Origin: Rhodococcus sp. P1Y
GTDB lineage: Bacteria > Actinomycetota > Actinomycetes > Mycobacteriales > Mycobacteriaceae
Length of the DNA stretch: 64,000 bases
Assembly (NCBI RefSeq): GCF_003641205.1
Contig: NZ_CP032762.1
Span: 3,658,001-3,722,000, forward strand
Direction: 5' to 3'
Part shown: piece after piece, positions 1-64,000 of the stretch
Layout: every line of letters starts with the position of its first letter
Numbering within the stretch: the stretch's first letter is position 1
The notes under the pieces: model-generated
The model's input: the letters and a program-made list of their open reading frames with translations, nothing else
What the model was told of the DNA's origin: nothing
Database searches by the model: none
Translations under genes and position numbers: made by a program

Positions 1-2018
1 TCGTGGACGACATCTTCGGCCACATCGGTCCCCGGCTCCGGGGTGAGGACATCGGCGAGTGTGCGCCCGGCGGGTCGCTCGCTCGGTGCGGCAGGCACGA
101 GGTAGTGCTCGGACTCGATTGCCGCAGGCACGGACGTCGGCGAAATCCAGCCGTCGAGGATGTTCGCGGCGTGAAGCGCCGCTTCGACTCCGGCTGCCTC
201 GGCAGGCTCGATTCCGTCGAGGAATCGGACCAGTTGCCACAGGGGCGCACCGGCGAGGCCGTCGCGCGACGATGTTCGCGCGGCGAACGGCGGGGGAGCG
301 TCGTCGTGTTGAGCCTCGATCACCCTGCGTTCGGCGCGGAGCGTGGACAATTCTTCGGACAGTGCCGCTGCGCGCACCGAAGCCTGCGCCTTCTTGGCGC
401 GGACCAACTCGAGGCCTTCCGTGGAGGCCTCGGCCAAGACCGTGTCCGAGCTGGGTGCGTCGTCCTCACCGATGTGGGGAACCGCCGCATCGAGCAGCTC
501 GAACGCCGAGACGGAAATTCCCGCGTCCTGGTAGATCGAGGAATGCTCCGACCACCACGACCGGAGTGCGGACGAGTACTGTGCCCGTGCCAGCTCGACT
601 GCTGCTTCGGCTTCGATGACCGAGGCTCGTGCGGCTTCGAGCAGCTCACGTGAACGTGCGGCGCTCTTGTCTGCGCGGGCTCTCTCGGTCGCCGCTTTCT
701 CGACGGTGCCCAGTGCCTCACGAACGGCGCGCACATCGCCGTCCCGTTCCTCTGCATGACCTCGGAGAGCGGTGCTGAACTGATCGCTGCGTGAGGACGT
801 CGGCATCGATGCCCAGGCGATTCCTGCGTCGTCTGCGGCGGACTGGAGATCGTCCTCGGCGCGAGCCAGCGCGCTCACCGCGTCTTTCACCGCGGCCTCG
901 GCGCGTGCCGATTCGGTCGTACGCTGCTCGAGGTCGGACTGCGCCTTGCGTGCTCGTTCGGATTGCTGAGCCGCTGAAATCTTCAGTTTGCCTGCCGATT
1001 CGGCCAAGTCATCGAGTTGCTGTTTACCCTCGTACGCGCTCGAGCGCTGCAGGGTCTCTCGATCGGCCAGCGCCTGATCCAGAGCGCGCTCGGCATCGTC
1101 GAAGCGCTTCTCCGCTGCCAACCGCTCCTGCAGCCGACGTTCTTTCAGTGCGGCAGCGGCGAAATGGGCGGTGGTGGCGTGAGTGACTGCCTCGAGTCGA
1201 CGGGAGACCTGTTCGACGTCCGAACGCGCCTGAACTCGAAGGTACTTGGAGTAGACGCCGACGAAATTCTTGGCCGCGAGATCGGCCTGCGCGAGCCCTT
1301 CGAGCGCGCGGCCGACTTCTTCCATGTCGCTGAAGGACCGTGCGGCCTCGAGAACGAGTTGATCGTCGAGCGGACGTAGCCCGTCCGTCAGTGCCTGCGA
1401 CAGACCTTTCGGATCGAGATTCTTGGCCAGTTGTGGACGACGAAGCGTCAGGATGAGATTGATGAGCTGGTCGTATCGCTGCACGCCGAGTCCGAACATG
1501 CGGGCGTCGATCGCGGCTCGGTAGTCGACGGGGCGATCGGTCAGCGCGTCGGTCCCGAGCTGTTCGGCCAGTTGCTTCTTGGTGAGCGGGCGGTCATCGG
1601 ACCCCAGGAGCGAGAAATCGACCCCAGCACGGCCTTCGGCAACGAAGTACCAACGTGTGACCTTGTCGTTCTGGCGACTCGCGCGCATTCCGATTCCCAC
1701 GGTGACCGATTCCGGGTTCTCCCGTGTGCCACGCCCGAACTCCATCCACACGTACGAGTGAGCGCTCTCCTGCCCGCGATAGAGCAGGTTGGACTTCATC
1801 GTGCGTTCCTCGCCTGCGAACGGATTGAGGCGACGCGGTTCGATTCGGCCGTCCAACACGAACGGGAACAGCACCTCGAGCGCTTTGGTCTTGCCCGATC
1901 CATTGGGGCCGCGCAGCACCAGACGGCCGTCGGCGAACGAGAACTCTTGATCGCGGTAATCCCAGAGGTTGATGATCCCTGCTCGCGTCGGTCGGAAACG
2001 CTGCGAGTGTGCGGTCAT
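1..2018 (-). CDS. jetC: JetC-like SMC/SbcC-type ATPase (TIGR02680 family), 3' end beyond the window
   Basis: The first 672 codons are visible, starting from ATG at 2018 directly after the jetB stop. Seen: a Walker A motif GPNGSGKT at about residues 37-44, then long stretches rich in Ala, Glu, Arg and Leu typical of SMC/Rad50-type coiled coils. The C-terminal half with the signature and Walker B motifs is outside the window. Known: TIGR02680 proteins are always found with TIGR02677, TIGR02678 and TIGR02679 proteins, and this set is a branch of the Wadjet (JetABCD) anti-plasmid systems. There JetC is the SMC-like motor that extrudes DNA loops and JetD is the nuclease. Inference: the jetD partner should follow past the left edge. 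The family call is firm; activity is inferred. Confidence 0.87.
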   Translation of the reverse strand, partial: MTAHSQRFRPTRAGIINLWDYRDQEFSFADGRLVLRGPNGSGKTKALEVLFPFVLDGRIEPRRLNPFAGEERTMKSNLLYRGQESAHSYVWMEFGRGTRENPESVTVGIGMRASRQNDKVTRWYFVAEGRAGVDFSLLGSDDRPLTKKQLAEQLGTDALTDRPVDYRAAIDARMFGLGVQRYDQLINLILTLRRPQLAKNLDPKGLSQALTDGLRPLDDQLVLEAARSFSDMEEVGRALEGLAQADLAAKNFVGVYSKYLRVQARSDVEQVSRRLEAVTHATTAHFAAAALKERRLQERLAAEKRFDDAERALDQALADRETLQRSSAYEGKQQLDDLAESAGKLKISAAQQSERARKAQSDLEQRTTESARAEAAVKDAVSALARAEDDLQSAADDAGIAWASMPTSSRSDQFSTALRGHAEERDGDVRAVREALGTVEKAATERARADKSAARSRELLEAARASVIEAEAAVELARAQYSSALRSWWSEHSSIYQDAGISVSAFELLDAAVPHIGEDDAPSSDTVLAEASTEGLELVRAKKAQASVRAAALSEELSTLRAERRVIEAQHDDAPPPFAARTSSRDGLAGAPLWQLVRFLDGIEPAEAAGVEAALHAANILDGWISPTSVPAAIESEHYLVPAAPSERPAGRTLADVLTPEPGTDVAEDVVH

Positions 2019-3398
2019 CTACGTGGCCTCGGCTTCTGTGGATACGGTGTTGTCGAACAAGGAGTCCTGAGGGGTTCGGTCGCGCACGCTCACCATTACG
2101 TCGCGGTAGCGAGCGATGACGGGCAACACGAGAACTCCGCCGGAAACGATGTGTACCAACCGAAGTCGATGAAGCATCGTCACAGCGCGTTCGCGAAGTC
2201 CGGTCGGGTCGGCCTGCCACTGAGCTGCGAACGTACGACCGAATCGTTCGACCAGGTCGGAGATGGTGGCTGCGATCCAACTGTTCTCCACGAACGGATA
2301 GGTCTCCGATGCGATTCCGTCGTCGACGCGGCCGGGCTCGGTACCGAACTCGGCCAGTGCGTCGAAAATTCCTCCGCCCGGAATCGCGTCGTCGAGGTGC
2401 TGGATCAGACCGTCGTCGTCCGGTATCGGGTGTCGCGGGAGTTCGGCGGCATCCGGGTCGACGATACGGTCCGAGATCTCACCCGCAAGCAACAGCGCGA
2501 CCTGCGCGATGGTTCCCGTGCTAGGAAAACGTATGTCCGACATCCGACCCGACGTGTCGATCAAGGTCACCCCTTCGGCACGTCGCTCGGACACCAAGCC
2601 AGTAAGCAGCTCGACGTCGGCGACGGTGCGCTGTGCCGCGAGTGCGGTACGGCCGTCGTGATCCAGATCGTCGAACAGCACCACGGGTCGCTCGATCAAT
2701 GCGCGCCTCACCTTGCGGAGCGTCTCCTTCGGATCCGTCGGTGACACCGTGCCGTCGTCCTCGTCGATTGGAGCGTCGGACCCAGCGAGGAGACCGGTGA
2801 CCGAGCGCAGATGCTGCACCGCCCGTGGCGGCCGGAACATCGCGACGACGACGGAGCGCTCGATGTCGTACAACGCTTCACCCGAGGATGGATTGCTGGC
2901 CCACCCGCCCGCGTCGCCGTCGGCCAGCGTTATGGCCCCTCGCGCCGCGAGCCAGCCGACCGCGTCGACGAATGCGTCTCGGTCCGCCGCTCGATCGGCT
3001 TCGAGTTCGACTCCCTCGACCTGTCCTGCTTCGGCTGCCACGTGATCGGCCAGTTCCGACAGCGTGATCTGGTTTCCGGCGCGACCGAGTGACGCCAGCG
3101 CGAGCGCCAGGTACGAGTAACGCCGTCGGTCGAAGATGCGGTCAGAACTGGTCCGTGCTGGTTGTGTCGCGTCGAGCTGGTCGAGGACAGGGAAAAGCCG
3201 TGCTGTCGTCTCGGTGACTTCGAGTCGGTACCCGAACAGCTCGAGCAGGTCCTCACGGAGCTCGGTTGCCCACCTTCGCAGAAGGGGGAGCGCAATTCGG
3301 TCCGGGTAGGTGGAAGTCACGAGGTGATTCGAGAGCGCAATTCTTGCGGCACGCTGATAGGAATCCAGTGCAAGAGAGGGTATTTCGCGAGCCCTCAT
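2019..3398 (-). CDS. jetB: JetB-like protein (TIGR02678 / DUF2398 family)
   Basis: A protein of 459 residues matching the DUF2398 family in length and sequence character, for example the N-terminal RAREIPSLALDSYQRAAR region. It has no transmembrane segment or enzymatic motif that I can see. Known: in Wadjet systems JetB is the KITE-type winged-helix subunit that bridges the kleisin JetA and the SMC-like JetC. Its ATG overlaps the jetA stop by four bases (ATGA), and its TAG abuts the ATG of jetC with no gap. The three genes therefore look translationally coupled and should be made in a fixed ratio. Confidence 0.86.
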   Translation of the reverse strand: MRAREIPSLALDSYQRAARIALSNHLVTSTYPDRIALPLLRRWATELREDLLELFGYRLEVTETTARLFPVLDQLDATQPARTSSDRIFDRRRYSYLALALASLGRAGNQITLSELADHVAAEAGQVEGVELEADRAADRDAFVDAVGWLAARGAITLADGDAGGWASNPSSGEALYDIERSVVVAMFRPPRAVQHLRSVTGLLAGSDAPIDEDDGTVSPTDPKETLRKVRRALIERPVVLFDDLDHDGRTALAAQRTVADVELLTGLVSERRAEGVTLIDTSGRMSDIRFPSTGTIAQVALLLAGEISDRIVDPDAAELPRHPIPDDDGLIQHLDDAIPGGGIFDALAEFGTEPGRVDDGIASETYPFVENSWIAATISDLVERFGRTFAAQWQADPTGLRERAVTMLHRLRLVHIVSGGVLVLPVIARYRDVMVSVRDRTPQDSLFDNTVSTEAEAT

Positions 3399-4918
3399 CG
3401 GCGACTCACCTCAGCTACCTCCAGCTGCAGACGGTCCAGATGCAACCGGCCTCGACTCGTGCGGACGACTGTGGACGTGGCGCTCTCGCTGAGCGTCAGT
3501 TTCACGCCGCTGTCGGAACCGGTGGAGCCTGCCGTTCGACCGCTCACTCGGACGCGGGCGGTGAGTGCTGCGTTGAGCAGGCTCAGCAGCACCTCGGTCT
3601 CTTCCTCGTCCAGCGTGCGGTCGTACACCCCGGTAGAGGCGAGGGATTGTGCCGCGGCGCTCCGAACGCGTTGAGCTTCGAGCTGCTGTTCGCGTAGACG
3701 TCTGATGCCTCCGTCGTTGCGTTGCACCCGCCCCGGCAGACCGGGCGACGGACTTCGGCCCGTTTCGGCGAGTGTCCGTGAGATCTCGACGGGCGGAGCT
3801 TCCCACCACGACCGCGATGTCGGGATGATGTCGGCGTCGGGGTGCACCATCGACAGGTGGCGCGGGCGACCGAGTCCGAACACTGCGTGGAACAGGGCAT
3901 GTGCGCTGTCCTCGGTCGGCGTGTGTGCGAACCATCCGGCGAGGTGCCTGAGCTGACTCTCGCGGCTCACCCCGCCCTTGCGGGTCTCGGTGACACGTCG
4001 AAGCAGGGACAACACCGCAGCGATCGCGCTCATTGTCCCTTCGCGGAGCCGTTCCGATTCGCTGAGCTCGGCTTCGGCGGCGACGAACCAGTGCGACAGA
4101 CCGGACCACCGGGCGTTCCAGTCCGCTCGACGTTCGTCGGTGGTGAGGAAAACACGTTCGTCACTGATGGCAGCACGGGTGATCAGTTCATCGATACCCG
4201 TCGCCTCCACGACGGCGATTGCCTCGGCAAGCTTGGGCGCATAACGCGCCAGATCCGAGCTGAATTCGCGCATGTGCGTCAGTAGTGCGTCCTTGTGGAC
4301 GAGAAAGGTCTCGGGCGTGATCTCCGTCGTGCGCACGAGATCGCCGAGTACGAGGTAGAAGTGGGCTGCACGCGTCGCCATTTCGGACAGCGTGGAGTCG
4401 AGTCGGCTCAGCTTGCGATAGATCCGGTCGCCGTCGCCCTGACGGTTCGCCTCGGCGAGCTCGGCCATGTCCGCCAGTAGTTCCGGCAGCACAAGACGTG
4501 AGAGCGACGCGTCGTCGAGCCGGGCGCCGAGAACGTCCTCGACAGCGCGAAACGCCTTGTACCCCGCCTGACTGAACTGATACACGAAGTGGCGGTTGCG
4601 GTACTCCGCGAGCGTCGCGGCCCGGGAGCCGTCGTAACTGCGTTCGAGTAATTCCCACGAGTGCAGCTGCTCGAGCAGTGGACCGATCTCGGCCGCGCTC
4701 GGTCGGATCTCGTCCGGTGCGTTCTTCGACAGCACCTCCGCGATGTCCGCAGCATGGAGAAGGACTACGTAGTTCGCTCGGGCAATGTCGAACGCGCGTA
4801 GCACCCACAGGTACTCGGCGTGCTTCTCGGCCACGGTGAATGCGAACAGCTTGAGGCGATCTTCCTGCAGAAACGCAGCCGCCGCACCCAACCGTGCGTT
4901 CTCACCCGATTCGCTCAC
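3395..4918 (-). CDS. jetA: JetA-like protein (TIGR02677 / DUF2397 family)
   Basis: A DUF2397-type protein of 507 residues if the GTG at 4918 is used. An in-frame GTG at 4942 would give 515. I prefer 4918 because a -10 box TACCCT (4930-4925 on the minus strand) lies six bases before it, with a TTCACT -35 at 17 bp, which predicts a leaderless transcript. Known: DUF2397 proteins are the JetA (kleisin-like) partner in the TIGR02677-02680 branch of Wadjet. The gene starts only about 48 bases after the nirD stop, but its own promoter suggests independent expression. Sequence stays high-GC and does not look recently acquired by composition. Confidence 0.86.
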   Translation of the reverse strand: MSESGENARLGAAAAFLQEDRLKLFAFTVAEKHAEYLWVLRAFDIARANYVVLLHAADIAEVLSKNAPDEIRPSAAEIGPLLEQLHSWELLERSYDGSRAATLAEYRNRHFVYQFSQAGYKAFRAVEDVLGARLDDASLSRLVLPELLADMAELAEANRQGDGDRIYRKLSRLDSTLSEMATRAAHFYLVLGDLVRTTEITPETFLVHKDALLTHMREFSSDLARYAPKLAEAIAVVEATGIDELITRAAISDERVFLTTDERRADWNARWSGLSHWFVAAEAELSESERLREGTMSAIAAVLSLLRRVTETRKGGVSRESQLRHLAGWFAHTPTEDSAHALFHAVFGLGRPRHLSMVHPDADIIPTSRSWWEAPPVEISRTLAETGRSPSPGLPGRVQRNDGGIRRLREQQLEAQRVRSAAAQSLASTGVYDRTLDEEETEVLLSLLNAALTARVRVSGRTAGSTGSDSGVKLTLSESATSTVVRTSRGRLHLDRLQLEVAEVSRR

Positions 4919-4924
4919 TGCAAC

Positions 4925-4953
4925 AGGGTAGGCGTCGGGCACGGATCAGTGAA
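4925..4953 (-). promoter_or_regulatory. Promoter of the jet operon
   Basis: Minus-strand TTCACT, a 17-base spacer and TACCCT, with the -10 box six bases from the GTG at 4918. This fits the actinobacterial leaderless pattern. The -35 matches TTGACA at four of six positions. Confidence 0.5.
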
Positions 4954-4966
4954 ACTCGTCGAGGAT

Positions 4967-5266
4967 TCAGACCTCGACCGTCACCTTCCCGTCCACGATG
5001 GTTGCGGGGTACGTCCGCACCGAGTCGATGCCGCTGGGGCAGGTTCCGGAATCGAGGGAGAACGCATACTGATGCAGCGGGCAAACCACGACGGTCCCAT
5101 CGATCTGACCGTCCGCAAGTGGACCGCCCTTGTGTGGACATACCGCGTCCATCGCTCGTACCGAACCGTCGCCGAGCAGGAAGACGGCCACCTGCTTGCC
5201 GTCGACCACGTAGGCGCGACCCTCGCCTGGAGTCAGATCCTCCACGGCACCGACGGGGACGCTCAT
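4967..5266 (-). CDS. nirD: Nitrite reductase (NADH) small subunit, Rieske-type
   Basis: A 99-residue Rieske [2Fe-2S] protein with the two ligand motifs CPH and CPLH in the middle of the chain. It is the small subunit that partners NirB in cytoplasmic assimilatory reduction of nitrite to ammonium. I chose the ATG at 5266 because it overlaps the nirB stop by four bases (ATGA) and gives the family length. An upstream in-frame extension exists but reads through nirB. It ends about 50 bases before the jetA start. Confidence 0.94.
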   Translation of the reverse strand: MSVPVGAVEDLTPGEGRAYVVDGKQVAVFLLGDGSVRAMDAVCPHKGGPLADGQIDGTVVVCPLHQYAFSLDSGTCPSGIDSVRTYPATIVDGKVTVEV

Positions 5267-7740
5267 CGGACCGGCACCTGAGGAAGCGGGAGCAAAGGCA
5301 GGGACGGGGTGAACTGAGCCGGCGACTTCTGCTCGACGCGGTCCTGCCACGGATCCCTGTATCCATCGACGGACGTTTGCATCCGCTCCTCCAATCCTTC
5401 GACGATCCCTTCGGCGTCGTCGATCAACGTGCTCCGTAGCTCGTCGAGACCGACGCGCGGAACCCATGCGTAGGTACGTTCGAGCCACTGGGCACTCTCC
5501 CGATAGTGCTGAATGAAGATGCCTGCGACCCGAAGTACCTCGTCACCGCCGACGACGGTTGCGAGGAGATCGCCCTTTCGAATGTGTGCCCCGGCTGCGC
5601 CGCCGACGTATATCTCCCAGCGATCGTCTCCGACCGAGACGACGCCGAAGTCCTTGCACAAAGCCTCGGAACAGTTTCGCGGACATCCGGCGACCGCAAG
5701 TTTGAGCTTCGCCGGAGTCTCCAAACCCTGAAATCGTTCTTCGAGCGCAATTCCCAGTGCCGTGGAATCGCCGAGGCCGAACCGGCAGAAATCGCTACCG
5801 ACACAGGTCTTCACGGTTCGCATGCTTTTGCCGTAGGCGAACCCGGACGGCATGTCGAGATCGCCCCACACCTTCGGCAGGTCTTCCTTCTTGATGCCGA
5901 GCAGGTCGATCCGCTGACCGCCCGTGACCTTGACCAGCGGAACGTTGTACTTGTCCGCGACGTCGGCGATCTTGCGCAACTGATCGGGTGTCGTGACTCC
6001 GCCCTTCATCTGCGGCACGACCGAGAAGGTTCCGTCGCGCTGGATGTTCGCGTGCACCCGGTCGTTGATGAACAGTGCACCTCGCTCGTCGACCCAGTCC
6101 GGACCCCAGATGGTTCTCAGCAACGATGCTAGGGGCATCTTCGACGGCGCATCCTCGCGTCCTGCAGTAGCGAGCTCGGAGAAAACCTGCGAGACCGAAC
6201 GCAGATCTCGCGTGCGGATCACGTCGATCAGCGCAGTCTTGGACAACGGGATGCTCGGTACGTACCAGTCGGCAGCGGGATCCGCTTCGACGGCGCCGCC
6301 CGCTGCACAGGCCAGGATGTCGGCGACGAGTCCCTTGCACGATCCGCAGCCTTTGCCTGCGCGTGTAGCGGCGGTGATGTCGCCCATCGACTTCGCGCCT
6401 GCGTGCACGCAGGCGACGATCGCACCTTTCGTCACGCCGTTGCAGTTGCAGACCTGCACGTCGTCCGCGAGTTCGGCCGCACCCGTGGCAGCCGTCGGCG
6501 TGCCCATGTCGAAGAGCATGCTGATGCGCTCGTCGGGCAGCGGTACCTTCTCGTCGAACGCCTGAGTGAGGAAGTTCGCCTTGCTGATATCTCCCAGCAG
6601 AGTTGCGCCGATCAGCTTTCCGTCGCGGACGACGACACTCTTGTAGGTTCCACTGCGCGGCTCGTAGAACTGGACGAACTCGTCGTCGTCCCGTTCGGGG
6701 CCCTTGACGCCCATCGCTGCGACGTCGACGCCCGCGACCTTCAGCTTGGTGGTCAACCTCGAACCGTGATAAGCCGCAGACGGATTCGACCCGGACAGAT
6801 GCTCGGCCAACACGACCGCCTGCTCCCACAGTGGTGCAACGAGGCCGTACACCTCACCGCGATGCTGGCAGCATTCCCCGACCGCGAAGATCGATCCTTC
6901 GTCCTCGCAACGCAACTGATCGTCGACGACGATCCCGCGCTCGATGACGAGGCCACCCCCTCGTGCGAAGTCGACATTCGGGCGGATGCCTGCCGTGACG
7001 ACGATCATGTCCGCAGGCAGCGACGTGCCGTCGCCGAACCCGACGCCGGCGACGTAACCGTCGTCGCCGCGAAGGACCGACGTCGTTCGCTTCGAGGTGT
7101 GGACACCGACCCCGAGCGATTCGATCTTGTTGCGCAGCAGCCGACCACCGCGCTCGTCGAGTTGCTGGTTCATCAGGTGTCCGGGCGAGTGCACCACATC
7201 GACGTCGAGTCCCTGGGTGCGGAGGCCGTACGCCGCTTCGAGACCGAGAAGACCGCCGCCGATGACGACAGCGCGTAAGTCGTCCTGCGACGCGGCCATC
7301 TGAAGCATCCCGTTGGTGTCCTCGATGGTCCGGAATCCGAACACCCCGCGAGCCAGCCTCCCGTCCTTCTCGCGCAGTCCGTCCATGTTCGGAAAGAAGG
7401 TGTTGCTGCCCGTCGCGATGATCAAGATGTCGTAGTCGACCGTGCGGCCGCTTTCGCATCGGACCGATTTCGCGAACCGATCCAGTGATACCGCCCGATC
7501 TCCCGCGAACAGTCGCACCCCGTTCTCTCGGTACCAGCTCATCGGGTTGAGCAGGAGGTCCTCGTCGTCGACGCCGGTTTCCCCGGCGAGCACGTGCGAG
7601 AGCATGATTCGGTTGTAGTTGCCGTAGGGTTCGTCGCCGATCATCGTGACGTCGAACCGGTGGGCGCCCCGTTTCAGGATCTCCTCGACGGTCCGTGCGC
7701 CCGCCATTCCGTTCCCGACGACGAGCAGCCTGGTCGCCAT
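5263..7740 (-). CDS. nirB: Nitrite reductase (NADH) large subunit
   Basis: An 825-residue siroheme-dependent nitrite reductase. The N-terminal FAD/NADH domain begins with GNGMAG near residue 9. A BFD-like [2Fe-2S] domain follows at about 430-475 (CNCNG ... GCGSC). The C-terminal sulfite/nitrite reductase repeats carry the [4Fe-4S]-siroheme ligands in CVGSDFC (about 641) and CPRNC (about 685). It reduces nitrite to ammonium with NADH. Its ATG overlaps the stop of the small upstream gene by one base (TGATG), so upstream gene, nirB and nirD form a tight operon. Confidence 0.96.
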   Translation of the reverse strand: MATRLLVVGNGMAGARTVEEILKRGAHRFDVTMIGDEPYGNYNRIMLSHVLAGETGVDDEDLLLNPMSWYRENGVRLFAGDRAVSLDRFAKSVRCESGRTVDYDILIIATGSNTFFPNMDGLREKDGRLARGVFGFRTIEDTNGMLQMAASQDDLRAVVIGGGLLGLEAAYGLRTQGLDVDVVHSPGHLMNQQLDERGGRLLRNKIESLGVGVHTSKRTTSVLRGDDGYVAGVGFGDGTSLPADMIVVTAGIRPNVDFARGGGLVIERGIVVDDQLRCEDEGSIFAVGECCQHRGEVYGLVAPLWEQAVVLAEHLSGSNPSAAYHGSRLTTKLKVAGVDVAAMGVKGPERDDDEFVQFYEPRSGTYKSVVVRDGKLIGATLLGDISKANFLTQAFDEKVPLPDERISMLFDMGTPTAATGAAELADDVQVCNCNGVTKGAIVACVHAGAKSMGDITAATRAGKGCGSCKGLVADILACAAGGAVEADPAADWYVPSIPLSKTALIDVIRTRDLRSVSQVFSELATAGREDAPSKMPLASLLRTIWGPDWVDERGALFINDRVHANIQRDGTFSVVPQMKGGVTTPDQLRKIADVADKYNVPLVKVTGGQRIDLLGIKKEDLPKVWGDLDMPSGFAYGKSMRTVKTCVGSDFCRFGLGDSTALGIALEERFQGLETPAKLKLAVAGCPRNCSEALCKDFGVVSVGDDRWEIYVGGAAGAHIRKGDLLATVVGGDEVLRVAGIFIQHYRESAQWLERTYAWVPRVGLDELRSTLIDDAEGIVEGLEERMQTSVDGYRDPWQDRVEQKSPAQFTPSLPLLPLPQVPVR

Positions 7741-8087
7741 CAGATCAACACCAGACCGAAATCGACAACGACCTCGCCCGTCGTCCCTTGAGGAGCCGCG
7801 ACCACGAGTTCGAGCACACTGTCCGGATCTACGTCCTCCACGACCCGCAGTGGGATGTTGACCCCGCTCTTGGCGCCCATGGGGAACATTCGCATCGGCT
7901 GGCCGTCCTTGAGCAAGGTGACGACCACGAGTTCGGCGCTCGAGTTCCCGCCTCGGAAGTACAGCGGCTGTGCAATCGACCCCGACGGGACGACGAACGT
8001 AGTCGACGAGTCCACCGACTCCGGCTTGTCCAACCCATGTCCGGTGAAAGGAAATACGCCCTGAAGGAAACGCGGTGTACTGGCCAT
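7740..8087 (-). CDS. Uncharacterised small protein, first gene of the nirBD operon
   Basis: A 115-residue protein I cannot assign to a described function. It begins MASTPRFLQGVFPFTGHG and is predicted soluble and beta-rich (alternating Val/Leu stretches). It has no Cys, so no thiolate metal or Fe-S site, and no signal peptide. It overlaps the nirB start by one base, so co-translation with NirB is likely. Some actinobacterial homologues are, from memory, loosely labelled as molybdopterin oxidoreductase-related, but nothing in this short chain supports that. Inference: an accessory or assembly factor for assimilatory nitrite reductase. Confidence 0.75.
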   Translation of the reverse strand: MASTPRFLQGVFPFTGHGLDKPESVDSSTTFVVPSGSIAQPLYFRGGNSSAELVVVTLLKDGQPMRMFPMGAKSGVNIPLRVVEDVDPDSVLELVVAAPQGTTGEVVVDFGLVLI

Positions 8088-8109
8088 TGCACGACTGTCG
8101 CGTCGTCCG

Positions 8110-8136
8110 GTGACGTGGTCGATGCGGGCGGGTTAC
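8110..8136 (-). promoter_or_regulatory. Candidate GlnR operator upstream of the nir operon
   Basis: On the minus strand GTAAC (8136-8132), six bases, GCATC (8125-8121), six bases and GTCAC (8114-8110). This follows the spacing of the actinobacterial GlnR box gTnAC-n6-GaAAC-n6-gTnAC. Both gTnAC elements match; the GaAAC element is degenerate. It sits about 25-50 bases before the first gene of an operon whose nirBD genes are known GlnR targets in related genera. Confidence 0.4.
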
Positions 8137-8223
8137 AGCGGAGTCAGGAAGAACTCACAGGACGCAGCGGTCCGATGTCAGCGTGCATGACGCGCCCAGC
8201 AAGGTGTCGCCGGGGAGCACCGG

Positions 8224-9255
8224 TCACAAGCCGAAGTTGCCAGGGCCGCGGCGTCGCAAATAACGCTCGAACTCGGCCGCGATAGCGTCGCCGTCGATCT
8301 TCGAGATTGCTTCGGAGATATCGACTTCGGCGTCGCCCCGCTCCTCGAGCGTCCGCACGTACTCGCTGATCTCGTCGTCTTCCTTCGTCATCTCGGTCAC
8401 GGCTTCTTCCCACTCCTCGGCTTGCGTCGGGAGTTCACCCAGCGGTACCTCGATGTCGAGAACGTCCTCGACACGTTGAAGCAGAGCTACCGTTGCCTTC
8501 GGGTTCGGCGGCTGCGAGACGTAGTGCGGCACGGCGGCCCAGAACGACACGGCGGGAACGCCGGCCTTGACGCATTCGTCTTGGAGAACGCCGGTGATGC
8601 CGGTAGGACCCTCGTACCTGGTCTGTTCGAGGTTGAAGCGTTCCGCGGCCTCGATGCTGTAGGCACTTCCTGTCACAGGAACCGGACGAGTGTGCGGTGT
8701 GTCGGCCAGCAGTGCGCCGAGGATCACGACGGTGTCCACGCCGAGCTGCTCCACGAATTCGAGTAGATCATCGCAGAAACTGCGCCACCGCATGTTCGGT
8801 TCGATCCCGCGAAGAAGCACCACGTCGCGTGCACTTCCGGGGGGTGAGCACACCGACAGCCTGGTCGACGGCCACTGTATTTCGCGGGTTACGCCGTCGA
8901 CTTGCCGGATCGTCGGACGGTTGACCTGGTAGTCGTAGTAATCCTCGGAATCCAGTTCGGCGAGTGGTGTCGCGTCCCAGATCAGTTCAAGGTGCTCGAC
9001 GGCTCCGCTGGCAGCGTCTCCCGCGTCGTTCCAGCCCTCGAAGGCAGCCACGAGGATGGGGCTGCGAAGTGTGGGGAGTTCCAATTCCTCGAGATCGTCC
9101 TCGTCGACGAACTCGGAAACCCCTGGAATCGGTGTTGCGTTCGACACAGCCGTGGACACTGCTTCCAGCAACGCTTCAGCAGGACTGCCCGAATTGTCGG
9201 GGTCGATGCCGTCATTGTCGGCGGGGAGGTTGCCGTCTCGGTTTCGGGGACTCAC
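8224..9255 (-). CDS. PAC2 family protein (proteasome assembly chaperone-like)
   Basis: A protein of about 343 residues of the PAC2 family, matching M. tuberculosis Rv2125 in neighbourhood. The core contains SPILVAAFEGWNDAGDAASGA, the typical PAC2 start, and later GALLADTPHTRPVPVTG. The C-terminus is acidic and helical. The family resembles eukaryotic proteasome assembly chaperones, but the actinobacterial role is not established. The nearby 20S proteasome genes make a link attractive but unproven. I chose GTG 9255 over the adjacent GTG 9258 because a TACGCT -10 box ends six bases before it. It is divergent from metH. Confidence 0.88.
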   Translation of the reverse strand: MSPRNRDGNLPADNDGIDPDNSGSPAEALLEAVSTAVSNATPIPGVSEFVDEDDLEELELPTLRSPILVAAFEGWNDAGDAASGAVEHLELIWDATPLAELDSEDYYDYQVNRPTIRQVDGVTREIQWPSTRLSVCSPPGSARDVVLLRGIEPNMRWRSFCDDLLEFVEQLGVDTVVILGALLADTPHTRPVPVTGSAYSIEAAERFNLEQTRYEGPTGITGVLQDECVKAGVPAVSFWAAVPHYVSQPPNPKATVALLQRVEDVLDIEVPLGELPTQAEEWEEAVTEMTKEDDEISEYVRTLEERGDAEVDISEAISKIDGDAIAAEFERYLRRRGPGNFGL

Positions 9256-9290
9256 CACGACAGCGTACGACCAGCCCGCGCTGTCGTGGT
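9254..9290. promoter_or_regulatory. 12-bp inverted repeat between the PAC2 gene and metH
   Basis: ACCACGACAGCG at 9254-9265 and its exact reverse complement at 9279-9290, with a 13-base spacer. The left arm overlaps the PAC2 start codon and -10 box (TACGCT, minus strand 9267-9262). The right arm is 30 bases from the metH ATG. It may be an operator acting on both divergent genes. Confidence 0.45.
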
Positions 9291-9307
9291 CACGGTGGCA
9301 CGCCCAT

Positions 9308-9313
9308 TAGTCT
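9308..9313 (+). promoter_or_regulatory. -10 box of leaderless metH promoter
   Basis: TAGTCT ends six bases before the metH ATG at 9320. No room is left for a conventional ribosome binding site if transcription starts at the A of ATG. Confidence 0.45.
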
Positions 9314-9319
9314 GTAGGG

Positions 9320-12300
9320 ATGCCTGCGCCACACAAGACGAGCCTGCTCGATGCGATAGCTACTCGCGTTGTCATCGGCGACGGGGCGATGGGAACGATG
9401 CTGCAGGACGCGAACCTGACGCTCGACGACTTCCTCGGCCTCGAGGGCTGTAACGAGATCCTCAACGACACTCGTCCCGACGTGCTGCGCGAGATCCATC
9501 GCGCGTACTTCGACGCAGGCGCGGACGCTGTCGAGACCAACACGTTCGGCTGCAATCTGCCGAACCTCGCCGATTACGACATCTCCGACCGCATCCGAGA
9601 GCTGTCCGAGAAGGGGACCAAGCTCGCGCGCGAGGCCGCCGACGAGATGGGCAAGGGACGCGACGGGATGGATCGCTTCGTTCTCGGATCCATGGGACCC
9701 GGAACCAAGCTGCCCACACTCGGTCACGCGCCGTTCGCGGTGCTTCGCGACGCTTACGTCGAGGCAGCCCTCGGGATGATCGACGGCGGTGCCGACGCCA
9801 TCCTCGTCGAGACCTGCCAGGATCTGCTTCAGGTCAAAGCCGCCATCATCGGCAGCCAGCACGCTATGGATCGTCTCGGCGTACGCATTCCGATCATCAC
9901 GCACGTGACCGTCGAGACGACGGGTGCGATGCTGCTCGGTAGCGAGATCGGCGCGGCGCTGACGGCTCTCGAACCGCTCGGTATCGACATGATCGGCCTG
10001 AACTGCGCGACTGGTCCCGCCGAGATGAGCGAGCACCTTCGCCACCTGTCGAAGCATTCGACGTTGCCGGTGTCGGTGATGCCCAACGCCGGATTGCCGA
10101 CGCTCGGCGCGAACGGCGCGGAATACCCTCTGACTGCCCCCGAACTCGCAACTGCACTCGGCGGCTTCGTCTCGGAATACGGATTGTCCCTCGTCGGTGG
10201 CTGCTGCGGCACCACCCCCGAGCACATCCGTCAGGTCGCGGATTTGGTGCACGGGGCGCAGAAGGCGCAACGGGCTCCGGTTCCCGAGCCGGGCGTGGCG
10301 TCGCTGTATTCGGCTGTACCGTTCGAACAGGACGCCAGTATCCTGATGATCGGGGAACGCACGAACTCCAACGGCTCCAAGGCTTTCCGCGACGCCATGC
10401 TCGCGGAGGACTATCAGAAGTGCCTCGACATCGCCAAGGACCAGACGCGCGACGGCGCGCACATGCTCGACCTCAACGTCGACTACGTGGGCCGAGACGG
10501 GGCAGCCGACATGTCGGCACTGGCCAGCCGGCTGGCGACCGCGTCGACGTTGCCGATCATGCTCGATTCGACCGAACCTGCCGTCCTCGAAGCGGGGCTG
10601 GAGCATCTAGGCGGCCGTAGTGCCGTCAACTCGGTCAACTACGAGGACGGCGACGGACCCGATTCGCGCTTTCAGAAGATCATGAAGCTGGTCAAGGAGC
10701 ACGGCGCTGCCGTCGTGGCTCTGACGATCGACGAGGAAGGCCAAGCGCGTACTGCGGAGTGGAAGGTCCGGGTAGCCGAGCGTCTCATCACCGATATCAC
10801 CGAGAATTGGGGGCTGAGGCACGAGGACATCATCGTCGACACCCTGACCTTCCCCATCTCGACCGGTCAGGAGGAGGTTCGACGCGACGGTATCGAAACC
10901 ATCGAAGCCATCCGTCAACTCAAGTCCAAGTTCCCGAAAGTGCACACCACACTCGGACTCTCGAACATCTCGTTCGGGCTCAATCCTGCGGCACGCCAAG
11001 TGCTGAACTCGGTGTTCCTGCACGAATGCACCGAGGCCGGCCTCGACACCGCCATCGTGCATGCATCGAAGATCCTGCCGATGAACAAGATTCCGGACGA
11101 GCAACGCGAGACCGCACTCGACCTGGTCTACGACCGCCGCTCCGAAGGATACGACCCCCTGCAGAAACTCATGCAGTTGTTCGAGGGCGTCTCGGCGGCC
11201 TCGGCGCGAGAATCACGCGCCGAGGAGCTCGGTCGGCTTCCTTTGTTCGAACGACTCGAGCGACGGATCGTGGACGGCGAGCGAAACGGTCTCGACGCCG
11301 ACCTCGACTCGGCCATGGACGAGAAGCCGCCGCTCGAGATCATCAACGACACGTTGCTGTCGGGGATGAAGACCGTCGGTGAGTTGTTCGGCTCCGGTCA
11401 GATGCAGCTGCCGTTCGTGTTGGCGTCGGCAGAGGTCATGAAAGCGGCTGTGGCATATCTCGAACCGCACATGGAGGCATCCGACGACGACGGAAAAGGT
11501 CGCATCGTGCTCGGCACCGTCAAGGGCGACGTACACGACATCGGCAAGAACCTCGTCGACATCATCCTGAGCAACAACGGGTACGAGGTGGTGAACCTCG
11601 GGATCAAACAGCCGATCGCAACCATCCTGGAAGCGGCTATCGACAAGCGCGCAGATGTCATCGGAATGTCCGGTTTGCTGGTGAAGTCGACCGTGGTGAT
11701 GAAGGACAACCTCATCGAGCTCAACAACAAGGGCGTCGCCGAGCAATTCCCGGTCCTGCTGGGCGGTGCGGCACTGACTCGGTCCTACGTCGAGAACGAT
11801 CTTCAGGACGTCTACCAGGGTGATGTCCACTACGCCCGTGACGCGTTCGAGGGCCTGGCTCTGATGGACACGATCATGACGACCAAACGCGGCGGGGGAC
11901 CGGCGCCGGACAGTCCGGAAGCTCTGAAAGCCAAGGCCAAAACCGAGGAACGCAAGGTTCGCCATGAGCGCTCCAGGCGAATCGCGGAACAACGAAAAGC
12001 AGCCGCGGCCCCGGTCGTCGTGCCGGCGAGGTCGGACGTCGCCACCGACGTCGAGACGCCCACACCTCCGTTCTGGGGTACCCGGATCGTCAAGGGCGTG
12101 TCGTTGTCGGACTACTCGGGTCTCCTCGACGAGCGCGCGTTGTTCTTGGGACAGTGGGGACTACGTGGTGCTCGCAAAGGCGAGGGCGCGACGTACGAGG
12201 ATCTCGTGGAGACCGAGGGCAAGCCGCGCCTGCGGTACTGGCTCGACCGGCTCAGCACAGACGGAATCCTCGCGCACGCGGCGCTGGTGTACGGGTACTT

Positions 12301-12889
12301 TCCGGCGGTCTCCGAAGGAGACGACGTCGTGGTGCTCACCGAGCCGAATCCCGAGGCAGCCGAGCGTTTCCGGTTCACTTTTCCCCGGCAGCAGCGCGAT
12401 CGATTCCTCTGCATCGCGGACTTCGTCCGGTCGCGTGAATCCGCACGTGACACCGGCCAGGTGGACGTTCTGCCGATGAATCTCGTCACCATGGGACAGC
12501 CGATCGCAGACTTCGCCAACGAGCTGTTCGCAGCCGATTCGTACCGTGACTATCTCGAAGTCCACGGAATCGGAGTGCAGTTGACCGAGGCGCTCGCCGA
12601 GTACTGGCATCGCCGTGTGCGCGAAGAACTGAGGCTGACCGACGGTCGTAGTGTGGCCGAGGAGGACCCCAAGGAGGCAGAGGGGTTCTTCAAACTCGAA
12701 TACCGCGGAGCGCGGTACTCGTTCGGCTACGGCGCATGCCCGGATCTGGAAGACCGCATCAAACTCGCCGCCCTTTTGGAGCCCGAGCGTATCGGCGTCA
12801 AATTGTCGGAGGAGCTACAGCTGCATCCCGAGCAGTCCACCGACGCATTCGTTCTTCACCACCCGGAGGCCAAGTATTTCAATGTCTGA
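9320..12889 (+). CDS. metH: Cobalamin-dependent methionine synthase
   Basis: A 1189-residue enzyme that transfers the methyl group of 5-methyltetrahydrofolate to homocysteine via methylcobalamin. Seen: the homocysteine domain starting GDGAMGTML with zinc-ligand cysteines in GLNCATG and VGGCCGTTP (about 230 and 295), a pterin-binding domain from about 345 (GERTNSNGS), and a cobalamin cap and Rossmann domain with the DVHDIG histidine loop near 736. The AdoMet reactivation domain (about 910 to the end) contains DVLPMNLVTMGQ. All four modules are intact. The cob cluster 30 kb downstream makes its cofactor. Its stop overlaps the next gene. Confidence 0.97.
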   Translation: MPAPHKTSLLDAIATRVVIGDGAMGTMLQDANLTLDDFLGLEGCNEILNDTRPDVLREIHRAYFDAGADAVETNTFGCNLPNLADYDISDRIRELSEKGTKLAREAADEMGKGRDGMDRFVLGSMGPGTKLPTLGHAPFAVLRDAYVEAALGMIDGGADAILVETCQDLLQVKAAIIGSQHAMDRLGVRIPIITHVTVETTGAMLLGSEIGAALTALEPLGIDMIGLNCATGPAEMSEHLRHLSKHSTLPVSVMPNAGLPTLGANGAEYPLTAPELATALGGFVSEYGLSLVGGCCGTTPEHIRQVADLVHGAQKAQRAPVPEPGVASLYSAVPFEQDASILMIGERTNSNGSKAFRDAMLAEDYQKCLDIAKDQTRDGAHMLDLNVDYVGRDGAADMSALASRLATASTLPIMLDSTEPAVLEAGLEHLGGRSAVNSVNYEDGDGPDSRFQKIMKLVKEHGAAVVALTIDEEGQARTAEWKVRVAERLITDITENWGLRHEDIIVDTLTFPISTGQEEVRRDGIETIEAIRQLKSKFPKVHTTLGLSNISFGLNPAARQVLNSVFLHECTEAGLDTAIVHASKILPMNKIPDEQRETALDLVYDRRSEGYDPLQKLMQLFEGVSAASARESRAEELGRLPLFERLERRIVDGERNGLDADLDSAMDEKPPLEIINDTLLSGMKTVGELFGSGQMQLPFVLASAEVMKAAVAYLEPHMEASDDDGKGRIVLGTVKGDVHDIGKNLVDIILSNNGYEVVNLGIKQPIATILEAAIDKRADVIGMSGLLVKSTVVMKDNLIELNNKGVAEQFPVLLGGAALTRSYVENDLQDVYQGDVHYARDAFEGLALMDTIMTTKRGGGPAPDSPEALKAKAKTEERKVRHERSRRIAEQRKAAAAPVVVPARSDVATDVETPTPPFWGTRIVKGVSLSDYSGLLDERALFLGQWGLRGARKGEGATYEDLVETEGKPRLRYWLDRLSTDGILAHAALVYGYFPAVSEGDDVVVLTEPNPEAAERFRFTFPRQQRDRFLCIADFVRSRESARDTGQVDVLPMNLVTMGQPIADFANELFAADSYRDYLEVHGIGVQLTEALAEYWHRRVREELRLTDGRSVAEEDPKEAEGFFKLEYRGARYSFGYGACPDLEDRIKLAALLEPERIGVKLSEELQLHPEQSTDAFVLHHPEAKYFNV

Positions 12890-13580
12890 CACATCTGCGC
12901 TCAGTCTGCAGGGCATCCTGTGGGACATGGACGGCACACTGCTCGACTCGGAGAAGATCTGGGACGTCGCCGTTGCCGAACTGTCCTTGGACCTCGGACG
13001 CGAGCTCACCGCGGAGGTGCGCTCCAGCACTCTCGGGAACTCGATGCAGGGCGCGCTGCGCAAGATCTACGCGCACACCGGCACCGAGGAGACCGCCGAG
13101 ACGTTGCGCAAGGGTCGCGACTGGCTCACCGAACGGGTGGCAGAACTGTTCTCGGAGGGTATTCCATGGCGTCCGGGCGCCAAGGACGCACTTCAGCTCG
13201 CTCGCGACATGGGACTGAAGACTGCACTGGTCACCAACACCGAACGCGGTCTCGTCGAGAATGCGCTCGAAACGATCGGGCGCGAGTACTTCGACGCCAC
13301 CGTCAGCGGAGACGAGGTCGACGAGGGCAAGCCGCACCCGGCGCCGTACCTTCGTGGTGCGTCGCTGCTCGGCCTGAACACGGGGGATTGCCTCGCAGTC
13401 GAGGATTCACCGACGGGTTCGCTGTCTGCTCATCGCGCCGGATGCTCGGTGCTGCTCGTTCCCTCCGAGATCGCTGTTGCAGCGCAGCCGGGTTACGTGG
13501 TTCGCGACACTCTGGTCGGTCTCGATGCGGAAGGGTTCCGGTCGGTGTGGTGCGATGCGCGTCGAACGGCCTCGTCATGA
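12882..13580 (+). CDS. HAD-superfamily phosphatase (beta-phosphoglucomutase-like)
   Basis: A 232-residue HAD hydrolase. Motif I is [10 protein letters not shown] near residue 16, motif II is the VTNT threonine region, and motif III/IV are K in GKPHP and the acidic VEDSPTG. The helical cap after motif I places it in the PGM/phosphatase subfamily; the substrate is not evident. The ATG at 12882 overlaps the last eight bases of metH, and its TGA overlaps the hisE ATG, so metH, this gene and hisE look like one transcript. The order matches M. tuberculosis between metH and hisE. Confidence 0.9.
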
Positions 13581-13858
13581 CAGAATCTCCCACTGTGAAA
13601 ACCTTCGACTCCCTGTTCGCCGAGCTGACCGACCGCGCTGCCACACGCCCCGAAGGCTCTGGCACCGTCGCTGCGTTGGATGCAGGCGTACATGCGCAGG
13701 GTAAGAAGATCATCGAGGAAGCGGGCGAGGTCTGGATTGCCGCCGAGCACGAAGGTGACGACGCGCTGGCCGAGGAGATCTCCCAGCTGCTGTACTGGGT
13801 TCAGGTGTTGATGGTGGGACGTGGCCTGACGCTCGACGATGTCTACCGACATCTGTGA
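13577..13858 (+). CDS. hisE: Phosphoribosyl-ATP pyrophosphatase
   Basis: A 93-residue MazG-fold enzyme with the metal-binding [13 protein letters not shown] and [11 protein letters not shown] segments. It hydrolyses phosphoribosyl-ATP to phosphoribosyl-AMP and pyrophosphate, the second step of histidine synthesis. It is a stand-alone HisE, not fused to HisI. The ATG at 13577 overlaps the preceding stop (ATGA); it lies 43 bases before hisG, which makes its substrate. Confidence 0.95.
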
Positions 13859-13901
13859 GCTCTGCCCCGGCATCTGACTTTTCCGACCAAAGGACCTCGC
13901 A

Positions 13902-14753
13902 ATGTTGCGTGTAGCAGTTCCCAACAAGGGTGCGCTCTCCGAATCCGCCGCCGAAATTCTTCGCGAGGCGGGTTATCGACGCCGCAGCGATTCGAAAGAT
14001 CTCACCGTTCTCGATCCAGCGAACGGTGTCGAGTTCTTCTTTCTCCGCCCCAAAGACATCGCAATCTACGTCGGTTCGGGCCAGCTCGACCTAGGCATCA
14101 CCGGCCGCGACCTCGCAATCGATTCAGGAGCACCGGTCGAGGAGCTCCTCGGTCTCGGCTTCGGTCGTTCGACCTTCCGCTACGCAGCCCCGCAGGGCAA
14201 AGAATGGTCGACGGGTGATCTCGGTGGGCTCAGGATCGCGACGTCGTACCCGAACTTGGTCAAAGCCGACCTGAAGGCGCGCGGACTCGAAGCGACGGTC
14301 ATCCGCCTCGACGGCGCAGTGGAGATCTCCATCCAGCTCGGCGTCGCAGACGCCATCGCCGACGTAGTCGAATCGGGTCGATCGCTGCGCCAGAACAATT
14401 TGGTCGCGTTCGGCGAATCGTTGTGCGATTCGGAAGGCGTATTGATCGAGCGCGCCGGAGGAGACAAGAGCGACAAGACTCGTAAGCAGTTGATAGCGCG
14501 AGTGCAAGGTGTCGTGTTCGCGCAGCAATACCTCATGCTCGATTACGACTGCCCCAAAGCCATTCTCGACGAGGCTGTCAAGATCACGCCGGGAATCGAG
14601 TCGCCGACTCTGTCGCCGATGGCAGACGAGAACTGGATCGCGGTGCGCGCCATGGTCTCTCGCAAGGCTCACAATACCGTGATGGATGATCTCGCAGACC
14701 TCGGCGCGAAAGCTATTCTGGCATCCGATATCCGGTCCTGCCGGGCGTTCTAG
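13902..14753 (+). CDS. hisG: ATP phosphoribosyltransferase (long form)
   Basis: A 283-residue HisG of the long, homohexameric class with a C-terminal ACT-like regulatory domain for histidine feedback. It catalyses the first committed step of histidine synthesis from ATP and PRPP. Seen: [14 protein letters not shown] at the N-terminus, the substrate region [10 protein letters not shown], and the C-terminal GIESPTLSP followed by the regulatory part. AAGGACC lies upstream as a ribosome binding site. It needs no HisZ subunit. Confidence 0.96.
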
Positions 14754-14768
14754 AGACCTCGAGCCCGG

Positions 14769-15584
14769 TCAGCTGGGGCGCGCTCGCACCAGGACAGTTT
14801 GTGCGATGCGCCCCAGCGGGCCACGCTCGTCGTGCAGTACTCCTGCCGACATCGCGAATCCATCCGGGCCCGTGGACGTTTCGGCTGACAGGCCGACCCA
14901 CTCGCCGACAGGCTCACGGAATACATGCACAGTGAGATCGGTGTTCAGGAACGTCCATCGGTCTAGATCGAGTTTCGCGCCGATACCGTTCGCGATGTCC
15001 GCGATGGAGAACAGCCGCTCCATGGGCGTCATGGTTTCACCGAGCACCAACCTCGTGAGCGGGCGCGCCCACACTGCGCCCGGGCCCGAACCGCCGATAG
15101 TGGACAGGGCGCGGACTTCGATGTTGTCGAGGTAGCCCGACTTCCAAGAGCCATCCCAGACATGGGTCGTTGCCTTCGACACGGGTTCGAGGTGCGCGTC
15201 GGCAGCATGAGCAACCGCAGCTGTGTCCGCAGTCGTCAACCGCCATGCGGTTGCGCGCGCTACCGCTCGCGGCACACCGCTGTCGGTGTTCGATGCCCAC
15301 AGCTCGGCCACCACGAGTTCGACGTTCCTGCCGGGGCGTTCGACCCACGCGCGGACTTCGACGTCCGCGATGGGCACGGGACCGAGCAGTTCGACGACGA
15401 CACGGCTGATGCGCACCTCGTCACGGGCCGCGACTCGCTCGAGCGCCCGCACCAGAAGCGCCGACGGCGGCGCACCGTGCTGCATGGTCGGCGCCCACAG
15501 GCTCACCGTGCGTTCGGTAGTCGTGAAAACTTCGTTCCCGGCCGTGCTGAAGCCGGCTGGGACGAAGAAAGCGTCCGGGGTCAC
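14769..15584 (-). CDS. Acyl-CoA thioesterase family protein (hotdog fold)
   Basis: A 271-residue protein from GTG 15584, resembling the double-hotdog TesB/4HBT_3-type thioesterases seen in mycolate-containing actinobacteria. Visible hallmarks are a MQHGAPPSALLVRALER segment in the first hotdog and a C-terminal second hotdog ending in GRIAQTVLVRARPS. The substrate is unknown. GTG overlaps the stop of the RecB-like gene (GTGA), so the two are co-expressed. It converges with hisG, leaving 15 bases between stops. Confidence 0.8.
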   Translation of the reverse strand: MTPDAFFVPAGFSTAGNEVFTTTERTVSLWAPTMQHGAPPSALLVRALERVAARDEVRISRVVVELLGPVPIADVEVRAWVERPGRNVELVVAELWASNTDSGVPRAVARATAWRLTTADTAAVAHAADAHLEPVSKATTHVWDGSWKSGYLDNIEVRALSTIGGSGPGAVWARPLTRLVLGETMTPMERLFSIADIANGIGAKLDLDRWTFLNTDLTVHVFREPVGEWVGLSAETSTGPDGFAMSAGVLHDERGPLGRIAQTVLVRARPS

Positions 15585-16432
15585 GCAGACACCTCCGGCC
15601 AGCCTGGGTAGATCGGGGGAGTGCCGCCGAACTCGGGGCACAGAGCCTGGTGATCGCACCAGCTGCACAGCTTTCCGCGCTTGGCCTGGAAATCGCCGGA
15701 TGCGCCGGCCACGAGAATGGCCTTCCAGATCGCCGAGAGCATCCGCTCGAAACGAAGTAGTTCGCCTTCGTCAGGTGTGTAGGTCAGCGACTGCTTGTCC
15801 GCGAGGTACATGAGCTTGAGCTGGGCTGGAACGATGCCGCGCATTCGCATGACGACCAATGCGTAGAACTTCATCTGGAACAAGGCTTTGGCCTCGGTGA
15901 ATTCACGAGGCGCCTTACCTGTCTTGTAGTCCACGACCCGGATCATCCCGTTCGGCGCGACGTCGATACGGTCGATGAATCCGCGCAGCGGAGTGCCATC
16001 GGCGAGATCGATTTCGACCCGTTGCTCACACGATTCGGGATCGAATCGGGTGGGGTCTTCCATCTCGTAGTACCCCGTCACCAGCATGCGAGCCTGGTCC
16101 AAGAGTGTGGTCAGTTCGTCTCCGGTGATCAACTCCGCGATGTCGGGTGACTCTCCGCACACTCGTTCCCAGGCGCTGTCGACCAGGCCTACGGCTACGT
16201 CGGAATTCCTTGTCTCCGAAGGCATCGCGTACAAGGCCTCCAGGGCTGCGTGCACGACGGTTCCCTTGACCTGAGCGAGAGTCGACTTCTCCGGAATCCG
16301 ATCGATAGCCCGGAAGCGGTACAGCAACGGGCACTGCTTGAAGTCGCCTGCACGAGACGGAGACAGTGCAGGCTTGCTTCGCCTGACCGGACTCCTCGGG
16401 ACGGGCGGTGCAGCAGAATCGGTGATACTCAC
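15581..16432 (-). CDS. RecB-family exonuclease with Fe-S cluster motif
   Basis: A 283-residue PD-(D/E)XK nuclease (Cas4/RecB-like), the counterpart of M. tuberculosis Rv2119. The active-site core is GFIDRIDV followed by RVVDYKTGKAP near residue 165. A Cys in SPSRAGDFKQCPLLYRFR and a C-terminal CSWCDHQALCPEF cluster provide the four-cysteine [4Fe-4S] arrangement of AddB/Cas4-type nucleases. Start GTG 16432 fits the family length and has TAGTCT seven bases upstream (minus strand 16445-16440). It is divergent from trmI. The cellular role is not established. Confidence 0.88.
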   Translation of the reverse strand: MSITDSAAPPVPRSPVRRSKPALSPSRAGDFKQCPLLYRFRAIDRIPEKSTLAQVKGTVVHAALEALYAMPSETRNSDVAVGLVDSAWERVCGESPDIAELITGDELTTLLDQARMLVTGYYEMEDPTRFDPESCEQRVEIDLADGTPLRGFIDRIDVAPNGMIRVVDYKTGKAPREFTEAKALFQMKFYALVVMRMRGIVPAQLKLMYLADKQSLTYTPDEGELLRFERMLSAIWKAILVAGASGDFQAKRGKLCSWCDHQALCPEFGGTPPIYPGWPEVSA

Positions 16433-16546
16433 GCCTTGCAGACTAAGCCCGTGGACCGACACCGTCGCGGAAGGCCGTAGTCTGAACAGCCGAGTGTCGG
16501 TCCGCCCCGGTCCGGCTTCACCCGTTCCGTTCATCGAAAGAGGTAG

Positions 16547-17509
<963 letters not shown>

Positions 17510-17597
17510 TCGACGATCAGGGCTCTACTTCAAGATTAAACGACCCACGCGCCCGTTTCGGTGCCTGAAAACCAGCATCCGGTCTAGTATTTACCTG

Positions 17598-17607
17598 TTC
17601 TATAGAA
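17598..17607. promoter_or_regulatory. TTCTATAGAA palindrome upstream of the glycosyltransferase gene
   Basis: A perfect 10-base palindrome inside the locally AT-rich 126-base gap 17510-17635, about 28 bases before the start codon. It may be a -10 region or small operator. The rest of the gap holds a weak hairpin just after the trmI stop (17506-17520) and nothing else I recognise. Confidence 0.3.
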
Positions 17608-17635
17608 ATGCAGGTTTGGCCGGAGGGGGTCGACG

Positions 17636-18898
17636 ATGTCGTCGAATCACAGCAATCGAACGGTGTGGATCTACAACGACCTGCCGCCGGGTGTCGTCGC
17701 AGGGGCGTCACTGATGGCCGACAACTGGCAGCGTGCACTACCCGCCTTCGGATTGACGCCTCGGTTGTTCGCCCCCTCGGGATCGGCGAGAAGGACCCAC
17801 GATTCCGACTCGGTCACCTTCAGGACTATGCGGAATGTGGGGTACCCCGGTGATTGGCACGCCCGCTTCTCCCTACTGGCGGAGTTGCGCCGGGTGGGTC
17901 CCGACAGGCCGGACGCCATCATCGTCGCCACCCCGCTTCGGGTGGGGACGTTGGGACTCGCCACTGCGTCCATCCATGGCATTCCGCTCGTGGTCGTGCA
18001 CTCGAGCGACATGTCTTCGATCGCCGAATACTTCGGTTCGTTTCGAGCGATGGCGTCCGCTGCATCGAAGCTCCTCGGCCTACATCTGCTCAGCGCGCCG
18101 GTACGTAGTGCCTTCTGGCGGCGTGAGGCGATGGCGGCAGCATTCCGCACACGTCGCCACGCGGGCGTGATCACTGTGCACGGCATCCGCGCCATCTACT
18201 CGGAGGCGGCTGCGATAGTCGTGTTGGGGGAGAAGATGCGGCGGGAGGTGGACTCCTGGAACATGACCGTTCCGGTGCACACCATTCCACTCGGCGTCGA
18301 CAGGCTTCCGGTTCGAGACTCGCCCGTCACGGTGAAGTGGCCGGAGGGGCGATTGCGGTTGCTGTATGTCGGCCGCTTCTCTCGTGAGAAGAATGTCGAA
18401 CTGCTGATCCACGCTGTGCGGCACGCAACTGATCGAGGTGTCGATGTCCACCTTGCATTGTGCGGCGAAGGACACATGGTCCGCCGACTTCGTGCGTTGG
18501 TTACCGAGCTGGGTCTCGACGACCGCGTCGATCTGATCGGTCCGTTCCCCCATGACGAGCTCCAGGCGGTCTATTCGAGCGCGGACGTGTTCGTGTTTCC
18601 GTCGAGGGCGGATTCGCAGGCGATGGCGCTGAACGAGGCTGCGCTCGAGGGACTTCCAATGATCGGATGCGACCCGCACGTCAACGCGGTGCTGGTCGAC
18701 GGCCAGTCCGGAATCGTGATCGAAGACGACGCGGAACAGTGGGCTGGAGCCATCGAAACGATGACCGATGCGGACGTTCGCCGGTCTTTCGGGCTGCGAG
18801 CGCGTGAACTGGCCGAACGATCGTCCGAAAAGTCACAGATGTTCAAACTCGCGTCCGTCGTACATGACGCAATCGATCGCGCACGCTCCGGGCATTGA
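17636..18898 (+). CDS. Glycosyltransferase family 4 protein
   Basis: A 420-residue GT-B enzyme. The donor-binding C-domain shows LLYVGRFSREKN near residue 240 and FPSRADSQAMALNEAALEGLPMIG near 325, the E-x7-E region of GT4. The N-domain has VVVHSSD. No membrane segment is obvious. The ATG follows GGAGGGGG. It overlaps the PIG-L gene by 35 bases, so the pair is coupled. This two-gene unit is absent, as I recall, from the same place in M. tuberculosis. A GT4 plus deacetylase pairing resembles mycothiol chemistry (MshA/MshB), but the substrate here cannot be read from sequence. Confidence 0.9.
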   Translation: MSSNHSNRTVWIYNDLPPGVVAGASLMADNWQRALPAFGLTPRLFAPSGSARRTHDSDSVTFRTMRNVGYPGDWHARFSLLAELRRVGPDRPDAIIVATPLRVGTLGLATASIHGIPLVVVHSSDMSSIAEYFGSFRAMASAASKLLGLHLLSAPVRSAFWRREAMAAAFRTRRHAGVITVHGIRAIYSEAAAIVVLGEKMRREVDSWNMTVPVHTIPLGVDRLPVRDSPVTVKWPEGRLRLLYVGRFSREKNVELLIHAVRHATDRGVDVHLALCGEGHMVRRLRALVTELGLDDRVDLIGPFPHDELQAVYSSADVFVFPSRADSQAMALNEAALEGLPMIGCDPHVNAVLVDGQSGIVIEDDAEQWAGAIETMTDADVRRSFGLRARELAERSSEKSQMFKLASVVHDAIDRARSGH

Positions 18899-19769
18899 CG
18901 CGGTGCCGGAAACTCGAAGCCTCGGCGCGCGTAGCAGGACTGTTGCACTATCCCCGCATCTCGACGACGCGGCGCTGTCCGCGGGAGGTTATCTGGCTGG
19001 GCGTATCGCCGAGGGCGCGCCTGCATCGGTCGTGTCGTTCTTCACCGCGGGACCCGAGCTGCCGACGCTTGCACCGAAGCTGCGGGTGTTCGGCGACTAT
19101 TCCACTCGAATCCGCGAGGACGACGAGGCGATGGGCGTGTTGGGGGTTCAAGCCCGACGAATCGGGTTTCACGAGCGGATTTTCAGAGATCCGCCGCTGT
19201 CGCGATTGATCCAGGTGTTCCGGACCCCGGCAAGCGCAAACGAATTCGGCAAATTGGACTCCGTTCGCGAGGTTGTCCTCGAGATTCTCGCCGACGAGGA
19301 TGTCGAGCTGCTGGCACCCCTCGGCGTCGGGAATCACGTCGACCACGTCGAGGTAGCCGTCGCTGCGCTTCACGCCGCTCGGGCGTGCGATGCCTTCGAC
19401 CGCGTGTGGTTCTACGAGGACTTCTATGCGCTGTCGGAGTTGGCGCGTCGGCGTCATCCGGTGACGGCGCAGGCGCCCCTCGATGTCAGGAGCGCCGCGG
19501 GATGGGCGAGCCCGATTGCAGGCCTACGAACGGAATGCATCGCCCTGTTCGGTCGGGGACCGGCGAGCACCGAGCTGTTCGACGGCGATCTCGTGTGGAC
19601 GATGCACTCCGAGAGCGTCGACGAACAGGAAACAACCAAACTCGCGGCAGTCGAGAAGTACCAGACGCAGACGGCGGAACTGGGTGGCGACCGGCAGTTG
19701 CGGGCAATGATCCGCCGCGCCCATTCGGGGCGCGGCGGCGAGCGATTCTGGTCGGCACGTCCGCGCTGA
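18864..19769 (+). CDS. PIG-L (LmbE-like) zinc deacetylase
   Basis: A protein of up to 301 residues with the PIG-L zinc motif SPHLDDAALS (about 30-39 from ATG 18864) and the distal HVDHVEV (about 158). These are the ligands used for N-deacetylation of GlcNAc-type sugars. An alternative GTG at 18903 would avoid the 35-base overlap with the glycosyltransferase and shorten the N-terminus. It is coupled to the GT4 gene, which suggests sequential action on one sugar intermediate. It converges with the lipoprotein gene, stops 19 bases apart. Confidence 0.87.
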   Translation: MTQSIAHAPGIDAVPETRSLGARSRTVALSPHLDDAALSAGGYLAGRIAEGAPASVVSFFTAGPELPTLAPKLRVFGDYSTRIREDDEAMGVLGVQARRIGFHERIFRDPPLSRLIQVFRTPASANEFGKLDSVREVVLEILADEDVELLAPLGVGNHVDHVEVAVAALHAARACDAFDRVWFYEDFYALSELARRRHPVTAQAPLDVRSAAGWASPIAGLRTECIALFGRGPASTELFDGDLVWTMHSESVDEQETTKLAAVEKYQTQTAELGGDRQLRAMIRRAHSGRGGERFWSARPR

Positions 19770-19788
19770 GGAACTTACCGATCGAGGA

Positions 19789-20280
19789 TCAGACGCAGGG
19801 GGCTTGACCCATCGCGAGGATTTGGCACGCGCTCGCGTCGGACACTTTCCATCTGCCGTCGACCAGAACCCAGGTGTTCGGGGTAGGTGCGGTGGCACCG
19901 CGAGTGGTCGCGATGGTCACGGGCGCGGTTGCGGTCTCGCCTTCGACGCTCGGGGTGTCCACCTCGAACGTGATGGCGCCGTAGTTCGCCAACGCCGCTG
20001 TCATCTGTTCGAGATTTGCGAGACGGGTGCGACCGTTCTCGATCGTGTCCGCCTTGGTAGCCGCATCGACGTTCGGGTCGACGAGGAGAGCCAGTGACTG
20101 GGTCAGCTCTGCCGTTGTCGGGGCAGGCGCGGCCGCAGCTTCGGTCGTCTCCGAGATCGTCGGGGCCGAGGAATCCGAAATGTGATCGGCGTGATCGGAA
20201 TCATCGCCGGAGCTGCATCCAGCGATGAGAATCGCGGCTGAGGCGGCCGCCAACACTGCTACCGATTTCTGCATTTTCAC
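19789..20280 (-). CDS. lppK: LppK-like lipoprotein (MTB12-type C-terminal domain)
   Basis: A 163-residue exported lipoprotein. The signal peptide has a short basic start, a hydrophobic AVLAAASAAILIAGCSS segment and the lipobox LIAGC. A Ser/Thr/Ala-rich linker follows, then a domain of about 105 residues ending CQILAMGQAPCV, with two cysteines that could pair. GTG 20280 is preferred because GAAGGAG sits nine bases upstream; ATG 20274 is the alternative. The position next to mpa matches lppK (Rv2116) in M. tuberculosis. The likely family is the low-molecular-weight antigen MTB12 group. Function unknown. Confidence 0.8.
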   Translation of the reverse strand: MKMQKSVAVLAAASAAILIAGCSSGDDSDHADHISDSSAPTISETTEAAAAPAPTTAELTQSLALLVDPNVDAATKADTIENGRTRLANLEQMTAALANYGAITFEVDTPSVEGETATAPVTIATTRGATAPTPNTWVLVDGRWKVSDASACQILAMGQAPCV

Positions 20281-20458
20281 TGGTGAAGGCTCCTTCTCGT
20301 AAAGCGCAGGCGCGGCTTTGTCAGGCGAGGCTAACATGGCCGAACTCGGCTTCGTCGTTGCTGCCTTGCCAGGTAAGCAACACCACCGGGACGTGTCCAC
20401 ACGCACTTTTGCGCTCGTGCCGGTAGCGTTGACAGATCTTCACTGGGAGGAGTCGCTC

Positions 20459-22231
20459 ATGAGCTCAACAGACAATCCGGATTCGGCTGCGGCCAGAGCG
20501 GAACTGGAAGACTTGCGTATCGAGGCGGCGTCGCTCAGACGCCAACTCGGTCAACTCGGAGAGTCACCGGAGCACGTACGCGAACTGGAGACACGCATCG
20601 ACTCTCTGTCGCTGCGCAACTCCAAGTTGATGGACACGCTCAAGGAAGCCCGTCAACAGTTGATCGCCTTGCGGGAGGAGGTCGATCGTCTCGGGCAACC
20701 GCCGAGCGGCTACGGAATTCTCATGTCCGTCCACGAGGACGACACCGTCGACGTCTTCACATCCGGTCGCAAGATGCGACTGGCATGCTCGCCCAACATC
20801 GAGGCCGGCACGCTCGCACCGGGCCAGACGGTTCGACTCAACGAAGCACTCACGATCGTGGAGGCCGGATCGTTCGAGCAGGTGGGTGAAATAAGCACTC
20901 TCCGCGAGCTTCTCGGTGACGGCACCCGCGCGTTGGTCGTCGGGCACGCCGACGAGGAGCGTGTTGTGTGGTTGGCCAAACCTCTGTACGAGATGGCAAA
21001 CGACGATTCACCGGATGACCCCGACGAGCCGTCACGCAAACTGCGCCCCGGCGACTCGCTGTTGGTGGACACCAAGGCCGGCTACGCGTTCGAGCGCGTT
21101 CCCAAAGCCGAGGTCGAGGACCTGGTGCTGGAAGAGGTTCCCGACGTCGGATACGAGGACATCGGCGGCCTGGGTCGCCAGATCGAACAGATCCGGGACG
21201 CAGTGGAACTCCCGTTCCTGCACAAGGATCTGTTTCGCGAGTATTCGTTGCGGCCACCGAAGGGCGTGCTGCTCTACGGACCTCCCGGGTGCGGCAAGAC
21301 GCTGATTGCGAAGGCGGTCGCGAACTCGCTCGCCAAGAAGATCGCAGAGGCACGCGGACAGGATGCGAAAGAGGCGAAGTCCTTCTTCCTCAACATCAAA
21401 GGCCCCGAACTGCTCAACAAGTTCGTCGGTGAAACCGAACGGCACATCAGACTCATTTTCCAACGTGCACGCGAGAAGGCATCGGAGGGCACGCCTGTCA
21501 TCGTGTTCTTCGACGAGATGGACTCGATCTTCCGTACTCGCGGCTCGGGGGTGTCCTCGGACGTCGAGACGACCGTTGTTCCGCAGCTTCTCGCCGAGAT
21601 CGACGGCGTCGAGGGGCTGGAAAACGTCATCGTCATCGGTGCATCCAACCGCGAGGACATGATCGATCCGGCGATCCTGCGACCCGGCAGGCTCGATGTG
21701 AAGATCAAGATCGAGCGGCCCGACGCAGAATCGGCTCAGGACATCTTCTCGAAGTACCTGACCGATTCACTCCCGGTCAACGCAGACGATCTTGCCGAAT
21801 TCGGTGGCGATCGTGCTGCGTGCATCCGCGCGATGATCGAACGTGTCGTCGAGCGGATGTACGCCGAGAGCGAGGACAACCGGTTCCTCGAGGTCACCTA
21901 CGCCAACGGAGACAAGGAAGTTCTGTACTTCAAGGACTTCAACTCGGGCGCAATGATTCAGAACATCGTCGACAGGTCGAAAAAATACGCGATCAAGTCG
22001 GTCCTGGAATCGGGTACCCCAGGTCTTCGTGTTCAGCACCTTTTCGACTCCATCGTCGACGAGTTCGCCGAGAACGAGGATCTGCCCAACACCACCAACC
22101 CCGACGACTGGGCGCGGATCTCGGGCAAGAAGGGCGAGAGGATCGTCTACATCCGCACGTTGGTCACCGGGAAGACCGCGAGCGCATCGCGGGCGATCGA
22201 CACCGAGTCCAACACCGGGCAATACCTGTAG
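20459..22231 (+). CDS. mpa: Mycobacterial proteasome ATPase Mpa/ARC
   Basis: A 590-residue AAA+ unfoldase that recognises Pup and feeds pupylated proteins into the 20S core. Seen: an N-terminal coiled coil (about residues 12-80) that binds Pup, tandem OB folds (about 85-230), and an AAA module with Walker A GPPGCGKT near 273, Walker B FFDEMDS near 350, and the SRH region [18 protein letters not shown]. The C-terminal GQYL, with its penultimate tyrosine, is the proteasome-docking motif. ATG 20459 follows GGGAGGAG. An intrinsic terminator lies directly downstream, so mpa is a separate unit from dop. Confidence 0.97.
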
Positions 22232-22254
22232 AAGCATCACCTGTAGGAGCATCA
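22225..22254. repeat. Tandem 15-bp duplication across the mpa stop codon
   Basis: CCTGTAGAAGCATCA at 22225-22239 is followed by CCTGTAGGAGCATCA at 22240-22254, one mismatch. The first copy contains the last codon and TAG stop of mpa. Confidence 0.8.
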
Positions 22255-22259
22255 CCGAG

Positions 22260-22309
22260 AACGCTGTTCGTCGCCCGTGCACGGGCGCCGAACAGCGTTT
22301 CTTCGGTTT
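22260..22309 (+). terminator. Intrinsic terminator after mpa
   Basis: AACGCTGTTCG at 22260-22270 pairs with CGAACAGCGTT at 22289-22299. The interior GCCCGTGCACGGGC is itself self-complementary, giving one long GC-rich hairpin followed by TTCTTCGGTTT. Confidence 0.75.
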
Positions 22310-22360
22310 CCTGCTCCGTCGACGGTGACGCTCGGTGCGCTCCCACCGTCGACGATCACC

Positions 22361-22366
22361 TAGGCT
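22361..22366 (+). promoter_or_regulatory. -10 box of leaderless dop promoter
   Basis: TAGGCT ends seven bases before the dop ATG at 22374, and no ribosome binding site is visible. Confidence 0.45.
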
Positions 22367-22373
22367 CGGCGGT

Positions 22374-23873
22374 ATGGAGCGCATCATCGGCATCGAGGTC
22401 GAGTACGGAATATCCTCTCCCACCGAACCGACGGCCAATCCGATTCTCACGTCCACTCAGGCCGTTCTCGCCTACGCGGCTGCTGCGGGTGTCCCACGCG
22501 CGAAGCGCACGAGGTGGGACTACGAGGTCGAATCACCGCTGCGGGATGCTCGCGGATTCGATCTAGGGCGCTTCAGCGGACCGGCACCGGTCATCGACGC
22601 CGACGAGGTCGGCGCCGCGAACATGATCCTCACGAATGGGGCGCGGCTCTACGTCGACCACGCTCACCCCGAGTACTCCGCCCCCGAGGTCCGCGACCCG
22701 CTCGACGCCGTCATCTGGGACAAAGCCGGCGAGCGCGTGATGGAAGCGGCCGCGAGGCACGCCTCGAGTGTTCCCGGAGCCCCTCGACTGCAGCTCTACA
22801 AGAACAACGTCGACGGTAAAGGTGCGTCGTACGGCACCCACGAGAACTACCTGATGTCTCGGGCGACGCCGTTCTCGGCGGTCATCGCCGGCCTGTCGCC
22901 GTTCTTCGCCTCACGCCAGGTCTTCACCGGCTCCGGACGCGTCGGGATCGGCCAGTCGGGCGACGAGTCGGGGTTCCAGCTGTCGCAGCGCGCGGACTAC
23001 ATCGAGGTCGAGGTGGGGCTCGAGACCACGCTCAAGCGCGGGATCATCAACACTCGCGACGAACCGCACGCAGACGCCGACAAGTACCGCCGACTGCACT
23101 GCATTATCGGCGACGCCAACCTCGCCGAGATGGCCACGTATCTCAAGGTCGGTACGACCGCGCTCGTTCTGGACATCATCGAAGCCGGGGTCGATCTGTC
23201 CGACCTACAGCTGGCCAGACCCGTCACCGCTGTTCACCAGATCAGTCACGACCCCACACTGCGGCAGGCAGTTGCCCTGGCTGACGGTCGCGAGTTGACT
23301 GCACTTGCGCTGCAGCGCATTTACCACCAACGCGTAGCCAAGTTCGTGGCGAGTGAGGGCAACGACGACCCGCGCGTCGCGGACATCCTCGACAAATGGG
23401 CGATGGTTCTGGATCTGCTCGAGCGCGACCCGATGGAGTGCGCGGACTTGCTCGACTGGCCGGCCAAGTTGCGGCTGCTCGAGGGTTTTCGCCAACGCGA
23501 AGGCCTGGGGTGGTCGGCGCCCCGGCTACATCTCGTCGACCTGCAGTACTCCGACGTTCGACTGGACAAAGGGCTGTACAACCGACTCGTCGCCAGAGGT
23601 TCGATGAAGCGTCTGGTCACCGAACAGCAGGTGCTCGACGCCATCTCGACACCTCCGTCGGACACCCGCGCGTACTTCCGCGGGGAGGTGCTTCGCAAGT
23701 TCGGCGCCGATATCGCGGCCGCGAGTTGGGATTCGGTCATCTTCGATCTCGGTGGGGACTCGCTTGTGCGGATCCCGACCCTCGAACCCCTTCGCGGCAG
23801 CAAAGCGCATGTCGGCGATCTGCTCGAGTCGGCCGAGACCGCGGCTGAACTCGTCGAGCAACTGACCACCTGA
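22374..23873 (+). CDS. dop: Deamidase/depupylase Dop
   Basis: A 499-residue member of the carboxylate-amine/glutamine synthetase fold family. It deamidates the C-terminal Gln of Pup to Glu and removes Pup from substrates. Seen: N-terminal [14 protein letters not shown] with the Mg-binding glutamates, the internal loop region before [17 protein letters not shown] that distinguishes Dop from PafA, and the conserved [18 protein letters not shown] block. Its product matters here because pup ends in Gln. It lies 95 bases upstream of pup. Confidence 0.97.
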
Positions 23874-23968
23874 CGAGATCCGCGGTGTCTTGTCGCCCCT
23901 GGAGGGGTCCGAATCGGTAGGGTGAAGGTCCGAGCAGGTATGGCGAATACGTAAGGAGGTCGGCGACT

Positions 23969-24163
23969 ATGGCACAAGAGCAGACACGGCGCTCTGGCGG
24001 TGGCGACGGCGACGACGAGGTCCCCGGCGAGGCCGGTGGTGGTCAGGAACGACGCGAGAAGCTTGCGGAAGAAACCGACGACCTCCTCGACGAGATCGAC
24101 GACGTGCTCGAGGAGAACGCAGAAGACTTCGTGCGTGCCTACGTCCAGAAGGGCGGCCAGTGA
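23969..24163 (+). CDS. pup: Prokaryotic ubiquitin-like protein Pup
   Basis: A 64-residue, highly acidic, mostly disordered modifier. The C-terminal half [19 protein letters not shown] forms the helix that binds the Mpa coiled coil, and the tail is GGQ, so it must be deamidated by Dop before PafA can attach it to lysines. AAGGAGG precedes the ATG, the strongest ribosome binding site in this block. TAGGGT at 23918-23923 may be its -10 box, giving a 5' leader of about 40 bases. Its TGA overlaps the prcB GTG. Confidence 0.98.
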
Positions 24164-25035
24164 CGGTGGATCGTACGGCCAATTCGGCATCAGCCGACCT
24201 ACTGCCGCAATTCGGTTCGCATCATTCTTCGTTCATCGATCACCTTCGCGATCACGCACCGCACCTCCTTCCGGAGAATCGGATGACTCCACCCAACAGT
24301 TCCATGTCCGATGTGGCCCCGCATGGCACGACCATCGTGGCGGTGACCTTCGCGGGTGGGGTTCTGCTTGCCGGTGATCGTCGCGCAACCCAGGGCAATC
24401 TGATTGCCAACCGGGACATGCAGAAGGTGTTCGTCACCGATGAGTACTCGGCGGCAGGCATCGCCGGCACCGCGGGAATCGCTATCGAACTGGTGCGGTT
24501 GTTCGCGGTCGAACTCGAACATTACGAAAAGATCGAGGGAGTTCCGCTCACCTTCAACGGCAAGGCGAACAAGCTGTCGTCGATGGTGCGCAGCAACCTG
24601 GGTGCGGCAATGCAGGGTCTGGCCGCCGTCCCTCTTCTCGCCGGGTTCGACGTCGACATCTCCGATCCGGAGCGTGCCGGGCGGATCGTGTCCTACGACG
24701 TGGTCGGTGGACGATACGAGGAGAGATCCGGGTATCACGCGGTGGGATCCGGATCGTTGTTTGCGAAATCGGCCCTGAAGAAGTTGTACGCACCAGGTCT
24801 GAGCGAAGACGACGCGCTCCGGGCGGTCGTCGAATCGCTGTTCGACGCCGCAGACGACGATTCGGCCACCGGTGGTCCCGACATCACCCGTGGGATCTAT
24901 CCGACCGCCGTGACCATCACCAGTGTGGGGGCGACCGAGGTCGCCGAAGCGCGCATATCCGAGGCAGCCCGCGGCGTCGTTGCCGAGCGTGCTGCGCTTG
25001 CCGCGCAGGCACAGAACGGGGGGACTGCCTCATGA
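24160..25035 (+). CDS. prcB: Proteasome beta subunit
   Basis: A 291-residue precursor starting with GTG 24160 that overlaps the pup stop (GTGA). The propeptide of 56 residues ends in APHG; autocleavage exposes the catalytic Thr (T57) of [11 protein letters not shown]. The Lys-33-equivalent region GDRRAT and the SGS motif near the active site (VGSGS) are present. It forms the inner rings of the 20S core with PrcA. Confidence 0.97.
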
Positions 25036-25790
25036 CCATGCCGTATTACGCGTCGGCCGAACAGATCATGCGCGACCGTTCGGAGTTGGCGCGCAAGGGA
25101 ATCGGCCGCGGACGAAGCGTCATCGTGTTGTCGTTCGCCGACGGCGTCCTCTTCGTAGCCGAGAACCGGTCGTCGGCGCTTCACAAGGTCAGCGAGCTGT
25201 ACGACCGCCTCGGCTTCGCCGCGGTAGGAAAGTACAACGAGTTCGAGAACCTTCGTAAGGCGGGCATTCTGCACGCAGATACCAAGGGGTACACCTACGA
25301 CAGACGCGACGTCACAGGACGCTCCCTGGCCAAGACGTATGCGCAGGCGCTCGGCACTATCTTCACCGAGCAACTCAAACCGTACGAGGTGGAGATCTGT
25401 GTTGCCGAGGTCTCGCATTCGGACGAGCCGGTAGCGAGCCAGCTGTACCGCATCACCTACGACGGCTCGATCGTCGACGAGCAGGATTTCGTCGTCATGG
25501 GTGGCACGACCGAACCGATCGTGACGGCTCTGCGCGAGTCGTACCGTCCCGGCCTGGATCTTGCGACCGCGGTGGCGATTTCGGTGGCAGCGCTCGCCGC
25601 TGGAGCCACACCGCCGCCGAACGGCGGTGAGACGGAGAAGAAGCCCTTGGAGGTGAGCTCGCTCGAGGTCGCAGTACTGGACCAGGCTCGCCCTCGGCGT
25701 GCGTTCAGACGTATCGCCGGCGCAGCGCTGCAGGAGATGCTTCCGGCAGAGCCCGAAGCAGTGACGCCGGAACCGTCTGTCGACGAGTGA
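25032..25790 (+). CDS. prcA: Proteasome alpha subunit
   Basis: A 252-residue alpha subunit forming the outer gating rings of the 20S proteasome. It starts [23 protein letters not shown], the typical gate and H0 helix, followed by the beta-sandwich fold without a catalytic Thr. The C-terminal tail is acidic and Pro-rich, as in other actinobacteria. ATG overlaps the prcB stop (ATGA). The hairpin at 25851-25888 ends the transcript. Confidence 0.97.
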
Positions 25791-25850
25791 AAACCACCGA
25801 TGTCGAGTAGCTAGCCGATCTCGTCGCGACCGGTTGGATCTTCTCGAAGC

Positions 25851-25888
25851 GGCCTCGTTCCCTACCTTTCTCGGTAGCGAACGAGGCC
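25851..25888. terminator. Candidate bidirectional terminator between prcA and the PAP2-DAGK gene
   Basis: A 16-bp stem with one mismatch (GGCCTCGTTCCCTACC at 25851-25866 and GGTAGCGAACGAGGCC at 25873-25888) with a six-base loop. There is no clear U-tract on either side. The right arm is part of a tandem repeat. Confidence 0.55.
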
Positions 25889-25962
25889 GTTGTCATCTGT
25901 CTCGGTAGCGAACGAGACCGTTGTCATCTGTCTCGGTAGAGAACGAGACCGCTGTCATCGAC
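25870..25962. repeat. Three tandem 31-bp repeats covering the 3' end of the PAP2-DAGK gene
   Basis: Units begin at 25870, 25901 and 25932 with CTCGGTAGMGAACGAGRCC. The third unit encodes the last residues and approaches the stop (TGA at 25926-25924 on the minus strand); units one and two lie at or beyond the stop. There are no spacers, so this is not a CRISPR array. Confidence 0.8.
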
Positions 25963-27394
25963 GCCGAAGGCGAACGTCCGTCCGTCCGCAGTCACCTCTC
26001 CGTCCGTCGCGAGTGCGACCTCGGGGCCGATCACATCGACCTCGAGGGTGCGTGCGGACGAGTGAACGTACGTGGCCGACGAACCGAGCGTTCCCGTCAG
26101 GGCTGCGATGATCAGCCGGGTTCTCGACAAGAACGGTGTCGAGGGTAGGTAGCGGATGTCGAGTGTGCCGGATCCGATCGACGGACGTGACATGGGCACC
26201 TGGTCGCTCGGCGAGTACTGGCCGTTGCCGACGAACAGCATCCACACCGATTGCGGTCTGCCGTCCAGCGTGATCTCCAACGGCTGCGCTTTGGCCAGAA
26301 CTCGAGTCATGGCCACTGCGGCAGCGGGCCATTTACCGATGCGCGACTGCAGCTTCCCTCGCAACCGTACGGAATCGGGATAGCCGCCGAACGTCGCGGT
26401 GTTGACGAACGGGACACCGTCCTTGCCGTCTACGACGACTCGGGCGAGATCCACATGCGCGGCCGTGCCGCGCTGTACCGCCGAGGCCGTGGATTCCACG
26501 TCCGCGACGCCGGCATCACGGGCGAAGTGGTTGAGCGTGCCGCCGGGGAACACCGCCAGCGGAAGCCTGTGTCGAACGGCAGATTCTGCGACGCTCACAA
26601 TCGTTCCGTCACCGCCGCAGACGCCGAGAGCTCGTGGTCCGAGCGCGGTGATCCGGTCCTCGAGTTGGTCGGTGAAGTCGCCCTCTGCATCCGGCTCGAA
26701 GATCTCTGCGTCGGGGAGAAGCTCGCGAATCGATTTCTCGGTGGTGTCATCCGAACCGGACCCCGGATTGAGAAGAACGAGCAGGCCCCGTCCTCCGGGT
26801 AGTGCGGCGACCTCGACTTCTTCGCCGAGCACCGCCGGCTCCTCGGTACGAACGGCCCACCATCGACGTGTCGACAGCGCGATGGCGCTACCCAAAGCTG
26901 CGCCCGCCACCACGTCGGACGGCCAGTGAACACCGGTATGCACCCTCGAATAGCAGACTGCGGCAGCCACAGGCGCCAGGATCGCTCCTGCGAGTGGACT
27001 TTCGAGAGCAACGCCGGTCACGAATGCGGCGGCCGATGCCGAATGTCCCGACGGGAAGGACGAGGACACCGGTGGCGACAGCAGCCTGCGGACCAATGGA
27101 GTTCGCTCGAACTCTGGTCGGCTTCGGGGAAAGAGTGGCTTGAGCACTCCATTCGCGAGTGCGCTTGCCCCCCGCCACGGCAAGCAGACCGCGCACAGCA
27201 CCTCTCCTTGTCGGGCCGGGACGCATCGCCAGCGCTCCCGCAGCCGCGACCCACAACCGAGAGTGATCCGCCGACTTGCTGAGCGAGCGCAATCCCGAGT
27301 CGGCAGTGGAGGCTCGACTCGCTGCCGCAGCGTCGAAGAGTCGGACGTCCCACGCATGGATTCGGTCGGGCAATGGCAAGGGTGTCTCGGTCAC
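25924..27394 (-). pseudogene. PAP2 phosphatase-diacylglycerol kinase fusion, +1 frameshifted in a C6/G6 run
   Basis: Two overlapping frames together give one canonical fusion protein of about 490 residues. The N-terminal frame (from GTG 27394, with TAGGGT seven bases upstream, or GTG 27403) reads MTETPLPLPDRIHAWDVRLF and ends in RGLLAVAG. The other frame resumes with ASALANGVLKPLFPRSRP and runs to 25924. The junction is the run of six C at 27168-27173 (G on the coding strand), where five would restore the frame. PAP2 motifs KPLFPRSRP, FPSGHSA and SRVHTGVHWPSD and kinase motifs CGGDGT and GGTLNHFARD are intact. It is a real mutation, a phase-variable tract or a sequencing error. Expected role: membrane lipid phosphatase/kinase. 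Confidence 0.75.
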
Positions 27395-27474
27395 ACGATT
27401 CACCCTAGGCGTCGCAGAGAACCGACACAGCCGGCGTCGCCTCGCTACGGCGCTCGTTGGGGGAGTGTGCGTTG

Positions 27475-27480
27475 TACTGT
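27475..27480 (+). promoter_or_regulatory. -10 box of leaderless pafA promoter
   Basis: TACTGT ends six bases before the pafA GTG at 27487. Confidence 0.35.
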
Positions 27481-27486
27481 CGAAGC

Positions 27487-28845
27487 GTGCAGCGACGAAT
27501 TATGGGCATCGAGACCGAGTTCGGTGTCACGTGTACCTTTCACGGGCACAGGCGGCTGAGTCCGGACGAGGTGGCGCGCTACCTGTTCAGAAGAGTCGTG
27601 TCGTGGGGGCGCAGCTCCAACGTGTTCCTGCGCAACGGTGCACGGCTCTATCTCGACGTCGGTTCCCATCCGGAGTACGCGACCGCCGAATGCGACAGTC
27701 TCCTGCAGCTGGTCACCCACGACCGGGCTGGGGAGCGGGTGCTGGAGGATCTCCTCGTCGACGCCGAACAGCGTCTGGCCGAGGAGGGTATCGGCGGCGA
27801 CATCTATCTGTTCAAGAACAACACCGATTCCGCAGGCAATTCGTACGGCTGCCACGAGAACTATCTGGTGCAGCGTGCAGGCGAGTTCTCACGCATCTCG
27901 GACGTTCTCCTGCCGTTCCTCGTCACACGACAGCTGATCTGCGGCGCGGGCAAGATTCTGCAGACACCGAAGGCTGCGACGTTCTGCCTCTCTCAACGCG
28001 CCGAGCACATCTGGGAGGGTGTGTCGTCTGCAACCACGCGGTCCAGGCCCATTATCAACACCCGTGACGAGCCCCATGCGGACGCGGAGAAGTACCGTCG
28101 TCTGCACGTCATCGTCGGCGATTCCAACATGGCCGAGACGACCACGATGCTCAAGGTCGGCACAGCTGCTCTCGTGTTGGAGATGATCGAGGCTGGTGTG
28201 TCGTTCCGAGACTTCGCTCTCGACAATCCGATTCGCGCGATCCGCGAAGTCAGTCACGATCTGACCGGTCGCCGGCCGGTCCGGCTCGCCGGAGGGCGAC
28301 AGGCGAGCGCACTGGAGATTCAGCGTGAGTACTACGCCCGCGCCGTCGAGCACCTCCGGACGCGCGAACCCAATACTCAGGTCGAGCAGGTCGTAGACCT
28401 GTGGGGTAGGACGCTCGACGCCGTCGAGGCCCAGGATTTCGCGAAGGTCGACACGGAGATCGACTGGGTTATCAAGCGGAAGTTGTTCCAGCGTTATCAG
28501 GACCGCTACTCGATGGAACTGTCCGATCCCAAGATCGCACAACTCGATCTCGCGTACCACGACATCAAACGAGGCCGCGGAGTGTTCGATCTGCTGCAGC
28601 GCAAAGGGTTGGCCAAGCGAGTCACCGAGGATGAACAGATCGACGAAGCCGTAGAGCTTCCCCCACAGACGACACGCGCCAAGTTGAGAGGCGAATTCAT
28701 CACGGCCGCGCAGGAGGCAGGTCGCGATTTCACCGTCGACTGGGTCCATCTCAAGCTCAATGACCAGGCCCAGCGCACCGTTCTGTGCAAAGACCCGTTC
28801 CGGTCCGTCGACGAACGGGTCGAACGCCTCATCGCGTCGATGTAG
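27487..28845 (+). CDS. pafA: Pup-protein ligase PafA
   Basis: A 452-residue ligase that uses ATP to join the C-terminal Glu of deamidated Pup to substrate lysines. The N-terminus [20 protein letters not shown] and the block [21 protein letters not shown] are nearly identical to what I recall of M. tuberculosis PafA, and the length is the same when GTG 27487 is used. It lacks the Dop-specific insertion. It is separated from pup-prcBA by the frameshifted PAP2-DAGK gene and is read from its own promoter. Confidence 0.97.
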
Positions 28846-28864
28846 CCGACCCGCGTCGGACCGA

Positions 28865-28870
28865 TAGGGT
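28865..28870 (+). promoter_or_regulatory. -10 box of possible leaderless pafB promoter
   Basis: TAGGGT ends seven bases before the pafB GTG at 28878, so pafBC may be transcribed separately from pafA as well as by read-through. Confidence 0.4.
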
Positions 28871-28877
28871 TCACAGG

Positions 28878-29867
28878 GTGGCGATCACCAAAGTCGAGCG
28901 GTTGATGAACCTTGTCATCTGTCTGCTGTCGACGCGTCAGTTCGTGACGGCGGAACGGATCAAGGACAGTGTGGCCGGATACGGCGACTCCGGGAGCGTC
29001 GAGGCTTTCAGTCGAATGTTCGAGCGCGACAAGAACGAGCTTCGTGATCTCGGTGTTCCTCTCGAGACCGGCATCTCCGTCGGGAACGGCGGCGTCGAGG
29101 GGTATCGCATCAATCGAGACGCCTACGAATTGCCGGACATCGACCTGACACGCGAGGAGTCCGCTGCCGTCGCCGTTGCCGTGCAGTTGTGGGAATCGCC
29201 GGAACTCACCTCGGCGGCGCAGAGTGCGTTGGTGAAGTTGCGCGCAGCGGGAATTCAGGTGGATCAGGACGAATCGGCGGCATCGGTCACTGCCGTTCCA
29301 GCGAGGACCAGAGGTTCGGAGCCCGCTCTCGGTGCTTTGCTCGCGGCGATCGACGCCGGTCGCTCGGTGCGGTTCCAGCACCGCGGCTCGACGACCGATC
29401 CGTTCACCACCCGCACAGTCGAGCCATGGGGTGTGGTCACGTTTCGCGGCCGGTGGTACCTCGTGGGACACGACGTCGACCGCGAGGACACGAGGACGTT
29501 CCGGCTGTCCCGAATCGGGGACGATGTCGCCGCCTTCGGCCCGGCAGGGAGCGTGCGCAAGCCAGACGAGATCGATCTGCAGGCAATCGTCGAGCGGGTC
29601 GCTGGTACAGCCGAGGTCAACGGAAGCGCGACGGTATGGGTCGCATCCGACGGCGCGACCGAGATCAGGCGAATGGGGTCCGTCGTGGAGGAACGAGTCG
29701 TCGGCGGGCGCCGAGGGTCGGTCGTGCGGATGCCGGTGCGATCCTGGGAGTGGGTGACGCGCTTGATCGCCGGTCACGGTTCCGATGCGCTGGTGCTCGA
29801 TCCGCCCGAACTGCGGGCCGACGTCGTTGCGACACTCGGTGCGGCCGTGTCGGAGGGCGTTCGATGA
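28878..29867 (+). CDS. pafB: WYL-domain transcriptional regulator PafB
   Basis: A 329-residue protein with an N-terminal winged helix (KVERLMNLVICLLSTRQFVTAERI), a WYL domain at about 150-230 (WGVVTFRGRWYLVGHDVDR) and a WCX C-terminal extension. PafB and PafC form the heterodimer that drives the LexA-independent DNA damage regulon in mycobacteria. GTG 28878 gives the family start. The stop overlaps pafC by four bases. Confidence 0.95.
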   Translation: MAITKVERLMNLVICLLSTRQFVTAERIKDSVAGYGDSGSVEAFSRMFERDKNELRDLGVPLETGISVGNGGVEGYRINRDAYELPDIDLTREESAAVAVAVQLWESPELTSAAQSALVKLRAAGIQVDQDESAASVTAVPARTRGSEPALGALLAAIDAGRSVRFQHRGSTTDPFTTRTVEPWGVVTFRGRWYLVGHDVDREDTRTFRLSRIGDDVAAFGPAGSVRKPDEIDLQAIVERVAGTAEVNGSATVWVASDGATEIRRMGSVVEERVVGGRRGSVVRMPVRSWEWVTRLIAGHGSDALVLDPPELRADVVATLGAAVSEGVR

Positions 29868-30844
29868 GCGCGAAACTCTCGGTCCGGCTCGCCCGGCTGC
29901 TCAACATGGTCCCGTTCTTTCTCGCGAACCCGGGAATGAGCGCGGCGGAAGCCGCCCGCGAGCTGGGCGTGTCGACTGCGACGCTGATGACGGACCTGAA
30001 CCAGCTGTGGATGTGTGGTCTGCCCGGATACGGCCCGGGCGACCTGATCGACCTCTCGTTCTCGGAGGACAGCATCGAGGTGACGTTTTCGGCCGGGATG
30101 GACCGGCCCTTGAGGTTGACCTCGACGGAAGCGACCGCGTTGCTGGTCGCTCTCCGATCGCTCACGTCGATGCCGGGGATGGTCGATCCGAGCGCGGCGC
30201 AGAGCGCGATCGCCAAGATCGAGGATGCTGCAGGATCGGCAGCGACTCACGTTCCTCGCTCGTCGTCGACCGAGTCGGGAGAGCAGAGTTCGGAAAGTGC
30301 CGCCGCCGCAGCAGTGAGGTCGGCGCTGCGTCATCGACACGCTCTGGAACTGACGTACTATTCCGCGTCCCGAGACGCTGTCTCGGTGCGAGTCGTCGAT
30401 CCCATACGCACCGTCCTGATCGACGACCACAGCTATGTTCAGGCGTGGTGCAGGCGGGCGGAAGGCGTTCGGCTGTTCCGGTTCGATCGGATCGATCGAG
30501 CAGTCGAGTTGGACGAGCTTTCGACTCCACCCGAGGATGCGCCGCAGGACGACAGCTTCGAGATCTTCAACGACGACGCGTCGCTGCCCCAGGCTGTCCT
30601 ACGCATCGCGCCCGGTTATGCGTGGGTGTTGGACTACTACCCGATGACGCAGGTGAGCGCGGACGACGACGGATACATCACCGTCACGATGCGATTCGCG
30701 ACGCCTGCGTGGATGACTCGCCTCACGCTCGGTTTCGGCGGCGGCATCGAGGTTCTCGGCCCGGAGGAACTCCGACGCAGTGTGGCCGACCGTGCCCGAG
30801 GTGCGCTGGCTGCGTATGCGCAGCTCGAGGCGTCCACCGGTTAA
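29864..30844 (+). CDS. pafC: WYL-domain transcriptional regulator PafC
   Basis: A 326-residue partner of PafB with an N-terminal winged helix (SVRLARLLNMVPFFLANPGMSAAEAA), a Ser/Ala-rich linker at about 125-145, a WYL domain (ALELTYYSASRDAVSVR ... WCRRAEGVRLFRFDRI) and a WCX end. ATG 29864 overlaps the pafB stop (ATGA), consistent with obligate complex formation. Confidence 0.95.
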   Translation: MSAKLSVRLARLLNMVPFFLANPGMSAAEAARELGVSTATLMTDLNQLWMCGLPGYGPGDLIDLSFSEDSIEVTFSAGMDRPLRLTSTEATALLVALRSLTSMPGMVDPSAAQSAIAKIEDAAGSAATHVPRSSSTESGEQSSESAAAAAVRSALRHRHALELTYYSASRDAVSVRVVDPIRTVLIDDHSYVQAWCRRAEGVRLFRFDRIDRAVELDELSTPPEDAPQDDSFEIFNDDASLPQAVLRIAPGYAWVLDYYPMTQVSADDDGYITVTMRFATPAWMTRLTLGFGGGIEVLGPEELRRSVADRARGALAAYAQLEASTG

Positions 30845-30927
30845 CGGACAGCAAACGGATGATTACTACGCAGTCGACGTGGTGATATGTCGGGTAGGCT
30901 CGAATCATCTGATCTTGGGAGGTACAC

Positions 30928-31203
30928 ATGGGAGCCATGAGCCCGTGGCATTGGGCCATCGTTGCTTTGGTGGTCGTCATTCTGTTCGGTTCGAAGAAGC
31001 TGCCCGATGCAGCTCGCGGACTGGGTCGCTCTCTTCGAATCTTCAAGAGCGAAGTCAAGGAGATGCAGAACGACGGGAAGACCGAGGCGCAGCCGACTCA
31101 GCAGGCAACGCCCACCCAGCTCGATTCGCAGGCCCCCGTGCAGGCAAGCGACATTCGCGCCACCAACGGTGTGAACGTGCACCCGGACTCCAAGTCCGCC
31201 TGA
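30928..31203 (+). CDS. tatA: Twin-arginine translocase subunit TatA
   Basis: A 91-residue Tat component: one N-terminal membrane helix ([20 protein letters not shown]), an amphipathic helix with [20 protein letters not shown], and a Gln/Pro-rich polar tail. It forms the size-variable pore for folded proteins. GGGAGG precedes the ATG. A weak promoter (TAGGCT at 30895-30900) may lie in the 83-base gap after pafC. A strong hairpin follows before tatC. Confidence 0.96.
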
Positions 31204-31219
31204 CAGCTGATCTGCGGCG

Positions 31220-31247
31220 AACCGGGGTGCTGACCAGCACCCCGGTT
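31220..31247 (+). terminator. Perfect 12-bp hairpin between tatA and tatC
   Basis: AACCGGGGTGCT (31220-31231), loop GACC and AGCACCCCGGTT (31236-31247), all paired. No U-tract follows, so it could be a partial terminator or an mRNA-stabilising structure. Confidence 0.6.
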
Positions 31248-31276
31248 GTCTGCTGAGCGAAGACACAGAATCTCAC

Positions 31277-32221
31277 ATGCGAATTCCGTTCGATCCACGG
31301 CGTAGCAAGCGCCGTTTGAATCCCGACGGCACGATGTCGTTGGTCGATCATCTGTACGAGCTGCGTACTCGCCTGATGTGGGCATTGCTGGCCATGGCGG
31401 TCACCACCGTGTTCGGTTTCTTCTGGTACTCCCACACAATCGTGGGCATCGACAGTCTCGGAGATCTCCTGCGGGGCCCCTACTGCTCGCTCGACCCCAG
31501 TTTGCGGGCAAATTTGAGCAATGACGACCAATGCCGCTTGCTGGCAACGGGCCCGTTCGACCAATTCTTGCTTCGCTTCAAGGTTGCGTTCACCGCAGGC
31601 GTGATTCTGGCCTGCCCGGTGTGGCTCTACCAGATTTGGGCCTTCGTCACCCCAGGGTTGTACAAGCAGGAACGCCGTTACGCGGTCTCGTTCGTGACCT
31701 CGGCAGCGGTGCTGTTCGTCGCGGGAGCCGTGCTCGCGTACTACATCGTCGCCAAGGGCCTGCATTTCTTGTTGTCCATCGGCGACAACGTGCAGATCAC
31801 TGCGCTCAGTGGCGACCAGTACTTCGGGTTCGTCATCAATCTGCTGATCATCTTCGGCGTCAGCTTCGAGATTCCACTGCTGGTGGTGGCGCTCAACTTC
31901 GTCGGCGTTCTCACCTACGAGCGCCTCAAGGCATGGCGGCGTGGATTGATCATGGGGCTGTTCGTCTTTGCGGCGATCGCCACACCTGGCCAGGACCCTT
32001 TCTCCATGCTCGCCCTCGCGTTGGCGCTGACGCTTCTGTTCGAAATGGCAGTGCAGGTCGCTCGGATCCACGACAAGCGTAAATTGCGCAAGAGAACCGA
32101 CGAATGGGGTGATGTATCCGATGACGAAGCCACGTCCATCGATTCCGCGAGTCCACTTGCAACCCCGAACCCCGTCTCACCGCCAACCCAGCCGAGTCGA
32201 GACTTCACCGACACGATCTGA
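31277..32221 (+). CDS. tatC: Twin-arginine translocase subunit TatC
   Basis: A 314-residue membrane protein with six predicted helices. The signature [18 protein letters not shown] lies at the N-terminus, and the conserved Glu region after [28 protein letters not shown] is present. It binds twin-arginine signal peptides. The C-terminal cytoplasmic tail of about 50 residues is charged and then Ser/Pro-rich. It is followed nine bases later by helY. Confidence 0.97.
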
Positions 32222-32230
32222 CGCGGTCGC

Positions 32231-34954
32231 GTGACTGTGTCCACATCGCAATTACAGCGATTTGCCGGAGAGCTCAGTTTTCCGCTCGACAGATTTCAGG
32301 TCGATGCCTGTACCGCGTTGGAGGCCGGCCATGGCGTCCTGGTGTGCGCTCCGACCGGCGCAGGCAAAACGATCATCGGCGAGTTCGCAGTGCACCTTGC
32401 GTTGGCTGCTGGACGAAAATGCTTTTACACCACACCGATCAAAGCGCTGAGCAATCAGAAATTCGCGGAACTCACTGCTCGGTACGGTCGCGAGACGGTC
32501 GGGTTGCTCACCGGCGACTCGAGCATCAACCCCGACGCCCCCATCGTCATCATGACGACCGAGGTTCTGCGCAACATGCTCTATGCGTCGTCGGATGCTC
32601 TACGTGGCCTGTCCCATGTCGTGATGGACGAGGTCCACTACCTCGCGGACCGATTCCGCGGCGCAGTGTGGGAAGAAGTCATTCTTCATCTCTCGCAGGA
32701 TGTTCGACTCGTCAGCCTGTCGGCGACGGTCAGCAACGCCGAGGAATTCGGCGCCTGGATGGAGACTGTCCGCGGTGACACCACCGTGGTGGTCGACGAA
32801 AATCGTCCAGTGCCCCTTTCCCAGCACATCATGGTCGGCCGCAGACTGTTCGACCTCTTCGACAGCCGCGCCCAGACAGGGAGCGGCGCTGCGAAACTCG
32901 TGGTCGACAAGGACCTGGTGCGTCACGTCAAACAGCGGCAATCGCTGGACTACGCCGACCGATGGCAACCACCGCACGGGCGAGGCCGTAGTCGGGGCGG
33001 ACACGGAACGAGTGTGGCGAACAGGCCCCTGCCCAGGCCGGAAGTCATCGCCAAACTCGACGAGGAAGGCTTGCTCCCGGCAATCACGTTCATCTTCAGC
33101 CGCGCCGGGTGCGACGGTGCTCTCACGCAATGCCTGCGGTCTCGTCTGGTTCTGACGACTCCGGAACAGACCGAAGAGATTCGCTACATCGTGGACAAGC
33201 ACACCTCCGAGTTGCCACGAGAGGACCTGGAAGTTCTCGGCTACTGGGAATGGCGCGAAGCTCTCGAACGCGGTCTCGCCGCACACCACGCCGGCATGTT
33301 GCCGGTCTTCCGTCACACCGTCGAAGAACTCTTCGTCAAGGGTTTGGTGCGTGCGGTGTTCGCGACGGAGACACTTGCGCTCGGTATCAACATGCCCGCT
33401 CGAACTGTGGTCTTGGAAAAACTGGTCAAGTACAACGGCGAGACCCACGCCGAGCTGACGCCGGGCGAATACACACAGTTGACCGGGCGGGCAGGTCGAC
33501 GAGGAATCGACGTCGAAGGTCACGCCGTCGTGCTGTGGCAGCCGGGAACCGAGCCGACCGAGGTCGCTGGCCTCGCGTCCACGCGTACATTTCCACTGCG
33601 AAGCTCGTTCCGCCCCGGGTACAACATGTCGATCAATCTCGTCGAACAGTTCGGGGCGGCCGAATCGCGAGCCCTGCTGGAGCGGTCGTTCGCGCAATTC
33701 CAGGCAGACCGATCGGTGGTCGGTCTCGTGCGAGGAATCGAACGAAACAGCCAGACGCTCACACAGCTGATGGCCCGTCTGGGCGGCGTCGACGGCGAAT
33801 ACTTCGAGTACGCCAAGCTGCGTGAACGCCTCAAGGACCGTGAGAAGACGCTGGAACGCCAAGGAAGGCAGGATCGACGCGACCGAGCCGTGGAGTCGCT
33901 TCGTGGCCTCTCGCGCGGTGATGTCGTGTCCGTCCCCAGTGGCAGAAGGAGCGGCCTCGCCGTCGTTCTCGAACCCGACGACGACCGAGTGGATCCACGT
34001 CCCCTCGTGCTGACCGAAGATGCGTGGGCAGGCCGGCTGTCCGCCGCCGATTTCCCATCTGCTGCTGATCCGTTGGGGCGCATGCGATTGCCTCGGTTCG
34101 TCGACCACAGGACTGCACGCACGCGCCGCGACCTGTCGGCAGCCTTGCGATCCACCGGTATGTCGATGCCCTCCGATCGGAAACGACGCAAGTCCACGGC
34201 GGCCGACGACCGAGAACTGGCGACCCTGCGTCGCAGCATCAAGTCACACCCAGTGCACGCACGTCCGGACCGCGACGAACTGGGGCGCGTGGGGGAGCGA
34301 TACAACAAGCTCGCCCGCGACACCGAGACGATGCGGCAGAAGGTATCCGCGACCACGAACTCGCTCGCCCGCACATTCGATCGGATCCTGTCGTTGCTGG
34401 CCGAACGTGATTACATCAGCTCCGGACGTACACCGTCGGTGACCGAGAACGGCGCCAGGTTGAGCCGGATCTACTCCGAATCCGACCTTCTCGTCGCCGA
34501 GTGCCTTCGCCAGGGGCTGTGGCGTGGTCTCGCGCCTGCCGAGCTCGCCGCCGTCGTATCCGCAGTGGTGTTCGAGTCGAGGCAGGAAGGAGACTCGACA
34601 CCGCAGGGACCGACCGGGCCGATTCGTCACGCACTGGCCGAGACCGTTCGCGTCTGGCAAGAATTGCAAGCCGACGAAGTTCGGCACAAGCTTCCTCCCA
34701 CACGGGAACCGGACATGGGGTTCGTCAAGGCTGTGTATCGCTGGGCGAGCAACCACACGCTTGCCGAGGCGCTGGTCGTCGCCGGGGACAACGGCAAGGC
34801 CTTGTCCGGCGGAGATTTCGTTCGGTGGTGCCGTCAGGTCATAGACCTGCTCGATCAGATACGTCTGGCATCGCCCGATCCGCAGTTGTCCAAGACGGCG
34901 TCGCGGGCCGTGGCCGCGCTTCGACGAGGAGTTGTAGCAGTCGACGCTGCATGA
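32231..34954 (+). CDS. helY: Ski2-like DEAD/DEAH-box helicase HelY
   Basis: A 907-residue superfamily 2 helicase. Motif I is APTGAGKT near residue 41, motif II is DEVH near 132, motif III is SLSATVSN, and motif VI is [13 protein letters not shown] Ski2/Mtr4-like C-terminal helical domain follows. It probably remodels RNA. GTG 32231 lies nine bases after the tatC stop, so it is the last gene of the tat transcript; this order is conserved in mycobacteria. Confidence 0.94.
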
Positions 34955-35004
34955 CGGTGTCCGTTATGGTTGCGGCCGATCAATCGAAATTCAGTGGAGG
35001 CGAG

Positions 35005-35886
35005 ATGAGCGGCCCTTACGGTCCGAACAACCCTGACGATCAATGGTCTCGCGATCAGGGCAAGCCGGAAGGCAACGCTGCGGAGACCGAGCAGTGGGGT
35101 CAACCGGGCAGCGCAGGTCAGCCCAGCTCGTCCGGCGAGTATCCGGCCCAGGGTCAGTACCCCCAGCAGCAGTACGGTCAGGGCCAGTACCCGCAGGGCC
35201 AGTACCCCGGTCAGCAGGGGCAGCCCGGCCCGTATCCCGCGCAGGGGCAGTACCCCGGCCCGCAGGGGCAGCAGGGGCAGGGCCAATACCCCCAGCAGCA
35301 GTACGGTCAGGGTCAGTATCCCCAGGGTCAGTACCCGCAAGGGCAGTATCCCCAGGGTCAGTACCCGCAAGGGCAGTATCCCCAGGGTCAGTACCCGGGG
35401 GCTGCGGGGCAGTACCCAACCCAGGGACAATTCCCGCAGGGCCAATACCCGGGTCAGCCCGGGCAGTACGCAGCTCCCGGCCAACAGCCTCCGTGGAACC
35501 AGACAGGCCAATATCCTCAGGGGTCTGCGCCCGGAAATCAATGGGGACAAGGGCAGGATTCACCGACGGGGGGCAAGTCGAAGACTCCGTTCATCATCGG
35601 CGGCGCCGCACTCGCGGTGGTCGTGGTGGTTCTCGTCGTCGTGTTCGGTTTCGGACTCGGTCGTTCCACGAACCTGGATCAGGCCGCGGCGGAGGCCGGT
35701 GTCGAGGAGATCGTCACCGGCACCTACGGCGCTTCCTCGGTGTCCGACGTCTCGTGCCCTAGCGGCAAGTCGATCGAGAAGGGCGCATCGTTCGACTGCT
35801 CGTTGCAGGTCGACGGCATCGCACGAACGGTGACGCTCACGTTCACCGACGACGACGGAACGTACGAGGTATCGCGTCCTCGTTGA
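35005..35886 (+). CDS. DUF4333 membrane protein with QYPQG repeat tail
   Basis: A 293-residue protein in three parts. The first 190 residues are cytoplasmic, disordered and dominated by [10 protein letters not shown] repeats. One transmembrane helix follows (about 196-218, rich in Val). The extracytoplasmic DUF4333 domain carries two cysteines (SCPSGKS and FDCSLQV) that could form a disulfide. It corresponds to Rv2091c in position and layout. TGGAGG precedes ATG 35005. Function unknown; the low-complexity tail may mediate multivalent contacts. Confidence 0.88.
35311..35400. repeat. Three in-frame 30-bp coding repeats
   Basis: Units at 35311-35340, 35341-35370 and 35371-35400 encode Q-Y-P-Q-G type decapeptides. 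The first two differ at one base and the third changes its last codon. They lie inside a longer, looser array (about 35145-35480) and are prone to copy-number change. Confidence 0.85.
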
Positions 35887-35905
35887 GTTGTGAACTCGAC
35901 TCAGG

Positions 35906-36877
35906 TCAGGAGCCGTGGGCCGCGAGAGCGGAGACCAGTCGGTCCACGGCACCCGAGATCCCCAACTGTTCAGCGAGCTCGGCAAGACGCTCGGCATCCG
36001 CAGGTACCGCGGGAATGACGTCCGACTTCGACAGGTGGACGTCGGCGTCTCGCACCACGCGCACCACTGGAAGTGCCGCGTCCAGGTAGTCCGACGCAGC
36101 AGCCAGTTTGGCCCGAACACCCTGCGCCATATCCGAACTCGGATCCAGAACTGCGTCTCTGAGCGCGGCCACCGAACCGTAGCGGAGCATCAAGGTCGAT
36201 GCCGTCTTCTCTCCGACTCCCTTGACGCCCGGGAGACCGTCCGATGCGTCGCCGCGCAGGAGCGCGAGCTCGGCGTAGGCGTCGCCCGCGCGATCGAGCG
36301 GAACTCCGTACTTCTCGGCTACCTCGGCCGGGCCGAACAGTTCAGCTTTGGCGAGCCCTCGACCCACGTACAGCACCTTGACCTGGTTGGGCTCGTCCGC
36401 TGCAACCTGCAGCAGGTCGCGGTCGCCGCTGACCACCACGACGGGATCGTGTCGCTCGACGAACGCCAAGGTGCCAAGCACGTCGTCCGCTTCCAACCCA
36501 TCGGCTCCCGCAGTGGCGATACCTGCCGCGGCGAGAACCTCCATGATCATGTCGACCTGTGGTGACAGGGTGTCCGGCACCTCTTCGCTCTCGGGCGTCC
36601 CCGGCGCTGCCTCGGCCACCCGGTGTGCCTTGTACGACGGAACAGCATCGACACGGAACTGCGGGCGCCAATTCAAGTCGAGGCACACTGCGAGCCGGCT
36701 CGGCTCGGTTCGAGCCATCAACGCGGACACCATGTCGAGGAAACCGCGCACTGCGTTGACCGGCCGGCCGTCCGGGGCCGCGATGGATTCGGGCAGCGCG
36801 TAGAAAGCGCGAAACCACAGGCTGGCTCCGTCGAGGAGGAGCAGAGGCGACGTTCCCGGGGCTGTCATGAGGATCAT
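35906..36877 (-). CDS. 5'-3' exonuclease (flap-endonuclease fold)
   Basis: A protein of up to 323 residues resembling the 5' nuclease domain of DNA polymerase I without the polymerase. Acidic metal ligands lie in [22 protein letters not shown] and [12 protein letters not shown], and the helix-hairpin-helix is [13 protein letters not shown]. It likely processes RNA-DNA primers or flaps. It corresponds to Rv2090. ATG 36868 is an alternative start three codons in. It is divergent from the peptidase gene with 27 bases between. Confidence 0.93.
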
Positions 36878-36892
36878 CTTGCCAAACGCCGA

Positions 36893-36898
36893 TAACCT
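36893..36898 (+). promoter_or_regulatory. -10 box of leaderless peptidase promoter
   Basis: TAACCT ends six bases before the ATG at 36905. Confidence 0.45.
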
Positions 36899-36904
36899 GA
36901 CGAC

Positions 36905-38050
36905 ATGAGTTCCGATTCGACGAAGACAGCAGCCAGATTCTCCTCGCAGATCTATGCGTCTCGGCTCGCGAAAGCAGCCGAGTACGCGGGTGAGGCAGGC
37001 GTTGCCGCCCTGCTGATCACTCCAGGACCTGATCTGCAGTATCTCGTGGGCTCCAAGGCGAGCTCGTTCGAGCGGTTGATCTGCCTCGTGGTCCCCGCCG
37101 ACGGGACCACCCCGAGCGTGGTCGTGCCGAGGCTGGAACTGGCCGCGTTGGCGGACTCGGCTGTGGACGAGCTCGGCCTCACGGTGGCGGATTGGGTCGA
37201 TGGCGTCAGCCCGTACGACATCGTCGCCAAGGCTCTTCCCGCCGGAGCCGCGACGGCGGTTGACGACGCCATGCCTGCGCTACACCTCCTGCCGCTGGCC
37301 GACACACTCGGACGCACGCCGATCTTGGCTACGGACGTTCTCCGTCGGTTGCGGATGCTCAAAGACGACGCCGAGATCGAGGCCCTACGGCGTGCAGGAC
37401 AGGCGATCGACCGCGTGCACGGCCGAATGGCCGAATTCCTCACGGTCGGTAGGACGGAGGCGGCGGTTGCCGCGGACATTGCCGCCGCCATCGTCGAGGA
37501 GGGCCACACCGAGGCAGCATTCATCATCGTCGGGTCGGGTCCCCATGGCGCCGACCCGCATCACGAGGTCTCCGAGCGGATCATCGAAGCCGGCGACGTC
37601 GTGGTGATCGACATCGGCGGTCCGGTCGCACCGGGCTACAACTCCGACTCGACGAGAACCTACGTGCTCGGTGAGCCTTCCTCCGAGGTCGCTGCGCACT
37701 ACGCGGTCCTCGAGCGTGCGCAGCAGGCCGCAGTGGACGCGGTGAAACCCGGTGTCACCGCGGAGTCGATCGACGCAGCGGCACGCGACATCCTTGTCGC
37801 CGAAGGACTGGGTGAGGTGTTCCTGCACAGGACCGGGCACGGGATCGGGCTGTCCGTCCACGAGGAGCCGTACATCGTGTCGGGCAACGACATAGAACTT
37901 GCCGAAAGGATGGCGTTCAGCATCGAACCGGGCATCTACTTCCGTGGGCAGTGGGGCGCTCGGATCGAGGACATCGTGGTTGTCACCGCCGACGGCTGCG
38001 AGTCCGTCAACCTACGCCCGCACGGCCTTACGGTGCTTCCGGTCGGATGA
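36905..38050 (+). CDS. pepE: M24-family Xaa-Pro dipeptidase
   Basis: A 381-residue pita-bread metallopeptidase. The metal ligands are all present: Asp in VIDIGG (about 233), Asp in NSDSTRT (about 247), His in TGHGIG (about 312), Glu in SIEPGIY (about 339) and Glu in RIEDIV (about 354). It cleaves Xaa-Pro dipeptides, plausibly downstream of proteasomal degradation, though that link is only by neighbourhood. It corresponds to Rv2089c. Its 3' end overlaps the oppositely oriented PPOX gene by 23 bases. Confidence 0.94.
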
Positions 38051-38453
38051 GAAGCGACCTGGACCCGAGGATGCGCTGCACGGAAATTCGAACGACCACT
38101 CGTTCGGGGTTCTCGCGCGGCACCCGATAGCGCTTCGCGTAGCGGTGTTCGGCGTCGGTGACGTCCGATTTGTCGTCGAGGACCTCGGACGGACCTTCCA
38201 AGGTCAGCCAGCGAGCGCCGTCGACCTGGCTGACCGCCGCATAGCCGCCGCGCGCGGCGTTGATCGCCTTCTGGCTCTTGCGGCTGGTAATTATGCGGGC
38301 GTACGAGCCGTCGGCATCCCAGGTGAAACCGACCGCGACGACGTGAGGCGTGCCGTCCTTTCGCACAGTGGTCAGCGTCGCAAGGTGACGTTCGGTCAGA
38401 AACTCGGTTGCGTCCGCAGTGAGGGACGCCGGGTCGACGGGGGTGGTAGCCAT
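38028..38453 (-). CDS. PPOX-family F420-dependent oxidoreductase, probable biliverdin reductase
   Basis: A 141-residue split-barrel FDOR-B protein. The segments ERHLATLTTVRKDGTPHVVAVGFTWD and AVSQVDGARWLTLEG are close to what I recall of Rv2074, shown to be an F420-dependent biliverdin reductase. I chose ATG 38453 because it gives family length and has TAGCGT (38466-38461, minus strand) seven bases upstream. It is divergent from the SDR gene. F420 use and substrate are inferred from family. Confidence 0.87.
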   Translation of the reverse strand: MATTPVDPASLTADATEFLTERHLATLTTVRKDGTPHVVAVGFTWDADGSYARIITSRKSQKAINAARGGYAAVSQVDGARWLTLEGPSEVLDDKSDVTDAEHRYAKRYRVPRENPERVVVRISVQRILGSRSLLIRPEAP

Positions 38454-38485
38454 GCCATAGACGCTAATCGGCAAGACTGTCGATT

Positions 38486-39238
38486 GTGACAACGACTCGG
38501 GAAAAAGGCACGCTGCTGATCCTCGGCGGACGCAGCGAGATCGGAATGGAACTCGCCACCAGACTCGCACGCGGGCGGACCGTCGTTCTGGCGGCTCGTA
38601 GGAGCGAGGACCTGGCTACCCAGGTCGCGTCACTGACGGCGTCGGGGGCACGCACGGTCGCAACTGTCGAGTTCGATGCGGACGACTTGTCTTCGCACGG
38701 TGACCTGCTGGCGTCCGTGGTGGCTGATCACGGGCATTTGTCGACCGTCGTGCTCGCCTTCGGAATTCTCGGTAATCAGAAGCGCGCCGAGGCCGATGCC
38801 GATCATGCGGCAGCAATTCTGCATACCGACTTCGTGGCTCAGGTGTCGGTTCTGACGCACGCGGCCGAACTCCTGCGACACCAGGGGAGCGGCGAGCTCG
38901 TAGTCTTCTCCTCGGTCGCCGGGGTTCGGGTACGCAAGACCAACTACGTGTACGGATCAGCCAAGGCTGGTCTCGACGGGTTCGCCAGCGGCCTGACGGA
39001 CGCACTCCGTGGATCCGGTGTGACGCTGTTGCTGGTTCGTCCAGGGTTCGTCATCGGATCGATGACCGAAGGGATGAAGCCCGCACCGTTCTCGAGTACG
39101 CCCGATCAGGTGGCCGACGCGGTGGTCCGAGCACTTGGTCGGGGGAAGTCGACGGTATGGATTCCGGGAGTCGCCGCACCCATCTACTTCCTGCTGAAGA
39201 TGGCGCCCGCGTGGTTGTGGCGAAAGATGCCTCGGTGA
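38486..39238 (+). CDS. Short-chain dehydrogenase/reductase
   Basis: A 250-residue SDR with a modified nucleotide loop GGRSEIG (rather than GxxxGxG), catalytic Ser in FSSVAG, and YGSAK. It resembles the DprE2-like subgroup and corresponds to Rv2073c; the substrate is unknown. The C-terminal end has a hydrophobic amphipathic stretch (PIYFLLKMAPAWLW) that could contact membrane. GTG 38486; the stop overlaps the cobL GTG, so it is co-transcribed with cobL and cobK. Confidence 0.9.
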   Translation: MTTTREKGTLLILGGRSEIGMELATRLARGRTVVLAARRSEDLATQVASLTASGARTVATVEFDADDLSSHGDLLASVVADHGHLSTVVLAFGILGNQKRAEADADHAAAILHTDFVAQVSVLTHAAELLRHQGSGELVVFSSVAGVRVRKTNYVYGSAKAGLDGFASGLTDALRGSGVTLLLVRPGFVIGSMTEGMKPAPFSSTPDQVADAVVRALGRGKSTVWIPGVAAPIYFLLKMAPAWLWRKMPR

Positions 39239-40440
39239 GCCCAATTCCAATCGATGTCGTCGGAATCGGAGCCGACGGGTGGGGCGGTCTGTCTGCATCG
39301 ACCAGGTCGATCGTCGAGGCAGCCGACGTCGTGTTCGGCTCGCGCAGACAGCTCCAGACAATTCCGGTGGCCCAGGATCGCCTGCGACCGTGGCCCAGTC
39401 CTTTGCTCCCGAACCTCCGATCGACGATCGAGGAGTTCGACGGCAACCGCATCTGCGTTCTCGCAAGCGGAGATCCCATGTTCCACGGGATCGGCGTCAC
39501 CCTTGCCCGGGAATTCGGCGCCCCTCGATTGCGTGTGATTTCGTCCCCGTCGTCGCTGTCGTTGGCGTGCGCGCGACTGGGGTGGGCCGTTCACACCACC
39601 GCGTGCGTCAGCTTGGTGAACGAGCCTGCGGCCACGTTGATTCCGGCGCTGTCCGACGGGTCCCGCGTCGTCGTGCTGTCGCGCGGAAGCGAGACGCCCT
39701 CCGAGGTTCTGTCGATTCTGCGCGACGCGGGGTTCGGTCAATCGACGGTGACGGTCCTCGAAAATTTGGGTGGACCCGACGAACGGTCGTCGACCGGCAC
39801 GGCGGCTACCTGGACACATGAGCCGGGAGATCCGCTGAATGTCGTCGCCGTCGACTGCGTCGAGGATCGGACGCACACGAGGCTCACCAGGGTGCCGGGC
39901 CTCCCGGACCGTGCGTACACCGGTGACGGTCAACTGACCAAGTCCGAGGTGCGAGCACTCACACTGTCAGCGCTCGCCCCGTCGCCCGGCGAGCTGCTGT
40001 GGGACGTCGGCGGCGGCTCGGGCTCGATTGCCATCGAATGGATGCGTACACATCCGACCTGTCGAGCAACGGTGTACGAGTCGATGGGCCATCGCCGCAG
40101 GCAGATCGAGACGAACGCCAGGGCGCTCGGGGTGCCGGGAGCACGGGTAGTGGGCGGTGCACCGGAATCCTTCGATTCCGAGACTCCCGACGCCGTATTC
40201 ATCGGAGGCGGGCTCACACAGGACGGCATGCTCGACGTGTGCTGGTCCTGCCTTCCGCCCGGTGGTCGACTTGTGGCCAACGCGGTGACGGCTGAATCCG
40301 AAGCCTTTCTGCTCGAATGCGTTTCACGTTTCGGTGGTGTTCTACGTAAATTCCAGATCTACCGTGCCGAACCACTCGGCTCGTTCACGAGTTGGCGCCC
40401 ACAACTTCCCGTCGCGCAGTGGGCCGTAGTCAAGCCGTGA
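39235..40440 (+). CDS. cobL: Precorrin-6Y C5,15-methyltransferase (decarboxylating), CbiE-CbiT fusion
   Basis: A 401-residue fusion. The N-terminal CbiE domain starts IDVVGIGADGWGGLS and methylates C5 and C15. The C-terminal CbiT domain from about 230 has the SAM loop WDVGGGSGSIAIEWMR and decarboxylates the C12 acetate. GTG 39235 overlaps the SDR stop (GTGA); its own stop overlaps cobK (GTGA). In M. tuberculosis cobM lies between cobL and cobK; here it does not. Confidence 0.95.
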   Translation: MSPIPIDVVGIGADGWGGLSASTRSIVEAADVVFGSRRQLQTIPVAQDRLRPWPSPLLPNLRSTIEEFDGNRICVLASGDPMFHGIGVTLAREFGAPRLRVISSPSSLSLACARLGWAVHTTACVSLVNEPAATLIPALSDGSRVVVLSRGSETPSEVLSILRDAGFGQSTVTVLENLGGPDERSSTGTAATWTHEPGDPLNVVAVDCVEDRTHTRLTRVPGLPDRAYTGDGQLTKSEVRALTLSALAPSPGELLWDVGGGSGSIAIEWMRTHPTCRATVYESMGHRRRQIETNARALGVPGARVVGGAPESFDSETPDAVFIGGGLTQDGMLDVCWSCLPPGGRLVANAVTAESEAFLLECVSRFGGVLRKFQIYRAEPLGSFTSWRPQLPVAQWAVVKP

Positions 40441-41174
40441 AGGTCCTTCTTCTCGGTGGTACCTCGGAAGCGCGTGAGCTCGCCGCCGTACTCGATGGCG
40501 AAGCAGGTATGGATGTCGTGACGTCCTTGGCGGGCAGGGTCCGCGAACCCGTGCTACCGCTCGGTTCCACCAGGACTGGAGGATTCGGTGGTCCGGAAGG
40601 CCTGTCCGCGTGGCTCGACAGCCAATCCGTCGACGTACTGGTCGACGCGACTCACCCCTTCGCGACCGTCATCTCGAAGAACGCTCGCTCTGCCGCTTGC
40701 GCTGCCCGTATCCCGTTGATTCAGCTCGTGCGGCCCCCGTGGCGCCGCGGTGTCGGCGATCGATGGACCGAAGTTTCCTCTCTCCACCGAGCAGCAGAAG
40801 TGGTCGAATCCACCGCGCGCCGAGCGTTTCTGACCATCGGCCGCCAGGGCGTGAACGCGTTCGCGGAGTGCTCGACGACATGGTTCCTCGTACGCAGTAT
40901 CGATCCCCCGTCTGTGTCCATGCCTCCCAGACACCGGCTCGTCCTGGCACGCGGGCCTTTCGACGTACAGCACGAGATCTCGCTGATGACCGAACACGGG
41001 ATCGAGTGCCTGGTCACCAAGAACAGCGGAGGTCTCATGACCGAGGCCAAACTCATTGCAGCGCGGTCTCTTCGGATTCCTGTCGTAATGGTAGAGCGAC
41101 CCTCGACTCCGGTCGCCGACGTCGTCGTGAACACCGCCGAGGACGCGACCGCGTGGCTACGTGCTCACCTGTGA
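40437..41174 (+). CDS. cobK: Precorrin-6A reductase
   Basis: A 245-residue NADPH-dependent reductase of the corrin macrocycle. Seen: VLLLGGTSEARELA at the start, DATHPFA near residue 65, and the C-terminal VTKNSGG ... VVMVERP block. GTG 40437 overlaps the cobL stop. It converges with cobIJ with one base between the stop codons. Confidence 0.95.
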   Translation: MKVLLLGGTSEARELAAVLDGEAGMDVVTSLAGRVREPVLPLGSTRTGGFGGPEGLSAWLDSQSVDVLVDATHPFATVISKNARSAACAARIPLIQLVRPPWRRGVGDRWTEVSSLHRAAEVVESTARRAFLTIGRQGVNAFAECSTTWFLVRSIDPPSVSMPPRHRLVLARGPFDVQHEISLMTEHGIECLVTKNSGGLMTEAKLIAARSLRIPVVMVERPSTPVADVVVNTAEDATAWLRAHL

Positions 41175-41175
41175 G

Positions 41176-42663
41176 TCAGGGGTATCTACGCGAGGTGTAC
41201 ACCCGGTCGCCACTTCCGGTCCGGACGATCTCGGTCTGCGACGAACCGATGATGAGTAGGCATCGCATGTCGATCTCCTCGGGATCGAGGGCCGCCAGGC
41301 GAACTGTACGGACGGACTCCTCATCACTGCCGACTGCACGCCCGATGACGACCGGTGTATCCGGTCCGCGGTGTTCGAGCACGATGTCGCGCATGGCGGC
41401 CACCTGCCACGTGCGCGACTTCGACGCCGGGTTGTACACGGCGATTGCCATATCCGCTGCTGCGACCGCGGACAGCCGAGTGGCTACCACGTCCCACGGC
41501 TTGAGCCGATCGGACAGGGAGATCACGGCGTAATCGTGGCCGAGAGGAGCTCCCACCCTGCTTGCGACAGCATTGGCAGCCGTCATGCCGGGTACGACAC
41601 GCACCGGAACACCGCACCATTCGGGCTCCGCGGCAACTTCGATCACCGCAGCCGCCATAGCGAAGACTCCGGGGTCGCCGGAGGACACCACTACGACTCG
41701 CTTGCCTCTCTTCGCAAGGTCGAGTGCGAACGCGGCTCGCTCGGATTCGACCTTGTTGTCGCTCGCGTGTCGAATCTGGCCGGGCTGCAGCCTTACTCGA
41801 TCGAGATAGGTCACGTAGCCGACCAGGTCGGTCGCAGAAGCGAGTTCGACGCGGACCTCGTCCGTCGTCCATTCGTCGGCGCCGGGGCCGAGACCCACCA
41901 CGACGACCTCACCGGTGCATGCGTTCGCGGCACGGTTGTTCGATGGGCTCGGTACCACTGCGATCGAGAAATACGGGACAGTCGAGTTCTCGACGTCTGC
42001 GACGTCGAGAACTCGCTGCCGTTCCGTGCTCGCGCGCTCGATGTACTTCGCCTCATCGAGGCGGCCCGAAAGCTTCAGTGCAGCGACCACATTCGGAAAT
42101 GTCCGACCGAGCTTCATGATCGCGGCGGCATCGGTGCCGCGCAGCCGCCTTGCGAGTTCGTCGACGGGCAACGTTCCCGGCAGCACCGTGAAGACTTCGT
42201 CCCGTTCGACGAGCGGGGTCGCAAGCGCCGCCGACGCCGCACTGACCGAGGTCACACCCGGCACGACCTCGACGTCGAAACGATCCACCAGCCGCTTGTG
42301 CATGTGCATGTACGAGCTGTAGAACAGCGGGTCGCCTTCTGCGAGAAGGACTACCGATCGTCCTGCTTGTAGGTGGCCTGCCAGGCGAGTCGCCGACTGT
42401 TCGTAGAATTCGTCGATTGCACCCTGATAGCCGCCGGGATGGTCGGTGCCTTCGGTCGTGACCGGATACACGAGGTGTTCTTCGAGTTGACCGTCGCGCA
42501 TATAGTGCGAGGCGATCGCTCGGGAGATGCTTCGCCCGTGTTGCGCGCTATGGAACGCGACGACGTCGGCCTCGCCGATGACGCGAGCGGCTTTGACTGT
42601 GACGAGTTCCGGATCGCCGGGGCCGATGCCGACACCCCAGAGCTTTCCTGGTGCGATGCTCAT
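41176..42663 (-). CDS. cobIJ: Bifunctional precorrin-2 C20- / precorrin-3B C17-methyltransferase
   Basis: A 495-residue fusion of two SAM-dependent tetrapyrrole methylases. The CobI half has [15 protein letters not shown] at the start and [12 protein letters not shown]. The CobJ half starts near residue 243 with [13 protein letters not shown] and has [13 protein letters not shown]. tuberculosis cobI has the same fusion. ATG 42663 overlaps the cobH stop (ATGA). It is the last gene of the minus-strand cob operon. Confidence 0.95.
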
Positions 42664-43295
42664 TCTTGTTCGCTCGCAATTGCATTGACCGCGGCCGCGG
42701 TGATTGCACTTCCTCCGCGGCGGCCACGGACAACGAGGTACTCGAGGTCGAGACCGGACGCGATCAGATCCTCCTTGGATTCCGCGGCGCCGATGAAGCC
42801 GACGGGTCCGCCGACGATCGCTGCGGGTTTCGGCGCACCCGAGGCGATCAATTCGAGCAGATGGAACAGAGCAGTCGGGGCGTTGCCGATCGCGACGACG
42901 GCGCCACCAAGACGATCGCCCCACAATTCGAGCGCGGCCGCGGTACGCGTCGTACCGAGTTTCTCGGCGAGTGCACGTACCGACGGATCCGACAGCGTGC
43001 AGATCACGTCGTTGTCGGCGGGAAGGCGTGCGCGAGTGACACCCGCTGCGACCATGTTGGCGTCGCACAGAATAGGCGCGCCGTCGCGGAGAGCAGCACG
43101 TGCAGCTCGAACGACGTTGGGGGTGGCCGCGACAACGTCGGTCAGATCGACTTCTCCGCTCGCGTGAATCATCCGCACGACTACCTGTGCAATGTCCGCC
43201 GAGAACGCCGACAGATCCGCCTCTGCCCTGATCGTGGCGAAGGATTGGCGGTAGATCTCCGCACCGTCGCGGATGTAGTCGTGCATGACCATCAC
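42660..43295 (-). CDS. cobH: Precorrin-8X methylmutase
   Basis: A 211-residue enzyme that migrates a methyl group from C11 to C12 to give hydrogenobyrinate. Seen: [15 protein letters not shown] with the conserved acidic region, the catalytic His in [12 protein letters not shown], and [15 protein letters not shown]. Starts at 43295 or 43286 (closely spaced ATGs) are both possible. The stop overlaps cobIJ. Confidence 0.95.
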
Positions 43296-43317
43296 GATAG
43301 GTCAGGTCCTTCAGGCG

Positions 43318-44454
43318 TCAGAACACCCGGTAGCCGGTCGGTCCGGCAACGACATCGACTACGTCACCCTTCGGCCTGCCGCAGCGGCGATCGCAGCCGG
43401 CCCAGTGTTGTCTCACTCCACGTTCGATGGTCCCCTCGGCGATCGCGTCGGTGAGGTCGGTCCGCACGTCTGCATGCGACTTGTCGCACCCGGGGGATCC
43501 GATGCAGGCACTGGCATCGATCCAGGGGGAGTTTTCGTCGAAGATCATTCCCATCGGAGCGAGAACTCGGACAACCTCCTCGGCCATGCCTTCCTCGAGG
43601 TCGCATACGACGATGCTGCGCCACGGGGTGATCACGAGAGGTCGGTCGATCGCCGCCACGAACTCTGCGAGCCGAGCATCGAGTGTGCCGAGCGCGAGGG
43701 CACCGCCGAGTGAGACTCGGCCGTCGACCTGTGTGAGCCACCCGATCGGCGGCACGCCCTCGACGGCGACCGGGAGGTGGGCCGCCTCGGAGGGGGAGAG
43801 TCCCATCATCTCGAGGACACGCGCTGGGCCGTCGTCGAGTTCGCTCAACCGCCATTCGCCGGCGCGAAGTCGGACGAATGCCGTCGCCGACTCGAGCAAC
43901 CGATCTACCACCTCGCTTTCGTCCAGCCGAACGCCCGTATCCCCTCCGGCTAGTACCAACGCATAGTTCGAAGGCCCCACGGCCTGGACTCCGAAGTCAG
44001 GACTCGCCACGATGACGTCGCCGCGACCGTCGTCGAGGGCGAACAATGTACGTCCGGGAAGGTCGGCCAATTCAGCGGTGGCTCGCACGGCCTCGTCCAG
44101 TTCTGGCACGAGGTCCCTGACGTCGGAGACTCCACCGACGCGTCCACTGAGCGGTGACGCAAGAATGTTGCGCACTCGCTCATGAGTCGACGACGGAAGC
44201 AGACCCGCGCCGGCGAGGCGTCGGGCAAGCTCGTCGGGGTCGGACACCGACCGAAATTGGATATTTCCGCGGGAGGTCAGCTCCATGGATCCGTTGCCGA
44301 GATCCCTCGCGGCACCGGCCAGCGCATGCATTTGCGCAGGCGTGCAGCGACCACCGGGCAGACGGGTCCTCGCCAACGCGCCGTCCGCAGCCTGATGCGT
44401 CGACAGCGCGCCCGGACACCGGTCGGGTACAGCTCGGGGATCGGTCGAACTCAC
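43318..44454 (-). CDS. cobG: Precorrin-3B synthase (oxygen-dependent)
   Basis: A 378-residue siroheme/[4Fe-4S] sulfite-reductase-like protein. The Cys ligands are in SACIGSPGC and AGCDRRCGRPKGD near the C-terminus, and the N-terminal SRGNIQFR block is typical. It uses O2 to hydroxylate precorrin-3A and thereby marks the pathway as the aerobic one. GTG 44454 is chosen by family length. It lies ten bases after the AlaRS-like gene, in the same transcript. Confidence 0.93.
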   Translation of the reverse strand: MSSTDPRAVPDRCPGALSTHQAADGALARTRLPGGRCTPAQMHALAGAARDLGNGSMELTSRGNIQFRSVSDPDELARRLAGAGLLPSSTHERVRNILASPLSGRVGGVSDVRDLVPELDEAVRATAELADLPGRTLFALDDGRGDVIVASPDFGVQAVGPSNYALVLAGGDTGVRLDESEVVDRLLESATAFVRLRAGEWRLSELDDGPARVLEMMGLSPSEAAHLPVAVEGVPPIGWLTQVDGRVSLGGALALGTLDARLAEFVAAIDRPLVITPWRSIVVCDLEEGMAEEVVRVLAPMGMIFDENSPWIDASACIGSPGCDKSHADVRTDLTDAIAEGTIERGVRQHWAGCDRRCGRPKGDVVDVVAGPTGYRVF

Positions 44455-44464
44455 AGCCCTAAGG

Positions 44465-45862
44465 CTACAAGTGCATCTTGTTCGCAGCGCGCGAGCGTTC
44501 ACGCTGTGCTCGCATCCTGGCGTCGAACTCGGTCCTCCATTGCTCACTGACCGAGATCGAGTTGGCGTGAGCCTCCTCGACACTGAGCTCCACAGGAAAC
44601 CCGTAGGTGTCGTACAGCACGAACAGTTCGTCTCCGGACACAACCTGGTCGGACATTCGGATGAGTTCACGCAGCCCCCGACGTAAGGTCTGCCGAAAGG
44701 CCTTTTCCTCTTTCACCAGTGCCGCAACGACGTCGTCCAACCGTTCCGTCACCTCGGGGTAGGCGTCCGAGTAGAGGTGCGCGATCGTCGGCACGATCTT
44801 CTGCAGGAAGTTCTCTTGCACACCGAGGTCGAACGCAAACCTGATCGCACGACGCACCAAGCGGCGCATCACGTAGCCCTGTTCCTTGTTGCTCGGACGT
44901 ACCCCGTCGACGGCGAGAAATACGGCTCCGCGAAGGTGATCGACCACGACTCTCATCGACCGTGTGTGGGTGTCGTAGGACTTGCCGGTGAGGGTTTGAA
45001 CCTGCTCCACAATCGGCCAGAGCAGACTGCTGCGGAACACGTCGGGACTGTCGATCGCGGCGGCAGCGATCCGTTCGAGGCCGCCGCCGTAGTCGACGTT
45101 TCGACGCGGCAGCGGGCCGAATCCGTCGTCGGTCCGAACGTATTGCATGAATACCGAGTTGCCGAGTTCGATGTATCGCCCGCAATCACAGTTCTGATGA
45201 CACTGCTCGCCGTACGCAGGGTCGTGGGAAATGTCGGGATAGAGGTAGAAGACTTCGGAATCGGGACCACCCGGCTCACCGACAGGCATCGCCTCGGCGG
45301 CGCCCGCCCTGCACCACCAGTTCTTGCCGCCGTAGAACGCGATGCGTGCGCCGCCGTTGCCTACGTGGCCCCCGTGCTCTTCGGTGCCGAGATCGACGCG
45401 AGCGTTGTCGATTCCCGCCCGGGCGAACAGGTCGGCCCAAATGTCAGCGCTCTCGGTGTCCTTGGGTATGTGGTTCGTCTCGTCACCGGAGAAGCAGGAC
45501 ACGTAGATGCGGGAAGGGTCGAGATGGACGACTTCGGTGAGGAATTCCCAGAACCACGGAATTTGCTCGGACTTGAAATAGTCGCCGAGACTCCAGTTAC
45601 CGAGCATCTCGAAGAACGTCGTATGGCGGTTGTCGCCCACTTCCTCGATGTCCTGAACTCGGACGCACGGCTGACTGTCGGTCAGCCGCGTTCCTGCGGG
45701 GTGCTCGGTGCCGAGCAGATAGGGGAGAAGCTGCTGCATCCCACTGCCGTTGAACAGCGTGGTCGGGTCGTCTCGAGGAACGAGGTCGGCTCGATCGATG
45801 AGGTGGTGACCTCGTGCCGCGTAGAACTGCAGATAGGCGCTACGAATGTCCCTGGCATCCAT
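44465..45862 (-). CDS. Free-standing alanyl-tRNA synthetase catalytic core (AlaRS-like)
   Basis: A 465-residue protein matching the N-terminal catalytic and tRNA-recognition domains of AlaRS and ending just where the editing domain would start. Seen: class II hallmarks TTFFEMLGNWSLGDYF (about 81), VFMQY, motif 3 GGGLERIAAA (about 262), MRRLVRRAIRFAFDLGV, and LYDTYGFPVELS before the terminal RERSRAA. The usual GPCGPCSEI loop reads GEPGGPDSEV, and an extra Cys-rich patch CHQNCDC precedes RYIEL. No editing HxxxH site or C-Ala domain. It heads the cobG-cobH-cobIJ operon with its own leaderless promoter. It could be a tRNA-alanylating paralogue, a resistance variant or an amide-forming enzyme; role unknown. 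Confidence 0.9.
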   Translation of the reverse strand: MDARDIRSAYLQFYAARGHHLIDRADLVPRDDPTTLFNGSGMQQLLPYLLGTEHPAGTRLTDSQPCVRVQDIEEVGDNRHTTFFEMLGNWSLGDYFKSEQIPWFWEFLTEVVHLDPSRIYVSCFSGDETNHIPKDTESADIWADLFARAGIDNARVDLGTEEHGGHVGNGGARIAFYGGKNWWCRAGAAEAMPVGEPGGPDSEVFYLYPDISHDPAYGEQCHQNCDCGRYIELGNSVFMQYVRTDDGFGPLPRRNVDYGGGLERIAAAAIDSPDVFRSSLLWPIVEQVQTLTGKSYDTHTRSMRVVVDHLRGAVFLAVDGVRPSNKEQGYVMRRLVRRAIRFAFDLGVQENFLQKIVPTIAHLYSDAYPEVTERLDDVVAALVKEEKAFRQTLRRGLRELIRMSDQVVSGDELFVLYDTYGFPVELSVEEAHANSISVSEQWRTEFDARMRAQRERSRAANKMHL

Positions 45863-45868
45863 TCATCG

Positions 45869-45874
45869 ATGTTA
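45869..45874 (-). promoter_or_regulatory. -10 box of the leaderless AlaRS-like/cob operon promoter
   Basis: Minus-strand TAACAT ends six bases before the ATG at 45862. A leaderless start would leave no room for a riboswitch on this transcript. Confidence 0.45.
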
Positions 45875-45879
45875 CGTGC

Positions 45880-46012
45880 ACCCGGTAGCATTCCGCGGAA
45901 GAAGGCTTCGGCCGAGAGGAAGCCGGTGCAATTCCGGCGCGGTCGCGCCACTGTCACAGCCAGACCCTCTCGGCCACCACGTACGGCTACACACGGGGCG
46001 CGAAATCCCCGT
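45880..46012 (+). ncRNA. Cobalamin riboswitch controlling cobN
   Basis: The conserved core is GAAGCCGGTGCAATTCCGGC (45919-45938) followed by GCGGTCGCGCCACTGT (45939-45954) and the AGCCAGAC segment (45958 onward). A 6-bp hairpin ACGGGG/CCCCGT (45993-45998, 46007-46012) ends directly at the AAGGAGGG ribosome binding site of cobN. This suggests translational control: cobalamin binding hides the site. The core is a good match; the exact ends are estimated. Confidence 0.85.
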
Positions 46013-46028
46013 AAGGAGGGCGTTACCC

Positions 46029-49000
46029 GTGATCCTGCTGCTGTCCACGTCGGACACCGATCTTCTGAGCGCACGTGCCAGCGGCGCGGACTACCGCTGG
46101 GGGAACCCGTCACGCCTACTGGCCGACGACGTACCTGGGCTCGCCGACGGAGCCGACGTGATCGTTCTCCGAATCCTGGGATCCAAGAGGTCCTGGGAAG
46201 CAGGAGTCGATGCCGTTCTGGCCACCGGACTGCCCGTCGTGGTCCTGGGGGGCGAGCAAGCCCCGGACGCAGAGCTCATGGAGTTGTCGACGGTGCCGGG
46301 CAATGTCGCGGCACAGGCCCATAACTATTTGGCCGAGGGTGGGGCCGGCAACCTCGCGCAACTGTTCGCTTTCCTGTCCGACACGCTTCTGCTGACGGGC
46401 CATGGATTTCTCGCACCCGCTCACCTTCCCACCTGGGGAGTCCTCGAACGACAGTCAGACCTCGAACGGCAGTCAGGGGCGCCTGCATCCGGGCCTGTCG
46501 TGGCGATTCTGTACTACCGGGCTCAACATCTTGCGGGAAACACTGCGTACATCGATGCACTTTCCGCGGCTGTGGAGGCCAAAGGCGGTCGCGCCTTGCC
46601 GATCTACTGCGCGTCCCTGCGCACGGCAGAGCGCGGACTCCTCGACACGTTGAAGTCCGCCGACGCATTGATCGTCACAGTGCTTGCGGCAGGGGGCACG
46701 AAGCCCGCAGGCGCATCGGCCGGCGGCGACGACGAGGCGTGGGACGTAGCCGAACTCGCTGCCCTCGACGTGCCAATTCTGCAAGGCCTCTGTCTGACGA
46801 GCAGTCGAGCAACGTGGGATGACAACGACGACGGTCTGTCCCCGCTCGATGTCGCCACGCAGGTTGCCGTACCCGAGTTCGACGGCCGCCTCATCACGGT
46901 GCCGTTCTCGTTCAAGGAAATCGACGGCGACGGGTTGACGACCTACGTCCCGGACCACGAGCGCGCGGCGCGGGTCGCTGGAATTGCGCTGCGTCACGCC
47001 AAGCTTCGGCACATCCCGGCGTCGGAACGCCGCATCGCTCTGATGTTCTCGGCGTACCCGACCAAGCATGCCCGGATCGGCAATGCGGTCGGGCTGGACA
47101 CACCTGCCAGCGCTATCGCCCTGATGTCCGAAATGCGCCGCGCTGGTTACGATCTCGGACCGTTGGACGGCCCCGAAGCGATTCCAGGTCTCGCCGCCCG
47201 CGACGGTGATGCCCTGATCCATGCCTTGATCGCACGCGGCGGGCAGGACCCCGACTGGCTCACGGCGGAGCAACTCGAAGGCAATCCGCTGCGCATATCG
47301 GCCGCACGGTACAAGTCGTGGTTCTCCCAGTTGCCCGAGGAGCTCACCTCAGCGGTCGAAGAGCACTGGGGACCAGCGCCCGGCGATCTCTACGTCGATC
47401 GGTCGGCCGCCCCGGAGGGGGAGATAGTCATTGCCGCAATGCAATTCGGCAACGTCGTCATCATGGTTCAACCGCCGCGCGGCTTCGGTGAAAAGCCGGT
47501 CGCGATCTACCATGATCCGGACCTGCCACCGAGCCATCACTACCTCGCTGCGTACCGATGGATTCAGGCACCGGTCGCAGACGGCGGCTTCGGCGCCGAT
47601 GCGATGGTGCACCTCGGTAAACACGGCAATCTGGAGTGGTTGCCGGGCAAGACGCTCGGCATGTCGGCATCGTGCGGTACCGATGCTGCACTGGGGGATC
47701 TGCCGCTGATCTATCCGTTCCTGGTGAACGACCCGGGTGAAGGTACGCAGGCCAAGCGTCGCGCTCACGCAACGCTCGTGGATCACCTGATTCCGCCGAT
47801 GGCCCGCGCCGAGAGTTACGGCGACATCTCGCGGCTCGAGCAGCTCCTCGACGAACACGCCAACATCTCGGCTCTCGACCCGGCGAAGCTTCCGGCGATA
47901 CGACAGCAGATCTGGACGTTGATGACCGCGGCGCAAATGCATCACGACCTCGGTCTGGAGGAACGCCCTGACGAGGAAGTGTTCGACGACATGCTTCTGA
48001 ACGTCGACGGGTGGCTGTGCGAGATCAAGGACGTTCAGATCCGAGACGGCCTGCACATTCTCGGCTCGGAACCAGTCGGCGATGCCGAGGTCGAACTGGT
48101 ACTGGCCATGCTGCGTGCCCGACAGATGTGGGGTGGAGAGCAGACCGTTCCAGGACTGCGTGAGGCGCTCGGACTCAGCGAGGACGGCGACGAGGAACGC
48201 GTGCGAGTCGACGCGATCGAGGCCGTCGCGCACGGACTGGTCGCTGCGATGCAACACACACAGTGGGACCCGGCCGAGGCAGATCGAGTCGCAGGCGAAC
48301 ACGGATCGACCGTCGCGGATATTCTGCGATTTGCCGCCGTCGAGGTGGTTCCGCGTTTGCGAGGGACGTCCCGCGAGATCGATCAGGTTCTGCACGCACT
48401 CGACGGTGGGTTCATCGCAGCGGGACCGAGCGGGTCGCCGCTTCGCGGCCTCATCAACGTGCTCCCGACCGGTCGGAACTTCTACTCGGTAGACCCGAAG
48501 GCCGTTCCGTCGAAGTTGGCGTGGGAGACCGGACAGGCAATGGCGGAATCGCTTCTGGACCGCTACCGCAAGGATCATGGCGAGTGGCCGAAGTCGGTCG
48601 GCCTCTCGGTCTGGGGAACGTCGGCGATGCGAACGTCGGGTGACGACGTGGCCGAGGTATTTGCGCTGCTGGGAGTCTCTCCCGTGTGGGACGAGGCCTC
48701 ACGACGCGTCACGAAGCTCGCCGTCATCGATCTCGACGAACTTGGCAGGCCGCGTATCGACGTGACCGTGCGCATCAGCGGCTTCTTCCGCGATGCCTTC
48801 CCGCACGTGCTTGCACTGCTTGACGACGCGGTCCGCCTCGTCGCCGCGCTGGACGAGCCCGAGGACTTGAACTTCGTCCGTGCGCACGCTCAGGCGGACC
48901 TGGCCGAGCACGGTGACGAGCGACGCTCCACCACGCGAATCTTCGGGTCGAAGCCCGGCACATACGGCGCCGGCTTGCTGCAATTGATCGACAGCAAGAC

Positions 49001-49652
49001 CTGGCGCAGCGACGAGGACCTCGCGCAGGTGTACACGACATGGGGAGGCTTCGCGTACGGGCGGGGACTCGACGGAATTCCGGCTTCGGACGACATGCGC
49101 ACCGCGTACAAACGAATTGCCGTCGCAGCCAAGAACACCGACACCCGCGAGCACGACATCGCAGACTCCGACGACTACTTTCAGTACCACGGAGGCATGG
49201 TCGCCACCGTTCGTGCCCTCACCGGCAAGTCACCCGAGGCGTACATCGGCGACAGCACACGGCCTGAATCGGTTCGCACTCGTACGCTGTCCGAGGAGAC
49301 AGCCAGGGTGTTCCGTGCCCGCGTCGTGAATCCTCGGTGGCTGGAGGCAATGCGGCGGCACGGCTACAAGGGCGCATTCGAGATGGCAGCCACCGTCGAC
49401 TATCTCTTCGGTTACGACGCCACGACCGATGTGGTCGCGGACTGGATGTACGAAAAATTGGCCGAGACATACGTTCTCGACGAACAGAATCAGAAGTTCA
49501 TGCAGAAGTCCAACCCGTGGGCGCTGCACGGCATCGCCGAACGACTGCTGGAGGCGGCCGAGCGAAAGATGTGGGCCGAGCCCGACGCGCAGATTCTCGA
49601 TGGGCTTCGTCAGGTCTACCTCGAAACCGAGGGAGACTTGGAAGGGGAGTAG
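46029..49652 (+). CDS. cobN: Aerobic cobaltochelatase subunit CobN
   Basis: A 1207-residue large subunit that inserts cobalt into hydrogenobyrinic acid a,c-diamide with CobS and CobT. Seen: ILLLSTSDTDLLSARASG at the start, VLYYRAQHLAGNTAY-like block (AILYYRAQHLAG), FSAYPTKHARIGNAVGLDTP, HLGKHGNLEWLPGK, and IFGSKPGTYGAGLLQLID. GTG 46029 follows AAGGAGGG nine bases upstream. No cobS/cobT are in the window. Expression is under the cobalamin riboswitch. Confidence 0.97.
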   Translation: MILLLSTSDTDLLSARASGADYRWGNPSRLLADDVPGLADGADVIVLRILGSKRSWEAGVDAVLATGLPVVVLGGEQAPDAELMELSTVPGNVAAQAHNYLAEGGAGNLAQLFAFLSDTLLLTGHGFLAPAHLPTWGVLERQSDLERQSGAPASGPVVAILYYRAQHLAGNTAYIDALSAAVEAKGGRALPIYCASLRTAERGLLDTLKSADALIVTVLAAGGTKPAGASAGGDDEAWDVAELAALDVPILQGLCLTSSRATWDDNDDGLSPLDVATQVAVPEFDGRLITVPFSFKEIDGDGLTTYVPDHERAARVAGIALRHAKLRHIPASERRIALMFSAYPTKHARIGNAVGLDTPASAIALMSEMRRAGYDLGPLDGPEAIPGLAARDGDALIHALIARGGQDPDWLTAEQLEGNPLRISAARYKSWFSQLPEELTSAVEEHWGPAPGDLYVDRSAAPEGEIVIAAMQFGNVVIMVQPPRGFGEKPVAIYHDPDLPPSHHYLAAYRWIQAPVADGGFGADAMVHLGKHGNLEWLPGKTLGMSASCGTDAALGDLPLIYPFLVNDPGEGTQAKRRAHATLVDHLIPPMARAESYGDISRLEQLLDEHANISALDPAKLPAIRQQIWTLMTAAQMHHDLGLEERPDEEVFDDMLLNVDGWLCEIKDVQIRDGLHILGSEPVGDAEVELVLAMLRARQMWGGEQTVPGLREALGLSEDGDEERVRVDAIEAVAHGLVAAMQHTQWDPAEADRVAGEHGSTVADILRFAAVEVVPRLRGTSREIDQVLHALDGGFIAAGPSGSPLRGLINVLPTGRNFYSVDPKAVPSKLAWETGQAMAESLLDRYRKDHGEWPKSVGLSVWGTSAMRTSGDDVAEVFALLGVSPVWDEASRRVTKLAVIDLDELGRPRIDVTVRISGFFRDAFPHVLALLDDAVRLVAALDEPEDLNFVRAHAQADLAEHGDERRSTTRIFGSKPGTYGAGLLQLIDSKTWRSDEDLAQVYTTWGGFAYGRGLDGIPASDDMRTAYKRIAVAAKNTDTREHDIADSDDYFQYHGGMVATVRALTGKSPEAYIGDSTRPESVRTRTLSEETARVFRARVVNPRWLEAMRRHGYKGAFEMAATVDYLFGYDATTDVVADWMYEKLAETYVLDEQNQKFMQKSNPWALHGIAERLLEAAERKMWAEPDAQILDGLRQVYLETEGDLEGE

Positions 49653-49655
49653 CCG

Positions 49656-49661
49656 TACCCT
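49656..49661 (+). promoter_or_regulatory. -10 box of leaderless PPOX promoter
   Basis: TACCCT ends six bases before ATG 49668, immediately after the cobN stop. Confidence 0.4.
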
Positions 49662-49667
49662 TGGCCT

Positions 49668-50045
49668 ATGGCCACATTTCGGGAGATTGCCGACGGAAAG
49701 TACGTTTCGCTGACCACGTTCAAGAAGGACGGCACTCCCGTCGCGACGCCTCTGTGGGGTGCGCGCGACGGGGACACCCTGTTGGTCTGGACCACCACCG
49801 AGTCGTGGAAAGTCAAGCGCATCAGGCGAAACAGCGCAGTCACCGTCGCTCCCTGCACGGCCCGCGGCAAGGTCGAGGGCGATGCAGTGGATGCGGTTGC
49901 CACTATTTTGGACTCCGCAGGCACGGAGAAAGCACGGTCTGCGATCTCGTCGAAATACGGAATCCTGGGTTGGCTGACGGTGACGGGCAGTTCGCTGCGG
50001 CGCGGTAAGTCCGGGACGATCGGCATTTCGATCGTGCAAGCCTGA
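49668..50045 (+). CDS. PPOX-class F420-dependent enzyme
   Basis: A 125-residue split-barrel FDOR-B protein (ADGKYVSLTTFKKDGTPVATPLWG), corresponding to Rv2061c beside cobN. It probably binds F420 and acts as a reductase; the substrate is unknown. It starts 15 bases after cobN but has its own leaderless-type -10 box, so it may escape the riboswitch. Confidence 0.88.
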   Translation: MATFREIADGKYVSLTTFKKDGTPVATPLWGARDGDTLLVWTTTESWKVKRIRRNSAVTVAPCTARGKVEGDAVDAVATILDSAGTEKARSAISSKYGILGWLTVTGSSLRRGKSGTIGISIVQA

Positions 50046-50103
50046 CGTGGCGCGTGGGCGCGATACCTCACCGTAGTTCCGATTCGGCGCGCATACTTTC
50101 TCT

Positions 50104-51729
50104 GTGCCCAACACTGCGGATCCCGACCTTGTCCTGATCGGGACGGTCCTCACCGTCGACCCCGGACTTCCCACTGCCGGCGGCGTTGCCGTACGGGACG
50201 GGCGAATCATCGCCGTAGGTTCGGAGGGCGACGTCCGTCCTCTGATCGGACCCACTACTCGTGTCGTCGAGCTCGGTGACGGATGCGTGATGCCGGGCCT
50301 GGTCGAGGCGCACGGCCATCCGCTCATGGAAGCACTGGTTCTGTCGGACCGGATGGTGGATATTCGGCCCGTCACGATCGACGATGCCGAGGACGTCGTC
50401 GCCGCTGTTCGCGCCGAAGTGGAGCGCCGGGGCGACGAGGGCGCCTTCCTCAGCGGCTGGGACGCACTTCTGCAAGTCGGACTTCCCGAACCATCCCTCG
50501 CGTGGCTGAATTCGATTGCCCCTGACACATCGCTCGTGATTCTGCACAACTCCGGGCATCTGGCCTTCTTCAACTCGACTGCTGCCCGATCACTGGGCCT
50601 GGATCGGCATACGCCCGACCCCAAAGGGGCTGCATACGGTCGCGACGTGGACGGCGAGTTGGACGGTACGGCGCGGGAGACGGGCGCTGTGTTCCCGTTG
50701 GTCGCCGGCGCGATGACGGCTGGAGCATATCCGGCAATGCTTGTTGCAGAATGCGTCCGGTTGAACCGAGTTGGACTGACCACATGTTCCGAGATGGCAT
50801 ACGACCCGAAGTTCGGGCCCGTCGTGGCTGCTCTGAGTAAGTCCGGGGAGCTGACGGTCCGACTGCGAACGTACGAAATGTCCAACCCGTCCATGACAGC
50901 AGTGGATGAGCCATCCGCCGGTGACGACATGGTTCGACACACGGGAATCAAGGTATGGGTCGACGGTTCGCCGTGGATCGGCAACATCGATCTGTCGTTC
51001 CCCTATCTCGACACCGACGCCACCCGATCGATCGGAGTCGAACCAGGCTCGTGTGGGCACGCGAACTACACGCGTGAGCAACTCACGGACATCGTCGACG
51101 CGTACTTTCCGCAGGGATGGCCCATCGCGTGTCATGTCATGGGAGACAGAGGGATCGACACGATCCTCGATGTGTACGAGGACGCTCTGAAGCTGAACCC
51201 GCGCCCGGATCACCGACTTCGGTTGGAGCACGTCGGCGCGATTCGTCAAGACCAGCTCGAACGAGCAGTGGCGTTGGGAGTCACTTGCAGTCTCTTCGTC
51301 GATCAGATCCACTATTGGGGAGATGTGCTGGTGGACGGGCTTTTCGGGCCTGACCATGGTGGGCGGTGGATGCCGGCGGGATCCGCGGTCGCGGCGGGTA
51401 TGCGCATCTCGCTTCACAACGATCCACCAGTTACGCCGGAAGAACCGCTGCGGAATATTGCGGTGGCCGTTACCCGAACCACCCCGAGCGGACGAGTGTC
51501 TGCGCCCGAGGAGCGACTTACAGTCGACCAAGCGATCAGGGCTCAGACCATCGACGCCGCGTGGCAGCTGTTCTCGGACGACATCGTGGGTTCGATCGAA
51601 GTCGGTAAGTACGCGGACTTCGTCGTTCTGTCGGCCGATCCGCGTGAGGTTCCGCCCGAGACGATCGCCGATCTCCACGTTCGAGCAACGTTTCTAGGTG
51701 GTGTACAGGTCTACGACGGGTCCGTCTGA
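50104..51729 (+). CDS. YtcJ-like metal-dependent amidohydrolase
   Basis: A 541-residue amidohydrolase_3 protein. The metal ligands are visible in VEAHGHP (about 65), the later His in ACHVMGDRG and LEHVG, and the Asp in ISLHNDPPV. Substrate unknown. GTG 50104 start. Its last 36 bases overlap the 3' end of the MDMPI-like gene on the other strand. Confidence 0.85.
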   Translation: MPNTADPDLVLIGTVLTVDPGLPTAGGVAVRDGRIIAVGSEGDVRPLIGPTTRVVELGDGCVMPGLVEAHGHPLMEALVLSDRMVDIRPVTIDDAEDVVAAVRAEVERRGDEGAFLSGWDALLQVGLPEPSLAWLNSIAPDTSLVILHNSGHLAFFNSTAARSLGLDRHTPDPKGAAYGRDVDGELDGTARETGAVFPLVAGAMTAGAYPAMLVAECVRLNRVGLTTCSEMAYDPKFGPVVAALSKSGELTVRLRTYEMSNPSMTAVDEPSAGDDMVRHTGIKVWVDGSPWIGNIDLSFPYLDTDATRSIGVEPGSCGHANYTREQLTDIVDAYFPQGWPIACHVMGDRGIDTILDVYEDALKLNPRPDHRLRLEHVGAIRQDQLERAVALGVTCSLFVDQIHYWGDVLVDGLFGPDHGGRWMPAGSAVAAGMRISLHNDPPVTPEEPLRNIAVAVTRTTPSGRVSAPEERLTVDQAIRAQTIDAAWQLFSDDIVGSIEVGKYADFVVLSADPREVPPETIADLHVRATFLGGVQVYDGSV

Positions 51730-52461
51730 TCGCTGGTTGTACCAACGCCAATCGGTGCGCCGCTCTCTGCCTGGCAGCTCGAGCCTCCCCGTCGCCCACA
51801 GGAGAGTGTCGAACTCGACGTTCTCGACATCGACATCGGGGAAGAGTCTGGCCAGCACTCTGCCGCAGGTTGCATCTGCAGGCGCCCAGTCGACTCCAGT
51901 GCCGGCGAACAGATCGTGACCATGCACGATCAGTTCGACGACAGACATCGCGGCGAAACCTTCGGCTCCTGTTCGACCGAAGACGTGGGCCGGGTTGATG
52001 TCAGGGGACGCCGCTTCGGCGACCGCGACGAACAAGTTGGCTGCTGCCTCGATCACGGCAGCGAGCCCTTCCGGTCCGGAATCGCGCCCAGCGTGAACCA
52101 ACTCGTCGGGCGCGCCGGCTCTGCGTTGTGAGGTTGCGAACGGGATGTCGTGTGGGTACCCCGGAGCTGCCAGTCTGGCTCCGTAGGTAAGGAGATCGTC
52201 GGCAAGATGTTCTGCGGTTTCCCAACGTGACCAGGCAAGAATTCCGGCCATCTCGTCCCAGCTCGACGGTGGCAGTTCGTAGATTCCATCGAGCAGATCG
52301 CGGACAAGGATACGGACGTCGTTGGTGAATGAGGTCACGGAATCGGTCACAGCTGTCCGATACTGCCGCCTTACGCCGACGATGTCCAGGCAGTTTCGAA
52401 CCAGCGACTTCGGCCCCAGGTATTGACCTCGACCTATGTCGAGGTTCGAAGATCGATCCAT
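51694..52461 (-). CDS. MDMPI/DinB-like maleylpyruvate isomerase family protein
   Basis: A protein of 255 residues from ATG 52461, with the mycothiol-dependent isomerase-type four-helix bundle pattern: W-rich ILAWSRWETAEHLADDLLTYGARLA, where the His in AEHLADD is a likely metal ligand, then MSVVELIVHGHDLFAGTG with further histidines. The family uses mycothiol or acts as metal-dependent transferase; the exact reaction is unknown. Its start codon overlaps the start of the SnoaL-like gene on the other strand. Confidence 0.78.
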   Translation of the reverse strand: MDRSSNLDIGRGQYLGPKSLVRNCLDIVGVRRQYRTAVTDSVTSFTNDVRILVRDLLDGIYELPPSSWDEMAGILAWSRWETAEHLADDLLTYGARLAAPGYPHDIPFATSQRRAGAPDELVHAGRDSGPEGLAAVIEAAANLFVAVAEAASPDINPAHVFGRTGAEGFAAMSVVELIVHGHDLFAGTGVDWAPADATCGRVLARLFPDVDVENVEFDTLLWATGRLELPGRERRTDWRWYNQRSDGPVVDLYTT

Positions 52462-52885
52462 GACAACTACACCGCCCAGAGCCACAACACTGTTGCCGCC
52501 GCAGGACGAGCACGTCATCAGGGCCATCGTCGCGGACACCGAGGATGCGTTCAACGACAACGATGTCGAGAAGTCCCTACGTCACTTCGCCGAGGACGCC
52601 GTAGTCGTCAATGCGAGCGGTGTCGTCCTCGACGGCCGAGATGCGATTCGACGGGCGACAATCGACGCTCTTACGGGGTACCTCGCGACGGCAACCGCGT
52701 TCTACGAGCCCTTCGCGATCGCGGCGATCACACCGGAGGTCGCGCTCGCGAACAAACGAGCGTGGTCGTCGAGGTCGGATTTCGAAGCGTCGAAACCGGC
52801 CGAAATGGTTGCCCTCTACGTGTTCGCACGGAAGGACGGCCGCTGGTGGATCGTTCGACGTGAGAACACACTCACTCACGGCTGA
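52460..52885 (+). CDS. SnoaL/NTF2-like domain protein
   Basis: A protein of 141 residues (from ATG 52460; ATG 52436 would add eight). It has the cone-shaped NTF2 fold pattern: IVADTEDAFNDNDVEKSLRHFAEDAVVV ... GRDAIRRATIDAL ... and a C-terminal ALYVFARKDGRWWIVRRENT. Such proteins are often small isomerases, cyclases or nuclear-transport-like folds of unknown role. The start region is shared with the divergent MDMPI-like gene. The next 117 bases hold no recognised element. Confidence 0.78.
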   Translation: MTTTPPRATTLLPPQDEHVIRAIVADTEDAFNDNDVEKSLRHFAEDAVVVNASGVVLDGRDAIRRATIDALTGYLATATAFYEPFAIAAITPEVALANKRAWSSRSDFEASKPAEMVALYVFARKDGRWWIVRRENTLTHG

Positions 52886-53002
52886 TTCCGCGACCGATTA
52901 ATGGGTACGTACGTGACGGTGTTTCGCGCGACCGTGCGGATCACCGTCGGGGCACAGTTTCCAGCAACGTGGCAGATTGCCACCAGAACGGAGCGCACCA
53001 TC

Positions 53003-53428
53003 GTGCCGATCGCAGCAACAGATTTTCATCATGTCCGACTGACCGTCAGTGACATCGAAACCTCACGGAAGTTCTACGACGACGTGTTCGGGTTCGAGGT
53101 GGCATTCGAGTACGACCCGAATGCGGACGAGGAGACGAAGAAGTCGCTCTGGTTCCTCTTCGGCGGGGTCATCTACAAGTTCCCCGGTGGCCTGTTCGGT
53201 CTTCGGCCCGTCGCGCCGGAGGACGACGCGTTCGACGCGGACCGGTCCGGTCTCGACCACCTGAGCTTCGGGGTCGATTCGTACCAGGATCTGCAGGACG
53301 CGGTCGCTACGCTCGATCGGTTGGGCATTGCCCACGAGCCGATCAAGGGTGGCGGGCCCGGACTTGCGATTCTCGAGTTCCGCGACCCGGACAATATCGC
53401 TCTCGAAGTATCAGGTCCAAGCGAGTAG
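53003..53428 (+). CDS. VOC-family protein (glyoxalase/dioxygenase fold)
   Basis: A 141-residue vicinal-oxygen-chelate protein. Metal-ligand candidates are His in DFHHVRLTVSD, His in GLDHLSFGV and Glu in NIALEVSGP. Substrate unknown. GTG 53003 follows a CGGAGCG ribosome binding site. It converges with tldE, stops ten bases apart. Confidence 0.87.
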   Translation: MPIAATDFHHVRLTVSDIETSRKFYDDVFGFEVAFEYDPNADEETKKSLWFLFGGVIYKFPGGLFGLRPVAPEDDAFDADRSGLDHLSFGVDSYQDLQDAVATLDRLGIAHEPIKGGGPGLAILEFRDPDNIALEVSGPSE

Positions 53429-53437
53429 GCGCGACAC

Positions 53438-54796
53438 CTACTGCGCAGCACTCACCGAGGACATGTGGAAGTCGGGAACACGCAACGGCGGCATCGCTGT
53501 ACGTGTGAACCAATCCTTCCACTCCCGGGGCAGCGTTGTACTCGTTGCCCCGGCCTCGGTGACACGGCGTAGAAGATCCAGTGGACTCTCGTTGAATCGG
53601 AAGTTGTTGACCGCGCCGGTGACTTGTCCATCTTCCACCAAGTACACACCGTCGCGGGTAAGCCCGGTCAGCAGCAGAGTCGAAGGGTCCACTTCTCGGA
53701 TGTACCACAGGGTCGTCAGCAGCAGCCCTCGCTCGGTGCGCGCAATCATGTCGTCGATGGACGCGTTACCACCGGTCAGGATCAGATTGTCACCGGGCAG
53801 GGTTACCTGCGCGCCGTACTGTGCGGCAGCGAATCTCGGATAGGCAAGAGCGTTGATCACACCGTCCTTGATCCACTCGACCCGAGCTGTGGAAATTCCG
53901 TTGTCGAACAGGGAGACGGAGTCGTTCGAGGATCCGGTGGCGAGAAACGGTGAGTACTCGAGCCCCTGAGCGGACGGGTCCGAAAACAATGTGAGGGCAA
54001 GTGCGCCCAGCTTCTCGCCGATCCGAGTCCCGCCCGCACGCGACAGGGCCGTGTGGCCCTCCTGCGCGCCACGTCCCTCCATGGTCCACATGAGGTAGAT
54101 CATCAGGTCGGCCACCGCGGACGGCGGAAGAATGGTTTCGTATCGCCCGGCCGGGAGCTCGACGCTCTTCGACGCCCAATCGAGTCGGGTCGAAAGGTCG
54201 CCCAGAAGCCCGTCGACAGCGATGTCGTCGAAACTGTTCGTTCCTGCACCGACCCACGCGCTTGCGTCACCGCGCTTTCCGTTGATCTCGATCGAACCCG
54301 TCGGTTGTGTGTAGCGCTTTCTCACACCTGTCGACGTACCGAGCCACACCGTCTCGATCTGGTGATGGGCGAATCCGTACAGAGTGTCGGCGCCGTCGAA
54401 ACCCGAGGCCAGGCCTCCTGTGAGAGAGTCGAAGACGTCGATACTCGTTCTGTGCGACTCCGATTCCCACGATCCGGGAGCGCCGTCACCTGTGAGCAAC
54501 GGTGCCGCGTCCTCGGCGAGACCCGCTGCGCGAGCTGCGCTTTCGGAGTCCTCGACCACGGCCCTGATGTCAGCCGGGTCCACCGACGTGGAAGAGACAG
54601 TCCCTACTCTTGCCCCCGAAACGTCGCGAACAATCGACACCACGGTCCAACGGCGCAGAGTGGAAACACCGTTCGTGGTCATCGAATTTCCCGCCCACCG
54701 CAGCGACGCTTCACTCGAATCGGTCACCACCACGATCGTTTCGTCGACGGCCGCGGCGCCGAGTACGCGCTCCACCACCTCGTGTCCTGAGATCAC
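53438..54796 (-). CDS. tldE: TldE/PmbA-family protease subunit
   Basis: A 452-residue partner of TldD, recognisable by RAAGLAEDAAPL, the GFAHHQIETVWLGTS region and the C-terminal LTLPGDNLILTGGN and TLLLTGLTRDGVYLVEDGQ blocks. TldE lacks the metal motif and completes the TldD chamber that degrades unfolded peptides and trims modified peptides. GTG 54796 overlaps the tldD stop (GTGA). Confidence 0.92.
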   Translation of the reverse strand: MISGHEVVERVLGAAAVDETIVVVTDSSEASLRWAGNSMTTNGVSTLRRWTVVSIVRDVSGARVGTVSSTSVDPADIRAVVEDSESAARAAGLAEDAAPLLTGDGAPGSWESESHRTSIDVFDSLTGGLASGFDGADTLYGFAHHQIETVWLGTSTGVRKRYTQPTGSIEINGKRGDASAWVGAGTNSFDDIAVDGLLGDLSTRLDWASKSVELPAGRYETILPPSAVADLMIYLMWTMEGRGAQEGHTALSRAGGTRIGEKLGALALTLFSDPSAQGLEYSPFLATGSSNDSVSLFDNGISTARVEWIKDGVINALAYPRFAAAQYGAQVTLPGDNLILTGGNASIDDMIARTERGLLLTTLWYIREVDPSTLLLTGLTRDGVYLVEDGQVTGAVNNFRFNESPLDLLRRVTEAGATSTTLPREWKDWFTRTAMPPLRVPDFHMSSVSAAQ

Positions 54797-56319
54797 TGGC
54801 CGGCCTCCGATCGGGTGTTCAGGACGTTGACGCCGCGGAACAGAGCCGCGGGGCAACCGTGGCTGACGGCGGCGACCTGACCCGGTTGCGCTTTCCCGCA
54901 ATTGAATGCACCACCGAGCCGCCGTGTAGACACGCCGCCGACGAGTTCCATCGATCCCCAGAACTCGGTAGTAGTCGCTTGATAGGCGACATCTCGCAGT
55001 TGTCCGTCCAGGCGCCCGTTGCGTATTCGGAAGAACCGTTGGCCGGTGAACTGAAAGTTGTACCGCTGCATGTCGATCGACCAGGACTTGTCGCCGACGA
55101 CATAGATTCCGTCCTCGACCTGAGCAACAAGATCGTCGATGCTGCGATCGACGACAGGGTCGGGCTGCAGCGACACGTTGGCCATTCGCTGGATCGGAAC
55201 GTGGTGCGGAGAATCGGCGTACGAGCATCCGTTGGAACGCGAGAGACCGAGCCTGGGCGCGAACACACGATCCAACTGATATCCGACGAGGACGCCGTCG
55301 CGGACGAGATCCCACTTCTGCGCAGCTACCCCGTCGTCGTCGAATCCCGTACTGGCGAGGCCGTGCGCCTCGGTGCGGTCGGCGGTGACGTGCATCGCGG
55401 CGCTTCCGTACTTCAGCGTTCCGAGTTTGTCGGGAGTGGCGAACGACGTACCTGCGTAGGCCGCTTCGTAACCGATCGCACGGTCGTATTCGGTTGCGTG
55501 GCCGATCGATTCATGGATGGTCAGCCACAAATTCGTCGGATCGATGACCAAGTCCTTGCGTCCGGGTTCGACGGTCGGTGATTTCACCTTCTCCGACAAC
55601 CAGTAGGGGATTCGCTCCAGTTCGTCTGCCCAGTCCCAGGTACTGTCCGATCCGAGATACTCCCACCCGCGACTGACCGGCGGAGCGAGCGTCCGCATGG
55701 TTTCGAACGCGCCCGCCTCGTGATCGACGGTGGTCGCCTCCAACTGCGGGTGCAAACGTACTCGTTGCTGAGTGATGTTGCTGCCCGCCAGATCCGCGTA
55801 GAAACTCTGCTCCTTCACCTGCAGAACCGACGCGGTGACGTGGTCGATTCCCTCCGCAGACGCGAGCGCATCGGAATAAGCGGCAAGAAGATCGACTTTC
55901 TCGGTCGTCGGAACCGAGAACGGGTCGACGTCGTAACTCGATACCCATGTGGCATCGAGGTAGACCGGCTCGGCGGCGAGTTCGACCGACTCGCGATTGA
56001 GCGCGCGCAGTGCGGTCGCGACGTGAGTCGCCGATCGAGCTGCCTCGACGGCGGCGGCCACCGACAACTCGGATTGAGACGCGAATCCCCAGGTGCCGTC
56101 GACGACGACCCGCACTGCCAGTCCGATCTCCGAGCTGTCGATCGCGGACTGAACGACACCGTCTCGGAGGTTGAGTGACTGGGTAAGGAGTCGGTGTACG
56201 CGGAAATCCGCGTGCGAGGCACCCGAGCGCTTCGCTGCGTCGAGTGCCGCATCGGCGAGTTCCCTCAGCGGGAGCGCGAGAAAGTCCGTGTCGACGTGTC
56301 GTTCCGACGGTTGAGTCAC
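54793..56319 (-). CDS. tldD: TldD-family metalloprotease
   Basis: A 508-residue metallopeptidase with HESIGHATEYD near residue 268 (HExxxH-type zinc site) and downstream Cys/Asp regions (GGAFNCGKAQPG). It acts as a heterodimer with TldE. GTG 56319 is chosen by family start; it follows the TSUP gene by eleven bases, so the three genes form one operon. Confidence 0.92.
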   Translation of the reverse strand: MTQPSERHVDTDFLALPLRELADAALDAAKRSGASHADFRVHRLLTQSLNLRDGVVQSAIDSSEIGLAVRVVVDGTWGFASQSELSVAAAVEAARSATHVATALRALNRESVELAAEPVYLDATWVSSYDVDPFSVPTTEKVDLLAAYSDALASAEGIDHVTASVLQVKEQSFYADLAGSNITQQRVRLHPQLEATTVDHEAGAFETMRTLAPPVSRGWEYLGSDSTWDWADELERIPYWLSEKVKSPTVEPGRKDLVIDPTNLWLTIHESIGHATEYDRAIGYEAAYAGTSFATPDKLGTLKYGSAAMHVTADRTEAHGLASTGFDDDGVAAQKWDLVRDGVLVGYQLDRVFAPRLGLSRSNGCSYADSPHHVPIQRMANVSLQPDPVVDRSIDDLVAQVEDGIYVVGDKSWSIDMQRYNFQFTGQRFFRIRNGRLDGQLRDVAYQATTTEFWGSMELVGGVSTRRLGGAFNCGKAQPGQVAAVSHGCPAALFRGVNVLNTRSEAGQ

Positions 56320-56330
56320 AGGGACCGAGG

Positions 56331-57098
56331 TTAGCCGAACTGCTGCCATCCGAGCCGTACAACCATGCCGATCACCACGACGAGCAGGACGATTCTGACG
56401 AACCCCGAACCTCTGGACAACGCAGTGCGCGATCCTAGGAGAGCGCCGATCACATTGCACACGGCCATCGCGGCACCCAGCTGCCACAGCACGTGGCCTG
56501 TGATCGCGAAGAACGTGAGCGCCCCGACGTTCGAACCCAGGTTGAGTACTTTCGCCATTGCCGCACTGCGCACGAACTCCGTACCGAGAAGTGTCGCGAA
56601 CGCGATGATGAAGAACGTGCCGGTTCCGGGGCCGAGAATGCCGTCGTAGAAGCCGAAGCCACCCGCGGCGAGAAAAACCACCGTCAGAACTTTCCTTCGG
56701 CTCGGTGGGTGATCACCTGCGACCGTGCCGATCGTCGGTCTCGCCGTCACCAGAACCGCGACGCCGACCAGAACGACCATGATGATCGGAATGAACAGGT
56801 CGCGGTCGATCAGCGAAACGGCAGCGGCCCCGCACGCCGACGTGACCGCGGCAGCGACACCGGCCGGAGCCATGACGCGCCAGTCGAGCGCAATTCTCCG
56901 GGAGAACGTCACCACTGCTGCGAGTGTCCCGAACACCGCGGTCATCTTGTTGGTTGCCAGTGCCGCCTGTGCACTCAGCCCAGGGGCGACGACGAGGATC
57001 GCTGGAAGCAGAATGAGGCCGCCTCCGCCGACGACAGCGTCGACCCACCCCGCAGCGCCTGCAGCGACCATCAACAATGCCCAGTCCGCCGCCGTCAT
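56331..57098 (-). CDS. TSUP-family (TauE/SafE) permease
   Basis: A 255-residue membrane protein with about eight hydrophobic segments. It contains the family hallmark WVDAVVGGGGLILLPAILV near the N-terminus and GFYDGILGPGTGTF in the middle. Members export sulfite, sulfoacetate or other organosulfur anions. It is first gene of the operon with tldD and tldE. ATG 57098 lies only 17 bases from the divergent histidine kinase start. Confidence 0.88.
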   Translation of the reverse strand: MTAADWALLMVAAGAAGWVDAVVGGGGLILLPAILVVAPGLSAQAALATNKMTAVFGTLAAVVTFSRRIALDWRVMAPAGVAAAVTSACGAAAVSLIDRDLFIPIIMVVLVGVAVLVTARPTIGTVAGDHPPSRRKVLTVVFLAAGGFGFYDGILGPGTGTFFIIAFATLLGTEFVRSAAMAKVLNLGSNVGALTFFAITGHVLWQLGAAMAVCNVIGALLGSRTALSRGSGFVRIVLLVVVIGMVVRLGWQQFG

Positions 57099-57115
57099 GC
57101 GGCAAACTCAATCAC

Positions 57116-58282
57116 ATGCGCAGGTTCAGCCTATGGCTCAGGGGCAAACCCTTCGTGGCGGATTCGCTCCTTGCGTGCGCCCTGTTCATCTTCGACGCCA
57201 TCGCGTTCGTCGGAAACACGACGATGCAGAACTGGCCGCTGTTCGTGCTCGTTGCCGTCGCTGTATCGACGCCGATCGCGTGGAGGCGGCGTCATCCCCG
57301 GATCGTCGCAGCTTCAGTATTGAGCGCGTCCCTGTTCGGGACCTCGGCCGGGTACGCGGCGGGGGAGACCGCCAATCTTCATCCTTCCCTGGTCGCTCTA
57401 CCGATCATGCTGTACACCCTGGTCGCGTACGTCGGTCGACGAGACGGAGCGCTCTACCTCGTCGCTCTGGTGGTCGACGGAGTTCTAGGTCTGCTCGCCT
57501 TTGGGCAGGAACCGATCTCGACGGTTCTGTTCACGCTGCTGATGTACTCGTTGGCCTGGGTGGCCGCGGAATTCCTCGGAGCAAGACGGGCGTACAACGA
57601 GGCGGTCGAGGCACGGCTGGCGGTTGCGGAGTACGACCACGATCGCCGCGCGGACGAGGCAGTGGCGCGAGAAAGAACGCGCATCGCGCGCGAACTGCAC
57701 GATGTCATCGCGCACGGCGTGAGCGTCATGGTCGTTCAGGCGGACGGAGCGTCCTACGCAATTAGGAAGGACCCGGACCGCGCCGAGCAGGCTGTCGCGA
57801 ACATTTCGGCAACCGGCAGACAAGCGCTCGCGGAGCTTCGCCGAACAGTCGCCCTGCTGAGAACGACACCGCACGCCGACGACATGCCGCTGTACGGGAC
57901 CGCGGGTCTCGCGAAGGTGGTGGAGATGATGTCGAAGGCGGGCCTCGACGTGGAACTCGAACAAACCGGGAACCTCGACGACATCAGCCCGGCCATCAGC
58001 CTGGGGGTGCACCGGCTGGTTCAGGAGTCGCTGACCAATGTGCTCAGGCACGGTGGTCACGCACCGCGAGCACGCGTGAAGGTGATTCGCCGGGATGAGG
58101 ATGTTCTGGTCGACATCGTCAACAGTCGAGTCGGACCGGCCACGAGCACGGTAGTGGGAACCGGACACGGCTTGTTGGGCATGCGTGAACGGGTTGCCGT
58201 CCTGCAAGGTTCGCTCGAAGCAGGTCCCACGGAGGACGGCCTGTGGCGGGTTCGTGCGGAGTTGCCACTCGAGTGGCAGTAG
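57116..58282 (+). CDS. Sensor histidine kinase (NarL-type partner, HisKA_3)
   Basis: A 388-residue membrane sensor: four to five hydrophobic segments in the first 150 residues, a dimerisation helix with phospho-acceptor His in RIARELHDVIAHGVSVM (about 194), and an ATPase domain with VQESLTNVLRHG and GHGLLGMRERV. It has no obvious external sensor domain, so it may sense membrane state. ATG 57116. The response regulator follows nine bases later. Confidence 0.94.
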   Translation: MRRFSLWLRGKPFVADSLLACALFIFDAIAFVGNTTMQNWPLFVLVAVAVSTPIAWRRRHPRIVAASVLSASLFGTSAGYAAGETANLHPSLVALPIMLYTLVAYVGRRDGALYLVALVVDGVLGLLAFGQEPISTVLFTLLMYSLAWVAAEFLGARRAYNEAVEARLAVAEYDHDRRADEAVARERTRIARELHDVIAHGVSVMVVQADGASYAIRKDPDRAEQAVANISATGRQALAELRRTVALLRTTPHADDMPLYGTAGLAKVVEMMSKAGLDVELEQTGNLDDISPAISLGVHRLVQESLTNVLRHGGHAPRARVKVIRRDEDVLVDIVNSRVGPATSTVVGTGHGLLGMRERVAVLQGSLEAGPTEDGLWRVRAELPLEWQ

Positions 58283-58291
58283 GTTGTCCCG

Positions 58292-58951
58292 GTGCCCATC
58301 TCCGTTCTCATCGTCGACGATCAGGAACTGATGCGGATGGGCCTCACGATGGTTCTCGACGCCCAGGACGACATCTCCGTCGTCGGCGAGGCCGCCGACG
58401 GCAATTCCGCAGTTGAGGCGGTAAGCGAGTTGAAACCTGACGTCGTGCTCATGGATGTGCGGATGCCAGGCGTCGACGGGGTGACCGCGACGTCCAGGAT
58501 CACCGCCTCGGACTCGGCCACGCGGGTACTCGTCATGACCACGTTCGACTTGGACGAGCACGTACTCGGTGCTCTACGTGCGGGCGCAAGTGGATTTCTG
58601 CTGAAGGACACTCCACCCGACGACCTGATTTCGGCCGTTCGCAGTGTTGCGGCAGGTGATGCGGTGGTCTCGCCCAAGGTCACCAAACGCCTGCTGACAC
58701 GATTCATTGCCGAAGAGTCGACCCCTGTTCGCGACCCCGACCTGCTGAACGCGTTGACGGACAGAGAGCGAGAAGTGATGGGTCTGCTGGCGACCGGGCT
58801 GTCCAACGCAGAGATCGCAGCGAGCCTCGTTCTGTCCGAAGCGACGGTCAAGACTCACATCGGCCGCATGCTCACCAAACTGGGTCTACGCGACCGAGTG
58901 CAGGCCGTCGTTCTCGCGTACGAGACCGGTCTCGTCAAGCCCGGAACCTGA
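58292..58951 (+). CDS. NarL/LuxR-family response regulator
   Basis: A 219-residue regulator: receiver domain with phospho-acceptor Asp in VLMDVRMPG (about 54) and switch Lys in GFLLKDTP, and a LuxR-type helix-turn-helix (LTDREREVMGLLATGLSNAEIAASL). GTG start. It pairs with the kinase upstream. Targets are not identifiable from this window; the divergent TSUP-tldD-tldE operon is a candidate. Confidence 0.95.
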   Translation: MPISVLIVDDQELMRMGLTMVLDAQDDISVVGEAADGNSAVEAVSELKPDVVLMDVRMPGVDGVTATSRITASDSATRVLVMTTFDLDEHVLGALRAGASGFLLKDTPPDDLISAVRSVAAGDAVVSPKVTKRLLTRFIAEESTPVRDPDLLNALTDREREVMGLLATGLSNAEIAASLVLSEATVKTHIGRMLTKLGLRDRVQAVVLAYETGLVKPGT

Positions 58952-59031
58952 TCGTTACAGATCGCGTATCGAGCTCGGGAGCAAACCTGGCTCGCCGTCC
59001 GTTGTCACCACAGGCAACGAAAGGAACGGCA

Positions 59032-59517
59032 ATGTTTGCTCTCTTCATTATCTACGTGATCGTCGAGGTCGCGGCCCTGGTAGCCGTCGGTAGCGCGATC
59101 GGCGTGTTGTGGACGGTTCTCCTCTTGATGGCGGGTTCTGCAGTCGGCCTCGTCCTCGTGCGTGTCCAGGGCAAACGGGTGATGGAAGGGCTTCGTGCCG
59201 CGAGTCGTGGCGAACGCGCACCCGGCGTCGCCGTCGCCGATGGTGTGCTCTTCGCCATAGGGTCGGTTGCCATGTTCGTACCGGGACTCGTCACCTCGGT
59301 TCTGGGCATCCTGCTACTGCTTCCTGTCACGCGCTGGGCAGTCAGACCGTTGGTGCTGCTCGCCGCCGCCCGGTGGATGCCGACGGTGGCTGCGACGACG
59401 TCCCGAATGCGGCCGACGGTCATCGACGGTGAAGTGGTGCCGGAGTCCGCAGGAACGCCAGACGGCCACCGGATCATCGAGTTGGACGCACAGGATTTCG
59501 AGAAGCCCACCCGCTGA
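59032..59517 (+). CDS. fxsA: FxsA family membrane protein
   Basis: A 161-residue protein with two to four hydrophobic segments and the FxsA core GLVLVRVQGKRVMEGLRAASRGE, followed by PGLVTSVLGILLLLPVTRW. FxsA relieves phage F exclusion of T7 in E. coli, but its normal role is unclear. ATG 59032 follows AAAGGAA. It corresponds in position to Rv2053c upstream of the lnt region. Confidence 0.9.
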   Translation: MFALFIIYVIVEVAALVAVGSAIGVLWTVLLLMAGSAVGLVLVRVQGKRVMEGLRAASRGERAPGVAVADGVLFAIGSVAMFVPGLVTSVLGILLLLPVTRWAVRPLVLLAAARWMPTVAATTSRMRPTVIDGEVVPESAGTPDGHRIIELDAQDFEKPTR

Positions 59518-59525
59518 GGGCAGAC

Positions 59526-61130
59526 TTGGCAGTTGTGCGTACCCAATTACTGCTCGGTGGACGGATTTACAGCCCGGCGGCTCCCGACGCGACGGCCATG
59601 GCGGTCACCGACGGTGTCGTGACATGGACGGGCGAGAACCGCACCGGTCGCGCACTTCACCCAGGTGCCGAGGAAGTGGATCTCGCAGGCGCCTTCGTTG
59701 CCCCGGCGTTTGTCGACACCCACGTACACACCACTGCGCTCGGGCTCTCGCTCGTCGGTTTGGATCTGAGCGGCAGCACTTCCCGCGCCGATTGTCTCGA
59801 ACGTGTCCGGTCCTATGTCCAGCGATCGGACGAGGCCGTCGTCTGGGGCCACGGTTGGGACGACTCGAGTTGGGCTGACGGCGGCCCTTTGCGGACGGAC
59901 GAACTGGACGAGGTTGCCGGTGGCCGCGTCGTGTATCTCGCGCGGATCGATGCGCATTCGGCCGCGTGTACGACGGCCTTGCGGCGAGCGAGCGGGCTGA
60001 CCGAGTCGACACCCGGTTTTCATCCCCAGGACGCGCTGACGACCGACGCCCACCATGCGGTCCGATCGACAGCCAGGTCACTGCTGAGTAGCGGTGCGCG
60101 GTCGACGGCTCGCCGTACCGCCCTCGATCACGCGGCGTCGAAGGGTATCTGTGCCGTGCACGAATGCGGCGGACCCGACATCTCCGGACGCGTCGATTTC
60201 GCCGAGCTGATGGCCACCGACCACGGCGTCGAGGTGCGCGGCTATTGGGGAGAGGCTGTGACGAGCGCCGGGAGCGCTCGCGAGTTGCTCGACGAGACCG
60301 GCGCGCACGGACTCGGCGGTGACCTGTTCGTCGATGGATCCATCGGCTCCCACACGGCGTGGCTGACCGAGCCGTACGCAGATCACGGGGGCACCGGCCT
60401 GAAGTTTCAGACTGTCGACGCGATCGCGGCCCACCTGGCAGCCTGCACAGAGGCCGGCATTCAGGCGGGTTTCCACGCCATCGGAGACGGCGCCGTGAGT
60501 GCTGTGGTCGACGGTCTCAAACGCACCGTCGACTCCGTCGGTGGGCCGGCGGTGGCGTCGCTCGGGCATCGCATCGAACACCTCGAGATGGTGACTCGGC
60601 CCCAAGCGGAACTGCTCGCGTCGTGGGGCGTCATCGGAAGCATGCAACCCGTCTTCGACGATCTGTGGGGCGGAGACGGCGCGCTGTACTCCCACCGCCT
60701 GGGTGCGGACCGCGCGCGCGAACTCAACCCGTTCGCCCTACTGGCCTCGGCCGGAGTGTCGCTCGCATTCGGCTCGGACGCCCCGGTGACGAGCATCGAC
60801 CCCTGGGCGATGCTGCGAGCAGCGGTGAATCACCGGACCCCGGGCAGCGCTGTGTCACCGCGGGCAGCGTTCTCGGCGGCGACCCGCGGCGCATGGCGAG
60901 CGGGCGGAATTCGCGACGGACTGGCCGGCACTTTGGTTCCCGGTGCGCCTGCCAGCTACGCGGTATGGGACGCCGAGGACCTCGTCGTTCGCGCCCCTGC
61001 CGACTCCGTCGCTCGGTGGTCCACGGACCCGCGAGCGGGTGTCCCAGCGCTTCCGGCAATGGAACCTGGTGCGCCGAGTCCTCGTTGCGTGCGTACGGTG
61101 CACCGTGGGCGTGTGATCCATGACGCGTGA
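59526..61130 (+). CDS. YtcJ-like metal-dependent amidohydrolase
   Basis: A 534-residue amidohydrolase_3 protein. The metal ligands are visible in VDTHVHTT (about 60), AGFHAIGDG, HRIEHLEM and FGSDAPVT. It is the second such enzyme in the window and corresponds in place to Rv2052c. The start is uncertain: TTG 59526 has GAGGG seven bases upstream, while GTG 59535 is alternative. It overlaps lnt by eleven bases. Confidence 0.87.
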   Translation: MAVVRTQLLLGGRIYSPAAPDATAMAVTDGVVTWTGENRTGRALHPGAEEVDLAGAFVAPAFVDTHVHTTALGLSLVGLDLSGSTSRADCLERVRSYVQRSDEAVVWGHGWDDSSWADGGPLRTDELDEVAGGRVVYLARIDAHSAACTTALRRASGLTESTPGFHPQDALTTDAHHAVRSTARSLLSSGARSTARRTALDHAASKGICAVHECGGPDISGRVDFAELMATDHGVEVRGYWGEAVTSAGSARELLDETGAHGLGGDLFVDGSIGSHTAWLTEPYADHGGTGLKFQTVDAIAAHLAACTEAGIQAGFHAIGDGAVSAVVDGLKRTVDSVGGPAVASLGHRIEHLEMVTRPQAELLASWGVIGSMQPVFDDLWGGDGALYSHRLGADRARELNPFALLASAGVSLAFGSDAPVTSIDPWAMLRAAVNHRTPGSAVSPRAAFSAATRGAWRAGGIRDGLAGTLVPGAPASYAVWDAEDLVVRAPADSVARWSTDPRAGVPALPAMEPGAPSPRCVRTVHRGRVIHDA

Positions 61131-62673
61131 ACCTCGGGCGCTCGTGCGGGTACCGCTGACCTCCATCGCTGCTGTTCTGTCCGGCCTGCTTCTGTTCGCA
61201 AGCTTTCCGCCGCGACATCTCTGGTTCCTGGCCCCGGTGGGCGTCGCGATTCTCGTCGCCTCGTTGACACGATTCGGGCACCCGGATGCGGCAACGAAGA
61301 AGGGCGGATTCGGATACGGATTTCTCGCCGGACTCGGCTTCTTCGTTCCGCTTCTTCCATGGATCGGTGTGTACGTCGGCCCGGTTCCGTGGCTCGCACT
61401 CGCCGCCGCGGAATCGGTGTTCATCGGCCTGTTCGGTGTAATTGCCGTGATGTTGTCGCGATCACGGTGGTGGCCGCTGTCGATCGCTCTGGCCTGGAGC
61501 CTGCTCGAGTGGGCGCGATCCTCGTTTCCGTTCGGTGGATTTCCCTGGGGCCGTCTGGCATTCGGTCAACCGGATGGTTGGCTACTGCCGCTCGCCAGCA
61601 TCGGAGGAGCGCCCCTGCTCAGTTTCGGAACTGCGTTGACCGGCTGTGGCTTGGCAGCGCTGGCGCACTGCGTCTTCGTTCGTCGCAGTGCGGGAACACT
61701 CGTATCGGCCGTTGCAGCAACGGCAGCCGCGTCCGTCGTTGCGGTAGCCCTTCTCCCTACCCTCGCGTCCAACGATGCCGAGGACGGTGAGCGAACTATC
61801 ACAGTTGCTGCGATTCAGGGGAGCGTCCCGAGGCTCGGGCTCGACTTCAATTCACAGCGCAGAGCAGTACTCGACAACCATGTTCGCGAAACTTTGAGAC
61901 TGGCCGACGATATCGAGGCGGGGAGACAACCAGTCCCCGACGTCGTGGTCTGGCCCGAAAATGCTTCGGACATCGATCCGCTCAGAAATGCCGACGCCGC
62001 AGCTCTGATCACGGAGGCGTCGAGCGCAGTCGGTGCTCCCATCCTTGTCGGTTCCGTGCTGGTCAACGACGACAGGACTACGACCAACTCGGTAATCGTG
62101 TGGAACGGCGCAGCCGGACCAGGGGAGCGCCACGACAAGAAGATCATCCAGCCGTTCGGCGAGTACCTGCCTTATCGGAGTTTTTTCAGGTTGTTCTCCG
62201 AGTACGCGGATCGTGCCGGGTATTTCGTCCCGGGCACTGGCAATGGTGTTGTGCACGCTGACGGCACCGCGATCGGAATTGCTACGTGCTACGAGGTGGC
62301 GTTCGATCGTGCGCTTTCCGAATCAGTTCGGTCGGGTGCGCAATTCATCGCGATTCCGACGAACAACGCGACATTCGGTGATACCGAAATGACCTATCAG
62401 CAGCTTGCCATGTCACGGGTTCGTGCCGTCGAGCACGGCCGGTCGGTCGTGGTCGCTGCGACGAGCGGGATCAGCGCCACCGTTTCGGTCCGAGGGCAGG
62501 TAATCCAGCAGTCCGATCTCTTCGTCCCCGAGACGCTTGTTCAGCAGATCCCACTCCGTTCCGACACGACCATCGCGACCGAGCTCGGAGGAATCCCAGA
62601 AGCAGTTCTGTGTGTTTTCGCTGGACTGTTCGTACTACTCCGCGTGGTGGCGTCTCGTAAAACAAACCTATAG
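61120..62673 (+). CDS. lnt: Apolipoprotein N-acyltransferase
   Basis: A 517-residue enzyme that N-acylates the Cys of lipoproteins. There are about six N-terminal membrane segments, a nitrilase domain with Glu in WPENASD (about 278), Lys in HDKKIIQPFGEYLP (about 339) and Cys in ATCYEVAFD (about 389), and a final membrane segment. In M. tuberculosis this domain is fused to the polyprenol mannose synthase Ppm1; here it stands alone and no ppm gene follows. Confidence 0.94.
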   Translation: MTREPRALVRVPLTSIAAVLSGLLLFASFPPRHLWFLAPVGVAILVASLTRFGHPDAATKKGGFGYGFLAGLGFFVPLLPWIGVYVGPVPWLALAAAESVFIGLFGVIAVMLSRSRWWPLSIALAWSLLEWARSSFPFGGFPWGRLAFGQPDGWLLPLASIGGAPLLSFGTALTGCGLAALAHCVFVRRSAGTLVSAVAATAAASVVAVALLPTLASNDAEDGERTITVAAIQGSVPRLGLDFNSQRRAVLDNHVRETLRLADDIEAGRQPVPDVVVWPENASDIDPLRNADAAALITEASSAVGAPILVGSVLVNDDRTTTNSVIVWNGAAGPGERHDKKIIQPFGEYLPYRSFFRLFSEYADRAGYFVPGTGNGVVHADGTAIGIATCYEVAFDRALSESVRSGAQFIAIPTNNATFGDTEMTYQQLAMSRVRAVEHGRSVVVAATSGISATVSVRGQVIQQSDLFVPETLVQQIPLRSDTTIATELGGIPEAVLCVFAGLFVLLRVVASRKTNL

Positions 62674-63283
62674 TCCGTCCTAGGGCTCGATAACCGACCG
62701 AATTATTGCTTACCGGGTTGGTTTTGGATTTCGGAGTGGCCGCGTGTCATTCGAGCGAAGTATTCCAGTCCAGATGGTTCCGCAGAGTGCGAGCTGTAAC
62801 GGTCGGTGAAGTAGGCTCGATTCTTCAATAGTGATCCACGACAAAAGTTGCGGAAATCTATTGTATGTTTATGGATCGCGAACAGTAGTAGCGCGCAGAT
62901 GTCGGGATCTGCGCGGTCGGTGGCGTGTACGCACGGGAGGGGTCGTCGATGATTGATGTCCTGGCTCGAAAATCGATCGTATCGAAAGCGAGAATGTGCG
63001 CGCTGAGCAGGGCTTCGACGTCCGAAACGGAGTCGGAGAACGAGTCGACACGACGTGCGGCTCCAATCCCTCGTGGGGAGTGCAACGAACCTACGTCAGA
63101 GGTTCGTTGCGGCCACCGGCCGAACCAATGACCTGTACGCGAATCAGAGCACAGATGCCATCGACTCATGCTCGGGGAACGGACTGCATTTTGATCGACA
63201 CTGCCTCGGGCGCCGCTCGCGACATGACCACCACACTGCAGCGGCATCCGGTGTCGTCGAATACCACTCAGAAAGGGCTGTGA
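62674..63283. other. Lower-GC intergenic region before the NRPS gene
   Basis: About 610 bases with AT-rich parts (for example around 62840-62875), likely containing the NRPS promoter and leader. An imperfect inverted repeat lies near 62693-62726 (AACCGACCG ... CGGGTTGGTT). A 95-codon frame (62996-63283) ends exactly one base before the NRPS ATG. Its product has no recognisable features and it may be chance. No iron-box (IdeR) palindrome is evident. Confidence 0.5.
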
Positions 63284-64000
63284 ATGCGAGCCGCGGTTTC
63301 AGGCGAGTCTCAAGGTTCACTTCCCCCAGGAGGTAGCACGTCCGAAGGTTTCCCGCTGTCGTCCGCACAGCGCGGAATGTGGTTTGCACAACAATTGGCT
63401 CCGCAGGTTCCGGTCTGCATTGCTCAGTACGTCGACCTTCGTGGCGACCTGGATGTCGAACTTCTACGTAAGTCGACTCGGCAGGCGGGTCACGAATTCC
63501 AGTCCGCGTTCATCCGACTGTCCGAGGTCGACGGCGAACCGGTTCAGGTCGTCGATCACAGCATCGACGACTCCGTGGATTACATGGATCTGCGCTCCGA
63601 GCCCGAGCCGATGGCTGCAGCAAAGGCATGGATCGATGAAAACTACACTCTGCCAGTAGATCTCACAAAAGACCGGCTGGTCAGCGTATGGATCATCCAC
63701 GTCGAGGACGATCGGTACCTGTGGTATAGCAAGATTCACCACGTCGCGCTGGACGGCTACGGAGCCATGACGATGGTCAATCGCACCGCCGAGCTCTACA
63801 CGGCCGAGCTCGAGGGACGCGACGCGCTTCCCGCCAAAGCGGCGGATCTGAAGAAGCTGTACGACCTGGACCAGGAATATCGATCATCCAGTCGATTCGA
63901 AACCGACCGCGAGTACTGGGCCGAGCACGTCGGCAACGCAGTCAGCGGTGGCACGTTGGCTTCGAACCCGGGACCGACGGTCGCGGCGAGCAAGCTCGAA
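63284..64000 (+). CDS. Non-ribosomal peptide synthetase, N-terminal condensation domain (3' end beyond the window)
   Basis: The first 239 codons. After about 22 residues, PLSSAQRGMWFAQQL begins a condensation domain; the active-site HHVALDGYG lies near residue 151. GAAAGGG lies seven bases before ATG 63284. A synthetase that starts with a condensation domain usually either receives an acyl starter or is a downstream enzyme in a chain. No adenylation domain is visible, so the amino acid is unknown. In Rhodococcus such genes often make siderophores or lipopeptides; that is a guess here. Confidence 0.92.
   Translation, partial: MRAAVSGESQGSLPPGGSTSEGFPLSSAQRGMWFAQQLAPQVPVCIAQYVDLRGDLDVELLRKSTRQAGHEFQSAFIRLSEVDGEPVQVVDHSIDDSVDYMDLRSEPEPMAAAKAWIDENYTLPVDLTKDRLVSVWIIHVEDDRYLWYSKIHHVALDGYGAMTMVNRTAELYTAELEGRDALPAKAADLKKLYDLDQEYRSSSRFETDREYWAEHVGNAVSGGTLASNPGPTVAASKLE

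Follow-up and report, generated by a model that had tools for sequence, protein, structure and literature searches.

A free-standing alanyl-tRNA synthetase of Saccharibacteria-like ancestry in Actinobacteria and its probable part in lipid aminoacylation

The locus and its product

The window analysed here, a stretch of 64,000 nucleotides from the single-contig, 5.87-Mb genome of Rhodococcus sp. P1Y, holds a group of cobalamin genes in which a truncated alanyl-tRNA synthetase (AlaRS), hereafter mini-AlaRS, stands between cobG and the divergent cobN:

41176..42663, minus strand: cobIJ (NCBIfam)
42660..43295, minus strand: cobH (NCBIfam)
43318..44454, minus strand: cobG (NCBIfam), with its GTG start at 44454, 10 nt downstream of mini-AlaRS
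44465..45862, minus strand: mini-AlaRS gene, 465 aa, from the ATG at 45862-45860 to a TAG ending at 44465; aminoacylation and tRNA-recognition part only
45869..45874, minus strand: TANCAT box (here TAACAT), possible -10 element of a leaderless mini-AlaRS promoter, located 6 nt ahead of the ATG and conserved in all 7 carriers within the genus
45886..45891, plus strand: TAGCAT box, possible -10 element of cobN, conserved in carriers and non-carriers (single rows read TAACAT or TAGAGT)
45901..45978, plus strand: AdoCbl-type riboswitch of cobN (32.0 bits, E 1.1e-5; gathering score 36.5)
46029..49652, plus strand: cobN (NCBIfam), divergent neighbour of mini-AlaRS, starting at a GTG conserved in the alignment

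A preliminary description of this stretch had placed the gene ten bases before cobG, as the coordinates bear out, and had it read from its own leaderless promoter, with which the conserved TANCAT box fits, though it does not amount to proof. A search of the window at Rfam gathering thresholds found no RNA family; AdoCbl-type riboswitches nonetheless recur on the cobN strand in all eight relatives scanned (three carriers and five non-carriers), all of them, like that of the window, under the gathering score, so that threshold-based annotation would miss the entire set. Because the aptamer shares the strand of cobN in the window just as in each of these relatives, riboswitch control of mini-AlaRS was rejected.

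A Pfam search of the protein gave PF01411 as the sole match, covering residues 5-462 and profile positions 1-433 of 552, with no editing domain; a match that ends at this position and is followed by nothing else means that the protein stops before that domain, in line with the earlier account of a free-standing AlaRS core ending at the catalytic/editing boundary. With PF01411 alone and with scores under the NCBIfam cut-offs (371.6 vs. 457.05 bits for TIGR00344 and 391.3 vs. 529 bits for NF002436), it does not class as a full-length bacterial AlaRS; the PDB chains most similar to it belong to AlaRS and are 435-465 residues long. The equivalents of E. coli R70, R86, W171, N213, D236 and G238, which we take to be class II motif and alanine-site residues, are identical in the query and in all 39 mini-AlaRS examined, the alanine-site Asn and Asp being N235 and D257 in the query and likewise kept in 39 of 39. 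N303 and D400, presumably the readers of the G3:U70 base pair, correspond to N325 and D418 and are retained in 35/39 and 37/39 mini-AlaRS, respectively. By its residues the protein would thus appear equipped for AlaRS catalysis, both in the class II motif and alanine site and in the Asn and Asp predicted to read G3:U70. Across 21 pairs of carriers from its own genus, mini-AlaRS has a median dN/dS of 0.087 (cobG 0.137, cobH 0.053), from which we conclude that it is kept by purifying selection. When searched with the PADLOC models of anti-phage defence, it matched 0 families.

Saccharibacteria-like ancestry

The preliminary description had hinged on the presence of a second, full-length alaS in the genome, and there is one: the only other PF01411 gene is the housekeeping alaS (open frame of 892 aa, 889 aa as called), which scores 825.5 bits to TIGR00344. 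Mini-AlaRS shares 34% identity with this alaS vs. 59-69% with the AlaRS of Saccharibacteria among the matches listed. Saccharibacteria, ultrasmall in size, live as epibionts of Actinobacteria. In the protein search, the 8000 candidates with the most common words were scored and the best 120 taken as the matches listed. These comprise proteins of about 460-490 aa, the named ones from Actinobacteria (Rhodococcus, Nakamurella, Terrabacter, Agromyces, Microbacterium and Humibacillus), and longer ones of about 625-660 aa that include an editing domain, several of them from named Saccharibacteria; the same two classes appear among the best 80 of 574 loci in genome contigs. One record, labelled Kitasatospora arboriphila (L013), has a mini-AlaRS that matches the Williamsia muralis protein at 100% identity, with near-identical flanks, and is probably mislabelled or contaminated.

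Two traits that had been singled out as deviations, the substrate loop GEPGGPDSEV and the patch CHQNCDC (residues 221-227), are both present in the protein and absent from the genome's own alaS, but they are traits of its lineage. In a selection of 39 mini-AlaRS and 41 Saccharibacteria AlaRS from the loci gathered, both sets retain the catalytic residues examined, and the loop pattern occurs in 38/39 and 39/41, and the C..NCDC patch in 16/39 and 34/41 (and in 0/12 of group B, defined below); since both are common in Saccharibacteria AlaRS, they mark ancestry. The patch is possibly a metal site.

Two trees were calculated, a first of 80 rows and a more careful one of 78, each with only two distant outgroup rows; the shorter sequences L009 and L076 were left out of both, and the long-branched L118 and L221 also out of the careful one. 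In either tree all mini-AlaRS fall with Saccharibacteria and away from the window genome's alaS and that of E. coli, and this placement, together with the identities given above, leads us to reject the possibility that mini-AlaRS is a copy of the host alaS. Twelve sequences in the first tree, and 11 in the careful one, from a family group that appears to be Microbacteriaceae (f39) lie inside Saccharibacteria as group B, joined to five Saccharibacteria by a branch with 100/99 support in the careful tree. The remaining mini-AlaRS, including that of the window, make up group A, which adjoins the Saccharibacteria clade. A single origin of all mini-AlaRS is rejected, groups A and B as one clade giving an AU p of 0.000125 with group composition taken from the first tree, while group A alone as one clade is not rejected (p 0.58). 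The best reading of group B is that its gene came from Saccharibacteria and was then truncated; in the case of group A the donor was likely of the Saccharibacteria lineage, the direction of transfer not being fixed by two distant outgroup rows. As an observation in its own right, the f39 carriers L203-L221 nest deep among the Saccharibacteria L051, L058, L059, L060 and L070, a well-supported case of inter-phylum gene transfer. The part of PMC8406219 drawn on here has Saccharibacteria grown with two Gordonia species and Microbacterium as a suspected host; it also reports that evidence for lateral transfer between experimentally profiled Saccharibacteria-host pairs is lacking, which counts against easy transfer.

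Genomic company: cobalamin genes and lipid synthases

Within the window's own genus, 7 of 37 genomes carry mini-AlaRS, and cobG adjoins it in 7/7. The same seven genomes give the top seven cobG matches, their mini-AlaRS group together as a single clade of the AlaRS tree (100/99), and in all 23 cobG loci fetched from the 30 non-carriers cobN and cobG are directly divergent; taken together, this looks like a single insertion, in one clade, into an existing divergent region. Outside the genus, cobG, cobH, cobIJ, cobN, cobK and cobL were found near mini-AlaRS in 0/40 of the carrier loci fetched. Adjacency to cob genes is therefore not constant: it is absent from the other Rhodococcus group (g23) and complete among carriers of the window's genus, and the special link to cobalamin suggested earlier finds no support. 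Judged by linkage across lineages, mini-AlaRS would not count as a component of the cobalamin pathway.

The 40 loci outside the genus comprise 15 of the 21 carriers that the window's family has beyond this genus (the six left out all belong to g10), six from a class-wide survey (8/394 genomes matched) and 19 new ones from a survey of f39 (21/299), the survey genomes being samples. The stretches span about 17.5 kb, three of them under 10 kb at contig ends, with genes called by a GC-frame script that missed the mini-AlaRS of L240, which was found by tblastn. We assigned g8 to Gordonia, g10 to Williamsia and g93 to Agromyces. When the neighbouring genes were clustered, only two clusters spread across many genera: an MprF-type aminoacyl-lipid synthase (23/40 loci, 8/14 genera) and an esterase (13/40). 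All five synthase-cluster members sent to Pfam contain PF09924 and a sixth matches LysX, which is also the identity of the two g23 members; in L119 mini-AlaRS lies 78 bp before LysX. PF00756 was found in 4/4 esterases sent to Pfam, and L134 has the esterase alone. The synthase lies 12-600 bp from mini-AlaRS in 19/40 loci, in convergent, divergent or same-strand orientation. A rough model puts the chance rate of linkage at 1.3-2.5% for each locus. By genus it is linked in g23 (3/4), g10 (2/2), g8 (9/9), g99 (1/2; in L132, at 5.4 kb), g147 (1/1), g238 (2/2), g211 (4/4) and g166 (1/1), and in none of the loci of g93 (0/2), g98 (0/1), g173 (0/6), g188 (0/1), g234 (0/2) and g169 (0/3). The 17 fetched stretches without a synthase thus come from g93 (2), g173 (6), g188 (1), g234 (2), g169 (3), f40 (1), g99 (1 of 2) and g23 (1 of 4); the unlinked g23 locus is L121, which, like L238, is cut by a contig end, and the assembly behind one linked g23 locus (L131) shows 7% contamination. 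Other constant partners were rejected as not widespread; the ten neighbours sent to Pfam included a dCTP deaminase in g173, an RraA-like protein in g234, PNPOx-like and luciferase-like proteins in g169, and FdhD in g8. A further cluster (c3), which looks like ABC-type transporter ATPases, occurs in 11/40 loci, such genes being common. In L240:7938-12132, a 925-aa lipid synthase lies directly behind mini-AlaRS and on its strand; the N-terminal region of this synthase resembles, by eye, a DedA-type membrane domain.

In a synthase tree of 45 rows calculated by a quick method, all 21 linked synthases other than LysX fall into one clade (SH-aLRT 100), which also holds three unlinked proteins (G511, G590 and G1021). 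Carrier genomes supplied 19 of the 20 unlinked rows, so the tree says nothing on non-carriers. Two separately truncated mini-AlaRS lineages, A and the Saccharibacteria-nested B, would therefore appear to pair with a single synthase clade.

Co-occurrence in f39 points the same way, with p values that are overstated because genomes within a genus are not independent: PF09924 is present in 136/299 genomes (135 above cut-off), in 21/21 carriers vs. 115/278 non-carriers (Fisher p 2.6e-8), and the linked type, for which we chose a cut of 360 bits (39 genomes above it; next best 332 bits), in 14/21 carriers vs. 25/278 others (p 2.5e-9). In g211, g238 and g166 possession of the linked type coincides exactly with that of mini-AlaRS (4, 2 and 1 genomes), at least one, three and four listed non-carriers, respectively, being without it. 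Seven f39 carriers (g173 and g188) have PF09924 genes but none of the linked type, and the 25 genomes with the linked-type synthase alone indicate that it does not require mini-AlaRS. In the window's genus at least two PF09924 genes occur in 37/37 genomes and mini-AlaRS in only seven.

The window's own genome has two PF09924 genes, LysX and one next to a PF00756 esterase gene:

L171:7941-11878, same strand as the esterase gene: 871-aa synthase with an extra N-terminal membrane region, overlapping the gene of the 441-aa PF00756 esterase, about 92 kb from mini-AlaRS

This synthase falls in the sister clade of the linked type, where it is accompanied by two synthases of the same genus, from a second carrier and from a non-carrier, respectively. 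With the esterase it makes a putative AlaDAGS/PesT-like pair, and despite the distance it is likely the partner of mini-AlaRS in this genome.

Proposed role and known systems

In light of these results, we propose that mini-AlaRS is probably an active, editing-free AlaRS of Saccharibacteria-like ancestry that supplies Ala-tRNA(Ala) to MprF/DUF2156-type (PF09924) lipid aminoacylation. The proposal draws on retained catalytic and tRNA-identity residues, the missing editing domain, purifying selection, synthase pairing in 8 of 14 other genera and co-occurrence; enzymatic activity, use of the product by the synthase and the role in the window's organism are extrapolated from these. Mini-AlaRS would activate alanine with ATP and charge G3:U70-bearing tRNA(Ala) at the acceptor stem; its product, with neither a C-Ala nor an editing domain present, would be yielded to a membrane-bound transferase that moves the alanine onto phosphatidylglycerol or diacylglycerol, and the membrane esterase encoded nearby in some of the genomes may work on these lipids too. 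Of the links that the preliminary description had entertained, tRNA-dependent chemistry outside translation is thereby supported as the likely role, and by genomic association (the 23 linked loci) mini-AlaRS would take its place among synthetases of lipid aminoacylation with a LysX-like role, the synthase not being adjacent in the window's own genome. In that species the role rests on descent and the presence of a synthase rather than on linkage, making it less sure than in Gordonia or Williamsia, and we read the seat at the head of cobG-cobH-cobIJ as one relocation and not as a B12 function. Speaking against the proposal, LysX is the synthase neighbour in the sister lineage g23, and LysX comes with a LysRS of its own and, in the portion of PMC10580965 used here, uses lysine. 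The 17 loci with no synthase nearby, the f39 genomes with the linked type but no mini-AlaRS and the 30 non-carriers of the window's genus with their PF09924 genes also count against it.

The retention of all examined catalytic residues would equally suit a spare or inhibitor-insensitive AlaRS, be it a backup for translation or a source of resistance to an AlaRS-hitting compound, and so would the remoteness from the host enzyme (34% identity) and a patchy distribution of the kind left by transfer; a Tupanvirus mini-AlaRS can replace yeast AlaRS (PMC10036535, in excerpt). Loss of the editing domain would be odd for a translation enzyme, however, the pairing with lipid synthases would go unexplained, no AlaRS inhibitor cluster came to notice beside the gene and none of the results favours the resistance paralogue of the preliminary description, so that we hold this reading to be rather unlikely. 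A B12 role gained in the window's own clade, as maker of Ala-tRNA or as sensor of alanine or tRNA charging for cobG-cobH-cobIJ, is unlikely: the gene's persistence before cobG in all seven genus carriers, under purifying selection at a median dS of about 1.2, would be explained by a true B12-coupled use too, and the 10-nt spacing suggests co-transcription, but the arrangement goes back to one insertion in one clade, the 23 fetched non-carriers have the same cob genes without mini-AlaRS, cob genes are absent from the 40 loci elsewhere and the cobalamin riboswitch sits on the cobN strand. To our knowledge B12 synthesis has no alanyl-tRNA step, and nothing here shows one; a false lead is thus removed.

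It is very unlikely that synthetase and synthase merely share islands as a by-product of transfer, without working together. The 17 unlinked loci, the 25 f39 genomes with the linked-type synthase alone and the patchiness of both genes would fit such hitchhiking, but not the pairing of two AlaRS lineages with one synthase subfamily, nor the three orientations and the 12-600 bp spacing in 19/40 loci. Least likely of the readings considered is an AcmF-like transferase that would pass alanine from Ala-tRNA straight onto a small molecule or lipid and charge no tRNA itself. AcmF, from an actinobacterium, is likewise AlaRS-like, truncated and built of the same domains, but as described in PMC12945691, and compared here by that description only, it lacks most ATP-site residues, and its active site has Q in place of N and E in place of D, where the equivalents of N235 and D257 are kept in 39 of 39 mini-AlaRS; mini-AlaRS would therefore not be of the AcmF type.

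Should lipid alanylation indeed be its role, many actinobacterial genes annotated as 'alanine--tRNA ligase-related protein' gain a testable function, and gene movement between Saccharibacteria and Actinobacteria comes into view. An enzyme free of editing might also load Ser or Gly, so that unexpected aminoacyl-lipids could be tested for. More speculatively, and with distinctly less confidence, Actinobacteria may at least twice have taken up a Saccharibacteria AlaRS, cut at the same catalytic/editing boundary, as a feeder of membrane-lipid alanylation, conceivably altering the surface to which the epibionts attach.

Among known enzymes, the Saccharibacteria AlaRS (about 625-635 aa, PF01411 and PF07973) is the nearest by sequence, with 59-69% identity among the matches listed and the same loop and Cys patch, but it keeps its editing domain and is presumably the sole AlaRS of its cell. 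The Tupanvirus mini-AlaRS, as excerpted from PMC10036535, also does without editing and C-Ala domains and proves an AlaRS so reduced to be capable of charging tRNA(Ala), although it belongs to a eukaryote-type lineage and lacks the Asn and Asp identity residues kept in the actinobacterial proteins. AcmF, which functions in ascamycin biosynthesis, resembles mini-AlaRS in acting outside translation, but is described in the same part of PMC12945691 as using Ala-tRNA made by AcmD. Amino acid:carrier-protein ligases and the fungal ErdS, an AspRS joined to a lipid transferase, are likewise synthetase-derived proteins outside translation, but they involve other synthetases or a fusion, and the table of the review PMC9437257 gives only the amino acid:carrier-protein ligases as AlaRS paralogues. 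In Corynebacterium glutamicum, AlaDAGS with PesT (Smith et al. 2015, cited in PMC10580965) is an MprF homologue making alanylated lipids, a system echoed by the synthase-esterase neighbours of the window's genome if orthology is granted; the cited section, however, mentions no dedicated AlaRS. The literature search, with most subscription papers outside its reach, found no report that pairs an AlaRS paralogue with a lipid synthase. According to PMC10580965, two MprF paralogues are present in many actinobacteria of the Corynebacterium-Mycobacterium-Nocardia group, of which one resembles AlaDAGS and the other LysX. An excerpt of PMC2922099 sets out the principle that a synthetase paralogue may serve an MprF-like ligase exclusively, the example for lipids being the LysRS fusion. 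LysX, an MprF-type synthase fused to LysRS (PMC10580965 and PMC2922099, both in part), is the closest parallel in function, being in Actinobacteria a synthetase dedicated to tRNA-dependent lipid aminoacylation; mini-AlaRS differs in being an AlaRS, free-standing and truncated, in its Saccharibacteria-like ancestry and in its predicted use of alanine. It is best explained, by this analogy, as the free-standing alanine counterpart of LysX's LysRS part, and if that is correct, alanine would join lysine (in LysX) and aspartate (in fungal ErdS) among the amino acids with a lipid-modification synthetase of their own.
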